From NCBI RefSeq assembly GCF_013408145.1, contig NZ_JACBZI010000001.1, forward strand, positions 2,618,001 through 2,682,000: a stretch of DNA of 64,000 nucleotides, read 5' to 3'. The stretch is from Nocardioides marinus. Its GTDB lineage: Bacteria > Actinomycetota > Actinomycetes > Propionibacteriales > Nocardioidaceae. Of the stretch, positions 1 through 64,000 are shown in pieces. A program made the translations under genes and the position numbers. Numbering within the stretch: the stretch's first letter is position 1; each line of letters opens with the position of its first letter. The notes below the pieces were generated by a model, which had not been told where the DNA came from, made no database searches, and saw only the letters and a list, made by a program, of their open reading frames with translations.

Positions 1-683
1 GCGAGCACCGCCAGCACGTATCCCCCTAGCGGGGCCAGGAACCGGACGGCGCCGGAGCGGCTGGTCACCGCGATGCCGACCCCGATGCCGATGAAGGTGG
101 TGAACAGCGGGTGGGCGAAGGGGCTGAAAAGGCAGCGCACGACGAACGTCGCGGTGACCGCCTCGGTGCCGCCCGGCCCCATCCCGTCGGTGCCGTCGTA
201 GGCCGCGGCGAGGTAGAGGATGTTCTCGACGAAGGCGAACCCGATGCCGACCATGCCGGCGTAGACGATGCCGTCGAGGATGCCGTCGAGCTCCGCGCGC
301 CGCAGCCACAGCAGCAGCACCAGGAAAGCGCCCTTGCCGGCCTCCTCGGTGAGGGGGGCGACGATCGCCAGGCTGGCCACCTCGCTCACGCCGATCACCA
401 GCCCGCCGATGCCCTGCACCAGCAGCGCGCCCGCCGTCGCCACGAACCCGCCCCAGAGCAGGCCCAGGGCCAGCAGCGACTTCGGCTCGGGCTCGTACCG
501 GTCCAGCCACAGGTAGCAGCCGACGAGCGGCCCCACCGGGAGGGCCGCGAGGACGGTGGCCAGCAGCACCGAGCCGGGAGCCCCGGCGAGGGCCAGGATC
601 AGCAGCATGGGCAGGGCCCCGAGGGCCACGAGCACGGTCACCACGACCGTGAACGCGACTCCCTGGCGACGTGTCCTGACCAT
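1..683 (-). CDS. PrsW family intramembrane metalloprotease (3' end cut off by window)
   Basis: Polytopic membrane protease of the PrsW family; the Bacillus member cleaves an anti-sigma factor, but the substrate here is unknown. Reading leftward from ATG at 683, 227 codons are visible. Seen: hydrophobic helices from about residue 9, the family signature LWLDRYEPEPK (residues 58-68), the EEAGK motif (113-117), an FxxxE motif ending at Glu153 within FVENILY, and a later His191 (FAHP). These are the conserved active-site motifs of the family. The C-terminal end lies before base 1. The start is supported by a TAGGCT -10 box (complement of 691-696) exactly 7 nt upstream, suggesting a leaderless mRNA. 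It is divergent from the aminopeptidase gene. Family assignment is confident; function in this host is inferred. Confidence 0.88.
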   Translation of the reverse strand, partial: MVRTRRQGVAFTVVVTVLVALGALPMLLILALAGAPGSVLLATVLAALPVGPLVGCYLWLDRYEPEPKSLLALGLLWGGFVATAGALLVQGIGGLVIGVSEVASLAIVAPLTEEAGKGAFLVLLLWLRRAELDGILDGIVYAGMVGIGFAFVENILYLAAAYDGTDGMGPGGTEAVTATFVVRCLFSPFAHPLFTTFIGIGVGIAVTSRSGAVRFLAPLGGYVLAVL

Positions 684-753
684 GGCCACGAGCCTATCGG
701 CCGTCGACCCGCGCCCCTCACCCCAGTCGCAGGCGCCGACGTACAGTGGCGCC
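684..753. promoter_or_regulatory. Divergent leaderless promoters for prsW-like gene and Xaa-Pro aminopeptidase
   Basis: The 70 bp between the two divergent starts hold a TACAGT -10 box at 742-747, 6 nt before the ATG at 754, and on the other strand TAGGCT (691-696), 7 nt before the ATG at 683. No Shine-Dalgarno sequence precedes either start, so transcription probably begins at or next to the start codons. Confidence 0.5.
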
Positions 754-2124
<1,371 letters not shown>

Positions 2125-2136
2125 CCCGACGGCCCG

Positions 2137-3453
2137 TCAGCCGGCGGGCAGGTCGACCCAGAAGACCGAGCCCTCACCCGGCGTGGAGACCGCACCGATC
2201 TCGCCGCCGTCCCGCTCGGCGACGGTGCGGGCCAGGGGCAGGCCCAGGCCGGTGCCCTTGACCGACGGGCCGGCGAAGCGCACGAACGGCTCGAACGCCG
2301 AACGCAGCTGCACGGGGCTCAGCCCGCGACCGGTGTCGCGGACCGTCACCCGCACCCGCGACTGACCGCCCTCCCCCACCAGGGGTTGGGCACCGACCTC
2401 GACGGTGCCCCCGGCTCGGTTGTGCACGATGGCGTTGCCCACCAGGTTCGTCAGCACCTGGCGCAGACCGGCGGGACGCGCCAGCACCGTCAACCCGTCG
2501 GGTACGACGCTGGCGACCGTGACCCCGTGCCGGTCGGCCGGCACCCGGTGCCAGTGCAGGACGTCGGCCACGGCGCCGGCCACCTCGACGGCCCGGCGGG
2601 AGTCCTCGGAGCCGAGCAGCCGGCCGGTGCCGAGGAGGTCCTCGACGACGGCCAGCAGGTGCTCGGAGGCGGTGAGGACGTGGCCGGCGTCGCGACCGAC
2701 CTCCTCGGCGAACTCCCCGGCAGGCTGGCGCTCCGCCTGGTCGGTCAGCAGCTCGGCGTACCCGATGATCGTGGAGAGCGGCGTGCGCAGCTCGTGGCCG
2801 ACGGTGGCGAAGAACTGCTGCTGCTGCTGTCGTGCCTGGTCGCCGTTGGCCAGCGCGTCGGTGAGCAGTAGTCGGCTGTGCTGGGAGGCGAGGCGGGCGG
2901 CGAGCGTCGCGACGATGAGGCGGTAGTCGGCCAGCAGCTGCGCCGACCAGCGCCCGGGCGTGCTGCGGCCGATGGAGAGACTGCCGTACATGATCGCGTC
3001 GCGCTGGAGCGCGCAGGTCACGATCGCCGCGGTATCGCACTGCTCGAGCTCGTCCCGGTCCTTCGCCCCCTCGGGCGGCAGCAGGTCGCGGTCGGGGACC
3101 GCCACGATCTCGTCGCGCGCCTGCTGGGAGACGTAGGGCATGGTCAGGGCCCCCTCGGGACCCTCACCGCGCGGGACCGAGTGGCACGGGGACCCCGGGC
3201 ACACCCACTCCCGCAACCACACCCGGTCACCGAGGTGCAGCCACGCCTCGCGGTCGGCCGGAGGCGTCAGCGTCAGGGCCACCACGACCATCTCCACCTC
3301 CTCGGAGCCCAGGAAGTGCGTGGCGATGAGCTCGCACGCACCCGAGACCGACTCCTCGGCCACCAGCAGCCGTCGGGACAGGGCCGCGGCCTCGGCGGAG
3401 ACGCCGACGTCGTCCGTCAGCTCCTGGAGACCCTCAGCCGGTGCGGGGGGCAC
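2137..3453 (-). CDS. Soluble sensor histidine kinase with GAF-like input domain
   Basis: Histidine kinase of 438 residues without membrane segments, so probably sensing a cytoplasmic signal. The N-terminal 200 residues look like a GAF-type domain. A glutamine run (QARQQQQQ) leads into the HisKA box with the phospho-acceptor in VGHELRTPLS, followed by an ATPase domain with an N box (NLVGNAIVHN), G1 (DTGRGL) and G2 (GTGLGL). The start is GTG at 3453, only 1 nt after the P450 stop codon (TGA at 3455-3457), with a GAGGAG ribosome binding site inside the P450 end. The kinase is therefore co-translated with the P450. A stand-alone receiver gene lies about 1.4 kb upstream on the same strand and is a candidate partner. 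The signal is unknown. Confidence 0.88.
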   Translation of the reverse strand: MPPAPAEGLQELTDDVGVSAEAAALSRRLLVAEESVSGACELIATHFLGSEEVEMVVVALTLTPPADREAWLHLGDRVWLREWVCPGSPCHSVPRGEGPEGALTMPYVSQQARDEIVAVPDRDLLPPEGAKDRDELEQCDTAAIVTCALQRDAIMYGSLSIGRSTPGRWSAQLLADYRLIVATLAARLASQHSRLLLTDALANGDQARQQQQQFFATVGHELRTPLSTIIGYAELLTDQAERQPAGEFAEEVGRDAGHVLTASEHLLAVVEDLLGTGRLLGSEDSRRAVEVAGAVADVLHWHRVPADRHGVTVASVVPDGLTVLARPAGLRQVLTNLVGNAIVHNRAGGTVEVGAQPLVGEGGQSRVRVTVRDTGRGLSPVQLRSAFEPFVRFAGPSVKGTGLGLPLARTVAERDGGEIGAVSTPGEGSVFWVDLPAG

Positions 3454-3454
3454 A

Positions 3455-4573
3455 TCACTCCTCGGGGGATGAAGGAACCGCCCCGCAGCGCAGCAGCGCC
3501 GGGGAGGGGAAGATGCCCCTAGTCTGGTCGATGCGCGCGGGCTCCGTCAGCACAACATGCCGATCCGCCGCCCACCGGGCCAAGGCGGTGAGCTGCGCCA
3601 GCCCCAGGCTGCGCCCCGGGCAGGCGTGCGGCCCTGCACCGAAGGGCAGCCACGAGCCCGGACGGACGTCCCCGCCCACCCACCGCTGCGGGTCGAAGAC
3701 CTCGGGCCCGGCGGAGCCCGACGGCAGCAGGTCGGGGAGGTGACCCAGCAGCAGCGGGCTGACCAGGACCACCGCGTGGGCGGGCAGCGTGCCGCGCTCG
3801 AGGCTCACCGAGCGCGCGGTCATCCGGGCCGTCACCCAGGTGGGTGGCCGCAGCCGCAGCGTCTCCCACGCGACCTCGACGGCCAGGTCGTGCCTGCGGG
3901 CAGCGGCCGCCGCCTGCGGGTGCTGGGCCAGCAGCACCAGCAGCCAGGCCCCGGCGGCGATCGGCACCTGCACCCCGGCGGCCAGCTCGACGGCGCTGAC
4001 CGTCGGCTGCTCGACCCGCAGGTCCTCGAGGCTGCGCTCCAGCGCGGTGCGAGCGCGTCGCTCCTCGCGGCGCGCGCGGGACCAGCGTCGCGGCGGTCGG
4101 GTGGCGGCGATGATCGGGGCCAGGGAGTCGACCCAGTCGAGGACAAGGTCGGCGACGTGGTCACGACACATGGTCTCGAGGGGACCCAGGACCGCATCGG
4201 TGGTGGAGCGGGCCACCGGGAGGCGCAGCACCTCCATCGCGTCGTCGGCACCACCGCCGTCCCAGCCGGTCGTGGCGCGGGACAGCTCGGCCTCGAAGGT
4301 CCGCGTGCCGCGGGCGACCTGCTCGGGGCGCAGCCGCGCGACCATGGCGTGCTCGCCGGTCGTGGCGCGGCGGGTCACGTCGACGGGGAACCGGAAGACC
4401 TCTGCGTCGGTCAGCACGCGACGGGTGTCGGCGACCGAGGTCACGAGGTGGGGACCGTGCGGCCCGAGGGCGACCGGGCCGGGACGGCCGCGAGCCGCGA
4501 GGACGGCACCGAGGCGCCCGATCGCCGCGGTGTCGTCCGTGGTGGTGGCCGACCTCAGGGGGTCGGGCGCCAC
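3455..4573 (-). CDS. Cytochrome P450 with atypical I helix
   Basis: Haem monooxygenase-type protein, 372 residues, slightly short for a bacterial P450. Seen: the ExxR pair in WETLRLRP, the haem loop FGAGPHACPGR with the thiolate Cys near residue 318, and the I helix starting AAG near residue 199. Aligned without gaps to a standard I helix (AGHETT), this protein reads AGVQVP: the acid-alcohol pair used for oxygen activation is replaced by Gln-Val. Such a change is known in hydrogen-peroxide-using P450s but does not prove that chemistry here. GTG at 4573 lies inside a 26-codon ORF whose stop (4555-4557) overlaps it by 19 nt, implying translational coupling. The histidine kinase follows after 1 nt. 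The substrate cannot be predicted. Confidence 0.88.
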   Translation of the reverse strand: MAPDPLRSATTTDDTAAIGRLGAVLAARGRPGPVALGPHGPHLVTSVADTRRVLTDAEVFRFPVDVTRRATTGEHAMVARLRPEQVARGTRTFEAELSRATTGWDGGGADDAMEVLRLPVARSTTDAVLGPLETMCRDHVADLVLDWVDSLAPIIAATRPPRRWSRARREERRARTALERSLEDLRVEQPTVSAVELAAGVQVPIAAGAWLLVLLAQHPQAAAAARRHDLAVEVAWETLRLRPPTWVTARMTARSVSLERGTLPAHAVVLVSPLLLGHLPDLLPSGSAGPEVFDPQRWVGGDVRPGSWLPFGAGPHACPGRSLGLAQLTALARWAADRHVVLTEPARIDQTRGIFPSPALLRCGAVPSSPEE

Positions 4574-4635
4574 GCGTAGACCGCGGACAGCTGTCGAGCG
4601 GCCCGTCGTGCACGGAGCTTCGCGAGCATGGACAT
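4555..4635 (-). CDS. Small basic ORF (26 aa) overlapping the P450 start
   Basis: Not recognised. ATG at 4635, with a second in-frame ATG at 4629, follows a strong ribosome binding site AAGGGAGG (complement of 4637-4644). The peptide is arginine-rich and amphipathic (LRARRAARQL in the middle) and ends WRPTP. Its last codons and stop overlap the GTG of the P450 gene by 19 nt in another frame. It could be a functional small protein, or a leader whose translation delivers ribosomes to the P450 start, which has no ribosome binding site of its own. Such leaders are common before weak GTG starts. The strength of the binding site favours real translation; the function is open. Confidence 0.55.
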   Translation of the reverse strand: MSMLAKLRARRAARQLSAVYAWRPTP

Positions 4636-4835
4636 ACCTCCCTTGCGCACTGGTCGTCCGAGCCCCCGAGACCGGGCGACCCGGGCCGGGCGGCCTCCCT
4701 CCCCGACCGGCCAGCGCAGGATACCCCTGCTGACATCGTCGTGACCACGTCCACCGGGAGATGGGGTAAAGAACCGGCTCAGGCCGTCCGACCGGCCGTG
4801 TCGACCTCCGGGCGGGCGCGGCGTCGCGGCTGCGT
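4636..4835 (-). promoter_or_regulatory. 200-bp noncoding region upstream of the sORF-P450-kinase unit
   Basis: Contains the AAGGGAGG ribosome binding site of the small ORF (4637-4644). On the minus strand an extended GGGTATCCT sequence (near 4718-4726) could be a -10 box, which would give a leader of about 80 nt. No convincing -35 box was found. The region separates the P450 unit from the receiver gene, so those may be two transcripts. Nothing else was recognised in it. Confidence 0.3.
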
Positions 4836-5225
4836 TCAGAGCGACTCGGCGATGAGCTGCTCGAGCTGCTGGCGCCGGAACGGCTTGGGCAGCACGTCGG
4901 TGATGCCCAGCTCCTGGAGCACCGGACGCTTGTCGCCGGCCCAGGCGCTGACCACGACGACCCGCAGCCCGACGGCGTGCTCGGGGTGCTGCTGGACCCA
5001 GCGCACGACCTCCTCGCCGGTCATCCGCGGCATCGACAGGTCCAGCAGCATCAGGTCGTAGCGGGTCTGCTGCAGCGCCTCGACGGCCTCGACGCCGTCG
5101 ACGGCCTGGTCGGCGAGGTGGCCCTGCCGCTCGACCATCCGGGTCATGACCTCGCGGATGTCGTCGGTGTCGTCGACGACGAGGAACCGCAGCCGGCGGC
5201 CCGGCGTCGTCGTCATCTCGTCCAC
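4836..5225 (-). CDS. Stand-alone response regulator receiver protein
   Basis: Single CheY-like receiver domain of 129 residues with no output domain. Seen: acidic pocket Asp18-Asp19, phospho-acceptor Asp62 (LLDLSMP), Ser93 at the switch position and Lys114 (LPKPF). It probably acts as a diffusible phosphate carrier or protein-binding regulator; the downstream soluble histidine kinase is the nearest candidate partner. The start is GTG at 5225, supported by TAGTCT (complement of 5232-5237) 6 nt upstream; ATG at 5216 is an alternative. It is separated by about 190 bp from the sORF-P450-kinase unit in the same orientation. Confidence 0.85.
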   Translation of the reverse strand: MDEMTTTPGRRLRFLVVDDTDDIREVMTRMVERQGHLADQAVDGVEAVEALQQTRYDLMLLDLSMPRMTGEEVVRWVQQHPEHAVGLRVVVVSAWAGDKRPVLQELGITDVLPKPFRRQQLEQLIAESL

Positions 5226-5292
5226 GGGCGAAGACTACCGTCGCCGACTCCGGACCGCGCTCCCCGTCACCGTGGTCCCGGCATCTGGGAGA

Positions 5293-5298
5293 TAGCCT
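5293..5298 (+). promoter_or_regulatory. -10 box of tRNA-Arg
   Basis: TAGCCT lies 11 nt before the mature 5' end of the tRNA, at the expected distance for a tRNA promoter. No clear -35 match was seen. Confidence 0.4.
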
Positions 5299-5309
5299 TG
5301 GCGCGCCCA

Positions 5310-5386
5310 GCCTCCGTAGCTCAGCTGGATAGAGCGAGTCACTTCTAATGACTTGGTCGCAGGTTCGAGTCCTGCCGGGGGTGCCA
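5310..5386 (+). tRNA. tRNA-Arg (anticodon TCT)
   Basis: Complete cloverleaf: acceptor GCCTCCG/CGGGGGT, D arm with GCTC/GAGC, anticodon stem AGTCA/TGACT with loop CTTCTAA (anticodon TCT at 5344-5346), variable loop TGGTC, T arm GCAGG-TTCGAGT-CCTGC. CCA is encoded (5384-5386). It reads AGA, a rare codon at this base composition. Confidence 0.95.
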
Positions 5387-5427
5387 CACCCGGACACCAT
5401 CCCAGGGGTTGCCCTCGCGCATGCGGA

Positions 5428-5441
5428 CCCACCAAGGTGGG
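5428..5441 (+). terminator. Short hairpin downstream of tRNA-Arg
   Basis: CCCACCAAGGTGGG forms a 5-bp stem with a CAAG loop, about 40 nt after the tRNA. There is no T tract. It may end the tRNA transcript before the SDR gene; weak support. Confidence 0.3.
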
Positions 5442-5446
5442 CCCTC

Positions 5447-6409
5447 GTGACCCATGACGTCAGTGCTGACATCCCGTCCCTGCGGCAGCGGCCGGTGGGC
5501 TCGCCGTTCGGTGCGACCTCCACCGCCGAGGAGGTGCTCTCCGGCGTCGACCTGAGCGGCGCGCGCGCCCTCGTCACCGGCGGGTACGCCGGCATCGGGC
5601 TCGCCCTGGTGCGCGCGCTGGCCCAGGCGGGGGCCGAGGTCCTCGCGCCCGCGCGTCGACCGCAGGTGGCCCGCGAGGCACTCGCCGACGTCCCCGGCGC
5701 CACGGTGGCCGCCCTCGACCTGTCGGAGCAGCAGTCGGTGGCCACCCTCGCCGAGGCGCTCGACGGGCCGCTGGACCTGCTGGTCCTCAACGCCGGCGTG
5801 ATGGCCTGCCCCGAGACCCGGACGCCCGAGGGATGGGAGCTGCAGCTGGCCACCAACCACCTCGGGCACTTCTCGCTGGTCAACCGGCTGCTCCCCCACC
5901 TCGTCCCGGGCGGCCGGGTCGTGAGCGTGTCCTCGCTCGGTCACCACCACGGCGGGATGCACTGGGAGGACCCGATGTTCGAGCAGGACTACGCGAAGTG
6001 GCGCGCCTACGGGCAGTCCAAGTCGGCCAACGCACTGCTCGCGGTCCACCTCGCGGAGAGCGGCGTGGCGGCGTACTCACTGCACCCCGGCGCCATCCTC
6101 ACCGACCTCGGCAAGCACCTCACCGAGGCCGACCTGGACGACGTGCTGCTCACCGACGCCGATGGCAACCTCGTCGTCCCGTCGTTCAAGACCCCCGAGC
6201 AGGGCGCGGCCACGGCCGCCTTCGCCGCGACCTCCGACCTGTTGACCGACCGAGCGGGTGCCTACCTCGAGGACTGCGAGGTGGCGCCGCTGGTCGACGG
6301 CGAGGGCCTGGGCGACCACGGCGTACGACGCTGGGCCGTCGACCCGGCCGAGGCGGCTCGCCTCTGGGCCTGGTCGGCCGAGCTCACCGGGGTCGACGCG
6401 CTGCGCTGA
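5447..6409 (+). CDS. Short-chain dehydrogenase/reductase (SDR)
   Basis: NAD(P)-dependent oxidoreductase of the classical SDR family, about 320 residues and therefore of the longer retinol-dehydrogenase-like type. Seen: Rossmann motif TGGYAGIG, the NAG motif (LNAGVM), the catalytic Ser (VSVSSLG) and Tyr-x-x-x-Lys (YGQSK). The substrate is unknown. GTG at 5447 is the chosen start because family members begin close to the DIPSLRQRP sequence. A degenerate copy of the operator palindrome (5459-5470) falls just inside this start, so the true start may be a little further downstream, or the gene may share regulation with the sulfotransferase cluster. Confidence 0.85.
   Translation: MTHDVSADIPSLRQRPVGSPFGATSTAEEVLSGVDLSGARALVTGGYAGIGLALVRALAQAGAEVLAPARRPQVAREALADVPGATVAALDLSEQQSVATLAEALDGPLDLLVLNAGVMACPETRTPEGWELQLATNHLGHFSLVNRLLPHLVPGGRVVSVSSLGHHHGGMHWEDPMFEQDYAKWRAYGQSKSANALLAVHLAESGVAAYSLHPGAILTDLGKHLTEADLDDVLLTDADGNLVVPSFKTPEQGAATAAFAATSDLLTDRAGAYLEDCEVAPLVDGEGLGDHGVRRWAVDPAEAARLWAWSAELTGVDALR
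5459..5470. promoter_or_regulatory. Degenerate operator palindrome near SDR start
   Basis: GTCAGTGCTGAC matches the perfect palindrome found at 6915 and 8072 in 11 of 12 bases; the centre pair is changed. Flanking ACA on the right is shared with the 8071 site. It lies at the start region of the SDR gene. Confidence 0.45.
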
Positions 6410-6431
6410 CCGTGCGCCAGCGACCTCTCGG

Positions 6432-6890
6432 CTACCACTTCAGGTGGTGCGAGAGGTCTCCGACGAGGTCGACGTGCATGGTGCGGCTCTCGAACCACCA
6501 GGTGCCGTCGGGGCGGTGGAAGGTGTCGCGGTAGCGGCCGGCGATGATCGGCTGCAGCGCGAGGGCGTCGGTGGCCTGCAGGACGGTGAAGTAGGAGCGG
6601 CAGGAGGCGGTGCCGGACTCCTCGTCGACGTCGATGATGGCGTTGGTGGTCACGTGCTTGGTCCGCGGCGTACCGGTGTCCTCGTAGATCCGGGTGCTGA
6701 AGCCGTAGAGCTTGCGCACCCCCTCCCGGCCCTCGAAGACCGTCTCCGGACCGCCGCCCTCCTCGCCGTGGATGCGGCCGTGCGCGAAGAGGTCGGCCAC
6801 GCCGTCGAGGTCACCGGCGTCGATGAGCTCGGCGTAGGTGTGCAGGAGGTTCTCGATCTGGCGGGCGCTGTCAGCGCTGCTGGTGGGCAC
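6432..6890 (-). CDS. SnoaL-like / NTF2-fold protein
   Basis: About 152 residues with the SnoaL/NTF2-like fold: an N-terminal helix (IENLLHTYAELIDAGDLDG), LFAHGRIHG, and a C-terminal sheet segment ending in RTMHVDLVGDLSHHL. Proteins of this fold bind or isomerise small hydrophobic compounds and are frequent in steroid and aromatic catabolic clusters; the actual role here is unknown. GTG at 6890 is chosen because TATGCT (complement of 6897-6902) lies 6 nt upstream; ATG at 6914 would add eight residues but sits upstream of that box. It is divergent from the sulfotransferase gene, and their -10 boxes overlap. Confidence 0.75.
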   Translation of the reverse strand: MPTSSADSARQIENLLHTYAELIDAGDLDGVADLFAHGRIHGEEGGGPETVFEGREGVRKLYGFSTRIYEDTGTPRTKHVTTNAIIDVDEESGTASCRSYFTVLQATDALALQPIIAGRYRDTFHRPDGTWWFESRTMHVDLVGDLSHHLKW

Positions 6891-6928
6891 GCCGGCAGCA
6901 TAGGGTGCCGACATGTCAGTACTGACGT
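6891..6928. promoter_or_regulatory. Overlapping divergent promoters with palindromic operator
   Basis: On the plus strand TAGGGT (6901-6906) sits 6 nt before the sulfotransferase ATG; on the minus strand TATGCT (6897-6902) sits 6 nt before the GTG of the SnoaL-like gene. The two boxes share the bases TA. The perfect 12-bp palindrome GTCAGTACTGAC (6915-6926) begins at the third base of the ATG, covering the predicted transcription start. A repressor bound there could block both promoters. Confidence 0.65.
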
Positions 6929-8082
6929 TCGACGTCGACACCCTGGTCGCCGAGGCCCGCCGTAAGGAGGGCGTCGAGGACCTCGGTGACACCGGGTTCC
7001 GCGAACCGCTCGGGGTGCTCTGTGCGGCGTACGACGCAGCGCCGCTGTCGGAGGTGGGTCGCTGGATCCTGCGCGCCGGACTCGTCCACTCGCTGCGCAC
7101 CCGCCTGCGCACGCAGGAGTGGGTGCGCCGCCACCCGGAGATCCTCACCGAGCGCGTCGAGGACCCGATCGTGGTCGTGGGCATGATGCGCAGCGGCACG
7201 ACGCTCGTGCAGCGACTGCTCGCGGCCGACCCCGCCCGCTGCGCCGCGGCGGGCTGGGAGGTCCTCGAGGCCGCTCCCCCGCTGGACACCGATCCGGCCG
7301 ACCCCGCCCCGCGCATCGAACGCGGACTGGCCCGGGAGGCCCAGACGCGCGAGCACGCACCGGAGCTCTTCGCGATCCACCCCATGCACGCCCTGGAGGC
7401 CGAGGAGGAGATCGTCTTCCTCGCCGACGCGTTCCTCTCCCACGTGCCCGAGTCCGGCGCCCACGTCCCCGACTACCGGGCGTGGCTCGACACCCAGGAC
7501 CTCACCCCCGCCTACGACCACCTGCACCTGGTGCTGCAGCTGTTGCAGTGGCAGAAGCGCCTGCGCGGCGAGCCCGTGGGCAGGTGGGTCCTCAAGACGC
7601 CCGCCCACCTGGGTTACCTCGACACCCTGCGCGCCCGCTTCCCCGGCCTGCACCTCGTACACCTGCACCGCGACCCGCAGGAGACGATTCCCTCGGGGGC
7701 GAGCCTGAACACCGTGCTGCACCGCATGCACAGCGACACGGTCGACCCGCAGCGCATCGGCCGCGAGTGGCTGGAGCGGATGGGATGGACCCACGACCGC
7801 GCCCTCGACACCCGTGAGCGCTGGGCGCGGGACGCCACCGCACCGAGGGTCACCGACATCGCCTTCCGTGCCGTGGTGGCCGACCCCTGGCCCCAGGTCG
7901 CGCGGGTGCACGACGATCTCGGGACCCACCTCACCGACCGGGCGCAGGCCTCCATGCGCGCCTGGCTGGACCGGCGCCCACCGGACCCGCGCCGCCCGGC
8001 GTACACGGCCGAGGACTTCGGACTGACCCCGGCGGCCATCGCGGAGCGGTTCGCGCGGGAGAATCCTTTTTGTCAGTACTGA
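6913..8082 (+). CDS. Sulfotransferase family protein
   Basis: PAPS-dependent sulfotransferase-fold protein of 389 residues. Seen: the 5'-phosphosulfate-binding loop GMMRSGTTLVQRLL (near residue 95), a WVLKTPAHLGYL segment typical of the sulfotransferase_3 type, and HLHRDPQE (3'-phosphate binding). The acceptor is unknown. Transcription is predicted to start at the ATG (TAGGGT 6 nt upstream). Both ends of the gene lie in copies of the same palindrome: the first five codons are ATG-TCA-GTA-CTG-ACG and the last codons plus stop read TGT-CAG-TAC-TGA. It is part of the operator-linked cluster with the SnoaL-like, DUF1214-like and SDR genes. Confidence 0.85.
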   Translation: MSVLTFDVDTLVAEARRKEGVEDLGDTGFREPLGVLCAAYDAAPLSEVGRWILRAGLVHSLRTRLRTQEWVRRHPEILTERVEDPIVVVGMMRSGTTLVQRLLAADPARCAAAGWEVLEAAPPLDTDPADPAPRIERGLAREAQTREHAPELFAIHPMHALEAEEEIVFLADAFLSHVPESGAHVPDYRAWLDTQDLTPAYDHLHLVLQLLQWQKRLRGEPVGRWVLKTPAHLGYLDTLRARFPGLHLVHLHRDPQETIPSGASLNTVLHRMHSDTVDPQRIGREWLERMGWTHDRALDTRERWARDATAPRVTDIAFRAVVADPWPQVARVHDDLGTHLTDRAQASMRAWLDRRPPDPRRPAYTAEDFGLTPAAIAERFARENPFCQY

Positions 8083-8114
8083 CATGTGACCCCGATCACT
8101 GTTAGCGTCCCCGC
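8071..8114 (+). promoter_or_regulatory. Operator-controlled leaderless promoter of the DUF1214-like operon
   Basis: TGTCAGTACTGACA (8071-8084) is a perfect 14-bp palindrome. Its right half provides CTGACA (8079-8084), a good -35 box. After an 18-bp spacer comes TAGCGT (8103-8108), and 6 nt later the ATG at 8115. The palindrome therefore covers the -35 box, and it also contains the stop codon of the sulfotransferase gene. Confidence 0.65.
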
Positions 8115-9410
8115 ATGACGCCTCCCCCCACGGCCACCGCCGGTACGACGCTCGGGACCCACCCCGTCGCCACTCCCGCCCAGCACGCCCAGGAGCTGGC
8201 CGCGCTGGAGCTGGTCCGGCACCCGGTCGTCCGGGCCGCCCACGCCGCCGTCGCCGACACCTGGCTGGGCCGGGCCAAGGCCTCGCCCGCGATGCTCGAC
8301 CGCTTCGAGGCCGCCTTCGAGGAGGTGATGTTCTCGGCGGCGATGTGGTCCTCGAACTCCGACCCGCTGCACCCGCAGGTCACCTGCATCACCCGGCTCG
8401 CCCACCGCGTCGACGGCCACCGCGTGCCCGGCTCGCGGTGGGGCATCGACAACCCCGACACCGTCTACCGCGTCGTGCCGATCTCCGGGGACGAGCGCTA
8501 CGAGCTGCGCGGCCGCGTCGGCGAGGGCCGGATGACCGAGAACTACTTCACCTTGTGGAACCAGCACATGGGCACCGTCGACGTCCTCGACGGACGCCGG
8601 ATGCACGTCGAGCCCGACGGCAGCTTCGTGGTCACCATCGACAGCGACCCGGCCGGCGATCGGCCCAACCACATCCGCTCCGACGCCACCGCGCACGAGC
8701 TCTACGTCCGCGACGTCCTGCTGGACTGGGAGCGCGACGACCCCAACTCCTTCGAGGTCGTCCGCCTCGGCCCCGCCCCCTCGCGCCCCCGGTGGAGCCT
8801 CGACGAGCAGGCCGAGCGGACCGCCGCGATGATGGCGCACTTCGCCGACTTCACCGGGAAGCTCTCCCACGGCACCTACAAGCTGCCCCCCAACCACTTC
8901 TCGCTGGCCTGGTCGGCCGACCACACCGGCGCCATGCGCAGCCAGGTGTACGTCGCGGGGCGCTTCGACCTCGAGCCCGGCCAGGCCTTCGTCATCGACG
9001 TCAGCGACGGCGGCGCGGAGTACTTCACCGTCCCGCTGTCGAACATCTGGGGCACCACGCTGGAGATCGTGGACCGCACCGGGAGCCTCAACCGGGCGCA
9101 GTCCGAGCCCAACGCCGACGGGACCTGGACCTACGTGCTCTCGCCCGAGGACCCCGGGGTCCACAACTGGCTCGACACCGACGGGCTGCGCGAGGGCATC
9201 CTCACGCTGCGGATGGCGGAGTTCCCCGAGGGCGGGCCGCGCCCCGACCTCGCCGCCACCGGACGGGTCGTCGACCTCGCCGACCTCGACCGGGAGGTGC
9301 CGCACCTGCGCCGCCTGTCCCCCGGGGAACGCGCCGAGCAGCTGGCCACCCGCCGGGCGGCGTACCTGCGGCGGCTGCCGGAGGGACCGGCCGAGGGAGG
9401 GAACCGATGA
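8115..9410 (+). CDS. Conserved hypothetical protein, DUF1214-like
   Basis: 431 residues without signal peptide or membrane segments. It resembles the DUF1214/DUF1254 proteins: WGIDNPDTVYR in the first half, and YFTVPLSNIWG followed by DGTWTYVLSPEDPGVHNWLDT in the second. No enzymatic activity is established for this family; related genes often sit in lipid or steroid catabolic clusters next to SDRs. The ATG is supported by TAGCGT 6 nt upstream. Its stop overlaps the next SDR start (ATGA), so it heads an operon of DUF1214-like, SDR and substrate-binding protein genes. Assignment to DUF1214 is by recognisable motifs and is moderately sure. Confidence 0.7.
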   Translation: MTPPPTATAGTTLGTHPVATPAQHAQELAALELVRHPVVRAAHAAVADTWLGRAKASPAMLDRFEAAFEEVMFSAAMWSSNSDPLHPQVTCITRLAHRVDGHRVPGSRWGIDNPDTVYRVVPISGDERYELRGRVGEGRMTENYFTLWNQHMGTVDVLDGRRMHVEPDGSFVVTIDSDPAGDRPNHIRSDATAHELYVRDVLLDWERDDPNSFEVVRLGPAPSRPRWSLDEQAERTAAMMAHFADFTGKLSHGTYKLPPNHFSLAWSADHTGAMRSQVYVAGRFDLEPGQAFVIDVSDGGAEYFTVPLSNIWGTTLEIVDRTGSLNRAQSEPNADGTWTYVLSPEDPGVHNWLDTDGLREGILTLRMAEFPEGGPRPDLAATGRVVDLADLDREVPHLRRLSPGERAEQLATRRAAYLRRLPEGPAEGGNR

Positions 9411-10249
9411 CGCGCTGGCTCGTCACCGGCTGCTCCACCGGCATCGGCCGCGAGATCGCGCGCTGCGCGCTCGAGGCGGGGCACCAGGTGCTGGTCACCT
9501 GCCGCCGCACCGCCGACGTCGAGGACCTGGTCGCGGAGTTCCCGGGCCTCGCGGTCGCGCAGGCCCTCGACGTCACGGACCGCTCGGCGATCAGCGCGGC
9601 CGTGGCCGCCGCCGACGCGGCCTTCGGCGGCGTGGACGTCCTGGTCAACAACGCCGGCTACGGCTACCTCTCGGCGGTCGAGGAGGGCGACGACGCCGAG
9701 GTGCGCAGGCTCTTCGACACCAACTACTTCGGCGCCGTCGACATGATCAAGGCGGTGCTGCCCCAGATGCGCGAGCGGGGTGCCGGGCACGTCGTCAACA
9801 TCTCCTCGATGACCGGGCTGGTGGCCAACCCGCCCAACGCCTACTACTCCTCGACCAAGTTCGCCCTCGAGGCGCTCACCGAGGCCCTCGCCAAGGAGGT
9901 CGGCCCCCTCGGCATCAAGGTCCTGGCCGTCGAGCCGGGCGGCTTCCGCACCGACTGGGCCACGCGCTCGATGAAGGAGGCGGCCGCGCCGATCGACGCG
10001 TACGCCGGCGACGTGGGCGTCCGCAAGGACCTCATCAAGCAGTTCGCCGACCACCTGCCCGGCGACCCGCGCCGCGTGGGCGAGGCGGTGCTGATGCTGG
10101 TCGGCCTCGACGTCCCGCCGCTACGGCTGCTCCTCGGGGCGGACGTCCTGCAGGCGACGCGCGCCAAGCTGGCCGACCTCTCCGCCTCCATCGACGCGTG
10201 GGAGTCGGTCACGCTCGACGTGGGTCCGGTCCCGGCGGCGGGGTCATGA
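9407..10249 (+). CDS. Short-chain dehydrogenase/reductase (SDR)
   Basis: Classical SDR of 280 residues. Seen: TGCSTGIG (cofactor loop, residues 7-14), NNAGYG, catalytic Ser in NISSMTG and the Tyr-x-x-x-Lys signature YYSSTKFALEAL. The C-terminal half matches the oxidoreductase/SDR5-type subgroup acting on ketones or alcohols; the substrate is unknown. ATG at 9407 overlaps the preceding stop in ATGA and has a GAGGGAGGG ribosome binding site (9393-9401). Its own stop overlaps the start of the substrate-binding protein, so the three genes are co-translated. Confidence 0.88.
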   Translation: MTRWLVTGCSTGIGREIARCALEAGHQVLVTCRRTADVEDLVAEFPGLAVAQALDVTDRSAISAAVAAADAAFGGVDVLVNNAGYGYLSAVEEGDDAEVRRLFDTNYFGAVDMIKAVLPQMRERGAGHVVNISSMTGLVANPPNAYYSSTKFALEALTEALAKEVGPLGIKVLAVEPGGFRTDWATRSMKEAAAPIDAYAGDVGVRKDLIKQFADHLPGDPRRVGEAVLMLVGLDVPPLRLLLGADVLQATRAKLADLSASIDAWESVTLDVGPVPAAGS

Positions 10250-11757
10250 GCACCACGGGCACCAGGCGCCGGAGCGGCCCCACCCGGACGGCGATGCTCA
10301 CCGCCTCGACCGCGGTGGCCGCGCTCGTGCTGGCCGCCTGCGGCAGCACCGTCGCGCCCGAGACCGTCGCCCTGGCCGGCGGCGGGTCGGGCACGGCGAT
10401 CGGTGCCACCGGGTCCGGCACCGGTCCCACGGGGGTCGACGGCGGGGGCATCGCCACCGACGGCGGCGGCTCCACCGACACCGGCTCGGGCAGCACCGAC
10501 GGCACCGGCTCCGGGTCCGGCGACAGCGGCGGTGGGACCGGCGGAACCGGCGGCGACGGCGGTGGGAGCGCCGGACCGTCCGGTCCGCGGGCCCCGGACC
10601 CCGGGGGCACCGACAAGGGCGTCGACTGCTCCGGCCTCGCCGACGACACCGGCCTGGACTCCGACTCGATCACCATCGGCAACGCCACCGACATCAGCGG
10701 ACCGGTGCCCGGGCTCTTCGAGGAGTCCCAGAAGGCCACGCAGGCCTTCGTGGCCTACTTCAACGCCTCCGGCTCGACCATCTGCGGCCGGAAGCTCGAG
10801 CTGGTCACCTACGACACCCGCACCGACGGGTCGGCCGACCAGCAGGCGGCGGCCCGGGCCTGCGACGACGTGTTCGCCATGGTCGGGTCGATGTCGGCGT
10901 TCGACTCCGGCGGCGCGGCCACCACCGAGCAGTGCGGGCTGCCCGACGTACGCGCCATCACGACCACCAAGCAGCGCACCGCGTGCACCATCTGCTACGC
11001 CGCACAGCCGGCCGGGCCCGAGGAGTTCCAGAACGCGGTCCCGGACTACATCATGCGCAACCACGGGGGCGGCCAGAAGGCCGCGATGCTCTACCTCGAG
11101 GGTGGCGCGGCCACCGAGAACGGCCCCGCGCAGGTCCGGCACATGGAGAAGCGCGGGATGAAGTTCGTCTACGTCCAGAGCGTCTCCACCGCGGAGTTCA
11201 ACTATGCGCCGTACGTGCAGGCGATGAAGGAGCGCGGGGTGGAGACGGTGCAGTTCGTCGGCGCCAACCCGTTCTTCGGCCGGCTCGCGCAGGCCATGGC
11301 CCAGCAGGACTTCAAGCCCGAGCTCTACCTGCTCGACCCCACGGCCTACAGCCCCAACTTCACCGAGACCGGCGGCGACGCCGTGGTCGGCACGGTCGTC
11401 TTCGTGAACTTCCTGCCCTTCGAGGAGGCCCGGTCCAACGCCGAGATGCAGCTCTACCTGCAGTGGCTGGAGCGGGTCAGCCCCGGCAGCGACCCGGGCT
11501 TCTTCGGGCTCTTCGCCTGGTCGGCCACGCGCCTGTTCGTCCAGCGTGCCGCCAGCCTGGGGGGCGACCTGAGCCGCGAGACGCTCATCGAGGCGATGGG
11601 GTCGGTCGACGGGTGGACCAGCAACGGCCTGCACTCGCCGCAGAAGGTCAGCGCCAAGCGGATCGGCGACTGCTGGCGCTTCATCACGTGGACCGGCAGC
11701 ACGTGGAAGGCGCTGGAGGGCAGCAAGTACCAGTGCCGCGGCACCACCGCCGGCTGA
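10246..11757 (+). CDS. ABC transporter substrate-binding lipoprotein (branched-chain type), orphan
   Basis: Exported lipoprotein, 503 residues. A twin-Arg-like basic start (TRRR) and hydrophobic stretch end in the lipobox LVLAAC (Cys near residue 32). A low-complexity Gly/Ser/Thr/Asp linker of about 90 residues follows, then a periplasmic-binding-protein type 1 domain (SITIGNATDISGPVPG onward) of the leucine/amide-binding class. Such proteins usually feed an ABC permease, but no permease or ATPase gene is near, so it may serve a transporter elsewhere or act as a sensor/chaperone for the cluster substrate. The ATG overlaps the SDR stop in ATGA. The long linker is unusual but common in Nocardioides-type homologues, as far as I recall. 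Confidence 0.8.
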   Translation: MSTTGTRRRSGPTRTAMLTASTAVAALVLAACGSTVAPETVALAGGGSGTAIGATGSGTGPTGVDGGGIATDGGGSTDTGSGSTDGTGSGSGDSGGGTGGTGGDGGGSAGPSGPRAPDPGGTDKGVDCSGLADDTGLDSDSITIGNATDISGPVPGLFEESQKATQAFVAYFNASGSTICGRKLELVTYDTRTDGSADQQAAARACDDVFAMVGSMSAFDSGGAATTEQCGLPDVRAITTTKQRTACTICYAAQPAGPEEFQNAVPDYIMRNHGGGQKAAMLYLEGGAATENGPAQVRHMEKRGMKFVYVQSVSTAEFNYAPYVQAMKERGVETVQFVGANPFFGRLAQAMAQQDFKPELYLLDPTAYSPNFTETGGDAVVGTVVFVNFLPFEEARSNAEMQLYLQWLERVSPGSDPGFFGLFAWSATRLFVQRAASLGGDLSRETLIEAMGSVDGWTSNGLHSPQKVSAKRIGDCWRFITWTGSTWKALEGSKYQCRGTTAG

Positions 11758-11763
11758 CGCCGG

Positions 11764-12363
11764 CTACAGCGCGCCGCGCACCTGCTCGAGCGCCTCGGCG
11801 GTGAGCCTGCCGAGGGCCGCGACGTCGTGGGGCCCCGGTCCCTCGGTCCACACCGCCAGGGCGGCGAACACGGCTCCCGCCAGCACCTCGGCCCGGACGG
11901 CGGCGGCGAGCTCGTCCACACCCCGCTCGACCAGCACCTCACGGACCTCGCGGGCCATCGCCCCCTGGCGGTCACGGAAGACGCGCTCGATCCGCTCGGG
12001 GCTCAGCAGCTCCGAGCGGAGTCGGGCGATCTCGACCATGAGCCGCAGGTCGATGGGCGCCGAGGCCAGCGAGTGGCGCACCGACTCCCGGAGGTCCTCC
12101 TCGGCCGGCCGCTGGCGCAACGCCCTGCGGAACCACTCCAGGCGGGTGGTGAGGTCCCCGAAGAGCACCTCGTCCTTGGTCGCGAAGTGGCGGTAGAAGG
12201 TCCGCTCGGTGACACCGCACTGGGCCGCGATCGCCGGCACGCTGGCGCGGTCGAACCCGTGCTCCACGAAGTGCTGGAGCGCCACGTCGCGCAGGGCCGC
12301 ACGGGTGCGGGCGGACTTCCCCGGCGGCAGGTCGGGGTCGCGCGTGACGGGCGCCTCGGACAT
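11764..12363 (-). CDS. TetR family transcriptional regulator
   Basis: 199 residues with an N-terminal TetR helix-turn-helix (about residues 18-65; VPAIAAQCGVTERTFYRHFATKDEVL) and a helical ligand-binding domain. It is convergent with the substrate-binding protein gene, just 6 bp away. TAGGGT (complement of 12370-12375) lies 6 nt before the ATG. It is the only regulator in the 5.4-12.4 kb cluster and is the natural candidate to bind the GTCAGTACTGAC palindromes, yet its own promoter lacks that sequence, so this link is inference only. Confidence 0.88.
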   Translation of the reverse strand: MSEAPVTRDPDLPPGKSARTRAALRDVALQHFVEHGFDRASVPAIAAQCGVTERTFYRHFATKDEVLFGDLTTRLEWFRRALRQRPAEEDLRESVRHSLASAPIDLRLMVEIARLRSELLSPERIERVFRDRQGAMAREVREVLVERGVDELAAAVRAEVLAGAVFAALAVWTEGPGPHDVAALGRLTAEALEQVRGAL

Positions 12364-12449
12364 GGCACGACCCTAGTCGCTGGGCCGCCTACCCGGGCCG
12401 AGGCCCGGAACGGCGTACGCCACCGCCCGGGACCCGACATCATGGCGGG

Positions 12450-13226
12450 GTGCCCGAGACCCCCCACGACGCACCGCGCCAGGACGCCGCGGCGCCGGCG
12501 TGGTACCCGGACCCGCACCACCCCGGCGCACTGCGCTACTGGAACGGCGCCGACTGGACCGAGGGGACCGCGACACCGGGCTGGTACCCGCACCCCGAGC
12601 ACCGGGCCCCGCTGCGCTACTGGACCGGGAGCGCGTGGGGCGGTGAGCTGGCCGGGACGGCCGGGGTGGTGTCGGCGACGGCGCCGACGGTCGGTCCGGT
12701 CCGATGGGTCGGCCTGCCGGTCGCCGCTGCCCTGGTCGGCCTCGCCGTCGGTGCCGGCTCCGCCCTCGCCGTCACCCTCGGCGGCTCCAACCCCACCTCC
12801 GCCGGTACGCCGACCACCACCGCCACCGCCACCGCCACCGCGGCCACGGAGCCGACCTCTCCGGTCGGGCCGGCAGCGGCACCGGACCCCTCCGAGCGGA
12901 CGCCGGTGCGGGTGGCACGGGTGCTGTCCTCGCGCAGCGTGCTGCTCGACGACGGACGTCGTCTGCGGTTGCTCGGACTCGGGCCGACGCCCTGCGACAC
13001 GAACCGCGACGGCAAGAAGTGGTTGGACCGCGCAGCCGCCGGTCGCGAGATCGCCCTCACCGTCCTGGCCGACCCCTCCACCGACGAGCTCGGTGGGTAC
13101 CTCGACGTCGACGGCGCGGACCTCGGTGAGCAGATGATCAGCGCCGGGCTGGCCGTCGCGGCCGTCGGCCACCCCCGCGCGCCCCGGTACGCGGCGGCCG
13201 CGCGGGGCGTCGTCCCCTGCTCGTGA
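12450..13226 (+). CDS. Membrane-anchored protein with two DUF2510 repeats and a nuclease-like C-terminal domain
   Basis: 258 residues. Two DUF2510 motifs (WYPDPHHPGALRYWNG near residue 16 and WYPHPEHRAPLRYWTG near residue 47), one membrane helix (about 87-110), a Thr/Ala/Pro linker, then a domain resembling the staphylococcal-nuclease (SNase) barrel: VARVLSSRSVLLDDGRRLRL, then a segment corresponding to the SNase helices. Only an Arg of the usual catalytic Arg/Glu/Arg set is apparent; the acidic residue after the second strand (often APE or TPE) is replaced by PTPCDTN. It is probably an extracytoplasmic or membrane-tethered protein without nuclease activity. GTG at 12450 has CATCAT 6 nt upstream. 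Confidence 0.65.
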   Translation: MPETPHDAPRQDAAAPAWYPDPHHPGALRYWNGADWTEGTATPGWYPHPEHRAPLRYWTGSAWGGELAGTAGVVSATAPTVGPVRWVGLPVAAALVGLAVGAGSALAVTLGGSNPTSAGTPTTTATATATAATEPTSPVGPAAAPDPSERTPVRVARVLSSRSVLLDDGRRLRLLGLGPTPCDTNRDGKKWLDRAAAGREIALTVLADPSTDELGGYLDVDGADLGEQMISAGLAVAAVGHPRAPRYAAAARGVVPCS

Positions 13227-13247
13227 ACCCGGTGAGGAACCGGACGC

Positions 13248-15080
13248 TCACGCGATCGCCGCGGGACCCCCTGCGCCCCCGCTCAGCTCGGGAGAGCCGC
13301 CGTCGGAGACCGGCACGGGCAGCAGGACGGTCACGGTCGTCCCGTGACCGACCTCGGAGGCCACCTCGATCTGGCCACCGTGACGCTGGACGATCCGTTG
13401 CACCACCGCGAGCCCCAACCCGGTCCCCGGCCGGGATCGAGCCGAGGGGTCCGAGGAGCGGTAGAACTCCCGGAACAAGTGAGCGAGGTCGTCCTCGCTG
13501 ATGCCGATCCCCGTGTCGGCCACCTCGAGGGCCAGCCCCCGGGTGCTCCAGTCACCCTGGTCGCTCTCGCGCAGCACCACGGAGACCACCCCGCCGGCAT
13601 CGGTGTACTTCACGGCGTTGCCGACGAGGTTGTTGACCAGCCGTTCCATGGCGGTGCGGTCGGCCTCCACCACGTCCTCGCCGAGGGACACGTCGGCGAC
13701 CAGCGAGACTCCCTGGGACTCCGCCTCGGCCACGAAGAGCTCGACGCTCTCGGCCAGGACCTCTCCCAGCCGGACCGGCGCCAGGTCCAGGGCGACCGAC
13801 GCGTCGTCGTACCGGGCGAAGAGGAGGAGGTCACGGACCGTGCGCTCGAACTGGTCGCCCGCCCGCTGGAGCGCCCGCACCGACCGCAGGCCCGACTCGG
13901 AGCCGGCGACGAGGGACCCCAGGAGCTCGGAGTGGGCCTTGATCGACGTGACCGGGTTCTTCAGCTCGTGCACCAGCGTCGCCACGAAGGTCCGCTTCAG
14001 CTCGCTCATCGCCGTGCGCTGCTCCTCGTACTGCCGGTTGCGCACGGCGACGCCGAGGTCGCCCGCGACCTGGTGGGCGGCGGCGATCTCCAGGTCCGTC
14101 CACTGGGGCGCCTCGGCACGCTTGGCGAGAGCGGCGAAGCCGAGCAGCTCCGTGCCCGCCCCCAGCGGCAGGACCATCAGCTGCGGGTGGCCCTCCTGCT
14201 CCAGCCAGGGCCCCACCAGGGCCGCCAGCGGCTCCACGACCTCGCGCGGGCCCGCCAACCTGTCCCCCGCGAAGACCGCCGTGGCCTCCAGCTCGAGGAG
14301 CCGCTCCACTGCGGGCAGCAGCAAGCGGCCGAAGTCGCGGTTCACGCCGTCCGGCACCACCACGTCCTCGTCGGTGACCCGGCGCCAGGTGTCGTCGGTC
14401 AGCAGGTGGGACCACGCCACGGCCCCGTCGAGGGCCAGACGCAGGACCTCGAGGCAGGCCTGCAGCAGGTCCGCCGAGGAGCCGAAGCGGGCGTTGGACA
14501 GACGCAGCACGTCGGCCGACATCCGCGAGAGCCGCACCTCGTGGTCGAGGCGACGGCGGCTGTCGGCCGCGAGGACGAGCGGCGCGTGGTCACGGGTCCA
14601 GTCGTGGAAGGTCGCCTGGAGCGCGTCGGAGGGCACCGCACGGTTCCTGGGTTCGTCGAGCAGGATCAGCCCGCGCAACCGGTCCTCGTCCTTGACCACG
14701 GCGACGAGCAGGTCGTCGGGGTGCCAGGCCCCCGGCGCGGCCCTCGGCACGAGTCCCTGCAGGAAACCACCCGCGACCCGGCGCTCCGCGGGCAGGTAGC
14801 GCACCATCCCGAGCATGTCGGACTCCGCGAGCTGGGCCAGCACCCGCTCCAGCGACACGTGGCGACCCAACCTGCTGCGCGCCTGCCCCGAGCCCCGCAC
14901 CGCGACGTACTCCATCTCCTCGATGTCCTCGCGCAAGAGCAGCACGGCAGCGGTCCCGAAGCCCAGCCGTGCGGTCACGTCGCCGAGGAGCGAGTCGAGC
15001 ACCGTGTCGTCGTCGACGACCGGACGCAGCCGGGCGAACCAAGGACTCGAGGGGTCGGGAGAGCTCGGTGCGTCAGGCAC
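13248..15080 (-). CDS. Soluble sensor histidine kinase with two GAF-type domains
   Basis: 610 residues, no membrane helices. Two GAF-like domains (about residues 15-170 and 190-350) are followed by HisKA with the acceptor His in LVHELKNPVTS (near 380) and a HATPase domain (NLVGNAVKYT, DTGIGIS, GTGLGL). It presumably senses an intracellular small molecule or redox state and phosphorylates the divergently encoded response regulator at 15228. GTG start at 15080 with AGGAGG ribosome binding site 4 nt upstream. The gene is convergent with the DUF2510 gene. Confidence 0.87.
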   Translation of the reverse strand: MPDAPSSPDPSSPWFARLRPVVDDDTVLDSLLGDVTARLGFGTAAVLLLREDIEEMEYVAVRGSGQARSRLGRHVSLERVLAQLAESDMLGMVRYLPAERRVAGGFLQGLVPRAAPGAWHPDDLLVAVVKDEDRLRGLILLDEPRNRAVPSDALQATFHDWTRDHAPLVLAADSRRRLDHEVRLSRMSADVLRLSNARFGSSADLLQACLEVLRLALDGAVAWSHLLTDDTWRRVTDEDVVVPDGVNRDFGRLLLPAVERLLELEATAVFAGDRLAGPREVVEPLAALVGPWLEQEGHPQLMVLPLGAGTELLGFAALAKRAEAPQWTDLEIAAAHQVAGDLGVAVRNRQYEEQRTAMSELKRTFVATLVHELKNPVTSIKAHSELLGSLVAGSESGLRSVRALQRAGDQFERTVRDLLLFARYDDASVALDLAPVRLGEVLAESVELFVAEAESQGVSLVADVSLGEDVVEADRTAMERLVNNLVGNAVKYTDAGGVVSVVLRESDQGDWSTRGLALEVADTGIGISEDDLAHLFREFYRSSDPSARSRPGTGLGLAVVQRIVQRHGGQIEVASEVGHGTTVTVLLPVPVSDGGSPELSGGAGGPAAIA

Positions 15081-15227
15081 GGGACCTCCTGGAGCACGTG
15101 CGCGGGCGGCGCAGGGGGGGGACGGGGAGGATCAAGGGGGGGGGCGCCGGCCCGAGCGGCGAGACCATCCTGCCCGAAACACCCCTCCTCATGGTTAAGA
15201 TCGCCGCAGTCGAGGAGGAGGCACCGG
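15081..15227. promoter_or_regulatory. Divergent kinase/regulator intergenic region with long G runs
   Basis: Holds a ribosome binding site for each gene (AGGAGG for the kinase; GAGGAGGAG at 15212-15220 for the regulator) and TAAGAT (15196-15201) as a likely -10 box of the regulator. Between them are runs of 8 G (15114-15121), 4 G (15124-15127), 2 G and 9 G (15136-15144), a sequence able to form a G-quadruplex on the plus strand. Confidence 0.45.
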
Positions 15228-16187
15228 ATGCAGCCGTGGGTCGCCGTCGTGATCGAGGACGACCCCGCCATCCGCGAGATCCTCGACATGGTCCTGCAGC
15301 AGAACGGCTTCTCCGTCGTGCTCTGCGCCGACGGGCAGAGCGGGCTGGCGGCCATCGGGGCCCATCGTCCACTGCTCACCACCTGTGACGTGCAGATGCC
15401 CGGCATGGACGGGTTCGCCGTCGCGCGACGCATCCGCCGCTCGCACGACACCTACCTCATCATGATCACGGCCATGGCTGAGGAGATCGACGTGGTGCAG
15501 GGCCTGGAGGCGGGCGCCGACGACTACCTCGTCAAGCCCTTCAGCCCTCGCGAGCTGCGGGCCCGTGTCGACGCCATGTTGCGTCGGCTCGACATCGGCC
15601 CGCCGCGGGGCTCCGCCGCCCAGGGCACCCGGGACACCGAGACCGCCGCGCCGGCCCCGACGCCCGTCGTCCCCGCGCCGTCGGCACCCGAACGACCCTG
15701 GCTGCGCGGCGCTCCCCTACCCGGACAGGCCACACCCACCGTGGCCAGCACCACCACGCCGTCGGCGCCGGTGGTCCCCTCACCGGTGGTGGCTGCACCG
15801 GCCAGCCCCATCCCGGCCAGCCCCATCCCCGCAACGGCGGAGACGGCCTCCCCGACCAGCGCCTGGCTCACCCACGACGGGCTCGCCCTGCACCCGCCGA
15901 CCCGCAGCGTGGTGCTCGACGAACGCCCGATCGACCTCACCGCGACGGAGTTCGACCTGCTGGCCGCACTCCTGGGCTCCGGCAGTCGGGTCCGCAGCAA
16001 GGCCGACCTGGTCCTGGCCGTGCGCGGCCAGGGGCACGTGACCGCCTACTTCGTCAACGACGCCGACAAGCGCACCGTCGAGGCGCACGTCGCCTCGTTG
16101 CGCCGCAAGCTCGGCGACACCGGCCCGCAGGCGCGGTTCGTCGAGGACGTGCGCGGCGTCGGCTACCGGCTCGCCGGGCGCCACTGA
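15228..16187 (+). CDS. OmpR/PhoB-type response regulator with long Pro/Ala/Thr linker
   Basis: DNA-binding response regulator of 319 residues. The receiver domain (residues 4-120) has acidic Glu10-Asp11-Asp12, phospho-acceptor Asp54 (CDVQMPGMDG), Thr81 and Lys103 (LVKPF). The C-terminal winged helix starts near residue 213 and shows the family segments TATEFDLLAALL, AYFVNDADKRTVEAHVASLRRKLG and VRGVGYRLAG. The two domains are joined by about 90 low-complexity residues rich in Pro, Ala and Thr, against roughly 5-20 in typical family members; it includes a PASPIPASPIPA repeat. Divergent GAF kinase at 15080 is the likely partner. Confidence 0.87.
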   Translation: MQPWVAVVIEDDPAIREILDMVLQQNGFSVVLCADGQSGLAAIGAHRPLLTTCDVQMPGMDGFAVARRIRRSHDTYLIMITAMAEEIDVVQGLEAGADDYLVKPFSPRELRARVDAMLRRLDIGPPRGSAAQGTRDTETAAPAPTPVVPAPSAPERPWLRGAPLPGQATPTVASTTTPSAPVVPSPVVAAPASPIPASPIPATAETASPTSAWLTHDGLALHPPTRSVVLDERPIDLTATEFDLLAALLGSGSRVRSKADLVLAVRGQGHVTAYFVNDADKRTVEAHVASLRRKLGDTGPQARFVEDVRGVGYRLAGRH

Positions 16188-16215
16188 GCGACGCCCACGG
16201 ACCGCCCGAGGGCCC

Positions 16216-17238
16216 TCAGGCGTGGTCGTCGATCGCGGCGAGCAGGCTGCGGCGTACCCCGTCGGGCGCGAACGACGCCTGCACCGAGGTCCGCGCCAGC
16301 TCACGCACGCCCTCCTCGTCGAGGTCGAGCAGGTCGGCGGCCAGCTCGTACTCCCGGTTGAGGGTCGTGCCGAACATCGGCGGGTCGTCGGAGGCGATCG
16401 CGACCGTGACACCGGCCTCGACGAAGCGCGGGAGCGGGTGCTCCTCGAGGGTGGCGACCGCGCGGGTGGCGAGGTTCGAGGACGGGCACACCTCGAGGGG
16501 TACGCCGGTGGCCGCGAGGTGCTCGAGCAGCGCGGGGTCCTGCGCGGCGCTCGTGCCGTGGCCGATCCGTTCGGCGCCCAGCAGCTGCAGCGCGTCCCAC
16601 ACGGTCTGCGGCCCGGTGGTCTCCCCGGCGTGCGGCACCGAGCGCAGCCCGGCGGCGCGCGCCGCGTCGAAGTGCGGCTGGAACTGCGGTCGCGGCACGC
16701 CGATCTCTGGTCCGCCCAGACCGAAGCCGACGAGCCCGTCGCAGGCGTGGTGCAGGGCGTAGTCGAGGGTGGCGTCGGCCGCCGGGAGCCCGGCCTCACC
16801 GGGGATGTCGTAGATCCAGCGCAGCACCAGCCCGAAGTCGCGCTCAGCCGCGACCCGGGCGTCCTCCAGCGCCTCGGTGTAGGCCTCGATGGGCATCCCG
16901 ACGCCGTCCTCGTGCGGACGCACCGAGGTGTAGGGGGTGCAGGTCAGCTCGGCGTAGCGCAGCGACTGCTCGGTCGCCATCTCGCGCGCGACCTCGTAGG
17001 TCAGCACCCGCACGTCCTCGGGAGTGCGGACCAGGTCGACGACCGCGAGGTAGACCTCGATGAAGTGGGCGAAGTCGCGGAACTCGAAGAAGCGCCGCAG
17101 CTCCTCGGGGTCGTCGGGCACGGTGCCGGGGTGGCGTCGGGCGAGCTCGGAGACGATCCGCGGGGAGGCCGAGCCGACGTGGTGGACGTGCAGCTCGGCC
17201 TTCGGCAGGCCGGCGATGAAGGCTGGGTCGACGCGCAC
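16216..17238 (-). CDS. Adenosine deaminase family protein
   Basis: Zinc-dependent purine-nucleoside deaminase fold, 340 residues. Seen: the first zinc motif LPKAELHVHHVGS (His-x-His), HAGETTGP (His and catalytic Glu), RIGHGT, and CPSSNL with the late zinc Asp in IASDDPP. The HHVGS form differs from the HLEGS of textbook adenosine deaminases, so the substrate could be adenosine or a derivative such as 6-aminodeoxyfutalosine (menaquinone pathway), which uses the same fold; no menaquinone genes are nearby. ATG at 17238; the DsbA-like gene ends 5 bp upstream, suggesting one transcript. Confidence 0.82.
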   Translation of the reverse strand: MRVDPAFIAGLPKAELHVHHVGSASPRIVSELARRHPGTVPDDPEELRRFFEFRDFAHFIEVYLAVVDLVRTPEDVRVLTYEVAREMATEQSLRYAELTCTPYTSVRPHEDGVGMPIEAYTEALEDARVAAERDFGLVLRWIYDIPGEAGLPAADATLDYALHHACDGLVGFGLGGPEIGVPRPQFQPHFDAARAAGLRSVPHAGETTGPQTVWDALQLLGAERIGHGTSAAQDPALLEHLAATGVPLEVCPSSNLATRAVATLEEHPLPRFVEAGVTVAIASDDPPMFGTTLNREYELAADLLDLDEEGVRELARTSVQASFAPDGVRRSLLAAIDDHA

Positions 17239-17243
17239 GGGGA

Positions 17244-17972
17244 TCAGGCCGTCGCCTCGAGCACGGCGTCCAGGATGTCCTGCGGGCCACCCTGGACGAC
17301 CTCGCCGTCGAGGATCACGGTCGGGGTGCCCTGCACGCCCGCCTCGATCGCCGCGGCGGTGGCGTCGTCGACCCAGTCACGGTGGGTGACCTCGAGGATG
17401 CCCTCGGACACCGCGTCCTCCTCGGCACCGGCCTCGACGGCGAGGTCGAGCAGGTCCTGGTTGTCGGGGAACGGCCCGGACTCCGAGGGCTGGTTGTCGA
17501 AGAGCAGGTCGTGGTAGCGCTTGGCGACCTCGGGGCCGGACTCCTCCAGCACGACGGCGAAGGCGTTGACCGCCCGGGGGCTGTAGTCGCTGATCCGCTC
17601 CAGCAGGTTGAACGGGCGGTACTCCACCAGCAGGCTGCCCTCCTCGGCGAGGCGCTCGAAGTCGTCGCGCGTCGCCCCCTCGAGCTCGCCGCAGAACGGG
17701 CAGAGGAAGTCCTCGTAGACGATGACCGAGTGCGGGGCGTCGGGGTCGCCGACCGTGACGCCGTGCTCGCTCGTCCCGGCCGGGGTGGCGGAGACGTCCT
17801 TGCTGGTGTCGAGGGCGCGGGTGAGGAGGAACCCGGCGAGGATCACCAGCGCCATCCCGACCGCCACGATGGTGGCCATCCGGATCGTGCGGCGCCGCTC
17901 GGCGCGCTGCTGGGCGGCACGCGCCTCGGCGGCACGCGACGCCCGGTCCTCGGCTCGGTTCGTCTTCGACAT
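17244..17972 (-). CDS. Membrane-anchored DsbA-like thioredoxin-fold protein
   Basis: 242 residues. A basic, charged N-terminus (RAEDRASRAAEARAAQQ) precedes one membrane helix (about residues 33-53), then an extracytoplasmic thioredoxin_4/DsbA domain with the active site CPFC in YEDFLCPFC and the cis-Pro loop GVQGTPTVIL. It probably oxidises or reduces thiols of exported proteins. ATG at 17972 has a GGAGAA ribosome binding site and lies 8 nt after the MauE-like gene, a common pairing in which the MauE/DoxX-type membrane protein probably recycles electrons. Confidence 0.88.
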   Translation of the reverse strand: MSKTNRAEDRASRAAEARAAQQRAERRRTIRMATIVAVGMALVILAGFLLTRALDTSKDVSATPAGTSEHGVTVGDPDAPHSVIVYEDFLCPFCGELEGATRDDFERLAEEGSLLVEYRPFNLLERISDYSPRAVNAFAVVLEESGPEVAKRYHDLLFDNQPSESGPFPDNQDLLDLAVEAGAEEDAVSEGILEVTHRDWVDDATAAAIEAGVQGTPTVILDGEVVQGGPQDILDAVLEATA

Positions 17973-17980
17973 GGTTCTCC

Positions 17981-18463
17981 TCAGCTCTCCAGCGGCGTAC
18001 GACGGAACAGCACGTGGTCCAGGGCCCACCGGCTCCGGTGGCCGAAGGCCGCCACGAAGACCGACCCTGCCAGCAGGGCGACGTCGCGGGCGATCTCCCA
18101 GGGGTACTTGTCGGCGGCGTCGGGGTCGTAGCCCCCACCGCCGAAGCAGCCGCAGTCGATGGTCAGCCCACGCGCCCAGGCGCTCGCGATCGCGATGATG
18201 AACGCGACGAACAGCACGGCCGACACCACGGCCATGGTGCGCGTCAGCAGGCCCACGACCAGCGCGAGCCCGACCACGACCTCCACGACCGGCAGCAGCT
18301 GGCCCACGGTGGGGACCACGGCCTCCGGCAGCAGGGGGTAGGCGCGCACGGCCTGGACGCTGGCGGCGGGCTCGGGGATCTTCAGCGCCCCCGCGACGAC
18401 CCACACACCACCGGTCGCCAAGCGGGCCAGCAGCCCGAGCCACCCCACGACGCGCCCCTCCAC
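17981..18463 (-). CDS. MauE/DoxX-like membrane protein
   Basis: 160 residues with four predicted membrane helices and the family signature ATGGVWVVAGALKIPEP near the N-terminus plus DCGCFGGGG between helices 3 and 4 (a conserved Cys pair). Family members support maturation or redox cycling of disulfide-containing proteins; here it is directly upstream of the DsbA-like gene, 8 nt apart. GTG at 18463 is chosen on a TAGGCT box (complement of 18472-18477) 8 nt upstream; GTG at 18448 is an alternative. Divergent from orn. Confidence 0.82.
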   Translation of the reverse strand: MEGRVVGWLGLLARLATGGVWVVAGALKIPEPAASVQAVRAYPLLPEAVVPTVGQLLPVVEVVVGLALVVGLLTRTMAVVSAVLFVAFIIAIASAWARGLTIDCGCFGGGGYDPDAADKYPWEIARDVALLAGSVFVAAFGHRSRWALDHVLFRRTPLES

Positions 18464-18535
18464 GAGGTGGAAGCCTAGGGGTCGGGGCTGAGGGAGCGCT
18501 GAGAGCGCGGCGGGCTGAGCGTAGGGTGTCGCCCC

Positions 18536-19198
18536 ATGACGGACCGACTCGTGTGGATCGACTGCGAGATGACCGGCCTGGACCTGGGAGCCGACGCCCT
18601 GATCGAGGTCGCCGCCCTGGTCACGGACTTCGAGCTCAACGTCCTCGGCGAGGGCATCGACGTGATCATCAAGCCCCCGGACGCGGCCCTGGAGCAGATG
18701 GTGCCCTTCGTGCGGGAGATGCACGAGAAGTCCGGGCTGCTCGAGGAGCTCGCCGATGGCGTGGACATGGCCGCCGCGGAGCGTCAGGTGCTGGACTACA
18801 TCCGCACCCACTGCCCCGACGGCAGCCGCCCCCCGCTGGCGGGCAACACCGTCGCGACCGACCGGTCGTTCCTGGCGCGCGACATGGCGACCCTCGAGGC
18901 CTTCCTGCACTACCGGATCGTGGACGTCTCCTCCATCAAGGAGCTCTCGCGCCGGTGGTTCCCCCGGGCCTACTTCGCCGCCCCCGACAAGCGCGGCAAC
19001 CACCGCGCCCTGGCCGACATCCAGGAGAGCATCGAGGAGCTGCGCTACTACCGGGAGGCCGTCTTCGTGCCCCGCCCCGGGCCGGACACCGACACGGCCC
19101 GCGAGATCGCCGGCCGGCACGGTGGATCCCTGACCGGGCTGACCGGTGCGGCCCCCTCCTCGCCGGTGGCGGCCTCGGATTCGGCGCCCGCGTCCTAG
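18536..19198 (+). CDS. orn: Oligoribonuclease
   Basis: DEDDh 3'-5' exoribonuclease that degrades 2-5-mer RNAs, including the pGpG product of c-di-GMP turnover. 220 residues; residues 1-185 match the family closely: Asp9-x-Glu11 ([10 protein letters not shown]), the [12 protein letters not shown] segment, [13 protein letters not shown] with the third acid, and the His/Asp of NHRALADI. The last 35 residues are a variable Gly/Ser/Ala tail. ATG at 18536 with TAGGGT (18522-18527) 8 nt upstream. Followed by tRNA-His, as in many actinobacteria. Confidence 0.96.
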
Positions 19199-19203
19199 TC
19201 CCC

Positions 19204-19209
19204 TACACT
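19204..19209 (+). promoter_or_regulatory. -10 box of tRNA-His
   Basis: TACACT lies 30 nt before the mature 5' end of the tRNA, just after the orn stop codon, and would start a short 5' leader. Confidence 0.35.
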
Positions 19210-19238
19210 CGTCCCCGGTCCGGCTGCGCCGGGTCCGT

Positions 19239-19315
19239 GGTGGGCGTAGCTCAGCTGGTAGAGCATCGCGTTGTGGTCGCGAGGGTCGCGGGTTCAAGCC
19301 CCGTCGCTCACCCCA
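19239..19315 (+). tRNA. tRNA-His (anticodon GTG)
   Basis: Acceptor GTGGGCG/CGCTCAC with the His-specific extra G-1 (19239) able to pair with C73 (19312); anticodon loop TTGTGGT, anticodon GTG; T arm GCGGG-TTCAAGC-CCCGT (one weak pair). CCA is encoded at 19313-19315. Confidence 0.96.
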
Positions 19316-19320
19316 CGAGC

Positions 19321-19352
19321 ACGAGCCCCTGACCTCCTGGTCAGGGGCTCGT
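19321..19352 (+). terminator. Terminator hairpin after tRNA-His
   Basis: Perfect 14-bp stem (19321-19334 with 19339-19352) and a TCCT loop, starting 5 nt after the tRNA. No T tract, as is common in high-GC actinobacteria. Confidence 0.75.
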
Positions 19353-19400
19353 CGCATCTGCGGCCCCGCCCCCGTCCGCGAGGATCGCTAGGGTCGTGCC

Positions 19401-19880
19401 ATGGCAGCGCCCGACCGGTCCCCCGCGTCCTCGGTGCGGCTCGAGCGGCGTACGTCGGACGACCCGCAGGTCGTCGCGCTGGTCGGTCGTTACGTCGCCG
19501 AGCTCGACGAGCGCTTCCCGGGAGGCTTTGCCGTCTCCGGGCCCGACGACCTGGTCGACCCCGGCGGCCACTACCTGCTCGCCACCGTCGACGGCGCACC
19601 CGCCGCGGTGGGTGGCGTCCGCGCGGTCGCCAGCCCCGAGGGGGCGGCCGAGGTCAAGCGGATGTGGGTCGACCCGGCGTACCGCGGCCTGGGCCTGGGG
19701 CGCCGCATGCTCACCGCCCTCGAGGAGCTCGCCGTCGAGCACGGCCACCGCACGGTCGTGCTCGACACCAACCGCACGCTCGGCGAGGCGCTGTCGATGT
19801 ACGCCGCCGCGGGCTACCGCGAGGTCGAGCGCTACAACGACAACCCCTATGCCGAGGCGTTCTTCCGCAAGGAGCTGTGA
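19401..19880 (+). CDS. GNAT family N-acetyltransferase
   Basis: Acetyl-CoA-dependent acyltransferase fold, 159 residues. Seen: strand 4 VKRMWVDPAYRGLGLGRRML, in which the R/Q-x-x-G-x-G/A acetyl-CoA loop is RGLGLG, then ALSMYAAAGYREVERY typical of the C-terminal half. The substrate is unknown. ATG at 19401 is preceded by TAGGGT (19389-19394) and the 6-nt spacer CGTGCC, the same 15 bases that precede the TetR gene at 12363. Confidence 0.85.
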   Translation: MAAPDRSPASSVRLERRTSDDPQVVALVGRYVAELDERFPGGFAVSGPDDLVDPGGHYLLATVDGAPAAVGGVRAVASPEGAAEVKRMWVDPAYRGLGLGRRMLTALEELAVEHGHRTVVLDTNRTLGEALSMYAAAGYREVERYNDNPYAEAFFRKEL

Positions 19881-19905
19881 CCCCTCTCCCGGGATCAGCC
19901 GGGGC

Positions 19906-20853
19906 TCAGCCGGGGATCTGCCCGAACGACCCGCGCTGGAAGTCCTGGTAGGCCTCGAGCACCTCGGCCTTGGTGTTCATCACGAACGGCCCGGCCCAGG
20001 CCAGCGGCTCGCGGATCGGCTGCCCACCCACGACGATCACGTCCATCCGCGGGCTGCGGCTCTCCTGGCTGCCGTCGGCGGTCAGGGTGAGGTAGTCGCC
20101 CGCGCCCATCGCGGCCGCCTGGCCGGTGCGGATCGGGCGGGCGTCGTTGCCCACGGTGCCGTGGCCGTTGAGGACGTAGACCAGTGCGTTGTGCTCGACC
20201 TCCCAGGGGAGCTCGAGGCGCGCGCCGGGCTCGAGGGTGGCGTGCACCAGCGTCATCGGGGTGTACGTCGACCCCGGCCCCGCGTGCCCGTCGACCGAGC
20301 CCGCGATCACGCGCACGAGGGCCCCGGCGTCGGGGGTGGTGAGCAGCTGGACCTCGCCGGAGCGGATGTCCTGGTACTTCGGGGCGCTCATCTTGGCGTC
20401 GCGCGGGAGGTTCACCCACAACTGGATGCCGTGGAAGAGACCGCCCTGGGTGACCATCCACTCCGGCGGGGCCTCGATGTGCAGCAGGCCGCTGCCCGCG
20501 GTCATCCACTGGGTGTCGCCGTTGGTGATGGTCCCGCCACCACCGTGGGAGTCCTGGTGGTCGAAGGTGCCGTCGATGATGTAGGTGACGGTCTCGAAGC
20601 CGCGGTGCGGGTGCCAGGAGGTGCCCTTGGGCTCCCCGGGCGCGTACTCCACCTCGCCCATCTGGTCCATCATGATGAACGGGTCCAGCGCGCGCAGGTC
20701 GAGGCCGGCGAAGGCCCGGCGCACCGGGAAGCCCTCCCCCTCGTAACCCTGGGGGGCGGTGGTCAGCTGCCACACCGGGCGCGGCTGGTCGCCGAGGCCG
20801 GGGGTGCGCAGGCGGGGCAGGACGGTGAGGTCGTCGACGGTGATGGCAGGCAT
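19906..20853 (-). CDS. Pirin family protein
   Basis: Bicupin protein of 315 residues. The N-terminal cupin carries the metal-binding set typical of pirins (WHPHRGFETVTYI with His-x-His, then HIEAPPEW and a Glu). Bacterial pirins can act as quercetin 2,3-dioxygenases or metabolic regulators; which applies here is unknown. ATG at 20853 with GAGGAGGAA ribosome binding site. It is convergent with the GNAT gene. The 119 bp upstream, to the next kinase gene, hold its promoter; an AT-richer stretch (20888-20911, GTTGAAAGTCGAAC) stands out there. Confidence 0.88.
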   Translation of the reverse strand: MPAITVDDLTVLPRLRTPGLGDQPRPVWQLTTAPQGYEGEGFPVRRAFAGLDLRALDPFIMMDQMGEVEYAPGEPKGTSWHPHRGFETVTYIIDGTFDHQDSHGGGGTITNGDTQWMTAGSGLLHIEAPPEWMVTQGGLFHGIQLWVNLPRDAKMSAPKYQDIRSGEVQLLTTPDAGALVRVIAGSVDGHAGPGSTYTPMTLVHATLEPGARLELPWEVEHNALVYVLNGHGTVGNDARPIRTGQAAAMGAGDYLTLTADGSQESRSPRMDVIVVGGQPIREPLAWAGPFVMNTKAEVLEAYQDFQRGSFGQIPG

Positions 20854-20972
20854 GGGTTCCTCCTCGGGGATGGTGGAACGCAGAACATCGTTGAAAGTCG
20901 AACTATTCCGTCGCTCCGGTGCCCCGCAACCGCCGCACCCGGCCGCTGCGGAGACGCGGGGCTCCGGTCGGG

Positions 20973-23015
20973 CTACCCGGCACTGTCCCCCAGCCCGGGC
21001 ACCGGCAGGGCCAGGCGGACACGGGTGCCCGCCCCCTCGGTGGACTCCAGCCGCAGGCTGCCGCCGTAGCCCGTCAGGATGGTGCGTGCCAGACCGAGCC
21101 CGAGGCCGGCACCCTGGATCTGGCGTCGCATCGCGTTGCTCCCCCGGACGAACGGCTCGACCACCCGGTCGACCTCGTCCGCCGGGATCCCGATGCCCGA
21201 GTCCTGCACGAGGATCGACACCTGGGTGGCGTCCTGCTCGGTGCGTACCCGGACGTCCGGGCGCCCGGCGCTGAACTTCACGGCGTTCTCGAGGACGTGC
21301 CCCAGCGCGTCGGCCAGGTGACCGCGCCGTCCGACGACGTGCATCGCCCGGTCGGGGAGGTCCAGCCGGATGGCCCGCAGGTCGGTCCCCCGGCTCAGCC
21401 GGGCACAGGCGTCGCGCACCACGTCAGCGACGTCGACCACCTCCCGGGGCACCGGGTCCTCGACCGCCGAGTGGGCGAGGAGGTCGTCGACCAGCGCGAG
21501 CAGACGGTCACCGCCGCGTCCGATGCGGGCCACGGCCCCGCGGAGCACCTCCTGGCTCTCCTGGTCCACGGGCTCCTCGAGCATGTCCGCCACCAGCTCG
21601 GCGTTGCCCAGGATGCTGGTGAGCGGGGTCCGCAGCTCGTGGCTGACCGTGGAGACGAAGGCGTCCTTGGCCCGGTCGACCGCGACCTGGCGGGCCAGCG
21701 ACTCCTCCAGTGCTCTGGTCGCGGCCAGCAGCTCGGTGACGTCCTCCGAGGTCGCCAGGTGTCCACGCGGCCGCCCAGCGGAGTCGCGGAGCGGGGCGAA
21801 GGTGAGCTGGTGCTGCCGTACGGCGCCGTCGGCGCGCCGGAGGGAGACCGCCACCGCCCCCGGCCGCTCGGCCAGGGCCGCTGCCACCGAGGAGACGTCG
21901 GCCCGCACGCCGAGCTCACCGGCCAGCCGTTCCAGCTCGCCGTCGGCGTACAGGATGTCGGCGGGCCCACCGAGCAGGTCGGCCGCGTCGTGGCCGAGCA
22001 GCCGGCGGACGCCGACGTTCACGTCGGTGATGTCGCCGTCGGCGTCGATGCCGACGATGGCCGCCCCGGGCGTGGCGTCGAGGACCTGCTGGAGCAGGTC
22101 CCGCTGCCGGGCGGCCGCCTCGGTGCGCTCGACCTGGTCCGCGGCGAAGAGCAGGGCCCCGCAGGCGGTCAGGGCGAGCACGAAGGCGTAGCCGGTCACG
22201 ACGTAGGCGATGCCGTCGTCGTCGAGGGCGAAGGCCCGGCCCGCATCGACGAAGGCGCCGGTGCCCAGCAGGGTCGCGGCCATCAACGAGACCAGGGCTC
22301 CGTACATCTGGGCGAGCGACTCGCGGGCCGAGACCCGCAGTGCCCCCCAGGCGATGACCGTGGGCAGCAGCAGCAACGAGAGCACCTGGGCACCGGCCGG
22401 GAGCAGCGCCAGGACGATGAGCAGGGCCGCCAGCGTGCGCTGGACCACGCGCTCGCGCCTCCTGCCGAGCGGGGCATGGCTCGGCAGGTCGGCGACCAGC
22501 GGGACCAGGGTCAGCAGGGACGAGGCGCCCGTGACGGCGTAGCTGAGGGGCATCAGCCCGACCACTCCACCGGTCACGGCCAGCTCGACGAGCACGCCCT
22601 GGACGGCGCTGGCCAGGCCCACCTTGCCCGTCACGGACAGCAGGTGGCCGAGGTCGCCGGCGTCGTGGAGCCGCAACCCCACCTCCCGGCGCAGCAACGC
22701 CCCGCCCCAGCCGGTGAGCACGAGGGCGCCGGCCCCACCGGCCAGCACGGCCGCGGGCGGGTAGCCGGCCGTCCAGTACGCCGCCGCGACCGCGAGCCCG
22801 ATCGGCAGGGCGACCGCCAGGCACACCCCCCACGATCGCGGCAGCAGCGAGGCGGCGATGACCGCGGGACCGACCGACCACACCGCCAGGACGTGGTCGG
22901 GGTGCGGGGCCACCTGGAGGTTGGAGAAGCTCGTGACCGCAGCCAGGACGGCGAGTCCGACCCCGATGCGCTCGATGCGCAGCATCCCCATGCTCCGATC
23001 CCCACCCGGCCCCAT
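20973..23015 (-). CDS. Membrane sensor histidine kinase (MASE1-like, PAS, HisKA, HATPase)
   Basis: About 680 residues. The first 330 residues form roughly eight membrane helices of MASE1 type, followed by a PAS domain (about 345-470, VLDATPGAAIVGIDADGDIT onward), HisKA with acceptor His in TVSHELRTPLTS, and HATPase with ENAVKFS, DSGIGIP and GLGLGL. It probably senses a membrane or small-molecule signal. The start is uncertain: ATG at 23015, 22991 or 22985. It shares architecture and sequence with the next kinase upstream (23087-25150), so the pair looks like a tandem duplication. No adjacent response regulator. Confidence 0.85.
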   Translation of the reverse strand: MGPGGDRSMGMLRIERIGVGLAVLAAVTSFSNLQVAPHPDHVLAVWSVGPAVIAASLLPRSWGVCLAVALPIGLAVAAAYWTAGYPPAAVLAGGAGALVLTGWGGALLRREVGLRLHDAGDLGHLLSVTGKVGLASAVQGVLVELAVTGGVVGLMPLSYAVTGASSLLTLVPLVADLPSHAPLGRRRERVVQRTLAALLIVLALLPAGAQVLSLLLLPTVIAWGALRVSARESLAQMYGALVSLMAATLLGTGAFVDAGRAFALDDDGIAYVVTGYAFVLALTACGALLFAADQVERTEAAARQRDLLQQVLDATPGAAIVGIDADGDITDVNVGVRRLLGHDAADLLGGPADILYADGELERLAGELGVRADVSSVAAALAERPGAVAVSLRRADGAVRQHQLTFAPLRDSAGRPRGHLATSEDVTELLAATRALEESLARQVAVDRAKDAFVSTVSHELRTPLTSILGNAELVADMLEEPVDQESQEVLRGAVARIGRGGDRLLALVDDLLAHSAVEDPVPREVVDVADVVRDACARLSRGTDLRAIRLDLPDRAMHVVGRRGHLADALGHVLENAVKFSAGRPDVRVRTEQDATQVSILVQDSGIGIPADEVDRVVEPFVRGSNAMRRQIQGAGLGLGLARTILTGYGGSLRLESTEGAGTRVRLALPVPGLGDSAG

Positions 23016-23086
23016 GCCAGGTGAGCATCGAGCCTGCCAGATCCGGCGCGCGAGCGGGCCGACTCGCCGCGAGTCGTCCGGCTGGC

Positions 23087-25150
23087 TCAGACCAGTGCGG
23101 GCAGCTCGACGTAGAACGTCGTGCCGACGCCCTCGGTGCTCTCGACGCGCACCGAGCCGCCGTGCTGGTGGACCACAGCGTGCGCGATCGACAGCCCCAG
23201 CCCACTACCCGGGATGGCCTGGCGCTGGGCCAGTGAGGAGCGGAAGAACCGGGTGAACAGGTGCTCCTGCTCGCTGAGCGGGATGCCGATGCCGGTGTCG
23301 CGGACCACGACGAGACTGCCCTCGTCGCGAGGCACCAGCGAGACCTCGACCTCGCCGCCGGAGGGTGTGAACTTCACCGCGTTGCCGACCAGGTTGACCA
23401 ACGCCCGCTCGAGCATGTCGCGGTCCCCCAGGAAGGGCATCGGCTCGTCGGGCACCCGCACGTGCAGCCGCAGCCCACCGGTCTCGGCGGCCGGCTGCAC
23501 GACGGCACAGGCGTCCTCCACGACCTTGCGCAGGTCGACCAGCCGCGGGGCGAGGTTGAGCCCGTCCTCCTGCAGCCGCGACAGCGTCAGCAGGTCGTCG
23601 ATGAGGCCGAGCAGACGTCGGGCGTTGGAGGCGACCTTCTCGACCGCGGAGCGCTGGGGCGGGGAGAGCTCACCGAGCGTCTCGTCCTGGAGCATCTCGA
23701 GGTAGCCGTGGATGCTCGTGATGGGGGTGCGCAGCTCGTGGCTCACCGAGGAGACGAAGGCGTCCTTGACCGTGTCCACCTCCTGCATGCGCTGCAGCGC
23801 CTGGCGCAGCGCCTCCTCGGACTCGACGCGGTCCGTGACGTCCTCGGAGGTGCTGACGTAGCCGACCACCCTGCCCTGGTCGTCGGTCACCCGGCTCAGC
23901 GTCATCGAGTGCGTGCGATCGACCCCGTCGGCCCGGGTGAAGGCCATCTCGACGGCGACGGCACCGCGACGCAGCAGCTCCCCCGCGACGCTGCGGAAGT
24001 CGGGGGCCACCCCCAGCTCCGCCGCCTTCGCCTCGACCGCCGCACGGCTGTGCAGCATCTCGGTGCTTCGACCCAGGACCTCCTCCGCCCGGTAGCCCAG
24101 CATCCGCTCGGCTCCGGGGTTGAACAGCGAGATACGGCTCCGCTCGTCGGTCACGATGATCGCCACGCCCGTGGCGCTGCCGACGATCCGGTCCAGGGTG
24201 TCCCGCTCGGCCCGGGCCTCCTTGGCCATCTCCACGCTCTCCCCCACCCGCAGGATCAGCGGCACCACGATCAGCGCGCAGACGGCGGCGAACAACGCCA
24301 GCAGCACGCCACGCACGTCACGGTCGAGGCCGTAGATCTCCGGCGCCGCCGCGAACGGGCCGCGGTCCGCGGTCGTCAGCACGATCGCGAGGGACAGCAG
24401 GAGGAGCATCTGGGCGATCGCCTCGCGCGCGGAGATGCGCAGAGCGCTCCACGCGAGCAGCGGGATCAGGAGGTAGACCAGCGGCGGGGTGTCCTCGGCG
24501 ATGAAGACCAGCGGCGCCGCGACCGTGATGAGCAGCCACTGCAGTGCGTACTCACCGCGTCCCGCGACGGAGTGGTGGGCCGGCAGCGTCGCCCAGAGCG
24601 GGGTGAGCACGAGCAGGGAGCTCAGGTGAGCGGTGCCGAGCGCCAGCGCCACGAAGGAGGGGTGCCCGAAGCCGGTGACCAGCGAGGTCGCGGCACTCCC
24701 AGCGGCAGCCACCGCCCCGCCGAGCAGGCAGGCCACGAACCACCGACGCAGGTCCGCGTCGCGCTGCAGCAGCCAGCTGCGCTCTCGGCCCCGGGCCAGC
24801 AGCCACCACACCAGCGCGACCTCGACGCCGATGGTGACGGCGTACCCCGCGGCGACGGCCCAGGGACGACCGCCGAGGCCGACCGTGAGCAGCGCGAGCA
24901 CCACGACCGCCGCCAGCATCGCCGGGACCCGGCGTCGCGGAGCGAGCAGCAGCGCACCGACCGCGGCCCCGACCGGCCAGATCCCGATGACCTTCCCGTC
25001 GTCGGGGGCGGCCGAGACGGCGGCGAAGCCGGCCAGCGCCGTCACGGCGAGCAGCGCGGACACCCTGACCTGCCAGGACGTCGACGACCAGCGCAGCACG
25101 CGCACCCCCCTCCTCACCGTGACCTCACGGTCCACTGCGGCAGCATCCAT
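23087..25150 (-). CDS. Membrane sensor histidine kinase (MASE1-like, PAS, HisKA, HATPase)
   Basis: 687 residues with the same layout as its neighbour: multi-helix MASE1-type sensor (about 20-330), PAS (VGSATGVAIIVTDERSRIS onward), HisKA (SSVSHELRTPITS) and HATPase (NLVGNAVKFT, DTGIGIP, GSGLGL). The PAS-to-HisKA region is the most similar part between the two (TSEDVT, VSHELRTP). Start at 25150 (ATG); the divergent phytoene-desaturase-like gene begins 86 bp away. As an orphan kinase it must signal to a regulator encoded elsewhere. Confidence 0.87.
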   Translation of the reverse strand: MDAAAVDREVTVRRGVRVLRWSSTSWQVRVSALLAVTALAGFAAVSAAPDDGKVIGIWPVGAAVGALLLAPRRRVPAMLAAVVVLALLTVGLGGRPWAVAAGYAVTIGVEVALVWWLLARGRERSWLLQRDADLRRWFVACLLGGAVAAAGSAATSLVTGFGHPSFVALALGTAHLSSLLVLTPLWATLPAHHSVAGRGEYALQWLLITVAAPLVFIAEDTPPLVYLLIPLLAWSALRISAREAIAQMLLLLSLAIVLTTADRGPFAAAPEIYGLDRDVRGVLLALFAAVCALIVVPLILRVGESVEMAKEARAERDTLDRIVGSATGVAIIVTDERSRISLFNPGAERMLGYRAEEVLGRSTEMLHSRAAVEAKAAELGVAPDFRSVAGELLRRGAVAVEMAFTRADGVDRTHSMTLSRVTDDQGRVVGYVSTSEDVTDRVESEEALRQALQRMQEVDTVKDAFVSSVSHELRTPITSIHGYLEMLQDETLGELSPPQRSAVEKVASNARRLLGLIDDLLTLSRLQEDGLNLAPRLVDLRKVVEDACAVVQPAAETGGLRLHVRVPDEPMPFLGDRDMLERALVNLVGNAVKFTPSGGEVEVSLVPRDEGSLVVVRDTGIGIPLSEQEHLFTRFFRSSLAQRQAIPGSGLGLSIAHAVVHQHGGSVRVESTEGVGTTFYVELPALV

Positions 25151-25235
25151 CAGACCACCCCGGCGGGTCCGGCACCATCGTCGGCGCGCCCTCCCTCCTA
25201 CCCGTCCGGGCGGATCCGATGGCTAGGTTGGCCGC

Positions 25236-26813
25236 GTGAGCACCGACACAGCCAGCCGCAGCCACTACGACACCGTGGTGGTCGGGGGCGGTCACAACGG
25301 CTTGGTCGCCGCGGCGTACCTCGCCCGGGCCGGCCTCTCGACCCTCGTCCTCGAGCGCCTCGACCACACCGGCGGCGCCGCGGTCTCCGCGCGTGCCTTC
25401 GAGGGGCACCCGGTGCGGCTCTCGCGCTACTCCTACCTCGTCTCGGTCATGCCGGACGCACTGATGGCCGACCTGGACCTCGACGTCACCCTGACCTCGC
25501 GCCGCACCGCGTCCTACACCCCCACCCTGCGCGGCGGTGCCGCCTCCGGGCTGCTCGTCGAACGACCCGAGGGACGCCGGACGGCGGAGTCGTTCGCAGC
25601 ACTGACCGGCGGCACGGACGAGTACGCCGCGTGGCAGCAGTTCTACGGCGAGCTCGAGCAGATGGCCGGCGTGCTCGCACCGACGTTCCTCTCCCCGCTG
25701 CCGACCGAGCGCGAGCTGCAGGCCCAGGTGGGCGAGACGATCTGGCGCGACGTCGTCGAGCGCCCTCTGGGCGAGGCGGTCGAGCGGCGCTTCCGCGACG
25801 ACACCGTGCGCGGGGTCGTCGGCACCGACGGCCTGATCGGCACCTTCGCCTCGCTGCACGACGCCTCGCTGGTGCAGAACAAGTGCTTCCTCTACCACCT
25901 CGTCGGCAACGGGACCGGCGAGTGGCGGGTCCCGGTCGGGGGCATGGGCGCCGTGACCGACGGCCTGCTCAAGGCCGCCGTCACCGCCGGCGCCGAAGTG
26001 CTCACCGGAGCCGGGGTCTCGCGCATCATCCCGGGCGCGGACGGCGTGGAGGTCGTCTGGGACGGCGCCTCGGGCTCGCGCTCGGTCACCGCCGGCCAGG
26101 TGCTGTCGGGGGTGGCGCCCTGGGTGCTGCGGATCCTGCTCGGCGAGGGCGAGCACCCCGACAAGCCGGTGGGCTCCCAGCTGAAGATCAACATGCTGCT
26201 CGACCGCCTGCCCCGGCTGCGCAGCGGCGTGGACCCCACCGAGGCCTTCGCCGGCACCCTGCACCTCGGCGAGGACCACTCCCAGATCGAGCGCGCGTAC
26301 GCCGAGGCCGCGGCCGGGCAGGTGCCCACGACGATGCCGGGCGAGGTCTACTGCCACTCCCTGACCGATCCCTCGATCCTCGGCGACGCCCCCGAGGGGA
26401 CGCACACCCTGACCTACTTCGGCCTGCACACCCCCGCGACCCTCTTCGAGACCGACCGTGAGGCCCGCAAGGCGCTCGCCGTGGAGCGGGCGCTGGCCGA
26501 GCTCGACAAGCACCTCGCGGAGCGAATCGCCTCCTGCATCGCCACCGACGCGCACGGACGCCCCTGCATCGAGGCGAAGATCCCCCAGGAGATCGAGGCC
26601 GACCTCGCCATGCCGGGCGGGCACATCTTCCACGGCGACCTGGAGTGGCCCTGGGCGGCCAACCGGGCGCTGCTGGACACCCCCGCCGCGCGGTGGGGAG
26701 TGCAGACCGGTCACGAGCGGGTGCTGCTGTGCGGCTCCGGCGCTCGACGCGGCGGCGCCGTCTCCGGCCTGGGCGGTCACAACGCCGCGCAGGCGGTCCT
26801 CGAGTCGCGATGA
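25236..26813 (+). CDS. FAD-dependent oxidoreductase, phytoene-desaturase-like (PYROXD2 type)
   Basis: Flavoprotein of 525 residues. Dinucleotide-binding motif VVVGGGHNGLVAAAYLARAG (residues 14-33), then LERLDHTGGAAV, and the C-terminal FAD-contact segment GSGARRGGAVSGLGGHNAA. It belongs to the CrtI-like amine-oxidase superfamily. No carotenoid synthase gene lies nearby, so a generic PYROXD2-like role is more likely than carotenoid synthesis. GTG at 25236 is fixed by TAGGTT (25224-25229) 6 nt upstream. Confidence 0.85.
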   Translation: MSTDTASRSHYDTVVVGGGHNGLVAAAYLARAGLSTLVLERLDHTGGAAVSARAFEGHPVRLSRYSYLVSVMPDALMADLDLDVTLTSRRTASYTPTLRGGAASGLLVERPEGRRTAESFAALTGGTDEYAAWQQFYGELEQMAGVLAPTFLSPLPTERELQAQVGETIWRDVVERPLGEAVERRFRDDTVRGVVGTDGLIGTFASLHDASLVQNKCFLYHLVGNGTGEWRVPVGGMGAVTDGLLKAAVTAGAEVLTGAGVSRIIPGADGVEVVWDGASGSRSVTAGQVLSGVAPWVLRILLGEGEHPDKPVGSQLKINMLLDRLPRLRSGVDPTEAFAGTLHLGEDHSQIERAYAEAAAGQVPTTMPGEVYCHSLTDPSILGDAPEGTHTLTYFGLHTPATLFETDREARKALAVERALAELDKHLAERIASCIATDAHGRPCIEAKIPQEIEADLAMPGGHIFHGDLEWPWAANRALLDTPAARWGVQTGHERVLLCGSGARRGGAVSGLGGHNAAQAVLESR

Positions 26814-26878
26814 CCGCGCTCCCGGCGGGCCGTGGCCCCGACGTACGCCCTCGATTTTTCGCGACGGCCCCTCGCTGG

Positions 26879-26884
26879 TAACGT
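26879..26884 (+). promoter_or_regulatory. -10 box of tRNA-Lys
   Basis: TAACGT lies 17 nt before the mature tRNA 5' end, in an unusually T-rich stretch (CGATTTTTCGCG upstream). Confidence 0.4.
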
Positions 26885-26901
26885 TCACGTCGCTTCACCG
26901 G

Positions 26902-26974
<73 letters not shown>

Positions 26975-26980
26975 CAGATC

Positions 26981-27013
26981 GAAGGGCCCCAGGTCGATGA
27001 CCTGGGGCCCTTC
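26981..27013 (+). terminator. Strong terminator hairpin after tRNA-Lys
   Basis: Perfect 15-bp stem (26981-26995 with 26999-27013) around the triplet GAT, 6 nt after the tRNA. No long T tract follows. Confidence 0.8.
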
Positions 27014-27048
27014 GTCGTCTTGGCCGTGATGCACCACGGAGGCCTCAG

Positions 27049-27129
27049 GTGCCTCACCGTGGGACCGACTGGTCCCCCAGCCCCCTTTTCCCCCCGCCCA
27101 GGATCAAGAAGAAGCGCAAGCGCCGCTGA
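27049..27129 (+). CDS. Candidate small basic ORF (26 aa)
   Basis: Not recognised. GTG at 27049 follows a GGAGG ribosome binding site (27038-27042) with 6-nt spacing. The peptide has a Pro-rich middle and ends IKKKRKRR before TGA. Such strongly basic tails occur in tiny ribosome-associated or nucleic-acid-binding proteins. It lies in the 36-bp-after-terminator region between tRNA-Lys and the DoxX gene. It could equally be chance; codon evidence is too little to decide. Confidence 0.3.
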   Translation: MPHRGTDWSPSPLFPPPRIKKKRKRR

Positions 27130-27212
27130 GCCCCGCCCGACCACCGGGCCCTCCCCCGTCCGCGCACCGGTCGGGGGTGGCCGGGCACCTCCCGGCCGAG
27201 CATGCTCGGGCC

Positions 27213-27608
27213 ATGTCGTTCGTACGCACCATGGCGCGCCTGGCCCTCGGCTCGGCGATGGTCTTCGCCGGCACCGCCCACCTGACCTTCGCCCGCGAGG
27301 AGTTCCAGGCCCAGGTCCCCGACTGGTTCCCGCTGGACGAGGACCTCACCGTCCTGGGGTCCGGGATCGTCGAGATCAGCCTCGGGGCCGCCCTCGTCGC
27401 CGCCCCGAGGGCGCGCCGCCCGCTCGTCGGCGGCCTGCTGGCGGCGTTCTTCGTGGCGATCTTCCCCGGCAACATCGCGCAGTACGTCGAGCACAAGGAC
27501 GCCTTCGGGCTCGACACCGACACCAAGCGACTGGTGCGGTTGTTCTTCCAGCCCGTGCTGGTGGCCTGGGCGCTGTGGACCGGTGAGGTCCTGCGCCGGC
27601 GGGACTGA
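27213..27608 (+). CDS. DoxX family membrane protein
   Basis: 131 residues with four predicted membrane helices. The N-terminal helix contains LALGSAMVFAGTAHLTF, which matches the DoxX/DoxD-type fold, and a conserved GNIAQYVEH segment follows helix 3. DoxX proteins assist thiol or oxygen redox functions in membranes; the role here is unknown. ATG at 27213 is chosen over an earlier in-frame start because CATGCT (27201-27206) lies 6 nt upstream. Confidence 0.75.
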   Translation: MSFVRTMARLALGSAMVFAGTAHLTFAREEFQAQVPDWFPLDEDLTVLGSGIVEISLGAALVAAPRARRPLVGGLLAAFFVAIFPGNIAQYVEHKDAFGLDTDTKRLVRLFFQPVLVAWALWTGEVLRRRD

Positions 27609-27650
27609 CCGGACCCAGCCGGACTACTCCGCGGTCCCCGGCTCGGGTCC

Positions 27651-28001
27651 TCAGCCGCGCCGAGGCCGCACGACCTGCGTGACCAGGCGCACCTGGGCGA
27701 ACAGCGCACGCACCGTCTCGGCGTCCGGCACGGTCCGCGCGGACCGGAAGGACCGGGCCTCCACGACGAGACCGCCCTCGACCGTGGCGCCGAGGTAGGT
27801 CAGGAAGCCGGCGTCGTCACGGACGGGCGTCCAGCCCAGCGAGGCGAGCGACTCGCACGCGGTGTCCCAGGCGGCGGTGAAGACCGAGTGCCCGTCGAGC
27901 AGCACGTCGTCCTCGGGCCGGGGGCATACGACCAGGCCGTAGCCGCTGGCAGGGTCCAGGTGCGCGGTGTGGAACGAGTCCAACGACATCGTGGGCAGCA
28001 T
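27651..28001 (-). CDS. Hypothetical protein (116 aa)
   Basis: Not recognised. 116 residues, no signal peptide or membrane helix, mixed alpha/beta composition (GYGLVVCPRPEDDVLLDG, GLVVEARSFRSARTVPDA). ATG at 28001 with GAGGAGGAG ribosome binding site; an internal ATG lies at 27989. It starts 25 bp after the stop of the Cys-containing hypothetical gene (28027-28482) and is probably co-transcribed with it. Confidence 0.6.
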   Translation of the reverse strand: MLPTMSLDSFHTAHLDPASGYGLVVCPRPEDDVLLDGHSVFTAAWDTACESLASLGWTPVRDDAGFLTYLGATVEGGLVVEARSFRSARTVPDAETVRALFAQVRLVTQVVRPRRG

Positions 28002-28026
28002 GGCGGCTCCTCCTCTACGACGATCT

Positions 28027-28482
28027 TCAGGCTGCGGTGAAGAACCCGGCCTCACCCAGCAGGTCGGCGCACCGACCGCACAGGCGGACGTCCTCGGCCC
28101 ACGGGTCGTGCTGCGAGCGGCCGCGACGGCCCTCGACGACGGCGCGCACGGGCTCGACGTGGTGGGTCGAGGCGCACCAGCCACGCACCTCGGGACGCGG
28201 TGCGGGCGCCTCCTGCCGGCGTACGACGGAGACGACCGTGGACCCGCGCAGTGACCGGTCACCGGAGCGGGTGGCCAGGCCGTGGCGCACGAGGGCGTCG
28301 GCGACCTCGGCGGAGCGCACGGTGAAGTCGAACCCACCCAGCGCGGACCGCTCGGCCTGCGCGAGGACCGTGGCGTCGATCCAGGTGCCACCGGCCCAGG
28401 CGCCGCTGACCTCGACGGTGCGGGTGCCGACCCGCACGCCGGGCACGGGGTGGCCCGTCTCGGTGACGGTGCAGCTGGTCAT
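28027..28482 (-). CDS. Hypothetical protein with possible zinc site (151 aa)
   Basis: Not recognised. 151 residues; the N-terminal half is soluble and hydrophilic, and the C-terminal part holds WCASTHHVE and about 40 residues later LCGRCADLLG, so a Cys/His-Cys-x-x-Cys zinc site is plausible. ATG at 28482 with GGAGGGAGG ribosome binding site. First gene of a likely two-gene operon. Upstream lies the 12-bp inverted repeat at 28509-28536. Confidence 0.6.
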   Translation of the reverse strand: MTSCTVTETGHPVPGVRVGTRTVEVSGAWAGGTWIDATVLAQAERSALGGFDFTVRSAEVADALVRHGLATRSGDRSLRGSTVVSVVRRQEAPAPRPEVRGWCASTHHVEPVRAVVEGRRGRSQHDPWAEDVRLCGRCADLLGEAGFFTAA

Positions 28483-28508
28483 CGCGGGCCTCCCTCCAGG
28501 CACTGGTG

Positions 28509-28536
28509 CGGTGTGCTCGTCTCAACGAGCACACCG
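28509..28536. terminator. 12-bp perfect inverted repeat
   Basis: CGGTGTGCTCGT and its complement flank a CTCA loop. It sits about 110 bp beyond the glycosyltransferase-GtrA gene and 27 bp before the next leftward gene, so it may end the glycosyltransferase transcript or be an operator of the hypothetical pair. Confidence 0.5.
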
Positions 28537-28647
28537 CCGGGAGGTCACGGCCCGGTCACGACCGGACGGGCGGCCGTGACGCCGAGCCGGCGCATCCTTC
28601 CGTGCCTGCTGCCCGCGAGGACGTGCCGGCCGGCCCGCGACGTCGGG

Positions 28648-29901
28648 TCAGGGAGCGGGCTGCCCCCGGCGCCGGTGGGTCCGGGCGAACACCCAGGTCC
28701 GCATCGAGGCGAACCGCACCACGGTGACCGCCAGGTTGGCCCCGGTGAGCACCACCACCTCGGCGCGGTGGCCCGAGCCCCCGAGGGCGTGCAGGGCCCA
28801 CAACGAGCCGGTCGTGGCGGCCAGCCCGAGGCCCAGGAGCACCAACCCGCCCGCGTGGTGGCGCACCAGCCCCTCGCGGCCGCGCACGCCGAAGGTGAGC
28901 CGCCGGTTGGCCGCGGTGTTCGCCACCGCCGACAGCAGCAGCGCCCCGACGTTGGCGGCGAAGGCGTCCAACGGGCCGCGCAGCAGCAGGTACAGCAGCG
29001 CGTAGAGGACCGTCGAGCCCACACCCACGAGCCCGAACACGCCCACCTGCATGCCCAGGCGCCCGCCCCCGGCCTCGGCCGAGACCCGCCCCAGCCGCTC
29101 CCCCACCTCCGCGACCGGCACCCGCCCGGTGACCAGCCCCCGGCCCAGCCGCGCGATGCCGCGCACGTCGTCCACCGCCGTACGCCACAGGTCGACGCGG
29201 CTGTCGGGGTCGTCGACCCAGTCCACCGGCACCTCGTGGATCCGCAGCCCGGCGCGCTCGGCGAGCACCAGCAGCTCGGTGTCGAAGAACCACGCGTGGT
29301 CCTCGACCAGCGGCAGCACCTCGCGCGCCACGTCGGCACGGATCGCCTTGAACCCGCACTGCGCGTCGCTGAAGCGGGCCCGCAGCGCGCCGCGCAGCAG
29401 CAGGTTGTAGCCCCTGGAGATGACCTCCCGCTTCGCGCCGCGCTCGACGCGCGACCCGCGGCGCAGCCGGCTGCCGATCGCGACGTCGGAGTGGCCGCTG
29501 ACCAGCGGGGCGACCAGCGGCAGCAGCGCGTTGAGGTCGGTGGACAGGTCCACGTCCATGTAGACCAGCACGTCGGCGTCCGACGCGCTCCACACCCGCT
29601 TCAGCGCCCGGCCGCGGCCCTTCTCCGCGAGGTGCACCACGTGCACGGCGGCGTGCTGGTGGGCCAGGCGCCGCGCCACCACCGCGGTGCCGTCGGTGCT
29701 GGCGTTGTCGGCGATGGTGACCCGCGAGCGCCACGGGAGGGTCGCCAGGTGGGCGAGCACCCGCTCCACCGAGGAGGCCAGGACGCGCTCCTCGTTGTAG
29801 ACCGGGATGACCACGTCCAGCACGGTGGTCACGGCCGCGGCGGCACCGGGCGGTACGGACGCTGAGTGACCGCTGCCGACCAGCGGCTGCCCGGCACTCA
29901 C
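28648..29901 (-). CDS. Family 2 glycosyltransferase fused to a GtrA membrane domain (YkcC-like)
   Basis: 417 residues. The N-terminal GT-A domain (about 25-265) resembles dolichyl-phosphate mannose/glucose synthases: VVIPVYNEE, TIADNASTDGT, YMDVDLSTD (DxD motif) and GSRLRRGSRV. The C-terminal 130 residues form four membrane helices of the GtrA type (GVFGLVGVGSTVLYALL, NVGALLLSAVANTAANRRLTF), which flip or present polyprenyl-phosphate sugars. It would load a sugar onto a lipid carrier for the neighbouring membrane transferase. GTG at 29901 overlaps the preceding stop in GTGA, so the two genes are co-translated. Confidence 0.88.
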   Translation of the reverse strand: MSAGQPLVGSGHSASVPPGAAAAVTTVLDVVIPVYNEERVLASSVERVLAHLATLPWRSRVTIADNASTDGTAVVARRLAHQHAAVHVVHLAEKGRGRALKRVWSASDADVLVYMDVDLSTDLNALLPLVAPLVSGHSDVAIGSRLRRGSRVERGAKREVISRGYNLLLRGALRARFSDAQCGFKAIRADVAREVLPLVEDHAWFFDTELLVLAERAGLRIHEVPVDWVDDPDSRVDLWRTAVDDVRGIARLGRGLVTGRVPVAEVGERLGRVSAEAGGGRLGMQVGVFGLVGVGSTVLYALLYLLLRGPLDAFAANVGALLLSAVANTAANRRLTFGVRGREGLVRHHAGGLVLLGLGLAATTGSLWALHALGGSGHRAEVVVLTGANLAVTVVRFASMRTWVFARTHRRRGQPAP

Positions 29902-32006
29902 GACCGCACCGTCCCATCGCTGGGAGCGAGCACGTCGGCGGTTGCCGACGGCGCCGTCAGGTCGTAGAGCGTCACCCCGTCGACCGTGGTGGCGGCGAAG
30001 GTCTGCGCCACCCACGCGGAGATCTCGCTGCTCGCCTCGCTGCCGCCGAGCTGGGTCCCCCGCCCGCCACCGCCGCCGCCGATGAACCAGTGGATCTCCC
30101 CGGCATCGACCAGGGCCTGGAACTCCTCCACCGTCGGCGAGGGGTCCGAGCCGTTGAAGCCGCCGACGGCCATCACCGGCTCCTCGGTGGCCAGCTGGTA
30201 GCCCGAGGCGGAGTTCGAGCCGACCGCGGCGGCGATCCAGGTGTAGTCGTCGGCGTCCTGCAGCAGCAGGTCGCTGAGTGCCGCGCTGGGCTCGCTGCCC
30301 GTCAGCAGACCGCCGGCACCCCCCTGGCCGCCCGGTCTCCCGCCGAACGCGCCACCGGGCACACCACCGGGCACACCACCGGGCACACCACCGGGCACAC
30401 CACCGGGCACACCACCGGGCAGGGCTCCCGGCGCGCCGATACCACCGGGACGCCCACCTCGGCCGGCGCCGGTGCCGACGTCCACCGCCGGGCCGGCCGT
30501 CGGGATCGATCCGGTGTGCGGGGTCGCGGCCGTCTGCACGGCGTACGCCGTGGGGCCGGCGAGCGCGACGACGACCGTCGCGAGGGCGACCGCCACCGTC
30601 GCGCGCCGCGGCAGCCAGCGGGCCCCGGCGACCGCGACCGCGGCCAGCAGCCCCAGGGCCAGCACGGCCCAGCGCAGCCACGGCACGAAGTCAGCGCTGC
30701 GACCGAGCAGGACGACGGCCGTGACCGTGACGACGCCGACGGCCACGGCACCGACCGCCGAGCCGTCCACCGTGCGACGCCGCTCCCAGGCCAGCCGACC
30801 ACCGATGCCGACGAGCGCCGCGATCGCCGGCGCGAGGGCGACGGTGTAGTAGCTGTGGAAGATGCCGGCCATCAGGCTGAAGGTGAGGGCGGTGACGACC
30901 AGCCACCCTCCCCACAGCAGCAGGGCGGCGCGCACGCCGTCGGTGCGCGGGGCGCGACGGGTCCACCACAGGCCCGCGACGAGGAGCAGCAGCGCGAGCG
31001 GCAGCAGCCAGGCGACCTGCCCGCCGATCTCGGCATCCAGCAGCCGGGTCAGCCCGGTCTCGCCCCAGCGCCCACCGGTCCCGCCCGCGCCGCCTTGGCC
31101 CCCGCCACCGACGACGGCCCCGGTCTGCTCACCGGTGAGACGGCCCAGCCCGTTGTACCCGAGGGTGAGCTCCAGGACGGAGTTGGTCTGCGAGCCGCCG
31201 ATGTAGGGGCGGCTCGCGGCCGGCCACAGGGTCACGATCGCGATCCACCACCCGGCGGCCGCGACCATCGAGCCGAAGGCGACCAGCAGGTGACCGACCC
31301 GCCGCGGCAGGTCGCTGCGCGCGGCCACGAGGTAGACCAACGCGAAGGCCGGGAGCACCAGGAAGGCCTGCAGCATCTTGGCGAGGAACGCCAGTCCCAC
31401 CAGGGCACCGGCCAGGGCGAGCCACCGCACCGGGTGCCGGACGCCGTCCTCGACCGCCCGCAGCACGGCGTAGGCCGCCGCGACCAGCAGCAGCACGAGC
31501 ATGGCGTCGGGATTGTTGAAGCGGAACATCAGCGCCGCCACGGGCGTCGTGGCCAGCGCGGCTCCCGCCACCAGGCCGGCGGTCCCCGAGCCGGTCGACC
31601 GGCGGACGGACGCCGTCAGCAACCAGACGGCGAGCACCCCCTCGATCGCCTGAGGCACGAGGATCGCCCACGACGACAGGCCGAAGACCCGCACCGAGAG
31701 CGCCATCGGCCACAGCGAGAGGGGGGTCTTGTCGACGGTGATGGCGTTGGCGGCGTCGGAGGAGCCGAAGAAGAACGCCGTCCACGACTCCGAGCCCGCC
31801 TGGACCGCCGCGGAGTAGAAGCTGTTGGCCCACCCGGAGGCCCCGAGACCCCACAGGTAGAGCAAGGCCGTGGCCGCGAGCAGCGCCACCAGGGCGGGGC
31901 GGTAGTGGTCAGGCCCGGGTCCGGCCGGGTCGCCCTGCGGGTCGGGAGTCGGGTCCCGGGTCGGGTCCGGGGTGGAGTCGGCGTGGTCGAGGGTGCTGGC
32001 ACTCAT
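29898..32006 (-). CDS. Membrane glycosyltransferase, family 39 (YkcB-like, PMT_2 domain)
   Basis: 702 residues. Short Pro/Asp/Thr-rich N-terminus, then a dozen membrane helices of the ArnT/PMT type with the catalytic acid region AITVDKTPLSLWPM near residue 90 and FRFNNPDAML near 165. A Gly/Pro-rich stretch with a tandem PGGV repeat (about 530-560) leads to a conserved extracytoplasmic C-terminal domain (YTWIAAAVGSNSASGYQL, AVGGFNGSDPSPT) found in YkcA/YkcB-type enzymes. It probably transfers sugar from a lipid carrier to an envelope acceptor. The GT2-GtrA gene follows with a 4-nt overlap. Confidence 0.87.
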   Translation of the reverse strand: MSASTLDHADSTPDPTRDPTPDPQGDPAGPGPDHYRPALVALLAATALLYLWGLGASGWANSFYSAAVQAGSESWTAFFFGSSDAANAITVDKTPLSLWPMALSVRVFGLSSWAILVPQAIEGVLAVWLLTASVRRSTGSGTAGLVAGAALATTPVAALMFRFNNPDAMLVLLLVAAAYAVLRAVEDGVRHPVRWLALAGALVGLAFLAKMLQAFLVLPAFALVYLVAARSDLPRRVGHLLVAFGSMVAAAGWWIAIVTLWPAASRPYIGGSQTNSVLELTLGYNGLGRLTGEQTGAVVGGGGQGGAGGTGGRWGETGLTRLLDAEIGGQVAWLLPLALLLLVAGLWWTRRAPRTDGVRAALLLWGGWLVVTALTFSLMAGIFHSYYTVALAPAIAALVGIGGRLAWERRRTVDGSAVGAVAVGVVTVTAVVLLGRSADFVPWLRWAVLALGLLAAVAVAGARWLPRRATVAVALATVVVALAGPTAYAVQTAATPHTGSIPTAGPAVDVGTGAGRGGRPGGIGAPGALPGGVPGGVPGGVPGGVPGGVPGGAFGGRPGGQGGAGGLLTGSEPSAALSDLLLQDADDYTWIAAAVGSNSASGYQLATEEPVMAVGGFNGSDPSPTVEEFQALVDAGEIHWFIGGGGGGRGTQLGGSEASSEISAWVAQTFAATTVDGVTLYDLTAPSATADVLAPSDGTVRS
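30361..30420 (+). repeat. 12-bp tandem repeat inside the family 39 glycosyltransferase
   Basis: Five exact copies of ACACCACCGGGC, preceded by a partial copy at 30351-30360. On the coding strand they give repeated Gly-Gly-Val-Pro units in the linker between membrane part and C-terminal domain. Such a tract can change length in-frame by slippage. Confidence 0.9.
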
Positions 32007-32087
32007 GACAGCACCGTGGCCGCCCAGGCTGGCGGGCCCGTGTGCCCGGCCTGTGCGGCGCCTGTGAGCCGGCGCCCCGCCCCGGGC

Positions 32088-33035
32088 TCAGGAGGTGCGC
32101 GCCACCAGGTCCACGATGCCGCGGGCCAGCTCGGGGCCGACGTCCTCCTGCACGAAGTGCCCGCCCACGAGCCGGGCGTGCGGCTGGCCCTTCGCGCCGG
32201 GGACGTGCGCGATCAATGGCCCGTCACCCCGGCCGAGGATGGGGTCGAGCTTGCCGAACAGGCACAGGAACGGCCGGTCGTAGCGCCCCAGCGCCGCCCA
32301 GGCCGCGCGCTGCGCGGGCATCGCCGGGTCGTCGGGGTCGGTCGGGACCAGCTTCGGGAAGACCCGGGCGCCGGCCAGGTGCCGGCGGGTCGGGAAGGGC
32401 GCGTCGTACGCCGCCCGCTCGGCCTTGGAGAGCGTGCGGTGCGTCCCGACGGCGACGATGCGGGAGATCGGCAGCACCGGCGTCCACCGAGCGAAGGCCC
32501 GCCAGACACGGAAGGCCGTGGTGGGCGCCTGCTCCCCGGCCGGCAGGAAGCCGTTGCCGACGACGACCCGGGCGAAGCGCTCGGGCTGCTCACCGACCAT
32601 CCGCAGCCCGATCAGCGAGCCCCAGTCCTGGCAGAACAGCGTGATGTCCGCGAGGCCGAGCTCGTCGCACAGGGCGCGGGTCCAGGCGACGTGCCGGGCG
32701 TAGGAGTACGCCGCGGGGTCGGTCGGCTTGTCGGAGCGGCCGAACCCGACCAGGTCCGGCACGACCACGCGCAGCCCGGCGTCGAGCAGGACCGGGACCA
32801 TGTGACGGTAGAGGTAGCCCCAGGTGGGCTCGCCGTGCAGCAGCAGCACGACCGGCGCGTCACGCGGGCCCTCGTCGACGTAGGCCATCCGCAGCGGCCC
32901 CGGGCAGGTGTCGTCGCCGGGCGAGCCGACCTCGGCGTACTGGGGCGTCCAGGGGTAGTCGCTGATCGCCGCGAAGCGCTCCTCGGGCGTACGGACGAGG
33001 TCCACGGTGGCCTGGCGGGGAGTCTTCGGGCTCAT
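32088..33035 (-). CDS. Haloalkane dehalogenase-type alpha/beta hydrolase (HLD-I-like)
   Basis: 315 residues, soluble. Oxyanion segment LLHGEPTWGYLYRH, nucleophile Asp with adjacent halide-binding Trp in CQDWGSLIGL, an acid region LFGKLDPILGRGD and the catalytic His in VGGHFVQED. The DW pair and the N-terminal layout (TPEERFAAISDYPW) match haloalkane dehalogenases of the DhlA subfamily. It would hydrolyse haloalkanes to alcohols, but substrate range cannot be read from sequence. ATG at 33035; CAGGAT 6 nt upstream is a possible -10 box. Divergent from the secreted repeat protein. Confidence 0.85.
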   Translation of the reverse strand: MSPKTPRQATVDLVRTPEERFAAISDYPWTPQYAEVGSPGDDTCPGPLRMAYVDEGPRDAPVVLLLHGEPTWGYLYRHMVPVLLDAGLRVVVPDLVGFGRSDKPTDPAAYSYARHVAWTRALCDELGLADITLFCQDWGSLIGLRMVGEQPERFARVVVGNGFLPAGEQAPTTAFRVWRAFARWTPVLPISRIVAVGTHRTLSKAERAAYDAPFPTRRHLAGARVFPKLVPTDPDDPAMPAQRAAWAALGRYDRPFLCLFGKLDPILGRGDGPLIAHVPGAKGQPHARLVGGHFVQEDVGPELARGIVDLVARTS

Positions 33036-33161
33036 GCGACCATCCTGTCAGGAGCGCCCGCCGCGGGCCTTTGCTCAAGGAATCCTCAAGATTGCCGCAG
33101 GTTGGCTCAAGGTCTCCACAAGTCCCTTCCGCCCGGGTCGGGGCACTGTCACGGTCTCCCC
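33036..33161. promoter_or_regulatory. Divergent region with repeated GCTCAAGG motif
   Basis: The 126 bp between dehalogenase and secreted-protein genes contain GCTCAAGG twice (33073-33080 and 33104-33111) and related CTCAAGA and CCACAAG words, spaced about 31 bp apart (three helical turns). These could be regulator sites. CACGGT lies 6 nt before the ATG at 33162. Confidence 0.35.
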
Positions 33162-34301
33162 ATGACCCCCCGCAACGCCCTCTCCGCCGCCGCCGTCGCC
33201 GGCATCCTCGCCGCGAGCCTCGTCGCCGGCGCCACCGCGGCCGAGGCCACCCCCGTCGGCAACTGCCCCGACGCCGTCGTCGTCCCCGGCAACGCCGACT
33301 CGCTGACCGTGTCCGCTCCCGCGGGCCAGGTCATCGCCGGCTACTGCGTGAAGGCGGCCGGTCTCAGGGGCACCCAGGGCGAGCCGGAGTACGTCACCCT
33401 GGCCGCGCCGGTGACCTCGATCGTGCTGCGCCACACCGACGGCGGGAACCTCACGCACTACTCGCTGGTGCTCAAGGCCGCCACCGTGCCGACGCCCGAC
33501 CCCGAACCCACCCCGGACCCCGAGCCCACCCCGGACCCCGAGCCCACCCCGGACCCCGAGCCCACGCCCGACCCGGAGCCCACGCCCGACCCGGAGCCCG
33601 AGAGCACCCCGAACCCGCCGGCGATCAAGAACGGCAGCTTCGACTGGGACTGGACCTACGAGACCCCGCAGTGCGACGGCCTGGTCGTCGCCTACCCCAG
33701 CAACATCCCCTCGGGTCAGTCCAACGACGTCAACATCCGCCTGGAGACCGACCAGGGCCAGGTCACGCTCAACTACCACCTCGACCAGGGCACCTGGTCC
33801 GGGACGACCGCCTTCGTCTACAGCCAGCACCGCCTGTGGCCGGCCGGCGTCACCGAGTACACCGTCACCTGGACCCAGGTCGGTGGCAGCAACTACCACT
33901 GGCAGGGCGCTGTCGAGTGCGCCCTGGGTGAGGTCTCGCCCGAGACCGGCACCCGCAACGGGTACGCCGTCGTCCGCACCCCCAGCACGCCGGGCACGGA
34001 CACCGGGGCCGAGGACGGCTCCGAGGCCCCCGACGTGGTCGAGGGCTACCGCACCGGCCGCACCACGGTCTCCAAGGGCCAGCGCGTCGGCAGCGACATC
34101 GTCGTGGTCCGCGGCCTGGACGACTGCGACGTGGAGCTGCAGAAGCAGACCAAGCGCGGCTGGAAGAGCATCCGGACCGTGACGGCGAAGGACGGCAACG
34201 CCATCGTCACCTACCCCAAGCAGCGCAAGAAGGGGACCTACAGCTACCGCCTCACCGCCGGCGACTACGTCAGCGACGTGCTGACCGTGAAGGTCCGCTG
34301 A
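33162..34301 (+). CDS. Secreted protein with PTPDPE repeats
   Basis: 379 residues with a clear signal peptide (cleavage likely after GATAAEA, near residue 29). About 80 residues of globular N-terminal domain contain two Cys. Six PTPDPE repeats (108 bp, 33489-33596) form a stiff linker to a second domain with two Cys (QCDGLVV, VECALGE), then a 100-residue C-terminal part of beta type (GLDDCDVELQKQTKRGWKSI, YRLTAGDYVSDVLTV). No enzymatic motif recognised. It is likely an exported surface or binding protein; a DUF-level match cannot be named. Confidence 0.75.
   Translation: MTPRNALSAAAVAGILAASLVAGATAAEATPVGNCPDAVVVPGNADSLTVSAPAGQVIAGYCVKAAGLRGTQGEPEYVTLAAPVTSIVLRHTDGGNLTHYSLVLKAATVPTPDPEPTPDPEPTPDPEPTPDPEPTPDPEPTPDPEPESTPNPPAIKNGSFDWDWTYETPQCDGLVVAYPSNIPSGQSNDVNIRLETDQGQVTLNYHLDQGTWSGTTAFVYSQHRLWPAGVTEYTVTWTQVGGSNYHWQGAVECALGEVSPETGTRNGYAVVRTPSTPGTDTGAEDGSEAPDVVEGYRTGRTTVSKGQRVGSDIVVVRGLDDCDVELQKQTKRGWKSIRTVTAKDGNAIVTYPKQRKKGTYSYRLTAGDYVSDVLTVKVR
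33489..33596 (+). repeat. 18-bp coding repeat (PTPDPE x6)
   Basis: Six in-frame 18-bp units encode Pro-Thr-Pro-Asp-Pro-Glu, forming the interdomain linker of the secreted protein. Units 2-4 are nearly identical and 5-6 share a different third-base pattern, suggesting local duplication. Confidence 0.9.
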
Positions 34302-34350
34302 GCGAGGCGGCACCAGACGCACCTCTGGGGAGGGAGTGCGGCAGAGCGGG

Positions 34351-34378
34351 CCCCGGTCGACACCTGTGTCGGTCGGGG
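34351..34378 (+). terminator. Terminator hairpin after the secreted-protein gene
   Basis: About 12 bp of stem (34351-34362 with 34367-34378) including two G-T pairs, loop CCTG, located 50 bp after the stop and pointing both ways towards the convergent GroES-like gene. Confidence 0.6.
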
Positions 34379-34454
34379 CTCGTTCGCGTCCCCACCCCGC
34401 CCGCCGCGGCACGGGCCGACGCCGGCCGCGCAGGCCACGGCAGCCAGAGGTGGG

Positions 34455-34778
34455 TCAGAGGTAGAGGCCGGTGGCGTCGTCGCCGACCCGGTCCGCCGCG
34501 ACAGCGTGGACGTCGCGCTCGCGCATGACGACGTACAGCTCGCCGTGCACCTCGACCTCGGACTTGTCGTCGGGCTCGAAGAGCACCCGGTCGTCCTTCT
34601 GCACCGCGCGGGCGTGCGGCCCGACGGCCACCACCCGGGCCCACGCCAGGCGGCTGGCGCCCATCGCGGCGGTGGCGGGGATGACGATGCCGCCGGTGGA
34701 GCGACGCTCCCCGGCCTCCTTGTCGACCTCGACGAGCACGCGGTCGTGCAGCATCTTGATCGGCGTCTTGTCGGCCAC
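34455..34778 (-). CDS. GroES/Cpn10-like small protein
   Basis: 107 residues with the Cpn10 beta barrel pattern: MLHDRVLVEVDKE, GGIVIPATA, ARVVAVGPHARAVQKDDRVLFEP and GELYVVMRERDVHAV. The mobile loop region (GERRSTGG) is present. The chromosomal groES partner of GroEL is usually elsewhere, so this is a divergent paralogue; its partner is unknown. GTG at 34778 gives the longer form; ATG at 34754 is an alternative that matches normal Cpn10 starts better. It lies 17 bp after the DUF3618 gene and is likely co-transcribed. Confidence 0.7.
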   Translation of the reverse strand: MADKTPIKMLHDRVLVEVDKEAGERRSTGGIVIPATAAMGASRLAWARVVAVGPHARAVQKDDRVLFEPDDKSEVEVHGELYVVMRERDVHAVAADRVGDDATGLYL

Positions 34779-34795
34779 CTTCGAACCGACCCGGC

Positions 34796-35044
34796 TCAGC
34801 TGGTGAGCTTGCGGACCAGCACGAAGGCGGCCACGACACCAGCCACGACGCCGACGCTCTTGAGGATGTTGTCGGTGCGCGGCGCGCCGGTCTCGACGTC
34901 GACGTAGTGGGCCTTGATGGTCCACACCTCGCGGCCGACGATCGTCTTGGGGCTGGCGCGGTGCAGGAGCTGGTCGATGGTCCCCGCCAGGCGCTCGCGG
35001 GTCTCCTCGATCTCGCGCTCGAGGGCGGTGGGGTCGGCAGTCAC
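34796..35044 (-). CDS. DUF3618 membrane protein
   Basis: 82 residues. The N-terminal IEETRERLAGTIDQLLHRASPK is the DUF3618 signature (a helical segment with conserved Glu/Arg), followed by one membrane helix (SVGVVAGVVAAFVLV). Actinobacterial proteins of this type are found near cell-envelope or redox genes, function unknown. GTG at 35044 is fixed by TAGCGT (complement of 35052-35057) 7 nt upstream. Confidence 0.85.
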   Translation of the reverse strand: MTADPTALEREIEETRERLAGTIDQLLHRASPKTIVGREVWTIKAHYVDVETGAPRTDNILKSVGVVAGVVAAFVLVRKLTS

Positions 35045-35200
35045 GGCGGCCACGCTACCAATGTCGTTCCCCCGGGCGCCGTCACCCCGTCGGTACCCGG
35101 GACCAACCCCGGCCACGCTCGGACGCGAGGTCCCCTCCGCCCCACCCCTCGGGGCTGGCTAGGGTCGTCAGCACCCCGACCCCGAGGAGGAGCACCCACC

Positions 35201-35680
35201 GTGAGCGAGACCCCGCGCCTGTCCCCCGGCGACACCGCCCCCGACTTCACCCTCACCGACGACACCGGCACCGAGGTGAGCCTGTCGGGCCTGCGCGGCC
35301 GCAAGGTGATCGTGTACTTCTACCCCGCCGCCATGACCCCCGGTTGCACCAAGCAGGCCTGCGACTTCACCGAGTCGCTGGAGTCACTGCGCGGGGCCGG
35401 CTACGAGGTGCTCGGGATCTCCCCGGACAAGCCGGAGAAGCTCGGGAAGTTCCGCGAGAAGGAGTCGCTGGGCATCACCCTGCTCTCCGACCCCGACAAG
35501 TCGGTCATGACCTCCTACGGCGCGTTCGGCGAGAAGAAGCTCTACGGCAAGGTCGTCCAGGGCGTCATCCGCTCCACCTTCGTCGTCGACGAGCAGGGCG
35601 CGGTCGAGCTGGCGCAGTACAACGTCAAGGCCACCGGCCACGTCGCCAAGCTGCGCCGCGACCTGGGCCTCGACGCCTGA
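35201..35680 (+). CDS. bcp: Peroxiredoxin (Bcp/PrxQ type)
   Basis: Thiol peroxidase of 159 residues. The peroxidatic Cys is in FYPAAMTPGCTKQACDF, with the resolving Cys five residues later, the hallmark of the PrxQ/BCP class. The cytoplasmic enzyme reduces hydrogen peroxide and organic peroxides using thioredoxin. GTG at 35201 has a GAGGAGGAG ribosome binding site (35184-35192), and TAGGGT (35159-35164) is a likely -10 box giving a short leader. Nothing unusual. Confidence 0.94.
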   Translation: MSETPRLSPGDTAPDFTLTDDTGTEVSLSGLRGRKVIVYFYPAAMTPGCTKQACDFTESLESLRGAGYEVLGISPDKPEKLGKFREKESLGITLLSDPDKSVMTSYGAFGEKKLYGKVVQGVIRSTFVVDEQGAVELAQYNVKATGHVAKLRRDLGLDA

Positions 35681-35700
35681 GGGTGCCCGGCCACCGGACC

Positions 35701-35768
35701 GGTGGTCGAGCAGCGACCGGGCGTCCCGGTGGTCGAGCAGCGAGCGCCAGCGAGCGGGCGTCGAGACC
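35701..35768. repeat. Interspersed intergenic repeat, copy A
   Basis: A partial unit (35701-35720) and a full 41-bp unit (35728-35768) with the core GGTGGTCGAGCAGCGAGCGC and the end GGGCGTCGAGACC. The same sequence in inverted orientation occurs at 61171-61252, and a diverged relative at 49654-49711. Confidence 0.8.
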
Positions 35769-35783
35769 TCCGGGGCGCCCGGC

Positions 35784-36323
35784 TCAGTCGGTGGCGAGCC
35801 GGGCGTGCAGGTGCTCGTCGTGCCGCCTGCCGTCGGCGTACCGGTAGGACTGGCGCAGCGTCCCCTCCAACAGGAACCCCGCCTTGCGCGCGACCCCGCA
35901 CGAGGCCGGGTTCTCCACCGCGTGGAACAGGTGCAGGCGGTGCAGGCCCACCTCCTCGAAGGCGTACGCCGCCGCGGCCCGCACCGCGCTCGAGGCGACG
36001 CCCCTGCCGCGACCCCACGGGGCGACCCAGTAGCCGACCTCCCCGTCGCCCTGGTCGAGGTCGATCTTCCACACCGACACCGAGCCGAGCACGTCGCCGT
36101 CGTGGGGCTGCGTGATCAGCCACGAGGTGTGGGTGCCGGCCGACCAGTCGGCTCGCTCGGCGATCCACGCCAGCACCCCGGCGGGGTCCGACGGCCCGGG
36201 GTTCCACAGCTGGGTGCCGGAGTCGCCGAACGCCTCCAGCAGCCGGTCCGCGTCGCTCTCCCGCGACGCACGCAGCAGCACACCCTCTCCCCGGACCTCC
36301 ACGGGGGCCGACGGCACGCTCAT
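35784..36323 (-). CDS. GNAT acetyltransferase, RimJ/RimL type
   Basis: 179 residues. Start near VRGEGVLLRASRESDADRLL, strand VGYWVAPWGRGRGVASSAV with the acetyl-CoA loop RGRGVA, and the late segment LHRLHLFHAVENPASCGVARKAGF typical of ribosomal-protein N-acetyltransferase-like enzymes. The substrate is unknown. ATG at 36323 is supported by TAGAGT (complement of 36331-36336) 7 nt upstream; this box overlaps a TAGACT box facing the tRNA gene. Confidence 0.87.
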   Translation of the reverse strand: MSVPSAPVEVRGEGVLLRASRESDADRLLEAFGDSGTQLWNPGPSDPAGVLAWIAERADWSAGTHTSWLITQPHDGDVLGSVSVWKIDLDQGDGEVGYWVAPWGRGRGVASSAVRAAAAYAFEEVGLHRLHLFHAVENPASCGVARKAGFLLEGTLRQSYRYADGRRHDEHLHARLATD

Positions 36324-36365
36324 GTCGCGGACTCTAGACTCCTGTGGCCGCCGGAGCGCGGCATC
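36324..36365. promoter_or_regulatory. Overlapping divergent promoters (GNAT and tRNA with TAG anticodon)
   Basis: ACTCTAGACT (36331-36340) contains a minus-strand TAGAGT serving the acetyltransferase and a plus-strand TAGACT (36335-36340) 25 nt before the mature tRNA end. Confidence 0.45.
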
Positions 36366-36438
36366 GCGCTCGTAGCCCAACGGCAGAGGCATCAGGTTTA
36401 GGTCCTGACCAGTGAGAGTTCGAATCTCTCCGAGCGCA
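36366..36438 (+). tRNA. tRNA with anticodon TAG (Leu by anticodon) but short variable loop
   Basis: Complete cloverleaf of 73 nt: acceptor GCGCTCG/CGAGCGC, D arm GCC/GGC with GG in the loop, anticodon stem TCAGG/CCTGA with loop TTTAGGT (anticodon TAG, G37), variable loop CCAGT of 5 nt, T arm GAGAG-TTCGAAT-CTCTC, A73. CCA not encoded. TAG reads the leucine codon CTA, yet normal bacterial tRNA-Leu has a long extra arm. The body resembles short-arm tRNAs such as tRNA-Gln. The charged amino acid is therefore uncertain. Confidence 0.8.
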
Positions 36439-36443
36439 CACCC

Positions 36444-36493
36444 GGGACGTCATACGTCCCGCGTCAGCGGACGTCCCGTCCGTATGACGTCCC
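36444..36493. terminator. Nested inverted repeats after the tRNA
   Basis: GGGACGT and ACGTCCC words form two exclusive structures: a small hairpin at 36444-36460 (7-bp stem, loop CAT) or a large one pairing GGGACGTCATACG (36444-36456) with its complement at 36481-36493. It lies between the tRNA and the convergent acyltransferase gene and could terminate both. Confidence 0.6.
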
Positions 36494-36506
36494 ACGGCCG
36501 CGAGCC

Positions 36507-37088
36507 TCAGGCGTCGTCCTCCTCCCGCAGCCGCGGGGTGCCCGCGAGCTCGGGCCGGATGCCGGTCTTGTCGGCGTAGAAGGCGCGGATGCGGTCCATG
36601 TCGGTGCCGATGTCGCCGGTGAGCGGGAAGGTCGGGCCCCAGCCCACGGTGCGCGAGGGGCCGTCGAGGAAGGCCAGCGTGATCGGCAGACCGGTCTGCT
36701 GGGAGATCCGGTAGAAGCCGGACTTCCAGTGCTCGACCTTGCTGCGGGTGCCCTCGGCGGCGATGCCGAGCAGGAAGGTCTCGTCGGTCTCGGCGTCGGC
36801 GATCAGTCGCCGGATCGTCTCGCCGGGGTTCTCCCGGTCCAGCGGGACGGCGCCGGTCCTGAGCAGGATCCAGCCGATCGGGCCCTTGAAGAACTCCTTC
36901 TTCACCAGCAGCCGGATCGTGACCCCGGAGTCCCACGCGAGCAGCATGGTGAGGACCCAGTCCCAGTTGGAGGTGTGCGGGGCCCCGACCAGCACGCCCT
37001 TGCGGGGCACCTCGCCCGTGGTGCGCCACCGCGAGAGCCGCAGCAGCACCTGGGCGACCAGCCAGCGCAGCCGCGCCAGCGGGCTCAC
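36507..37088 (-). CDS. 1-acyl-sn-glycerol-3-phosphate acyltransferase-like protein
   Basis: 193 residues. The acyltransferase motif HTSNWDW (His-x4-Asp) near residue 38, a second block VPLDRENPGE, and EGTRSKVEHWKSGFYRIS (Glu-Gly-Thr-Arg) follow the PlsC pattern used in phospholipid synthesis. It is short and lacks an obvious N-terminal membrane helix beyond LRWLVAQVLLRLSRW. GTG at 37088 overlaps the rdgB stop in GTGA, so it is co-translated with rdgB and rph. Confidence 0.85.
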   Translation of the reverse strand: MSPLARLRWLVAQVLLRLSRWRTTGEVPRKGVLVGAPHTSNWDWVLTMLLAWDSGVTIRLLVKKEFFKGPIGWILLRTGAVPLDRENPGETIRRLIADAETDETFLLGIAAEGTRSKVEHWKSGFYRISQQTGLPITLAFLDGPSRTVGWGPTFPLTGDIGTDMDRIRAFYADKTGIRPELAGTPRLREEDDA

Positions 37089-37711
37089 GAGCGGCTGCCC
37101 AGACGCTCAGCGAGCACCGGCCCGAGCTCGCGCAGTGCGTGGCCGCGGTGGGAGATGGCGTCCTTGTCCTCGCGCGAGAGCTCGGCGGTCGTGACGCCCG
37201 GCCGCTCGTCGGCCTCGAAGACCACGTCGTAGCCGAACCCGCCGTCGCCGCGGACCTCGCGGACCACCCGGCCCGGCATCTCCCCGGTCACCACGACCTC
37301 GTGGTCGGGGCCGTCGCCGGTCACCAGTGCCACGGCGCAGGTGAAGTGGGCGGTGCGCCGCTCGTCGGGCACGTCCTCGAGCTGCTCGAGCAGCAGCCGG
37401 TTGTTGCGATGGTCATCCTTGGGCCTGCCCGACCAGCGCGCCGAGAGCACGCCGGGCATCCCGTTGAGCGCGTCCACGCAGAGCCCCGAGTCGTCGGCCA
37501 CCGACGGCAGCCCGGTCTCGCGCCAGCCGGCGCGGGCCTTGAGCAGCGCGTTGCCGACGAAGTCGGGGGCGTCCTCGACGGGCTCGTCGTACGCCGACAC
37601 GTCGTCGAGCCCGAGCACCCGCACGCCCGGGGCGTGCTCGGCCAGGATGCGCTCCATCTCCGCGATCTTCTTGGCGTTGCGCGAGGCGAGGAAGACCTGC
37701 ACGGTGCTCAC
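37085..37711 (-). CDS. rdgB: Non-canonical purine NTP pyrophosphatase (RdgB/HAM1)
   Basis: House-cleaning enzyme that hydrolyses ITP, XTP and dITP. 208 residues: [13 protein letters not shown] at the start (phosphate binding), [25 protein letters not shown] (metal site), [21 protein letters not shown] and [11 protein letters not shown] at 37711 overlaps the rph stop in GTGA. The rph-rdgB pairing is conserved in actinobacteria. Confidence 0.96.
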
Positions 37712-38418
37712 CGAGCCAGCGCCTCCTGCTGGAGGCGGGTGAGGTCGGCGCAGCCCTTCTCGGCCAGGCCGAGCAGCGCGTCGAGCTCGCTGCGGGAGAA
37801 CGCCGCGCCCTCGGCGGTGCCCTGCACCTCGACGAAGGAGCCGGTGCCGGTCATCACGACGTTCATGTCGGTCTCGGCGCGGACGTCCTCGACGTAGGGC
37901 AGGTCCAGGCGCGGGAGACCGTCGATGATGCCGACGGAGACCGCGGCGACCGAGCCGGTCAGGGTCTGCATGCGGTCCAGCGACGCGCACGCGTCGGCCA
38001 GGGCGACGTAGGCACCGGTGATCGCGGCGGTGCGGGTGCCGCCGTCGGCCTGGAGCACGTCGCAGTCGAGCTGGATGGTGTTCTCCCCCATCGCCTCGTA
38101 GTCGATGACGGCACGCAGCGAGCGGCCGATGAGCCGGCTGATCTCATGGGTGCGGCCACCGATCCTGCCCTTGACCGACTCGCGGTCCGAGCGGGTGTGG
38201 GTGGAGCCCGGGAGCATGGCGTACTCCGCCGTCACCCAGCCCAGGCCCGAGCCCTTGCGCCAGCGCGGGACGCCCTCGGAGGCAGAGGCGACGCAGAGCA
38301 CCTTGGTCTTGCCGAACTCCACCAGCACCGAGCCGGCGGCGTGGTCGAGCCACCCACGGGTGATCGTGATCGGTCGGAGCTCGTCGTCGGCGCGGCCGTC
38401 CTCGCGGGGAGTCGTCAT
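37708..38418 (-). CDS. rph: Ribonuclease PH
   Basis: Phosphorolytic 3'-5' exonuclease that trims tRNA 3' ends. 236 residues: the N-terminal [50 protein letters not shown] (with a catalytic Arg), [18 protein letters not shown] and the C-terminal [18 protein letters not shown] at 38418 with TAGCCT (complement of 38426-38431) 7 nt upstream. First gene of rph-rdgB-plsC. Confidence 0.96.
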
Positions 38419-38428
38419 GCCCGGCAGG

Positions 38429-39382
38429 CTACTGGCCCGCCCCGACACCGAGGCCGACGGGCTCACTCGCCCTCTCGCGCACACCCCGCGCCTCGGTCCA
38501 CGCCAGTCGTACCGCCCACGGCCCCAGGTCGCGGGCGCGCCGACCCACCCACGGAGCGCCCTCGGCGACCATCCAGCGCACGTCGGTGCGCCACGAGGTG
38601 GTCACCCCGCCCTCCGGCACCACGGAGACCGGCTCGAAGTCGAACCCCTCCGCCCTCAACAGGTCGGCGAAGCGTCGCGCGAAGAGCCGGTGCCCCAGCT
38701 CGGAGGGGTGCAGCCGGTCCACGGACCAGAACGAGCGGTCCAGGACCTCGGGGAAGGTCGCCAGGTCGACCCGCAGCCCGCCGTACGTCGCGTGCACCTC
38801 GTCGTAGACACCGTTGACCGCCTCGATGCGGGCCGCCAGCGGCCGCCGCAGCACTCCCGGCAGGCCGAAGACCCGGCCGTGGTCGTGGAAGCGGGCGGTC
38901 AGCAGCAGCGCGCCGGTGCTGTGGAGGGCCTCGGCGGCGCCCATCAGGTCCGCGCGGACCCGGGCGACGTCCCACGACGAGCGCATCGTGTCGTTGACGC
39001 CGACGACGAGCGAGGCCACGTCGGGGCGGTGCGCCACGGCGTCGGCGAGCTGGCCCTCGACGACGCAGCGCGACGTGGCGCCGGAGACGGCGAGGTTGCA
39101 GAAGCTCACGTCGTACGCCGAGGCCAGCGAGCCGGACAGCAGCCGGGCCCAGCCGCGCCACCCCGAGGGCGACACCTGGGCGGACACCGGGTCACCGATG
39201 CCGTAGGTCGTGCTGTCACCGAGCGAAGCGAACCGCAGGTAGTGCGTGTCTCTCGACTCTCGGCCGTCGCGAGCGTCGTCCTGCGGAGTGCCTCGCAAGG
39301 CGGAGGAGGGAGGCGATGCGCCAGCATCGACGACTGACGACAACGCGGCGAGGTGCCCGCAGGGCGGCGCGCAGCAGGCCAT
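38429..39382 (-). CDS. SGNH/GDSL-type hydrolase (start uncertain)
   Basis: Esterase/lipase-like protein with all four SGNH blocks: GDSTTYGIG (Ser), NLAVSGATS (Gly), VGVNDT (Asn) and [11 protein letters not shown] (Asp-x-x-His). The domain spans about 260 residues. The start is unclear: no ATG or GTG occurs in-frame close to the first block. ATG at 39382 adds about 45 residues of low-quality sequence; TTG at 39298 is an alternative. The protein ends 10 bp before rph begins, in the same direction. The substrate is unknown. Confidence 0.75.
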
Positions 39383-39406
39383 GGAGTTGGGAGACACGCC
39401 CTCCAG

Positions 39407-39453
39407 AGCCACGGCCCCAGGCTCCCGTGACGGGGAACGCTGGGGCCGTGGCT
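39407..39453 (-). terminator. Terminator hairpin after the ABC exporter operon
   Basis: 14-bp perfect stem (39407-39420 with 39440-39453) enclosing a smaller CCCGT-ACGGG hairpin, 33 bp after the permease stop codon. Confidence 0.7.
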
Positions 39454-39485
39454 GGCTGACGTGTCGGCGACGTGCCGGTGAAGAG

Positions 39486-40295
39486 TTACTTCGGCTCGGC
39501 GCGCAGCAGCCGCCACAGGCCGACGGCGAACGGGACCACCAGCCAGATGAAGCCGGAGACCAGCAGCTGGCCGAGCTCCTCACCGGTCGGCACCGCGTCG
39601 CCCTCGAACAGCGATGCCTGGGCGGTGTTGAACTCGATCCACGGCGCGAGGTCGGCGAACCACTCCTGGAAGGCACCCAGGATGCCCACCGCGATCGGCA
39701 GCACCAGGGTGTAGATGAAGTAGGCCACGATCGCGGCCGGGCTGTTCATCAGCAGCATCCCGATCGCGAAGCCCAGCAGGATGCCGATGAGGTTGGCCAC
39801 GATGAAGCCGTTGACCAGCACGCCGGTCTCGACGTCCCACGTGCCGCCGGCGATGACGTTGCCCAGCGCGCCGATCGCGAAGGCCACCACGATGAGGCCG
39901 AGGCCGAGCAGCAGACCGGCGCAGAACTTCGCACCGACCACGCGGGCGCGGTGCGGCTCGAGGGTGAAGGTCACCAGGCCGGTGCGCTGGCTCCACTCGC
40001 TGGTGACCATCAGGATCAGCAGGATGGGCAGGAAGTAGCCCAGCGTGGCGCCGGAGACGCTGAGGAAGAAGCCGAAGTCCTGAGCCGCGTCGGGGGCGGC
40101 GAACGCGGTGATCAGCACGATCGCCAGGCACAGCGCGATGATCGACCCGGCGAACCATCGCCCGGCACGGGTGTCGAGGGACTTGCGCAGCTCCACCCGC
40201 ACCAGGCGCCCGAAGGGCACCCGCGGGGTCGCGGAGACGTCGAGGGTGCCCGCGGGCGTGGAGGCGGGCTGGACGGGCGGGGTGGTGGTGCTCAT
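39486..40295 (-). CDS. ABC-2 type transporter permease
   Basis: 269 residues with six predicted membrane helices, beginning after a 40-residue Pro/Thr-rich cytoplasmic segment. EWSQRTGLVTFTLEPHRARVVGAK between helices 2 and 3 is characteristic of ABC-2 permeases. Forms an exporter with the ATPase encoded just upstream (ATGA overlap at 40292-40295). Substrate unknown; the ATPase resembles drug- or polyketide-type (DrrA) exporters. Confidence 0.85.
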   Translation of the reverse strand: MSTTTPPVQPASTPAGTLDVSATPRVPFGRLVRVELRKSLDTRAGRWFAGSIIALCLAIVLITAFAAPDAAQDFGFFLSVSGATLGYFLPILLILMVTSEWSQRTGLVTFTLEPHRARVVGAKFCAGLLLGLGLIVVAFAIGALGNVIAGGTWDVETGVLVNGFIVANLIGILLGFAIGMLLMNSPAAIVAYFIYTLVLPIAVGILGAFQEWFADLAPWIEFNTAQASLFEGDAVPTGEELGQLLVSGFIWLVVPFAVGLWRLLRAEPK

Positions 40296-41218
40296 GCGGC
40301 GCCTCCCTGGTCGGTCGCGGCGGCCGGGTGGCCCTCGCGCTGGGTGTCGGCGGTGAGTTCGAGGAAGAGGTCCTCCAGGCCGGCGGCGCCGGAGCGGAGG
40401 TCGGTGAGGACGACGCCGGCCGCGAGCGCGGCCCGGCCGACCTCGGCGGTCTCGCAGTCCACCCGCAGGCCCTCGCCCGCCGGGGTGGCGCTGTGACCGG
40501 CGTCGGAGAGGGCGCGCGCGAGCGCGTCGTTGTCCAGCGAGGTCACCAGCGAGGAGGCCGACTGACCGGAGAGCAGGGACTTCTTGTCGCCCTGGGCGAC
40601 GATGCGGCCACGGCCGATGAGGATCATCTCGTCGGCGATCTGCTCGACCTCGTGCAGCAGGTGGCTGGAGAGCAGCACCGTGCCGCCTCGGTCGGCGTAC
40701 TCCTTGAGCAGGCCGCGCATCCAGCGGATGCCGGCCGGGTCCAGGCCGTTGGCGGGCTCGTCGAGGATCAGCACCGACGGGTCGCCGAGCAGTGCGTGCG
40801 CGACACCGAGCCGCTGCCGCATGCCGAGGGAGTAGTTGCGCACCCGGCGCTTGGCCTCGGCCGGGGTCAGGGACACCATCTCGAGGATCTCGTCGACCCG
40901 GGAGTCGGGCAGACCCATGGTGCGGGCACCGATCGTGAGCACCTCACGGCCGGTGCGGCCGGCGTGCTGGGCCGAGGCGTCGAGCAGGACGCCCACGTGG
41001 CGTCCGGGGTTGGGGATGTCGCGGTAGGCGTGCCCGCCGATGGTGACGCGACCGTGGCTGGGCGGGGTGAGCCCGACCATGATGCGCATCGTGGTGGTCT
41101 TGCCGGCACCGTTGGGTCCCAGGAAGCCGGTGACCCGGCCGGGCTGCGCGACGAAGCTGACGTCGTCGACCGCGCGGAACCCTCCGTAGGTCTTGGTGAG
41201 TCCTTCGACTGTGATCAT
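40292..41218 (-). CDS. ABC transporter ATP-binding protein (DrrA/CcmA type)
   Basis: 308 residues. Walker A GPNGAGKTTT (about 36-45), signature YSLGMRQRLG, Walker B VLILDEPANGLD and switch His in LSSHLL; the C-terminal 80 residues form the DUF4162-like domain common in this class. Energises the permease encoded downstream. ATG at 41218 is chosen because CAGGGT (complement of 41226-41231) lies 7 nt upstream; an in-frame GTG at 41227 overlaps that box. Confidence 0.9.
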   Translation of the reverse strand: MITVEGLTKTYGGFRAVDDVSFVAQPGRVTGFLGPNGAGKTTTMRIMVGLTPPSHGRVTIGGHAYRDIPNPGRHVGVLLDASAQHAGRTGREVLTIGARTMGLPDSRVDEILEMVSLTPAEAKRRVRNYSLGMRQRLGVAHALLGDPSVLILDEPANGLDPAGIRWMRGLLKEYADRGGTVLLSSHLLHEVEQIADEMILIGRGRIVAQGDKKSLLSGQSASSLVTSLDNDALARALSDAGHSATPAGEGLRVDCETAEVGRAALAAGVVLTDLRSGAAGLEDLFLELTADTQREGHPAAATDQGGAA

Positions 41219-41329
41219 GGCTCTCACCCTGCCCTACGCCGACGACAGCGGCATCCCGGAACCCGGATCGACACGGCGGGGTCCCGGAGAATTCAGCGGC
41301 TGCTCGGGCGGAGGGCCCTCCCGGCCGGG

Positions 41330-42094
41330 TCACACGTCGTAGACGGCGCCGGCGCTGGCCAGCTCCAGCGGACCGTCGTAGGTCGACTTCGCCTCGGCCA
41401 GCGCGTCGAAGGGGTCGTGCCACGGGGGGACGTGGGTGAGCACGACGCGGGCGGCGCCGGCGCGGGTGGCGGTCTCCCCCACCTCGGCGCCGGTGAGGTG
41501 CAGTGAGGGCGGGTTCTCCTCGGCGCTGACGAAGGACGCCTCGGCCAGCAGCAGGTCCGCCTCCGCGGCCACCTGGTCGAACCCCGTGCACGGGCCGGTG
41601 TCGCCGCTGTAGGCCAGCACCCGGTCCCCGACCTGCACCCGGAACGCGTAGGCCTCGACCGGGTGGTCGACGGCGTACGGCGTCACCGAGAACGGGCCGA
41701 CCTCGACCGGGTCCTCCTCGGGACGCAGCCGGTGGAACACGAACTCCTCGCGCATGCCCGGCTTCTTGGGCAGGTCGTAGGCCCGTGCCAGTCGGCGCGC
41801 GGTGCGGCGCGGGCCCCACACCGGCAGCGGCTCCTGCTCCCCGGTGGGGTGGTATTTGCGCAGCACGTAGTAGCTGGTCATGTCGATGCAGTGGTCGGCG
41901 TGCAGGTGCGAGAGGAACACCGCGTCGATGTCGAGCGGGTCGACGTAGCGGTGCAGCGCCCCCAGGGCGCCGTTGCCGAGGTCCATCAGGATGTTCCAGG
42001 TGCGGCCCTCGTGCTCGGCCTGTACCAGGTAGCACGACGCGGGCGAGTCCGGGCCCGGGTAGGACCCGCTGCACCCCACGACGGTCAGCTGCAT
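41330..42094 (-). CDS. Metallo-beta-lactamase-fold hydrolase (RNase Z-like)
   Basis: 254 residues. Begins MQLTVVGCSGSYPGPDSP; metal motif LSHLHADHC (His-x-His-x-Asp-His), further His in VDHPVEAYAF, Asp in YSGDTGPC and His in LTHVPPWHD. Resembles the ElaC/RNase Z-type branch of the superfamily without the long exosite arm, so the substrate is not settled. ATG at 42094 has GGGGAGAG as ribosome binding site; ATG at 42121 is less likely. It lies 58 bp after murI in the same direction, the usual actinobacterial order. Confidence 0.85.
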   Translation of the reverse strand: MQLTVVGCSGSYPGPDSPASCYLVQAEHEGRTWNILMDLGNGALGALHRYVDPLDIDAVFLSHLHADHCIDMTSYYVLRKYHPTGEQEPLPVWGPRRTARRLARAYDLPKKPGMREEFVFHRLRPEEDPVEVGPFSVTPYAVDHPVEAYAFRVQVGDRVLAYSGDTGPCTGFDQVAAEADLLLAEASFVSAEENPPSLHLTGAEVGETATRAGAARVVLTHVPPWHDPFDALAEAKSTYDGPLELASAGAVYDV

Positions 42095-42152
42095 GTGGCT
42101 CTCCCCTGCCGACGTACTCATCTGCCCCTCCGCCCCGTCCGGACCATCCCGC

Positions 42153-42980
42153 TCAGCGGCCTCCGGCCACCAGGCCGCCCGCGAACTGGCTGGCGGCGAT
42201 CATCTCCGGCCCCAGGAACCGGCGGCCGATCGCCTCGAACTCCTGGGGCGCACCCGTGGTGAGGAAGGTGTACGACGGATCGCCGCCCTCGCGCATCAGG
42301 TCGGTGGTCGCCAGCATCTTGTAGACGTCCTTGGCGCACTCCTCGGCCGAGGAGACGAGCGTGACGCCGTCGCCCATGACGTAGGAGATGACGCCGGTCA
42401 GCAACGGGTAGTGGGTGCAGCCCAGCACCAGGGTGTCGACGCCGGCCTCGACCAGCGGGTCGAGGTACTCGTGGGCGACCTCGAGGAGCTCCTCGCCGCC
42501 GGTGACGCCCGCCTCGACGAACTCCACGAAGCGCGGGCAGACCTGGGTCTGCAACGTGAGGTGGGGCGCGGCGGCGAACGCGTCGTCGTAGGCCATCGAC
42601 TCCGCGGTGGCGCGGGTGCAGATGACGCCGATGCGGCCGTTGCGGGTGGCCTGCACGGCGCGCCGGGTCGCGGGGAAGATCACCTCGACCACGGGGACGT
42701 CGTAGCGCTCGCGCGCGTCGCGCAGCATCGCGGCCGAGGCGGAGTTGCAGGCGATCACCAGCGCCTTGACGCCCTGGTCGACCAGGTGGTCGAGGCACTC
42801 CAGGGCGTACTCCCGCACCTCGCCGATCGGCTTGGGCCCGTAGGGCTGGCGGGCGGTGTCGCCGACGTAGACCACCGACTCGTGCGGCAGCTGATCGATC
42901 ACCGAGCGCGCGACCGTCAGCCCGCCGAAACCGGAGTCGAAGATGCCCAGCGGGGCGTCCCTCGTCGTCGAGCGCGTCAC
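42153..42980 (-). CDS. murI: Glutamate racemase
   Basis: Cofactor-free enzyme making D-glutamate for peptidoglycan. 275 residues: [14 protein letters not shown], the first catalytic Cys in IACNSASAA and the second in [12 protein letters not shown] at 42980 is the start: TAGGGT (complement of 42988-42993) lies exactly 7 nt upstream, and an earlier in-frame GTG at 42989 falls inside that -10 box. Divergent from the lipoprotein gene. Confidence 0.95.
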
Positions 42981-43022
42981 GAGGCTCACCCTAGTCCGCG
43001 GACCCGGGGTAGCGTCGCGGAC
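42981..43022. promoter_or_regulatory. Divergent leaderless promoters for murI and the phosphodiesterase-like lipoprotein
   Basis: Only 42 bp separate the two start codons. TAGGGT (complement, 42988-42993) serves murI and TAGCGT (43010-43015) serves the lipoprotein, each 7 nt before its GTG. The promoters must overlap, so they may compete. Confidence 0.6.
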
Positions 43023-44108
43023 GTGTCGCGACCCACGCGCCTGCGCGCCCTCGTCCCGCTGCTTGCCCTCGCACTCGTGCCGGCCGGGTGCGGCTCGGAC
43101 CGGTCATACGACGCGGCGACGGCGGTGCCCGCCGCGGCCGCCTCCCCCTCCTCCCCCGGTTCGCCGGCGCAGCGTCGGGCCGAAGTGCTCGACACCAAGC
43201 GGCGCGTCCTCGTCATCAGCGTCGACGGGCTGCGCTCCTCGGTCCTCGACGAGCTCGACGCCTCCGAGCTCCCGACCTTCACCCGGTTGCGGGAGGAGGG
43301 GGCCGGGACCCTCGACGCCCGCACGGTCGTGGAGCAGACCGAGACCCTGCCCGACCACACCAGCATGATCACCGGCCGTCGCATCGACACCGACCACGGC
43401 GGGCACGGCGTCACCTGGAACACCGACGAGCCCGGCACCACCGTCCACGAGGCCGCCGGCGAGCAGGTCGGCTCGGTCTTCGCCCGGGTGCACCGCGCCG
43501 GCGGCACGACGGCGCTGTTCACCGGCAAGTCGAAGTTCTCCCTCTTCCACCGCTCCTGGCCCAAGGCGCTGGACCGCTTCACCCTCGACTCCCGCGGCGC
43601 GCGACTGGTGCGCAAGACACGCACGGACCTGCGCCGCGAGACCCGCACCCTCACCTTCCTGCACCTGGCCGCCCCCGACCTGGCCGGCCACGCGCACGGG
43701 TGGACCTCGAGCCGGTACGCCGACGCCGTACGCACCGTCGACGGCTGGCTGGCCGACGTCCTGGCCACCGTCGAGAGCAAGCCCGTCCTGCGCAAGCACC
43801 TCACGATCGTGCTCACCGCGGACCACGGCGGCTCGGGCCAGGGACACACCGACCCGACCGTGCTCGAGCACCACCGCGTGCCGTTCCTGACCTGGGGCAA
43901 GGGGGTCGAGGCGGCCGACCTCTACGCGCTCAACCCGGACTACAAGAAGCCGCGCCGCAAGCGCCCCGGATACGCGGCCGAGCGCCAGCCCGTGCGCAAC
44001 GGCGACGTCGCCAACCTCGCCCTGGACCTGCTCGGCCTCCACGCCGTGCCCGGGTCGACCATCGGCACGGCCCAGGACCTCGTGCTCACCGCCGACGGGG
44101 GCGGCTGA
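43023..44108 (+). CDS. Alkaline phosphatase/nucleotide pyrophosphatase-type lipoprotein
   Basis: 361 residues. Signal peptide with lipobox VPAGC (Cys near residue 19). The enzyme core has [15 protein letters not shown] (first metal Asp), the nucleophile region [11 protein letters not shown] (Thr) and [10 protein letters not shown] (metal Asp-His). This is the alkaline phosphatase superfamily of phosphodiesterases acting outside the cytoplasm. Exact substrate unknown. GTG at 43023 with TAGCGT 7 nt upstream. Confidence 0.83.
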
Positions 44109-44182
44109 CCCTCACGCAATCTTTACCGGCTCAGACAGCCATCCTCCTGCGCGGATGTGGCCGCGGGAGGACAGTGAAGGGC

Positions 44183-44866
44183 ATGGGAACCCGGGAGGAA
44201 CCCCAGACCCTCGCCGACGCGCTCGCTGAGCTCGCCGACCTGAGGGCGCGGGTGGACAACGCGCAGATGCTCGCGAACATGGGCGACTACGACTGGCACA
44301 TCGAGACCGACACCAACACCTGGTCCGACCAGCTCTTCCGCATCTACGGCTACGAGCCGGGCCAGATCATGGCCTCCTATGAGGTGTTCCTGCAGCACAT
44401 CCACCCCGAGGACCGCGAACGCATCCAGTCGGTGCACCAGCACGCCTATGCCACGGGCGAGCCGTACCAGATGATCGAGCGGATCCTGCGACCCGACGGC
44501 GAGCTGCGCTACCTCGCCTCCAACGGCCAGGTCGTCACCGACGCCAACGGCACCCCGCTGCGCATGCGCGGCACCTGCATCGACATCACCGACCGGGTGC
44601 GCGCCGAGCAGGCCCAGGAGGAGACCGCCGTCCGCCTGGCCGAGGAGCTGCAGGCGCGCCGCCAGGCCGCCGAGCTCAACGACAACGTCGTCCAGGGCCT
44701 CACCGCCGCGTCGTACGCCGCCGAGCTGGGCGACCTGGAACGCACCAAGGCCTACGTCGCCGAGACGCTCGCCAAGGCCTCGAAGATGCTCGACGACCTC
44801 ATGCTCGCCGGTGGTGACCCCGACCTCACCCGTCAGGACGCCGCCCGCCTGGGCGACCCCACCTGA
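44183..44866 (+). CDS. PAS-domain protein with degenerate histidine-kinase dimerisation helix
   Basis: 227 residues, soluble. A coiled N-terminal segment, then a PAS_3/PAC domain (MGDYDWHIETDTNTWSDQLF to RGTCIDITDRV) followed by a long helix with LNDNVVQGLTAASYAAELGD. That helix resembles the dimerisation segment of actinobacterial kinases (usually LHDDVVQGL), but the His is Asn and no ATPase domain follows, so it cannot autophosphorylate. It may be a sensor dimer or regulator of a real kinase. ATG at 44183 with GAAGG ribosome binding site. Confidence 0.75.
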   Translation: MGTREEPQTLADALAELADLRARVDNAQMLANMGDYDWHIETDTNTWSDQLFRIYGYEPGQIMASYEVFLQHIHPEDRERIQSVHQHAYATGEPYQMIERILRPDGELRYLASNGQVVTDANGTPLRMRGTCIDITDRVRAEQAQEETAVRLAEELQARRQAAELNDNVVQGLTAASYAAELGDLERTKAYVAETLAKASKMLDDLMLAGGDPDLTRQDAARLGDPT

Positions 44867-44994
44867 CCCACCCCACCCCGCCGAACCGGCGTATCAATAC
44901 GCCGACTCGACCCACCCCGCCCGCCGAACCGGCGTATCAATACGCCGACTCGACCCACCCCGCCCGCCGAACCGGCGTATCAATACGCCGGCTC
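44865..44994. repeat. Three tandem 43-bp repeats, each with a palindrome
   Basis: Units at 44865-44908 (44 bp), 44909-44951 and 44952-44994 are nearly identical. Each carries CGGCGTATCAATACGCCG (8-bp arms, CA centre), at 44887, 44930 and 44973, so the palindromes repeat every 43 bp. They fill the gap between the convergent PAS gene (stop codon inside unit 1) and the acylase gene. The AT-rich centre stands out from the C-rich spacers. Confidence 0.92.
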
Positions 44995-45011
44995 GGCAGG
45001 ACGGGTGAGGG

Positions 45012-47486
45012 TCAGCGCAGGCGGGTGACGCCGATCTTCGCGCGCCGCACCTGCTTGCCCGTCCAGGCGAAGCGCACCCACTTCTCCTGGGAGAACAACC
45101 GGGTCTGGTCGGCGTGGAAACGCGAGGTCGGGTCCTCGGACTGGCTGTAGGTCAGGATCGTCCGGGCGATCGGCGCGCCCTTCTTGCGGAACGCGATCGC
45201 CTGGATGTGCGAGGAGCCGTAGGTGATCGGCTGGTACCGGTCGTCGTTCTCCTCGGGCAGGTAGGACTTCAGGGCGTTGGCGTTGCCGGCGGAGTCGCCG
45301 AGCCCACCGCCGAGCGGGATCGCCGGGGCACCCCGGTCGCCGGCGACCTGCAGCGAACCCCACCGGGCGTCGAAGGCGACCCCGGCGTCGCGGACCTCGT
45401 CGATGGCGTCCTGCAGCGCCTGCACCACCTGCGGGTTGGCCGTGTTCAGCCCGGCCGGGGTGTGGAACGGGTCGCTGGGGTCGAACGGTGTCGTCCACAC
45501 CGGGTCCACGCCCACCACCGGCAGCGCGGAGGGCAGCTTCTCCACGAACGCCTCGAAGAGGTGCACGCCACGCGACCCCTTGTCCGAGCGGCCGTCCCAG
45601 GCCGCGAGCGCCTCGCACGCCTCGGTCTCGCCGGTCGCCTCGCACACGGCGTCGAGCGCGCCGTCCTCCCGCATGACCTCCGCGGCCATGACGCGGTTCT
45701 CGTGCTGGTGCCCGGCCAGGCTGCGGGGCGTCTCCTTCTTCCCGGCCGCCAGCCGGTCGGCGACGTACGCCGCGACCACGCGGGTGCGCATCGTGCGGCT
45801 GCAGTCCTCGCAGCCGATGATCGAGTCGTAGCCCTCGAGCCGGATCTCGTCGTTGGGGGTCCAGTAGGAGTCGTTGGCGTTCATCACCCAGTCGCGGGTG
45901 ACGACCGACGGCAGGTTGGCGGGGCCCAGGATGCCGGGCCGCGACGCGTCCTCGTCGGCGCCCCACGCGCAGGAGCTGCCCGCGCGGGTGCCGTCGAGAC
46001 CCGGCAGCCCGGCGACCTCGTCGAGGACCCGCCCGACGGCGGTCATGCAGGTGGCCGCCATCTCGTCGGTGACGTGCGGGACGACCGAGTGGTCGGCGTA
46101 CAGGACCTGCCCCTTGCGGTCTGCGGCGGTCGTGTTGACCCACGGCATGCCCGCGGCGCGGTCCTGGCGGCGCAGCAGGTCCTGGACGTCCGTGGCCTTG
46201 CCCATCTCGAGGAACGTGTCGATCGTGCGCAGGTGCTCGGCGTTGGCGTCGCGGATCGCCCACACGCTGGCCAGGCCCCACGGCATCAGCAGGTCGGGGG
46301 CGTCGATGACGTAGCCCTCCGCGGTGCGGTAGACGTCCTCGGTGACGGTCTCCAGCTTGCCGCCGCCGGTGCGCACCGTGACCTCGACCTCGCGGTGGTC
46401 GAGCTCGGCGGGGCCCGAGTCGGTGAGGTACGTCGTGGGGCTGAGCGCGATCGGGGTGACGTACTCGTACGGCGTGAAGCGGTACGCCGTGGAGACCGTG
46501 TGCGACCAGGCCACGTGGTCGTTGAAACCGATGTTGACCGCCGGCGACCCGACCAGCGAGGCCCCCGCGACGTCGTACTCGCCGGGGATGGTCAGGTGCT
46601 GCTGGGTGAAGTGGTAGCGACCGCGCCACGGGAAGTGCGGGTTCCCCAGCAGCATCGCGCTGCCGGTGGAGGTGTTGTCGCTGCCGACCGCGGTGGCGTT
46701 GGAGCCGAAGGGCCGCTCGGGGTCGCGACCGAGGCCGGCGAGCAGGGCGTCGCGGTCGACGTCGGCGGCCTTCACGGGCAGCTCGGGCAGCCCCGGATCG
46801 GTCGGGCTCGGCGGGGCCGCGTCGGCGATGGCGCCCACGAAGACGCCGGTGGAGGCCAGCAGGTTGGCCAGGTAGACGCCGTACCAGAGGTCGAGCGTGG
46901 TGACGTTCGGCTTGATGTACGCCGCGCCCTTGCAGGCGGGGTCGGTGACCTGGTTCTCCCGGACCCAGCGGTTGATGCCGGCGACGTAGCCGTCGACCAT
47001 CTGGCGGGCCTGTCGCCCGGGGCCGCGGGTCTCGTCCTTCAGCAGGCCCTCCACGACCTTGCGGTCGTGCAGGTCCGTGACGACGGTGTCGACCTGGAGG
47101 TTGGTGGCACGCAGGGTCACCTGGTCGTCGTAGACCTCGTCGGGGCCGAACCACCGCGACCGCTCACCGCGACCGGTCACCAGGGTGTCGAACAGCGTGC
47201 ACAGGCTCATCTCGGCCGCGGCGTACCCGCTGCCGTAGCCCAGGCCGACGAAGTCCTCGGCCTTGATGTGCGGGATGCCGTGCTCGGTCCAGGTGATGTC
47301 GGCGCGGTAGCGGTCGGCCTTCCGCGCAGCCGGCGCCGCGGCCGCCTGCGTCGTGGCCGCCGGCACGGAGACGCGGGCGGAGGGAGCGGCACCGACCGCC
47401 GAGGAGGCGGGTCCGGTGGGCACCGCCACCAGCAGGGCACCGAGGCCGGTGGCGAGGGCGGTTCCGAGGGTCGTGGAGAGGCGCAC
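45012..47486 (-). CDS. Secreted penicillin acylase family hydrolase
   Basis: 824 residues. A signal peptide (LGTALATGLGALLVAVPTG) and Ala-rich stretch precede an Ntn-hydrolase precursor. The autocatalytic N-terminal Ser of the beta chain is most likely in PFGSNATAVGSDNTSTG (near residue 265), preceded by the spacer peptide. Further conserved parts: GNPHFPW, GEYDVAGASLVGSPAVNIGFND, and NANDSYWTPND. This family includes penicillin, cephalosporin and acyl-homoserine-lactone acylases; the natural substrate here is unknown. GTG at 47486. Several Cys pairs support export. Confidence 0.85.
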   Translation of the reverse strand: MRLSTTLGTALATGLGALLVAVPTGPASSAVGAAPSARVSVPAATTQAAAAPAARKADRYRADITWTEHGIPHIKAEDFVGLGYGSGYAAAEMSLCTLFDTLVTGRGERSRWFGPDEVYDDQVTLRATNLQVDTVVTDLHDRKVVEGLLKDETRGPGRQARQMVDGYVAGINRWVRENQVTDPACKGAAYIKPNVTTLDLWYGVYLANLLASTGVFVGAIADAAPPSPTDPGLPELPVKAADVDRDALLAGLGRDPERPFGSNATAVGSDNTSTGSAMLLGNPHFPWRGRYHFTQQHLTIPGEYDVAGASLVGSPAVNIGFNDHVAWSHTVSTAYRFTPYEYVTPIALSPTTYLTDSGPAELDHREVEVTVRTGGGKLETVTEDVYRTAEGYVIDAPDLLMPWGLASVWAIRDANAEHLRTIDTFLEMGKATDVQDLLRRQDRAAGMPWVNTTAADRKGQVLYADHSVVPHVTDEMAATCMTAVGRVLDEVAGLPGLDGTRAGSSCAWGADEDASRPGILGPANLPSVVTRDWVMNANDSYWTPNDEIRLEGYDSIIGCEDCSRTMRTRVVAAYVADRLAAGKKETPRSLAGHQHENRVMAAEVMREDGALDAVCEATGETEACEALAAWDGRSDKGSRGVHLFEAFVEKLPSALPVVGVDPVWTTPFDPSDPFHTPAGLNTANPQVVQALQDAIDEVRDAGVAFDARWGSLQVAGDRGAPAIPLGGGLGDSAGNANALKSYLPEENDDRYQPITYGSSHIQAIAFRKKGAPIARTILTYSQSEDPTSRFHADQTRLFSQEKWVRFAWTGKQVRRAKIGVTRLR

Positions 47487-47549
47487 GTGGGCCTAACGGC
47501 CGAGTGTGACGGTGGTTACTGCTCGGTCACGAGCAGATGAGGAGGGGTC

Positions 47550-49630
<2,081 letters not shown>

Positions 49631-49653
49631 TCAGGTCTCCGGATAAGTCACTG

Positions 49654-49711
49654 GGTCTCGACACGCGGGTCGCGGCTTCGCAGGCTCAGCCGCGCCGCTC
49701 GCTCGACCAGC
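49654..49711. repeat. Diverged member of the interspersed repeat family
   Basis: GGTCTCGACACGCGGGTCG at one end and CGCTCGCTCGACCAGC at the other resemble the ends of the repeats at 35728 and 61206, with a different middle. It lies between cysO and cysM. Confidence 0.5.
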
Positions 49712-49712
49712 A

Positions 49713-50021
49713 TCAGCGGATCCGCTGGCGCGTCTCCGCTCCGCCGGCGACGGCCGGCAGCACGACGACCTGGTCGCCGTCGGAGAGCGGGGCCTCGAGG
49801 CCGCCCATGAAGCGGACGTCCTCGTCGTTGATGTAGATGTTGACGAAGCGGCGCAGGTCGTCGGCGCCGTTCTTCTCCTCGACCAGGCGGTCCTTGAGGC
49901 CGGGGTGCTTGGCCTCGAGGTCGTCGATCAGGGCACTCAGGCTGCCGCCCTCGCCGGACACGGCCTTCTCGCCGCCGGTGTAGGTGCGCAGGATGGTGGG
50001 GATCCGGACCTCGATGGACAT
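49713..50021 (-). CDS. cysO: CysO, MoaD/ThiS-like sulfur carrier with C-terminal extension
   Basis: Ubiquitin-fold sulfur carrier of 102 residues that delivers sulfur as a C-terminal thiocarboxylate to CysM. IPTILRTYTGGEKAV at the start, RRFVNIYINDEDVRF and the tail VVLPAVAGG. In mycobacteria the protein ends in the active Gly-Gly; here eight residues (AETRQRIR) follow Gly94. They must be removed before thiocarboxylate formation, presumably by the JAMM protease encoded upstream. ATG at 50021. Confidence 0.93.
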   Translation of the reverse strand: MSIEVRIPTILRTYTGGEKAVSGEGGSLSALIDDLEAKHPGLKDRLVEEKNGADDLRRFVNIYINDEDVRFMGGLEAPLSDGDQVVVLPAVAGGAETRQRIR

Positions 50022-50065
50022 GCTGCTCCTCTTCTTCGCGATGCTCAGGAAATCAGGCTCAGGGA

Positions 50066-50509
50066 TCAGGCGAGCGTGGGGACGACGGTGACCTCTTCCT
50101 CGGTCACCTCGCCGTCGACGATCCGATAGGACCTGAACTCCACAGGGCCCTCGTTATTCCCTCCCCGAGATTCTGCCCAGTCCCGGGTGGAGACGAGCAC
50201 GTAGTGCGCGCCCGGCTCGCTGGCCAGGCCGATGTCGGTGCGGCTCGGGTAGGCCTCGGTGGCCGTGTGCGAGTGGTAGATCACCACCGGCTCCTCGTCG
50301 CGGTCCCACATCTGCTTGTACAGCTCGAGCAGCTCGGTGGAGTCGAACTCGTAGAACGTCGGGCTGCCCGCGGCGTTGACCATCTCCACGTGCCGCTCGG
50401 GACGGTCGCTGCCCTCGGGGCCCGCCACGATGCCGCAGCACTCGTCGGGGTGGTCCCGCTTGGCGTGCGCGACGATCGCGTCGTACGTCGCCTGGTCGAT
50501 GGTCAGCAC
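50066..50509 (-). CDS. mec: Mec-type JAMM metalloprotease (M67)
   Basis: Zinc isopeptidase of 147 residues. JAMM motif: Glu in the N-terminal segment, then HSHTATEAYPSRTD (His-x-His-x10-Asp with a Ser), and ECCGIVAG. In mycobacteria this enzyme hydrolyses the CysO-cysteine adduct to release cysteine; here it may also trim the CysO tail. GTG at 50509 is fixed by TAGTCT (complement of 50517-50522) 7 nt upstream. First gene of mec-cysO-cysM. Confidence 0.93.
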   Translation of the reverse strand: MLTIDQATYDAIVAHAKRDHPDECCGIVAGPEGSDRPERHVEMVNAAGSPTFYEFDSTELLELYKQMWDRDEEPVVIYHSHTATEAYPSRTDIGLASEPGAHYVLVSTRDWAESRGGNNEGPVEFRSYRIVDGEVTEEEVTVVPTLA

Positions 50510-50626
50510 GCCCGCCAGACTAGGGCGCGGGGCGGTCGGACCCCATACCCGCCCGGGAAGCGGACCGGGTCGGCTGCGGCGTACCTCACTGTGCTGGGCG
50601 TCCCTCAGCGGCCCGCACGAGCAGGT

Positions 50627-51205
50627 TCAGCTCAGCGCGCCGATCAGGGTCTCCTGGAGCCAGCCGACCCACTCGTAGATGTCGTGGGCCTGGGCGCGGG
50701 GGTCGTCGTCGGGCAGGGAGTACCAGTACTCCTCGTCGCCGTCCTCGACACCCAGGCGCGTGGCCAGGGCCAGCCGGATGTCGGTGAAGGAGCGCATCCA
50801 GGTCTGGGCGGTCGCCTCGTCCATCTCGACGTCGATGGTCAGGCCGTCCTCGTCCAGCTCGTCGGGCAGCCCGGCCTCCTCGAGGGTGTCGATGATGGTG
50901 CCGGCCGCCCTGGCCTTGCCCTCGCGCAGCGTGCCCTCGGTGAAGCGGCGGAACTCTGCAGCCGCCTCCTCGTCCTCGACGTACGCGGTCGGGAAGAGCC
51001 GGGCGAGGACGGGGTCCTCCGGGGCGGTGGTGGGGCCGGAGAAGTCCATCAGCACCTCGAGCGGGTCCCGGTCGTCGGGCACGGCCGCCTCGTGGTGGAG
51101 CAGCTCGACGATCTGGGAGGCCAGCGAGCGCAGCAGGTCGGCCTCGAACCCGGAGAAGGTGGCGATCACCGCACCGCTGCGGCGGTGGCGGGTGAAGGCG
51201 CTCAC
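50627..51205 (-). CDS. DUF2017 family protein
   Basis: 192 residues, soluble, acidic. Start FTRHRRSGAVIATFSGFEADLLRSL and the motif WYSLPDDDP are typical of DUF2017, a family found next to clpS in actinobacteria, suggesting a link with proteolysis. GTG at 51205, 10 bp after the clpS stop. The 117 bp between it and mec hold the leaderless mec promoter and nothing else recognised. Confidence 0.9.
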   Translation of the reverse strand: MSAFTRHRRSGAVIATFSGFEADLLRSLASQIVELLHHEAAVPDDRDPLEVLMDFSGPTTAPEDPVLARLFPTAYVEDEEAAAEFRRFTEGTLREGKARAAGTIIDTLEEAGLPDELDEDGLTIDVEMDEATAQTWMRSFTDIRLALATRLGVEDGDEEYWYSLPDDDPRAQAHDIYEWVGWLQETLIGALS

Positions 51206-51215
51206 CGGGCGGCCC

Positions 51216-51527
51216 TCACGGCTGGTCCTCGCGCTGCATGGTGGCCCACAGGCCGTACTCGTGCATCGCCTGGACGTCGCGCTCCATCTCCTCGCGCGAG
51301 CCCGAGGAGACCACCGAGCGGCCGTCCTCGTGGACCTCCATCATCAGCTTCTCGGCCTTGCGCTTGTCGTAGCCGAAGTAGGTGCGGAAGACGTAGGTGA
51401 CGTACGACATCAGGTTGACCGGGTCGTTCCAGACGATCGTCACCCACGGGGTCGCCGGCCTGGTGAGCAGGTCGGAGTCGAGGGTCGGCTCGACCTCGAC
51501 GGGGCTGGGCGCGGTCACGCCACCCAT
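51216..51527 (-). CDS. clpS: ClpS adaptor protein
   Basis: Adaptor that hands N-degron substrates to the ClpC1/ClpP protease. 103 residues: variable N-terminal arm, then [17 protein letters not shown] (N-degron pocket), [23 protein letters not shown], and GLWATM. ATG at 51527; it is divergent from pncB. Operon clpS-DUF2017. Confidence 0.94.
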
Positions 51528-51564
51528 GCTTCCACACGCGGGGCGTCGGCCTAGGCTCGCAGGG

Positions 51565-52860
51565 GTGAGTGCCGACCACCCGCCGTCGACGGCCCTGCTG
51601 ACCGACCACTACGAGCTCACCATGCTGCAGGCGTCCCTGGCCTCCGGGACCGCCGAGCGGCGCACGGTCTTCGAGCTCTTCGGCCGGCGGCTGCCCGAGG
51701 GGCGGCGCTACGGCGTGGTCGCAGGGGTCGGTCGTGCCCTCGACACGTTGGAGCGCTTCTGCTTCGACGAGCCGACGCTGGCGGTGCTGGCCGAGGTGGT
51801 GGACGAGCCGACGCTGGAGCGGCTGGCGCGCTGGCGCTTCACCGGCGACGTGTGGGGGTACGCCGAGGGCGAGACCTACGTCCCGGGCTCGCCGCTGCTG
51901 GTGGTGGAGGCGCCCTTCGCCGAGGCGGTGCTGCTGGAGACGCTGCTGCTCTCGATCTACAACCACGACTCGGCCATCGCCTCGGCAGCCTCCCGGATGA
52001 CCCGGGCCGCCGGTGGGCGGGCCTGCATCGAGATGGGGTCGCGGCGCACCCACGAGGAGGCCGCGGTCGCCGCCGCGCGGGCGGCGTACGTCGCGGGGTT
52101 CGCGGGCTCCTCGAACCTCGCGGCCCGGCAGCGGTACGGCGTGCCCACGACCGGCACCTCCGCGCACGCCTTCACCCTGCTGCACGACTCGGAGACCGAC
52201 GCGTTCCGGGCGCAGGTCGCCTCACTGGGGGCCGGCACGACGCTCCTCGTCGACACCTACGACGTCGCCGAGGCGGTGCGGCTGGCGGTCGAGGTCGCGG
52301 GCCCCGAGCTGGGCGCCGTGCGCCTGGACTCCGGGGACCTCGCCGACCTCGCGCACCAGGTGCGGGCCCAGCTGGACCGGCTCGGTGCCGATCGCACCCG
52401 CATCGTGGTCACCTCCGACCTCGACGAGCACGCCATCGCTGCGCTGGGGTCTGCTCCGGTCGACAGCTACGGCGTGGGGACCCAGCTGGTGACCGGCAGC
52501 GGGCACCCGACCGTGGGGCTGGTCTACAAGCTGGTCGCCCGTGAGGGCGCGGACGGTGAGCTCGTCGGCGTGGCCAAGCGCAGCACCGCCAAGGAGTCCT
52601 GGCCCGGCCGGCACTGGGCGCGCCGCCGCCACGACGCCGCGGGCACCGCCACCGCCGAGGTGGTCGGGACGGGCACGCCCCCTCCGCCGGCCGACGACGA
52701 ACGGGACCTGCTGGTGCCGCTGGTGCGGGCCGGCGAGGTGGTGGGCCGCGAGCCCCTGGAGGCGGCCCGTGAGCGGCACGCGCGCTCCCGCGACGCGCTG
52801 CCGATGGCCTCCCGCTCCCTCCTGCGCGGCGAGCCGGTGCTGCCCACGGTGCGGCCGTAG
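51565..52860 (+). CDS. pncB: Nicotinate phosphoribosyltransferase
   Basis: NAD salvage enzyme joining nicotinate to PRPP. 431 residues: [13 protein letters not shown] at the start, [37 protein letters not shown], and [15 protein letters not shown] at 51565 with TAGGCT (51552-51557) 7 nt upstream. The pncB-clpS divergent arrangement is conserved in actinobacteria. Its TAG stop is also part of the -10 box for the next gene. Confidence 0.95.
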
Positions 52861-52869
52861 GGTCCTGGC
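52858..52869 (+). promoter_or_regulatory. -10 box overlapping the pncB stop codon
   Basis: TAGGGT (52858-52863) starts with the TAG stop codon of pncB and lies 6 nt before the ATG of the enoyl-CoA hydratase gene. Confidence 0.55.
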
Positions 52870-53658
52870 ATGACGACCCCTGACTCCGTGCCCGGCCTCG
52901 ACGTCGACCTGACCGACGGGGTGCTGCGCCTGACCTTCAACCGCCCGGAGGTCTTCAACGCGCTGTCGGGGGAGGTCGCCCTCGCCCTGGCCGACCTCCT
53001 GGAGTCCGTGCCCTCGCGCGACGACGTCAGGGTCGTGGTGCTGACCGGCGTCGGCGCCGCCTTCAACGCGGGCGCCGACATCTCCGGGGACGACGCCCAC
53101 GAGAACTTCGACGTGCGGGCGATGGACGTCACCAACCGGATCATCCGCGCGATCGTCGCGTGCGACCGACCCGTGCTCGCCGCGGTCAACGGGGTCGCGG
53201 CCGGCGTCGGCTGCGGGATCGCGCTGGCGTGCGACATCGTCGTGGCGGCGGCGTCGTCGTCGTACCTGCTGGCCTTCACCCGCATCGGCTTCATGCCCGA
53301 CGGCGGCACGTCGGCCACCGTGGCGGCCTCGGTCGGCCGGGCCCGGGCGATGCGGATGGCGCTGCTCGCGGAGCCCCTGAGCGCCCAGGAGGCGTACGAC
53401 GCGGGGCTGGTCACCCACGTGGCCGGCGACGAGGAGTTCCCGACGCTGGTCGACACGCTCGTCCGGCGGCTGGCCTCGGGCCCCCCGCTGGCCTTCGCCG
53501 CCACCAAGAAGGCCGTCAACGCAGCCACCCTGCTCCCCCTCGACGACGCCCTCGAGCGGGAGCGCACCGGCCAGGTCGTCCTCATGCGCACCGCCGACGT
53601 CGCCGAGGGGATGCGCGCGTTCTCCGAGCGGCGCAGGCCGGTGTTCCGCGGGGAGTAG
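52870..53658 (+). CDS. Enoyl-CoA hydratase/isomerase family protein
   Basis: Crotonase-fold enzyme of 262 residues. LTFNRPEVFNALS, oxyanion-hole segment VVLTGVGAAFNAGADIS, and VNGVAAGVGCGIALACDIVVAA. The canonical hydratase Glu pair is only partly visible: GFMPDGGTSA carries Asp where a Glu often stands, so isomerase or other crotonase activity is possible. Predicted leaderless (TAGGGT 6 nt upstream). Followed by the operator region of the ArsR-MFS unit. Confidence 0.85.
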   Translation: MTTPDSVPGLDVDLTDGVLRLTFNRPEVFNALSGEVALALADLLESVPSRDDVRVVVLTGVGAAFNAGADISGDDAHENFDVRAMDVTNRIIRAIVACDRPVLAAVNGVAAGVGCGIALACDIVVAAASSSYLLAFTRIGFMPDGGTSATVAASVGRARAMRMALLAEPLSAQEAYDAGLVTHVAGDEEFPTLVDTLVRRLASGPPLAFAATKKAVNAATLLPLDDALERERTGQVVLMRTADVAEGMRAFSERRRPVFRGE

Positions 53659-53692
53659 CGGCGGGCGGTCGGCGGGACGGTCGGCGGGCCGG

Positions 53693-53720
53693 AAGGTTCG
53701 ACTGATGTCAGTCAGACCTT
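53693..53720. promoter_or_regulatory. Operator palindrome 1 upstream of the ArsR-MFS unit
   Basis: 28-bp imperfect palindrome starting AAGGTTCGACTGA and ending TCAGTCAGACCTT; 11 of 14 base pairs match across the centre. Nearly identical to site 3 at 53756-53781. Confidence 0.7.
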
Positions 53721-53728
53721 TCGGTTCG

Positions 53729-53746
53729 CGGTCGAAGGTTCGACCG
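53729..53746. promoter_or_regulatory. Operator palindrome 2
   Basis: CGGTCGAAGGTTCGACCG is palindromic except for its GG centre and shares AAGGTTCGAC with site 1. Confidence 0.55.
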
Positions 53747-53755
53747 CCATCCGCC

Positions 53756-53781
53756 AGGTTGGACTGACATCAGTCAGACCT
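53756..53781. promoter_or_regulatory. Operator palindrome 3
   Basis: 26-bp relative of site 1 with centre GACTGACATCAGTC, the exact reverse complement of the site 1 centre. Centres of sites 1 and 3 are 62 bp apart. Confidence 0.7.
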
Positions 53782-53806
53782 TTCACGCCAACCCCCAAAG
53801 AACTGT

Positions 53807-53862
53807 TTGACAGTCGCGGCCACCAGGGTGTGCACTACTCCCCAAGAACTCTTGGAGGGTCA
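53807..53862 (+). promoter_or_regulatory. Promoter and ribosome binding site of the ArsR-MFS operon
   Basis: TTGACA (53807-53812) is a perfect -35 box; no strong -10 was seen at 17-18 bp (TGCACT at 53831 is the best). CCAAGAACTCTTGG (53842-53855) is a further palindrome that overlaps the TTGGAGG ribosome binding site before ATG 53863. Confidence 0.5.
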
Positions 53863-54444
53863 ATGGCAGACACCCAGCCCGGACACGGCGAGAAGATCGG
53901 CGAGATGCGCGCGCTGGCGCACCCGGTGCGGCTGCGGATGCTCTCGCTGCTCACAGGTACGGCGATGAGTGCCGCCGAGGTGGCGCGCGAGCTCGAGCTG
54001 ACCCACGCCAACGCCAGCTACCACCTGCGGGTCCTCGCCGACGCCGGGGAGCTCGTGGTCGACGGCGAGGAGAAGGTCCGCGGCGGGACCGCCAAGAGGT
54101 ACCGCTACCCCCACGAGCACGAGGGCCGCCACGTCGTTCCTCCCTCCGAGCACAGCCCGGCCGACGACGCCCTGCACCTGCGGGCGACCTTCACCGAGCT
54201 CGAGCGCCGGGTCGCCACCAGGGTCCCGGGCGGCTGGCTCTCCGACCTCGACGGCTGGGTCGACCCCGCCGTCTGGGCGGAGGCGCTCGAGCACCTGCAG
54301 GCGGCCTCCCGGCTGCTCCACGACGCCAACCGCCCGCCCCGCACCGAGGGCACCGTCCACATCAGCTTCACGGCCCTCGCGTTCGCGATGCGGCCGCCCA
54401 CCCCCTCCCCCGAGGAGCCCGAGCACACCGAGGAGCAGTCATGA
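53863..54444 (+). CDS. ArsR-type winged-helix transcriptional regulator
   Basis: 193 residues. Winged helix (about 12-85) with LAHPVRLRMLSLLTG and SAAEVARELELTHANASYHLRVLADAGELV; the C-terminal 100 residues are a variable sensor region. No metal-binding Cys motif is present, so an organic ligand is more likely than a metal. Co-translated with the MFS gene (ATGA overlap), implying it represses its own operon through the palindromes upstream. Confidence 0.85.
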   Translation: MADTQPGHGEKIGEMRALAHPVRLRMLSLLTGTAMSAAEVARELELTHANASYHLRVLADAGELVVDGEEKVRGGTAKRYRYPHEHEGRHVVPPSEHSPADDALHLRATFTELERRVATRVPGGWLSDLDGWVDPAVWAEALEHLQAASRLLHDANRPPRTEGTVHISFTALAFAMRPPTPSPEEPEHTEEQS

Positions 54445-55685
54445 CCTGGTCGGCCAGCCTGGCGCCGCTGCGGGAGGCCAACTTCCGCTACTACTACCTC
54501 TCCCGCCTGGTGAACATGATCGGCAACGCGATGGCCTCCCTCGCGCTGGCGTTCGCGGTGCTGAAGGTCACCGACGACGACCCGGCCGCGGTGGGCTACG
54601 TGCTGGCCGCCCACACCGTCCCGATGGTGCTGCTGCTCCTGTGGGGCGGCGTGGTGGCCGACCGGTTCGGTCGCGTGGCCGTGCTGCAGTTCTCCAACCT
54701 CGCCTCGGCGGTCAGCCAGGGCCTCATCGCGGCCCTGGTCATCACCGGCACCGCCGAGCTCTGGTCGCTGGTCGCGCTCAGCCTCGTGCACGGCATCGTG
54801 TCCGGCGTCGGGTTCCCCGCGATGGCCAGCATGCTGCCCTCGGTCGTCGCCAAGGAGCACCTGCAGCCCGCCAACGCCCTGGTCTCCCTCGCCCGCTCCG
54901 GCATCGTCATCATCGGGCCCACCGTCGCCGCGCTGCTCGTCGTCACCGTCGGCCCCGGCTGGGCGCTGGCGGTCGACGCCACCACCTGGCTCGTGAGCGG
55001 GCTGCTGCTCGGCCTGGTCCGGCTGCCCGCCGTCGCACGACGCAGTGCCGGCGCGAGCACGTTCACCGAGCTGCGCGAGGGCTGGTCCTACGTGCGGCGC
55101 ACGCAGTGGCTGTGGGTCGTGGTGCTGGGCTTCTCGGTGCTCAACGCCATCCACGCCGGCGCGTGGTTCACCCTCGGCCCGGCCCGGGCCAAGGAGACCA
55201 TCGGCGAGCAGGGCTGGGGGCTGGTGCTCTCCGCCGAGGCCGTGGGCCTGCTGCTGATGACGCTGGTCCTGCTGCGCGTGCGGCTCGAGCGGCCGCTGCT
55301 GGTCGGGATGGTCGGCATCATGGCGCTCGGCCTGCCGATCTTCATGCTCGGCGCGCACCCGCACCTGCTGTGGCTGGTGCTGGCGACGTTCATCGCCGGC
55401 GCCGGCACCGAGCTGTTCAACATGGGCTGGAACCTCGCCATGCAGGAGCAGGTCCCCGACGAGATGCTCTCGCGCGCCTACTCCTACGACGCGCTCGGCT
55501 CGTTCGCCGCGATGCCGGTCGGCCAGGTGCTCTTCGGGCCGCTGGCGGTGGCCTTCGGGTTCACCGACGTGCTGGTCGTCAGCGGCATCGTCTACGTCGT
55601 GGTGTGCGGGCTGGTCCTGCTCTCCCCGGAGGTACGCCGGCTCGCCCGTGCACCCGAGGAGCAGCCCTCCCCCGCCGCGGCCTGA
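54441..55685 (+). CDS. MFS exporter
   Basis: 414 residues with 12 predicted membrane helices and the motif A-like loop GGVVADRFGRV between helices 2 and 3. FRYYYLSRLVNMIGNAM at the start and GTELFNMGWNLAMQEQVP in the second half resemble the MFS_3/enterobactin-type exporters of actinobacteria. It probably exports the ligand sensed by the upstream regulator. Overlaps the regulator stop by 4 nt. Confidence 0.87.
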   Translation: MTWSASLAPLREANFRYYYLSRLVNMIGNAMASLALAFAVLKVTDDDPAAVGYVLAAHTVPMVLLLLWGGVVADRFGRVAVLQFSNLASAVSQGLIAALVITGTAELWSLVALSLVHGIVSGVGFPAMASMLPSVVAKEHLQPANALVSLARSGIVIIGPTVAALLVVTVGPGWALAVDATTWLVSGLLLGLVRLPAVARRSAGASTFTELREGWSYVRRTQWLWVVVLGFSVLNAIHAGAWFTLGPARAKETIGEQGWGLVLSAEAVGLLLMTLVLLRVRLERPLLVGMVGIMALGLPIFMLGAHPHLLWLVLATFIAGAGTELFNMGWNLAMQEQVPDEMLSRAYSYDALGSFAAMPVGQVLFGPLAVAFGFTDVLVVSGIVYVVVCGLVLLSPEVRRLARAPEEQPSPAAA

Positions 55686-55692
55686 CCGGCGC

Positions 55693-56223
55693 TCAGCACC
55701 ACTTCCCGACCACGGCCGCGACCACCGTCGGGTTGCGCCAGGTCGAGGTGGTGCCCAGGCACTTCTCGACCAGCGGGTTGGTCAGCTTCGTCCCGTGGAC
55801 TCCGTCCGCGCTCACCAGCAGGTGCAGCGCACGGCCGCCGACCTCGATCCGCTCCCCGGGCTGCGCCTTCTCGCGCAGACGCTGCACGCCCTCGTCGGTC
55901 GGCTCGTCTCGCAGCAGCGCCACGTAGTGCTGGCCGGCGTGGTCGACCGTGGAGGCGTGCTCGTGGACCTCGCGCAGCTCGCTGCCGGCGTACACGATCG
56001 TGGGGACCTCGAAGCCGCGGTCGGCGAGGTAGGCCGACTCCAGCGCCTGCTCGATGCGGGCCCGGGAGCGCATGCGGGTCGAGATCCGCACGTTGCCGGT
56101 GTTGATGTGGGTGGCGACGTCCTCGAAGCCGGCCGCCCGCGTGGCCGCGACGATGTCGTCCTTGGGGAACTTTCGCGTCGCGCCGAGGTTGATCGCGCGC
56201 AGGAACGCCACGTAGGTCGCCAT
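55693..56223 (-). CDS. DUF1697 family protein
   Basis: 176 residues, soluble. TYVAFLRAINLGATRKFPKDD at the start, INTGNVRIST and the C-terminal NPTVVAAVVGKW match DUF1697, a widely spread family of unknown function. ATG at 56223. Upstream lies the 50-bp palindrome shared with the end of hppD. Confidence 0.9.
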   Translation of the reverse strand: MATYVAFLRAINLGATRKFPKDDIVAATRAAGFEDVATHINTGNVRISTRMRSRARIEQALESAYLADRGFEVPTIVYAGSELREVHEHASTVDHAGQHYVALLRDEPTDEGVQRLREKAQPGERIEVGGRALHLLVSADGVHGTKLTNPLVEKCLGTTSTWRNPTVVAAVVGKWC

Positions 56224-56250
56224 GGCCCCGATCCTGCCCCACCGCGGAGA

Positions 56251-56300
56251 CAGTCGTGCCCCTCAGCGGGCGCCATGGCGCCCGCTGAGGGGCACGACTG
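56251..56300. terminator. 50-bp perfect palindrome behind hppD
   Basis: Bases 56251-56275 are the exact complement of 56276-56300; the middle reads GGGCGCCATGGCGCCC. It begins 2 nt after the hppD stop codon and would form a 20-bp-plus hairpin in RNA, so termination is the simplest role. A zero-loop palindrome of this length is unusual. Confidence 0.85.
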
Positions 56301-56302
56301 CC

Positions 56303-57578
<1,276 letters not shown>

Positions 57579-58064
57579 ATGGACGACCTGGACGTCAGGT
57601 TGATCGACCTGTTCACCGCCGAGCCGCGGGTGGGGGTGCTGGAGGCGTCGCGCCGCCTGGGCGTGGCGCGCGGGACGGTGCAGGCGCGCCTGGACCGGCT
57701 CGCCGACCGCGGGATCGTGACCGGCTGGGGCCCCGACCTCTCGCCCGAGGCGCTCGGCCACCCGGTGACGGCGTTCCTGACCCTGGAGATCCGTCAGGCC
57801 GCCGCCGAGGGCGGCGAGCGTGGCCACGACGTGGTGGGCACCCACCTCGCCGGTATCCCCGAGGTCCTCGAGGTGCACACCATCACCGGCGCCGGCGACC
57901 TGCTGGCCCGCGTCGTCGCCCGCTCCAACGACGACCTGCAGCGCGTCATCGACCGGGTCCTGGCCCACGCCCTGATCACGCGCTCCTCGACCGTCATCGC
58001 GCTCGCCACCCAGGTGCCTTACCGGGTGCTGCCGCTGGCGCGGGCGAGCGTGGGATCGGGATAG
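57579..58064 (+). CDS. Lrp/AsnC family regulator
   Basis: 161 residues. N-terminal helix-turn-helix (LDVRLIDLFTAEPRVGVLEASRRLGVARGTVQARLDRL), linker, and RAM-type effector domain with VHTITGAGDLLARVVA. Such proteins sense amino acids; the neighbour hppD suggests phenylalanine or tyrosine. ATG at 57579. The stop codon TAG (58062-58064) lies inside the left inverted repeat of the IS30 element, so the end of this gene may have been reshaped by the insertion. Confidence 0.88.
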   Translation: MDDLDVRLIDLFTAEPRVGVLEASRRLGVARGTVQARLDRLADRGIVTGWGPDLSPEALGHPVTAFLTLEIRQAAAEGGERGHDVVGTHLAGIPEVLEVHTITGAGDLLARVVARSNDDLQRVIDRVLAHALITRSSTVIALATQVPYRVLPLARASVGSG

Positions 58065-58091
58065 TCCGCATGAAATCTCACCCTTACTGAT
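58061..58091 (+). repeat. Left terminal inverted repeat of the IS30 element
   Basis: 31 bp, differs from the right repeat at two positions; contains the TAG stop codon of the Lrp gene. Confidence 0.8.
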
Positions 58092-58133
58092 GGCGGACTC
58101 GAGTGGTCGAAGCGACACCGAGGAGATGGTGTC

Positions 58134-59366
58134 GTGGCACGAAGGACGTATGACCCGTTGGTGGTCGAGGAGTACGTGGGGCTCATCGCACAGGGCGTGG
58201 GTTACACCGACGCCAACTCGCGGTTGGGAGTGTCGTTCGGTCCGGGGCTGCGGTGGTGGACCAAGTTCGCTCCCATGGACTTTCCCAAGGGCTCGTTCCA
58301 TCGCGGCCGTCCTGGTGGTCTGCGTGGCTCGCCAGCACCAGCTACCCCGGGCACGGTGGTCGAGCCTGTTCGTCGACCACTGAGTGAGGCCGACCGGGCT
58401 GTGATGGCGGCGTGCCGGTCCAAGGGCATGTCGCTGCGTGAGATCGGGACACTGATCGGGCGTCACCACTCGGTGGTCGGCCGCGAACTGGACCGCAACG
58501 CCGGCCCGTCCGGGGACTATCACCCCAAGGTCGCGCACCGTGCCGCGCACGAACGACGACGCCGCCCCAAGACGTTCAAGCTCGCCGTGAACCCCCGGCT
58601 GTGTCGTGCGATCGAGGGCTGGATGGGTGATGGGTGGTCCCCTCAGCTGATCGCGGCGGTGCTGCGTGAGGAGCCCGGGCGGTCGAAGATGGACCGCGTG
58701 AGCCACGAGACGATCTACCAGGCGCTCTACGTCCAGGGCCGCGGCAGTCTGCGTCGTGACCTGGCCAAAGACCTCTCCACCGGCCGTATCGCCCGTAAAC
58801 CCCGCGGCAGTGTCGATGCACGCGGCACGAGCCTGTACCGGGAGGCGTTCAAGATCTCCCAGCGCCCTGCTGAGGTCGAGGATCGTGCGGTACCCGGTCA
58901 CTGGGAAGGTGACCTGGTCATCGGCGCCGGCAGCACCTCAGCGGTCGGGACGCTGGTCGAGCGGACCACCAGGTTCGTGATGCTGCTGCACCTGCCCGGT
59001 CGTCACGACGCCGACTCCGTGGCCGCAGAGATGATCAACCAGATGAGCAAGCTGCCCGAACACCTACGGCAGTCGCTGACCTGGGACCGCGGGACCGAGC
59101 TGGCCCGCTACCGCGAGATCACCATGAAGCTCGACATGCCGGTCTACTTCTGCGACCCCCACTCGCCCTGGCAACGCGGCTCGAACGAGAACACCAACCG
59201 GCTCCTGCGGCACTGGCTGACCAAGGGCACCGACCTCTCCCGGTTCACCGCCCAAGACCTCGACGTCATCGCCGCCAAGCTCAACGCACGACCCCGCCCT
59301 ACCCTGGAGATGAAGACCCCAGCCCAAGCGCTGGCAGAACTGCTCGCCAACCAGGCAGCAGCATGA
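58134..59366 (+). CDS. IS30 family transposase
   Basis: 410 residues. N-terminal helix-turn-helix region (SLREIGTLIGRHHSVVGREL near residue 100) and a DDE core: Asp in GHWEGDLVIG, Asp in LTWDRGTELA and Glu in SPWQRGSNENTN. Reads as intact and full length. GTG at 58134 with GAGGAG ribosome binding site (58121-58126). Base composition is similar to the host, so the element is probably adapted or old to actinobacteria. Confidence 0.94.
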   Translation: MARRTYDPLVVEEYVGLIAQGVGYTDANSRLGVSFGPGLRWWTKFAPMDFPKGSFHRGRPGGLRGSPAPATPGTVVEPVRRPLSEADRAVMAACRSKGMSLREIGTLIGRHHSVVGRELDRNAGPSGDYHPKVAHRAAHERRRRPKTFKLAVNPRLCRAIEGWMGDGWSPQLIAAVLREEPGRSKMDRVSHETIYQALYVQGRGSLRRDLAKDLSTGRIARKPRGSVDARGTSLYREAFKISQRPAEVEDRAVPGHWEGDLVIGAGSTSAVGTLVERTTRFVMLLHLPGRHDADSVAAEMINQMSKLPEHLRQSLTWDRGTELARYREITMKLDMPVYFCDPHSPWQRGSNENTNRLLRHWLTKGTDLSRFTAQDLDVIAAKLNARPRPTLEMKTPAQALAELLANQAAA

Positions 59367-59394
59367 GCGTCACTTAGACCGCTGGACGCCGCCG

Positions 59395-59425
59395 ATCAGT
59401 AAGGGTGAGATCTGATGCGGACTAT
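59395..59425 (-). repeat. Right terminal inverted repeat of the IS30 element
   Basis: 31 bp; contains the stop codon of the IclR gene on the complementary strand (59422-59424). Confidence 0.8.
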
Positions 59426-60090
59426 TCCGCGACCCCCGCCGTCCCTGTCGATGCCAGCAGCGCGGCCACCTCGTCGGCGGCGGCGACGACCTGGGGGGCC
59501 ACCACGGACTCGTCGAGCACGCCGAGGGTGACGATGCCGACGGAGGCTTCGAGGCCGCCGACGTCGCGGACGGGGGCGGCGAGGCCGCGGGCACCGGTCT
59601 GCAGCTCCCCCGTCGTCGTGACGTACGCCGGAGCCCGACCGCCGGCGGATCGCCCGAGCAGCACGGCCTTGCCGGCCGCGCCCTGGGCGAGCGGGTGGCG
59701 GGTGCCGACGCGGTAGGAGACGTGGAAGTCGGTCCACGACGGCTCGACGACCGCGAGGGCCAGCGCCTCGGCGCCCTCCACGACGGTCAGGTGCGCGGTG
59801 CAGCCCACCTTCTCGGCCAGTCGGCGCAGCACCGGCTGGGCGAGGTCGCGCAGCACCGGCTGGACCGCCCCGGCCAGGTGCAGGATGCCCAGGCCGATGT
59901 GCAGGCGCCCCTTGACGTCGCGGCGCAGCAGCGCGTGCTGCTCCAGGGTGCTGACCAGCCGGTAGACGACGGTGCGGTTGACCTCGAGCCGGGCGGCGAG
60001 CTCGGTGACGGTGAGCCCGCCGGGTGAGCCGGCCAGCACCTCGAGCACGCGCAGGCCGCGGTCGAGGGTCTGGGAGGTCTCGGCGGACAT
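59422..60090 (-). CDS. IclR family transcriptional regulator
   Basis: 222 residues. Winged helix (LRVLEVLAGSPGGLTVTELAARLEVNRTVVYRLV) and an effector domain (GCTAHLTVVEGAEALALAVV, HPLAQGAAGKAVL, GLAAPVRDVGGLEASVGI). IclR proteins control aromatic and acid catabolism; the target may be nearby hppD or the thioesterase. ATG at 60090 with TAGACT (complement of 60098-60103) 7 nt upstream. Its final codons and stop run into the IS30 repeat. Confidence 0.88.
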   Translation of the reverse strand: MSAETSQTLDRGLRVLEVLAGSPGGLTVTELAARLEVNRTVVYRLVSTLEQHALLRRDVKGRLHIGLGILHLAGAVQPVLRDLAQPVLRRLAEKVGCTAHLTVVEGAEALALAVVEPSWTDFHVSYRVGTRHPLAQGAAGKAVLLGRSAGGRAPAYVTTTGELQTGARGLAAPVRDVGGLEASVGIVTLGVLDESVVAPQVVAAADEVAALLASTGTAGVAE

Positions 60091-60129
60091 GAGCCGCAGT
60101 CTAGGGATGCGGCGTGTCCGGGAGGTTTC

Positions 60130-60585
60130 TCAGGCGGGGAAGATCATGCAGCTCGACGTGGCGTGGGCGACCAGCTTGCCGGCCTCGTCGACGAGCTGGG
60201 CCTCGGCGAGCGCCGTCCGCCGACCGCGGGAGACCACGCGCCCGACCGCCCGGAGGCGACCCGAGGCCTCGGTGGCGGGCCGCAGGAACTTCACCGTCAG
60301 GTCGAGGGAGGTGTAGCCCTCCCCCGGCGCCAGGGTCGAGTGGACCGAGCAGGCCGCGGCGGTGTCCAGCAACGTGGAGAGCACGCCCCCGTGGACGGTG
60401 CCGAGCGGGTTGTAGTGCCGCCGCTCGGGCACCAGCTCGACGGAGATGGAGCCGAGCTCGCCGCCGAAGTTGACCATCCCCAGTGTCTCGGCGATCGGCG
60501 CCGGCGGGAGCAGACCGTCGCTCATGGCCTGGAGCTGCTCCATCCCGCTCATCGAGGCGAGGTCGGGCATCTGGGTCTCGGTCAT
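60130..60585 (-). CDS. PaaI-type hotdog thioesterase
   Basis: 151 residues. Acyl-CoA thioesterase fold with HYNPLGTVHGGVLSTLLDTAA (the active-site region of the PaaI family) and TVKFLRPATEASGRLRAVG. It probably removes stalled CoA esters in aromatic breakdown. ATG at 60585; GATGCT 6 nt upstream is a possible -10 box. Divergent from an HxlR-type regulator. Confidence 0.88.
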   Translation of the reverse strand: MTETQMPDLASMSGMEQLQAMSDGLLPPAPIAETLGMVNFGGELGSISVELVPERRHYNPLGTVHGGVLSTLLDTAAACSVHSTLAPGEGYTSLDLTVKFLRPATEASGRLRAVGRVVSRGRRTALAEAQLVDEAGKLVAHATSSCMIFPA

Positions 60586-60649
60586 GGACCCAGCATCGGT
60601 GGCGCGAGTTGGGTCTGTCAACGAGACTCAGCGTCGCTACGCTGTGGGC
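60586..60649. promoter_or_regulatory. Divergent promoter region of thioesterase and HxlR regulator
   Basis: TACGCT (60638-60643) lies 6 nt before the HxlR ATG, with CTGTCA (60615-60620) as a possible -35 box 17 bp away. GAGT and ACTC words (60606 and 60625) form an inverted repeat that could be the regulator binding site. Confidence 0.45.
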
Positions 60650-61153
60650 ATGCCCACATCCCCCGTCCACCCCACGAGCCCGCCGGCGATGGCGTGGAGC
60701 ACCGACAACTGCACCGTCGGCCGCACGATGGCTATCCTGGGCGAGCGGTGGACGGTGGTCGTCCTGCGCGAGGTCTTCAACGGCGTACGCCGCTTCGACG
60801 ACATCCGGCGCCACAGCGGCATCCCCCGCCAGGTCCTGAGCAACCGGCTCGCCTCGCTGGTCGACGAGGGCATCCTGCGTCGCGAGCCGTACCGCCCCGA
60901 GGGTGGCGGCCGCACCCGCCACGAGTACCGGCCCACTGCCAAGGGCCTGGACCTCTACCTCGTGATGGTGGCCGTGGCCGAGTGGGGCGACCGCTACCTC
61001 GCCGACCCCGAGGGACCGCCGGTGGAGTTCGTCCATCGCGACTGCGGCGAGCAGGTGCACCCCGTCGTCGAGTGCGCCGCCGGCCACCGGGTCGAGCGCC
61101 CCCGCGACGTCGTCAGCCGGCCCGGTCCGGGCGCCAAGCCGTTCGCGGGGTAG
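60650..61153 (+). CDS. HxlR family transcriptional regulator
   Basis: 167 residues. Conserved first Cys (NCTVGRTMAILGERWTVVVLREVF), winged helix with RRFDDIRRHSGIPRQVLSNRLASLV and an HxlR-typical GGGRTRHEYRPTAKGLDLYLV. HxlR proteins respond to aldehydes or electrophiles through the Cys. A second Cys-rich C-terminal part (RDCGEQVHPVVECAAGH) is present. Divergent from the thioesterase, which it may control. Confidence 0.88.
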   Translation: MPTSPVHPTSPPAMAWSTDNCTVGRTMAILGERWTVVVLREVFNGVRRFDDIRRHSGIPRQVLSNRLASLVDEGILRREPYRPEGGGRTRHEYRPTAKGLDLYLVMVAVAEWGDRYLADPEGPPVEFVHRDCGEQVHPVVECAAGHRVERPRDVVSRPGPGAKPFAG

Positions 61154-61170
61154 GGGTCTCGGCGAGGGGC

Positions 61171-61252
61171 GGTCTCGACGCCCGCTCGACCACCGCAGGA
61201 CCGGTGGTCTCGACGCCCGCTCGTCGCTGGCGCTCCTCGCTGCTCGACCACC
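61171..61252. repeat. Interspersed intergenic repeat, copy B
   Basis: A 24-bp partial unit (61171-61194) and a 47-bp unit (61206-61252) beginning GGTCTCGACGCCCGCTCG and ending GCTGCTCGACCACC, inverted relative to copy A at 35701-35768. It lies between the HxlR and helicase genes. Confidence 0.8.
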
Positions 61253-61286
61253 ACACCGGACCCACTCGACCAGCCGAGGCCGCGGA

Positions 61287-63110
61287 TCAGGAGGTCTTGC
61301 GGGTCGCCCAGTCGCGGACCCGGTCGATCCGGGCGCGCAGCTGGTCGGCGTTGGCGACGGCGGCCGCCGGGCCGCCGCACTCCTTGCGCAGCGCGGCGTG
61401 GGTGACGCCGTGGGGCTGGCCGGTGCGATGGAACCACGCCCCGACGAGGCCGTTGAGCTCACGTCGCAGCACGGCGAGCTGCTCGTGGGTCGCGGTCTCC
61501 TGGACCGTCTCCCGGGCGGGCTCGGCGGCGGCGTCCGCGCCGGGCGCCGCACGCTTCGACGACTTCGCGCGGTCGGCCTGCCGCTGGCGCAGCAGGTCGC
61601 GCATCTGGTCGGGCTCGAGCAGGCCGGGGATGCCGAGGAAGTCCATCTCCTCCTCCGAGCCGACCTGCACCTCGCCCTCGTGCCCGAAGGTCGCACCGTC
61701 GTAGAGCACGTGGTCGAAGCGCGCCTCCGAGCCGATCGCCTCGAAGGTGCCGAGCAGGTCGTCGGAGGCGCCGTCGGCGGCGTTGGCCGCGGCGAGCAGG
61801 TCGTTCTCGGCGGCGAAGATGTCGTCCTCGTCCTGCACCTTCCTGCCCAGGACGTGGTCGCGCTGGACCTCCATCTCGGAGGCGAAGCCGAGCAGGTTGG
61901 GCACCGAGGGCAGGAAGACCGACGCGACCTCGCCCCGGTTGCGGGCGCGGACGAAGCGGCCGACGGCCTGGGCGAAGAACAGCGGCGTCGAGGTCGTGGT
62001 CGCCCAGACCCCGACGGCCAGCCGCGGCACGTCGACGCCCTCGGAGACCATCCGCACCGCGACCATCCAGCGCGAGGTGTCCTCGGCGAAGGCACTGATC
62101 TTCTTCGAGGCGGCCTTCTCGTCCGACAGCACGACGGTCGCCGCCTCGCCGCTGACCTGGCGCAGGATCTTGGCGTACGCGCGGGCGGAGTCCTGGTCGG
62201 TGGCGATCACCAGTCCCCCGGCGTCCGGGACGTGGCGGCGCACCTCGGAGAGCCGCTTGTCGGCCGCCGCCAGGACCGACGGGATCCACGAGCCGGTCGG
62301 GTCGAGCGCGGTGCGCAGCGCCTGGTTGGTGAGGTCCTTGGTGAGCGGCTCGCCGAGCCGGGCGGCGACCTCGTCGCCGGCCCGGGTGCGCCAGCTCATC
62401 TCCCCGGAGTAGGCCAGGAACAGCACCGGGCGCACCACGTGGTCGGCCAGTGCGTGGGAGTAGCCGTAGGTGTAGTCGGCCGCCGAGCGCGGGATGCCGT
62501 CGGGCCCGGGCTCGTAGGTGACGAACGGGATCGGGTTGACGTCGGAGCGGAACGGTGTGCCGGTCAGGCACAGCCGGCGGGCGGCGGGCTCGAACGCCTC
62601 CCGCACGCCCTCGCCCCACGACAGCGCGTCGCCGGCGTGGTGGACCTCGTCGAGGATCACCAGCGTCTTGAACCGCTCGGTGCGGATGCGCATCGCCAGC
62701 GGGTTGACCGCGACGCCGGCGTAGGTCACCGCGACGCCGACGAAGTCGCCGGAGGTACGGCCCTTGCCGGCCGAGAAGGTCGGGTCGATCGGGATGCCGG
62801 CGCGGGCGGCCGCCTCGGCCCACTGCAGCTTGAGGTGCTCGGTGGGCGCGACCACGATGACGCGGTCGATCAGCCGGCGCCCCAGCAGCTCGGAGGCCAC
62901 GGACAGGGCGAAGGTCGTCTTGCCGGCGCCCGGCGTCGCGACGGCGAGGAAGTCACGCGGCAGGTCGGCGAAGTACCTCTCCATCGCCGCCTGCTGCCAC
63001 GCGCGCAGCGACGGCGCGGTGCCCCACGCGGCCCGGTGCGGGAAGGCCGGGGTGAGGGCAGGCGTGAGCGAGGGCCCCGACTCGTCGTCGGGCCGCGACG
63101 CGGCGCTCAC
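61287..63110 (-). CDS. Superfamily 2 DEAD/DEAH-box helicase
   Basis: 607 residues. Walker A ATPGAGKTTFAL (near residue 55), DEVHHAGDA (motif II), LTGTPFRSD (motif III), and the C-terminal motifs VSEGVDVPRLAVGV and QAVGRFVRAR. It is an ATP-dependent nucleic-acid helicase of the ComF/RecG-like broad class; the exact role (DNA repair or restriction-linked) is unknown. GTG at 63110 overlaps the DUF3039 stop in GTGA. A 100-residue C-terminal domain is not recognised. Confidence 0.87.
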   Translation of the reverse strand: MSAASRPDDESGPSLTPALTPAFPHRAAWGTAPSLRAWQQAAMERYFADLPRDFLAVATPGAGKTTFALSVASELLGRRLIDRVIVVAPTEHLKLQWAEAAARAGIPIDPTFSAGKGRTSGDFVGVAVTYAGVAVNPLAMRIRTERFKTLVILDEVHHAGDALSWGEGVREAFEPAARRLCLTGTPFRSDVNPIPFVTYEPGPDGIPRSAADYTYGYSHALADHVVRPVLFLAYSGEMSWRTRAGDEVAARLGEPLTKDLTNQALRTALDPTGSWIPSVLAAADKRLSEVRRHVPDAGGLVIATDQDSARAYAKILRQVSGEAATVVLSDEKAASKKISAFAEDTSRWMVAVRMVSEGVDVPRLAVGVWATTTSTPLFFAQAVGRFVRARNRGEVASVFLPSVPNLLGFASEMEVQRDHVLGRKVQDEDDIFAAENDLLAAANAADGASDDLLGTFEAIGSEARFDHVLYDGATFGHEGEVQVGSEEEMDFLGIPGLLEPDQMRDLLRQRQADRAKSSKRAAPGADAAAEPARETVQETATHEQLAVLRRELNGLVGAWFHRTGQPHGVTHAALRKECGGPAAAVANADQLRARIDRVRDWATRKTS

Positions 63111-63379
63111 GCGTCGGAGCCGCTGTCGTCGTTCAGGGACTCCCAGACCTCTTTGCAGTCCGGGCAGACGGGGTACTTCTCCGGGGTGCGGCTGGGCACC
63201 CAGACCTTGCCGCACAGGGCCACGACCGGCGTGCCCATGACCATCGCCTCGGTGAGCTTGTCCTTGTCGACGTAGTGGCTGAACCGCTCGTGGTCGCCCT
63301 CGTCGGTCGGGACGGTACGACGGTCCTGCTCGACCCGCTCGTCGAGGGCCGTGCCGCTGCCGAATCCGAATCCACTCAC
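63107..63379 (-). CDS. DUF3039 zinc-ribbon protein
   Basis: 90 residues. ERFSHYVDKDKL, ALCGKVWVPSRTPEKYPVCPDCKEVWE with Cys-x3 and CPDC ligands typical of DUF3039. Always near this helicase in actinobacteria, so it probably acts with it. GTG at 63379; TAGAGT (complement) lies 8 nt upstream. Confidence 0.88.
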   Translation of the reverse strand: MSGFGFGSGTALDERVEQDRRTVPTDEGDHERFSHYVDKDKLTEAMVMGTPVVALCGKVWVPSRTPEKYPVCPDCKEVWESLNDDSGSDA

Positions 63380-63407
63380 GGGGCGTGACTCTACGTGAGT
63401 CGGCGCG

Positions 63408-63989
63408 TCAGTTCAGGTCCGGATCGGCCGGACGTGTGGAGTGCCACGCCAGCTCGCCCGGCTGGCGGCGCAGCACGTCGCGCGCGAGGTCGACCGCGTC
63501 CTCGCGGCACAGGTCGCCGGCCTCCGCGGGGACGACGTACCAGGCGCCCTCGTCGATCTCGTCCTCCAGCTGCCCGGCGCCCCAGCCGGCGTAGCCCGCG
63601 AAGATGCGCACGGCGGCCAGCCGGCCCGCCAGCGCGTCGACGGGCACGTCGAGGTCGACCAGGCCGAAGGGCCCGGCGACCGGACGGAAGCCGGCCTCGG
63701 GCACGACCACGCCGTCCTCGAGCAGCGCCACGGCCAGCGCCCCCTCCGTGCTGACCGGCCCGCCCTGGAAGAGCACCTCGGGCTCGGCGACGATCGCGCC
63801 CCAGTCCGGGAGGACCTCCTCCACCGGGACCGGGGTGGGGCGGTTGAGCACCACCCCGATGGCGCCCTCGTCGTCGGCGTCGAGCAGCAGCACGACGGTG
63901 TCGGCGAAGTTCGGGTCGAGCAGCGTGGGGGCGGCGACCAGGAGCATGCCCGGGGCCGGAGGGAGCCCGCCTGCCGTCGTACCGCTCAT
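63408..63989 (-). CDS. YqgE/AlgH family protein
   Basis: 193 residues. Domain DUF179: PGMLLVAAPTLLDPNFADTVVLLL at the start, GVVLNRPTPV, FQGGPVST and FAGYAGWGAGQLEDEI. Function is not established; in pseudomonads AlgH affects alginate regulation. ATG at 63989 with ATCAT 6 nt upstream. Same direction as DUF3039 and the helicase, 28 bp upstream of the former. Confidence 0.9.
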   Translation of the reverse strand: MSGTTAGGLPPAPGMLLVAAPTLLDPNFADTVVLLLDADDEGAIGVVLNRPTPVPVEEVLPDWGAIVAEPEVLFQGGPVSTEGALAVALLEDGVVVPEAGFRPVAGPFGLVDLDVPVDALAGRLAAVRIFAGYAGWGAGQLEDEIDEGAWYVVPAEAGDLCREDAVDLARDVLRRQPGELAWHSTRPADPDLN

Positions 63990-64000
63990 GGCCCCATGAT

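Follow-up and report, generated by a model that had tools for sequence, protein, structure and literature searches.

A putative local TetR-type repressor and its palindromic sites at a sulfotransferase gene cluster in Nocardioides marinus

INTRODUCTION

Local repressors of the TetR/AcrR family share a short palindromic operator with a divergently transcribed operon and commonly, not universally, regulate their own genes as well. Actinobacterial members include the steroid regulators KstR and KstR2, which govern gene sets containing short-chain dehydrogenases (SDRs) and whose operator motifs are TNNAACNNGTTNNA and a CAAG/CTTG palindrome. Structures are known for the Streptomyces TetR proteins SCO3201 and SCO0337. 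The mycofactocin regulator MftR, also a TetR protein, has the operator T-N2-GGCA-N5-TGCC-N2-A (PMC8728441).

Here we analyse a stretch of 64,000 nucleotides from Nocardioides marinus (the window; positions 2,618,001 to 2,682,000 of contig NZ_JACBZI010000001.1), in which three palindromic sites, A, B and C, lie around a sulfotransferase gene cluster that ends with a TetR gene. The locus has in common with the local repressors the TetR_N domain and fold and a short palindrome over a -35 box and, in most relatives of the window, the divergence of regulator from target. It differs from them in that the TetR gene of the window stands at the cluster end and has no operator before it, and in having two extra sites. 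MftR is the best NCBIfam match of this TetR and is among its nearest solved structures; the TIGR03968 equivalog cut-off is missed (64.8 versus 224.9 bits) and the sites, which read TGTCAG-N2-CTGACA, differ from the MftR operator. SCO3201 and SCO0337 are nearest in fold and sequence among PDB entries, yet only 25-29% identical. KstR2 is a weak sequence match, and direct comparison of the KstR/KstR2 motifs with sites A-C gave no match. Judged by sequence, the locus very probably holds a local TetR switch of ordinary type, itself undescribed, and unusual in the relocation of its regulator and in its probable extra sites.

METHODS

Whole-genome statistics combine a motif search of the complete genome, a single 4.11-Mb contig of which the window is part, with a base-composition model. 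Promoters were read by eye from the sequence. Relatives came from one public genome collection, which yielded 80 loci; within the genus sample, nine genomes, N. marinus included, encode a close orthologue of the sulfotransferase (identity of at least 65% in the others). TetR was scored as present among 295 genomes of the family at an E-value of at most 1e-40, giving 12 genomes.

RESULTS

Genes of the cluster

Genes were assigned by Pfam. SDR1, a PRK06196-like short-chain dehydrogenase (5447-6409, forward strand; start uncertain, perhaps GTG 5447), is followed by a SnoaL_4-like protein gene on the reverse strand (6432-6890, probable leaderless start GTG 6890) and, on the forward strand, by a sulfotransferase gene (Sulfotransfer_3, 6913-8082) whose stop codon lies inside operator C. 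The next forward-strand gene, the main conserved putative target, encodes a DUF1214-like protein (8115-9410) with a weak Pfam match just under the gathering cut-off. SDR2, a PRK06180-like short-chain dehydrogenase (9407-10249, forward), lies 3' of it here and in relatives too, and a type I ABC-transporter substrate-binding protein gene (Peripla_BP_6; 10246-11757, forward) ends the operon, convergent with the gene for the TetR-family regulator (11764-12363, reverse), the proposed cognate repressor. PDB matches were chains 2zq5 and 2z6v for the sulfotransferase and 6ans for the DUF1214-like protein.

An initial sequence-only reading of the window had joined these genes, the TetR gene apart, into one putative catabolic unit, and the order SnoaL-sulfotransferase-DUF1214-SDR is indeed kept in more than 70 genomes. 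The gene set, widely conserved across Actinobacteria and in some Myxococcales, is apparently unstudied in the literature searched, and the open-access papers searched describe neither the motif nor the cluster; the 12-mer occurs as a string in one Yersinia paper. For the sulfotransferase no orthology to Mycobacterium tuberculosis genes was established; Rv3529c-Rv3531c occur only as annotated names in PMC6429209. In the window a long low-complexity stretch rich in glycine, serine and threonine (10440-10610) follows the lipoprotein-like start of the binding protein. A likely branched-chain-type ABC transporter, its genes judged by sequence, lies beside the cluster in one relative (L138:10335-18001), with binding proteins 46-56% identical to that of the window.

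Palindromic sites

The same reading had listed perfect palindromes at 6915-6926 and at 8071-8084, the latter of 14 bp, and a one-mismatch copy at 5459-5470; all are present in the sequence. Operator C (8071-8084) is the 14-bp perfect palindrome TGTCAGTACTGACA, operator B (6914-6927) is TGTCAGTACTGACG, and operator A (5458-5471) is CGTCAGTGCTGACA, with the 12-bp core GTCAGTGCTGAC at 5459-5470, the reverse complement of the operator in loci L110 and L171. The exact 12-mer GTCAGTACTGAC occurs in the window at 6915-6926 and 8072-8083, and these are its only two places in the complete genome. With at most one mismatch there are four sites genome-wide, three of which are A, B and C. When the two central bases are left free, as they vary in relatives, the pattern GTCAGNNCTGAC is found four times in the genome, three of them inside 2.6 kb, against about 3.3 per genome and 0.002 per 2.6 kb expected from base composition (GC 0.73). 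These counts answer the concern that the site C motif might be equally common elsewhere in the genome. Under a simple composition model, with the span picked after the sites had been seen, two further copies of the pattern would fall within 2.6 kb of C by chance with P of about 2e-6.

A scan restricted to the window is not significant (three matches to the 12-mer with at most two mismatches, 1.86 expected), and 12-bp palindromes present twice in its 64 kb number seven in all. The significance of the palindromes rests on their clustering, their genome-wide rarity and their conservation, not on the window count. The pattern as a whole is not chance.

A wider regulon, also suggested at the outset, is not borne out: the whole genome holds 39 sites within two mismatches of TGTCAGNNCTGACA versus 46 for a reversed control. 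Two sites elsewhere in the genome were rejected as extra operators, GTCAGTCCTGAC at genome position 3797566, which is inside a reading frame, and TGTCGGGTCTGACA at 74196, which is not beside a clear gene start. In another genus, two exact GTCAGTACTGAC sites are common to the genomes G148 and G164 (loci L007, L010, L018 and L019), where their flanks are the same in both (GGCTAG..ATCAGA and GAGAAG..GAGGTA), and no link of these to the sulfotransferase cluster was seen.

Promoters and their overlap with the sites

The cluster region gave no promoter calls in a simple sigma-70 scan; the following were read from the sequence. The putative leaderless promoter of the DUF1214-like gene (8079-8117, forward) has a -35 box CTGACA at 8079-8084, 18 bp of spacing, a -10 box TAGCGT at 8103-8108 and, 6 nt on, ATG 8115, as it had been read earlier. 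The right arm of site C doubles as its -35 box, so that the short inverted repeat lies over the target promoter, with the same geometry in most relatives that have a recognizable -10 box. The sulfotransferase promoter (forward) has TAGGGT at 6901-6906, 6 nt before ATG 6913, and that of SnoaL (reverse) has TATGCT at 6902-6897, 6 nt before GTG 6890. The TetR promoter (12361-12380, reverse) has TAGGGT 6 nt before ATG 12363 and is without operator. This constant -10-to-start spacing suggests leaderless mRNAs.

Site B had been placed over the start of transcription of the sulfotransferase gene, abutting the SnoaL promoter. It does overlap that start, as well as the -35 region of SnoaL, which is divergent; more exactly, the 6915 site begins inside ATG 6913 and lies at about +3 to +14 of the probably leaderless mRNA, overlapping the opening codons, initiation codon included (MSVLT). 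Site A lies within the first codons of the SDR1 frame, codons 5-8 if GTG 5447 is the start, and no clear -10 box precedes it. At the other end of the sulfotransferase gene, the stop codon (8080-8082) is overlapped by the 8072 site.

The last sulfotransferase codons and the stop (8062-8083) run into operator C in the window; in loci L050, L121 and L135 the matched protein stops about 30 bases short of the operator. Between SnoaL and sulfotransferase (6888-6915) the divergent -10 boxes overlap (AGCATAGGGT), both genes being probably leaderless, and AGCATAGGNT in this divergent region is retained in most relatives examined.

Conservation among relatives

Site C is kept before the DUF1214-like gene in 14 Nocardioidaceae loci, the window included, which settles in its favour the question of conservation upstream of orthologues. 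Across these loci its half-sites are nearly invariant, its centre is variable and its flanks have diverged; the extended consensus is approximately ATTTTGTCAGNACTGACATTTT. Operator and -10 box are 17-18 bp apart in most loci with a readable -10, the geometry of the window.

A search for full copies of site B around the SnoaL/sulfotransferase promoter in 13 relatives, and of site A at the SDR1 start in 12, gave none. The two therefore look like lineage-specific or very labile additions, B being probably lineage-specific, and a function is less sure for them than for C. At the sulfotransferase start L050 has GAGCAGGACTGACATTTT, with one arm intact.

The TetR regulator

The N-terminal helix-turn-helix domain of the TetR protein is recognized by Pfam TetR_N (E = 8.8e-15). 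Its AlphaFold2 model (pLDDT 87) has the all-helical TetR fold, with TetR regulators as its PDB matches; SCO3201, SCO0337 and MftR are nearest, and the acyl-CoA-binding TetRs DesT, FadR and FasR stand lower in the match list, which for an acyl-CoA-type ligand is only a hint. Orthologues in relatives are 63-78% identical, and the recognition-helix region TERTFYRHF is conserved.

In most relatives the orthologue is divergent from the DUF1214-like gene, with the operator between them and common to both, the classical arrangement for self-repression. In the window, as in L050/L132 and L121/L134, the TetR gene instead follows the binding-protein gene and is without its own operator; the L135 contig ends before that point. 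In N. marinus the gene is 3.7 kb from site C. The absence of the motif from its own promoter, noted earlier, holds: no operator is found upstream of 12363 in the window, whereas most relatives have one before the TetR gene.

Regulator and operator are inherited together. Exact TGTCAGNNCTGACA is present in 10 of the 12 genomes with the TetR and in 14 of the 283 without it (Fisher p = 1e-10, the genomes not being independent). One of the two exceptions, G270, carries CGTCAGTACTGACA where the operator is expected; the other, G061 (L170:8491-9135), has a TetR 66% identical to that of the window and neither the sulfotransferase cluster nor an operator in its vicinity. Among 73 operon copies that lack the TetR, mostly from mycobacteria with some from Acidimicrobiales and Myxococcales, none was found to have the operator before DUF1214. 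In eleven further cases, with more distant TetRs (identity of about 39-43% where aligned), TGTCA-N4-TGACA stands no more than about 70 bp upstream of the TetR gene, with at most two mismatches. The TetR at 11764-12363 is very probably the cognate regulator of the palindromes, because its divergent orthologues share the site, the two co-occur, TetR-less copies lack the operator and distant TetRs have palindromes of their own. The early choice of regulator gene thus fell on the right candidate.

Upstream of the distant TetRs of L180-L182 lies a pair of neighbouring TGTCA-N4-TGACA-like sites, spaced by about 20 bp. Before SnoaL, TetR-less operon copies have partial matches (GGTCAGTTCTGCCA) that look like a different element; mycobacterial copies (L055:5496, L065:5497, L069:5479, L085:5488 and L119:5511) share GTTGGGTCAGTTCTGCCAAC there, possibly the site of another regulator.

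DISCUSSION

We consider it likely that the TetR-type protein encoded at 11764-12363 is a local repressor acting through the palindromes as its operators. Bound to site C, a ligand-free dimer would hide the -35 box from which the probably leaderless DUF1214-SDR2-binding-protein operon is read; at site B it would cover the beginning of the sulfotransferase transcript together with the -35 region of divergent SnoaL, and at site A the start of SDR1. Release would come from a small-molecule inducer, which may be a substrate or intermediate of the cluster enzymes.

An origin of the repeats by chance, or as recurring coding motifs, might be argued from the other duplicated palindromes of the window and its non-significant scan. 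Rarity across the genome combined with clustering, and conservation across genera against diverged flanks, make this highly improbable overall and refute it for site C. A weightier alternative, still unlikely, is that C alone is a functional TetR operator, A and B being chance or non-functional copies in coding sequence. C is kept in all orthologous loci with the TetR while A and B are not, both of these lie in reading frames, and A has no recognizable promoter. Against this stand the low chance probability of two more such patterns so near to C, the start of B exactly at a leaderless start codon, and the one-arm remnant CAGGACTGACATTTT that L050 retains at its sulfotransferase start.

The other two alternatives accept the sites and concern the protein. 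Some TetR proteins activate, and NCBIfam names mycobacterial FasR an activator; an activating or dual role here is nevertheless quite improbable, since C over a -35 box and B over a transcription start occupy positions typical of repression. A shade less probable still is a regulator encoded elsewhere, with the TetR of the cluster incidental. In N. marinus that TetR neither adjoins the sites nor regulates itself, which would suit such a reading, but in relatives the orthologous gene is divergent across the site, site and TetR co-occur far beyond expectation, and distant members of the same subfamily have similar palindromes before their own genes.

A local repressor with several operators also suggests a history. 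The ancestral layout, retained in most relatives, would have had the TetR gene divergent from DUF1214 across one shared operator, with self-repression; in the lineage of the window the gene would have shifted to the cluster end and self-repression been lost, and in the N. marinus genome two further promoters would have gained sites. The full proposal, of an actinobacterial TetR subfamily that recognizes TGTCA-N4-TGACA, in which a repressor left its own operator and lost self-repression while two new promoter operators evolved, one of them in a leaderless start codon, is tentative, and we put it at slightly below an even chance. If true, it would be a natural rewiring of a self-limiting switch into a multi-site repressor without feedback. 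The relatives form a clear series in which the position of the regulator changed and the operator stayed, and the specific candidate regulator-operator pair could help to find the inducer and hence the substrate of the cluster.

Elsewhere in the window, directly 3' of a stop codon, three tandem 43-bp units (44865-44995) each contain the hairpin-forming CGGCGTATCAATACGCCG, perhaps a repeated terminator.
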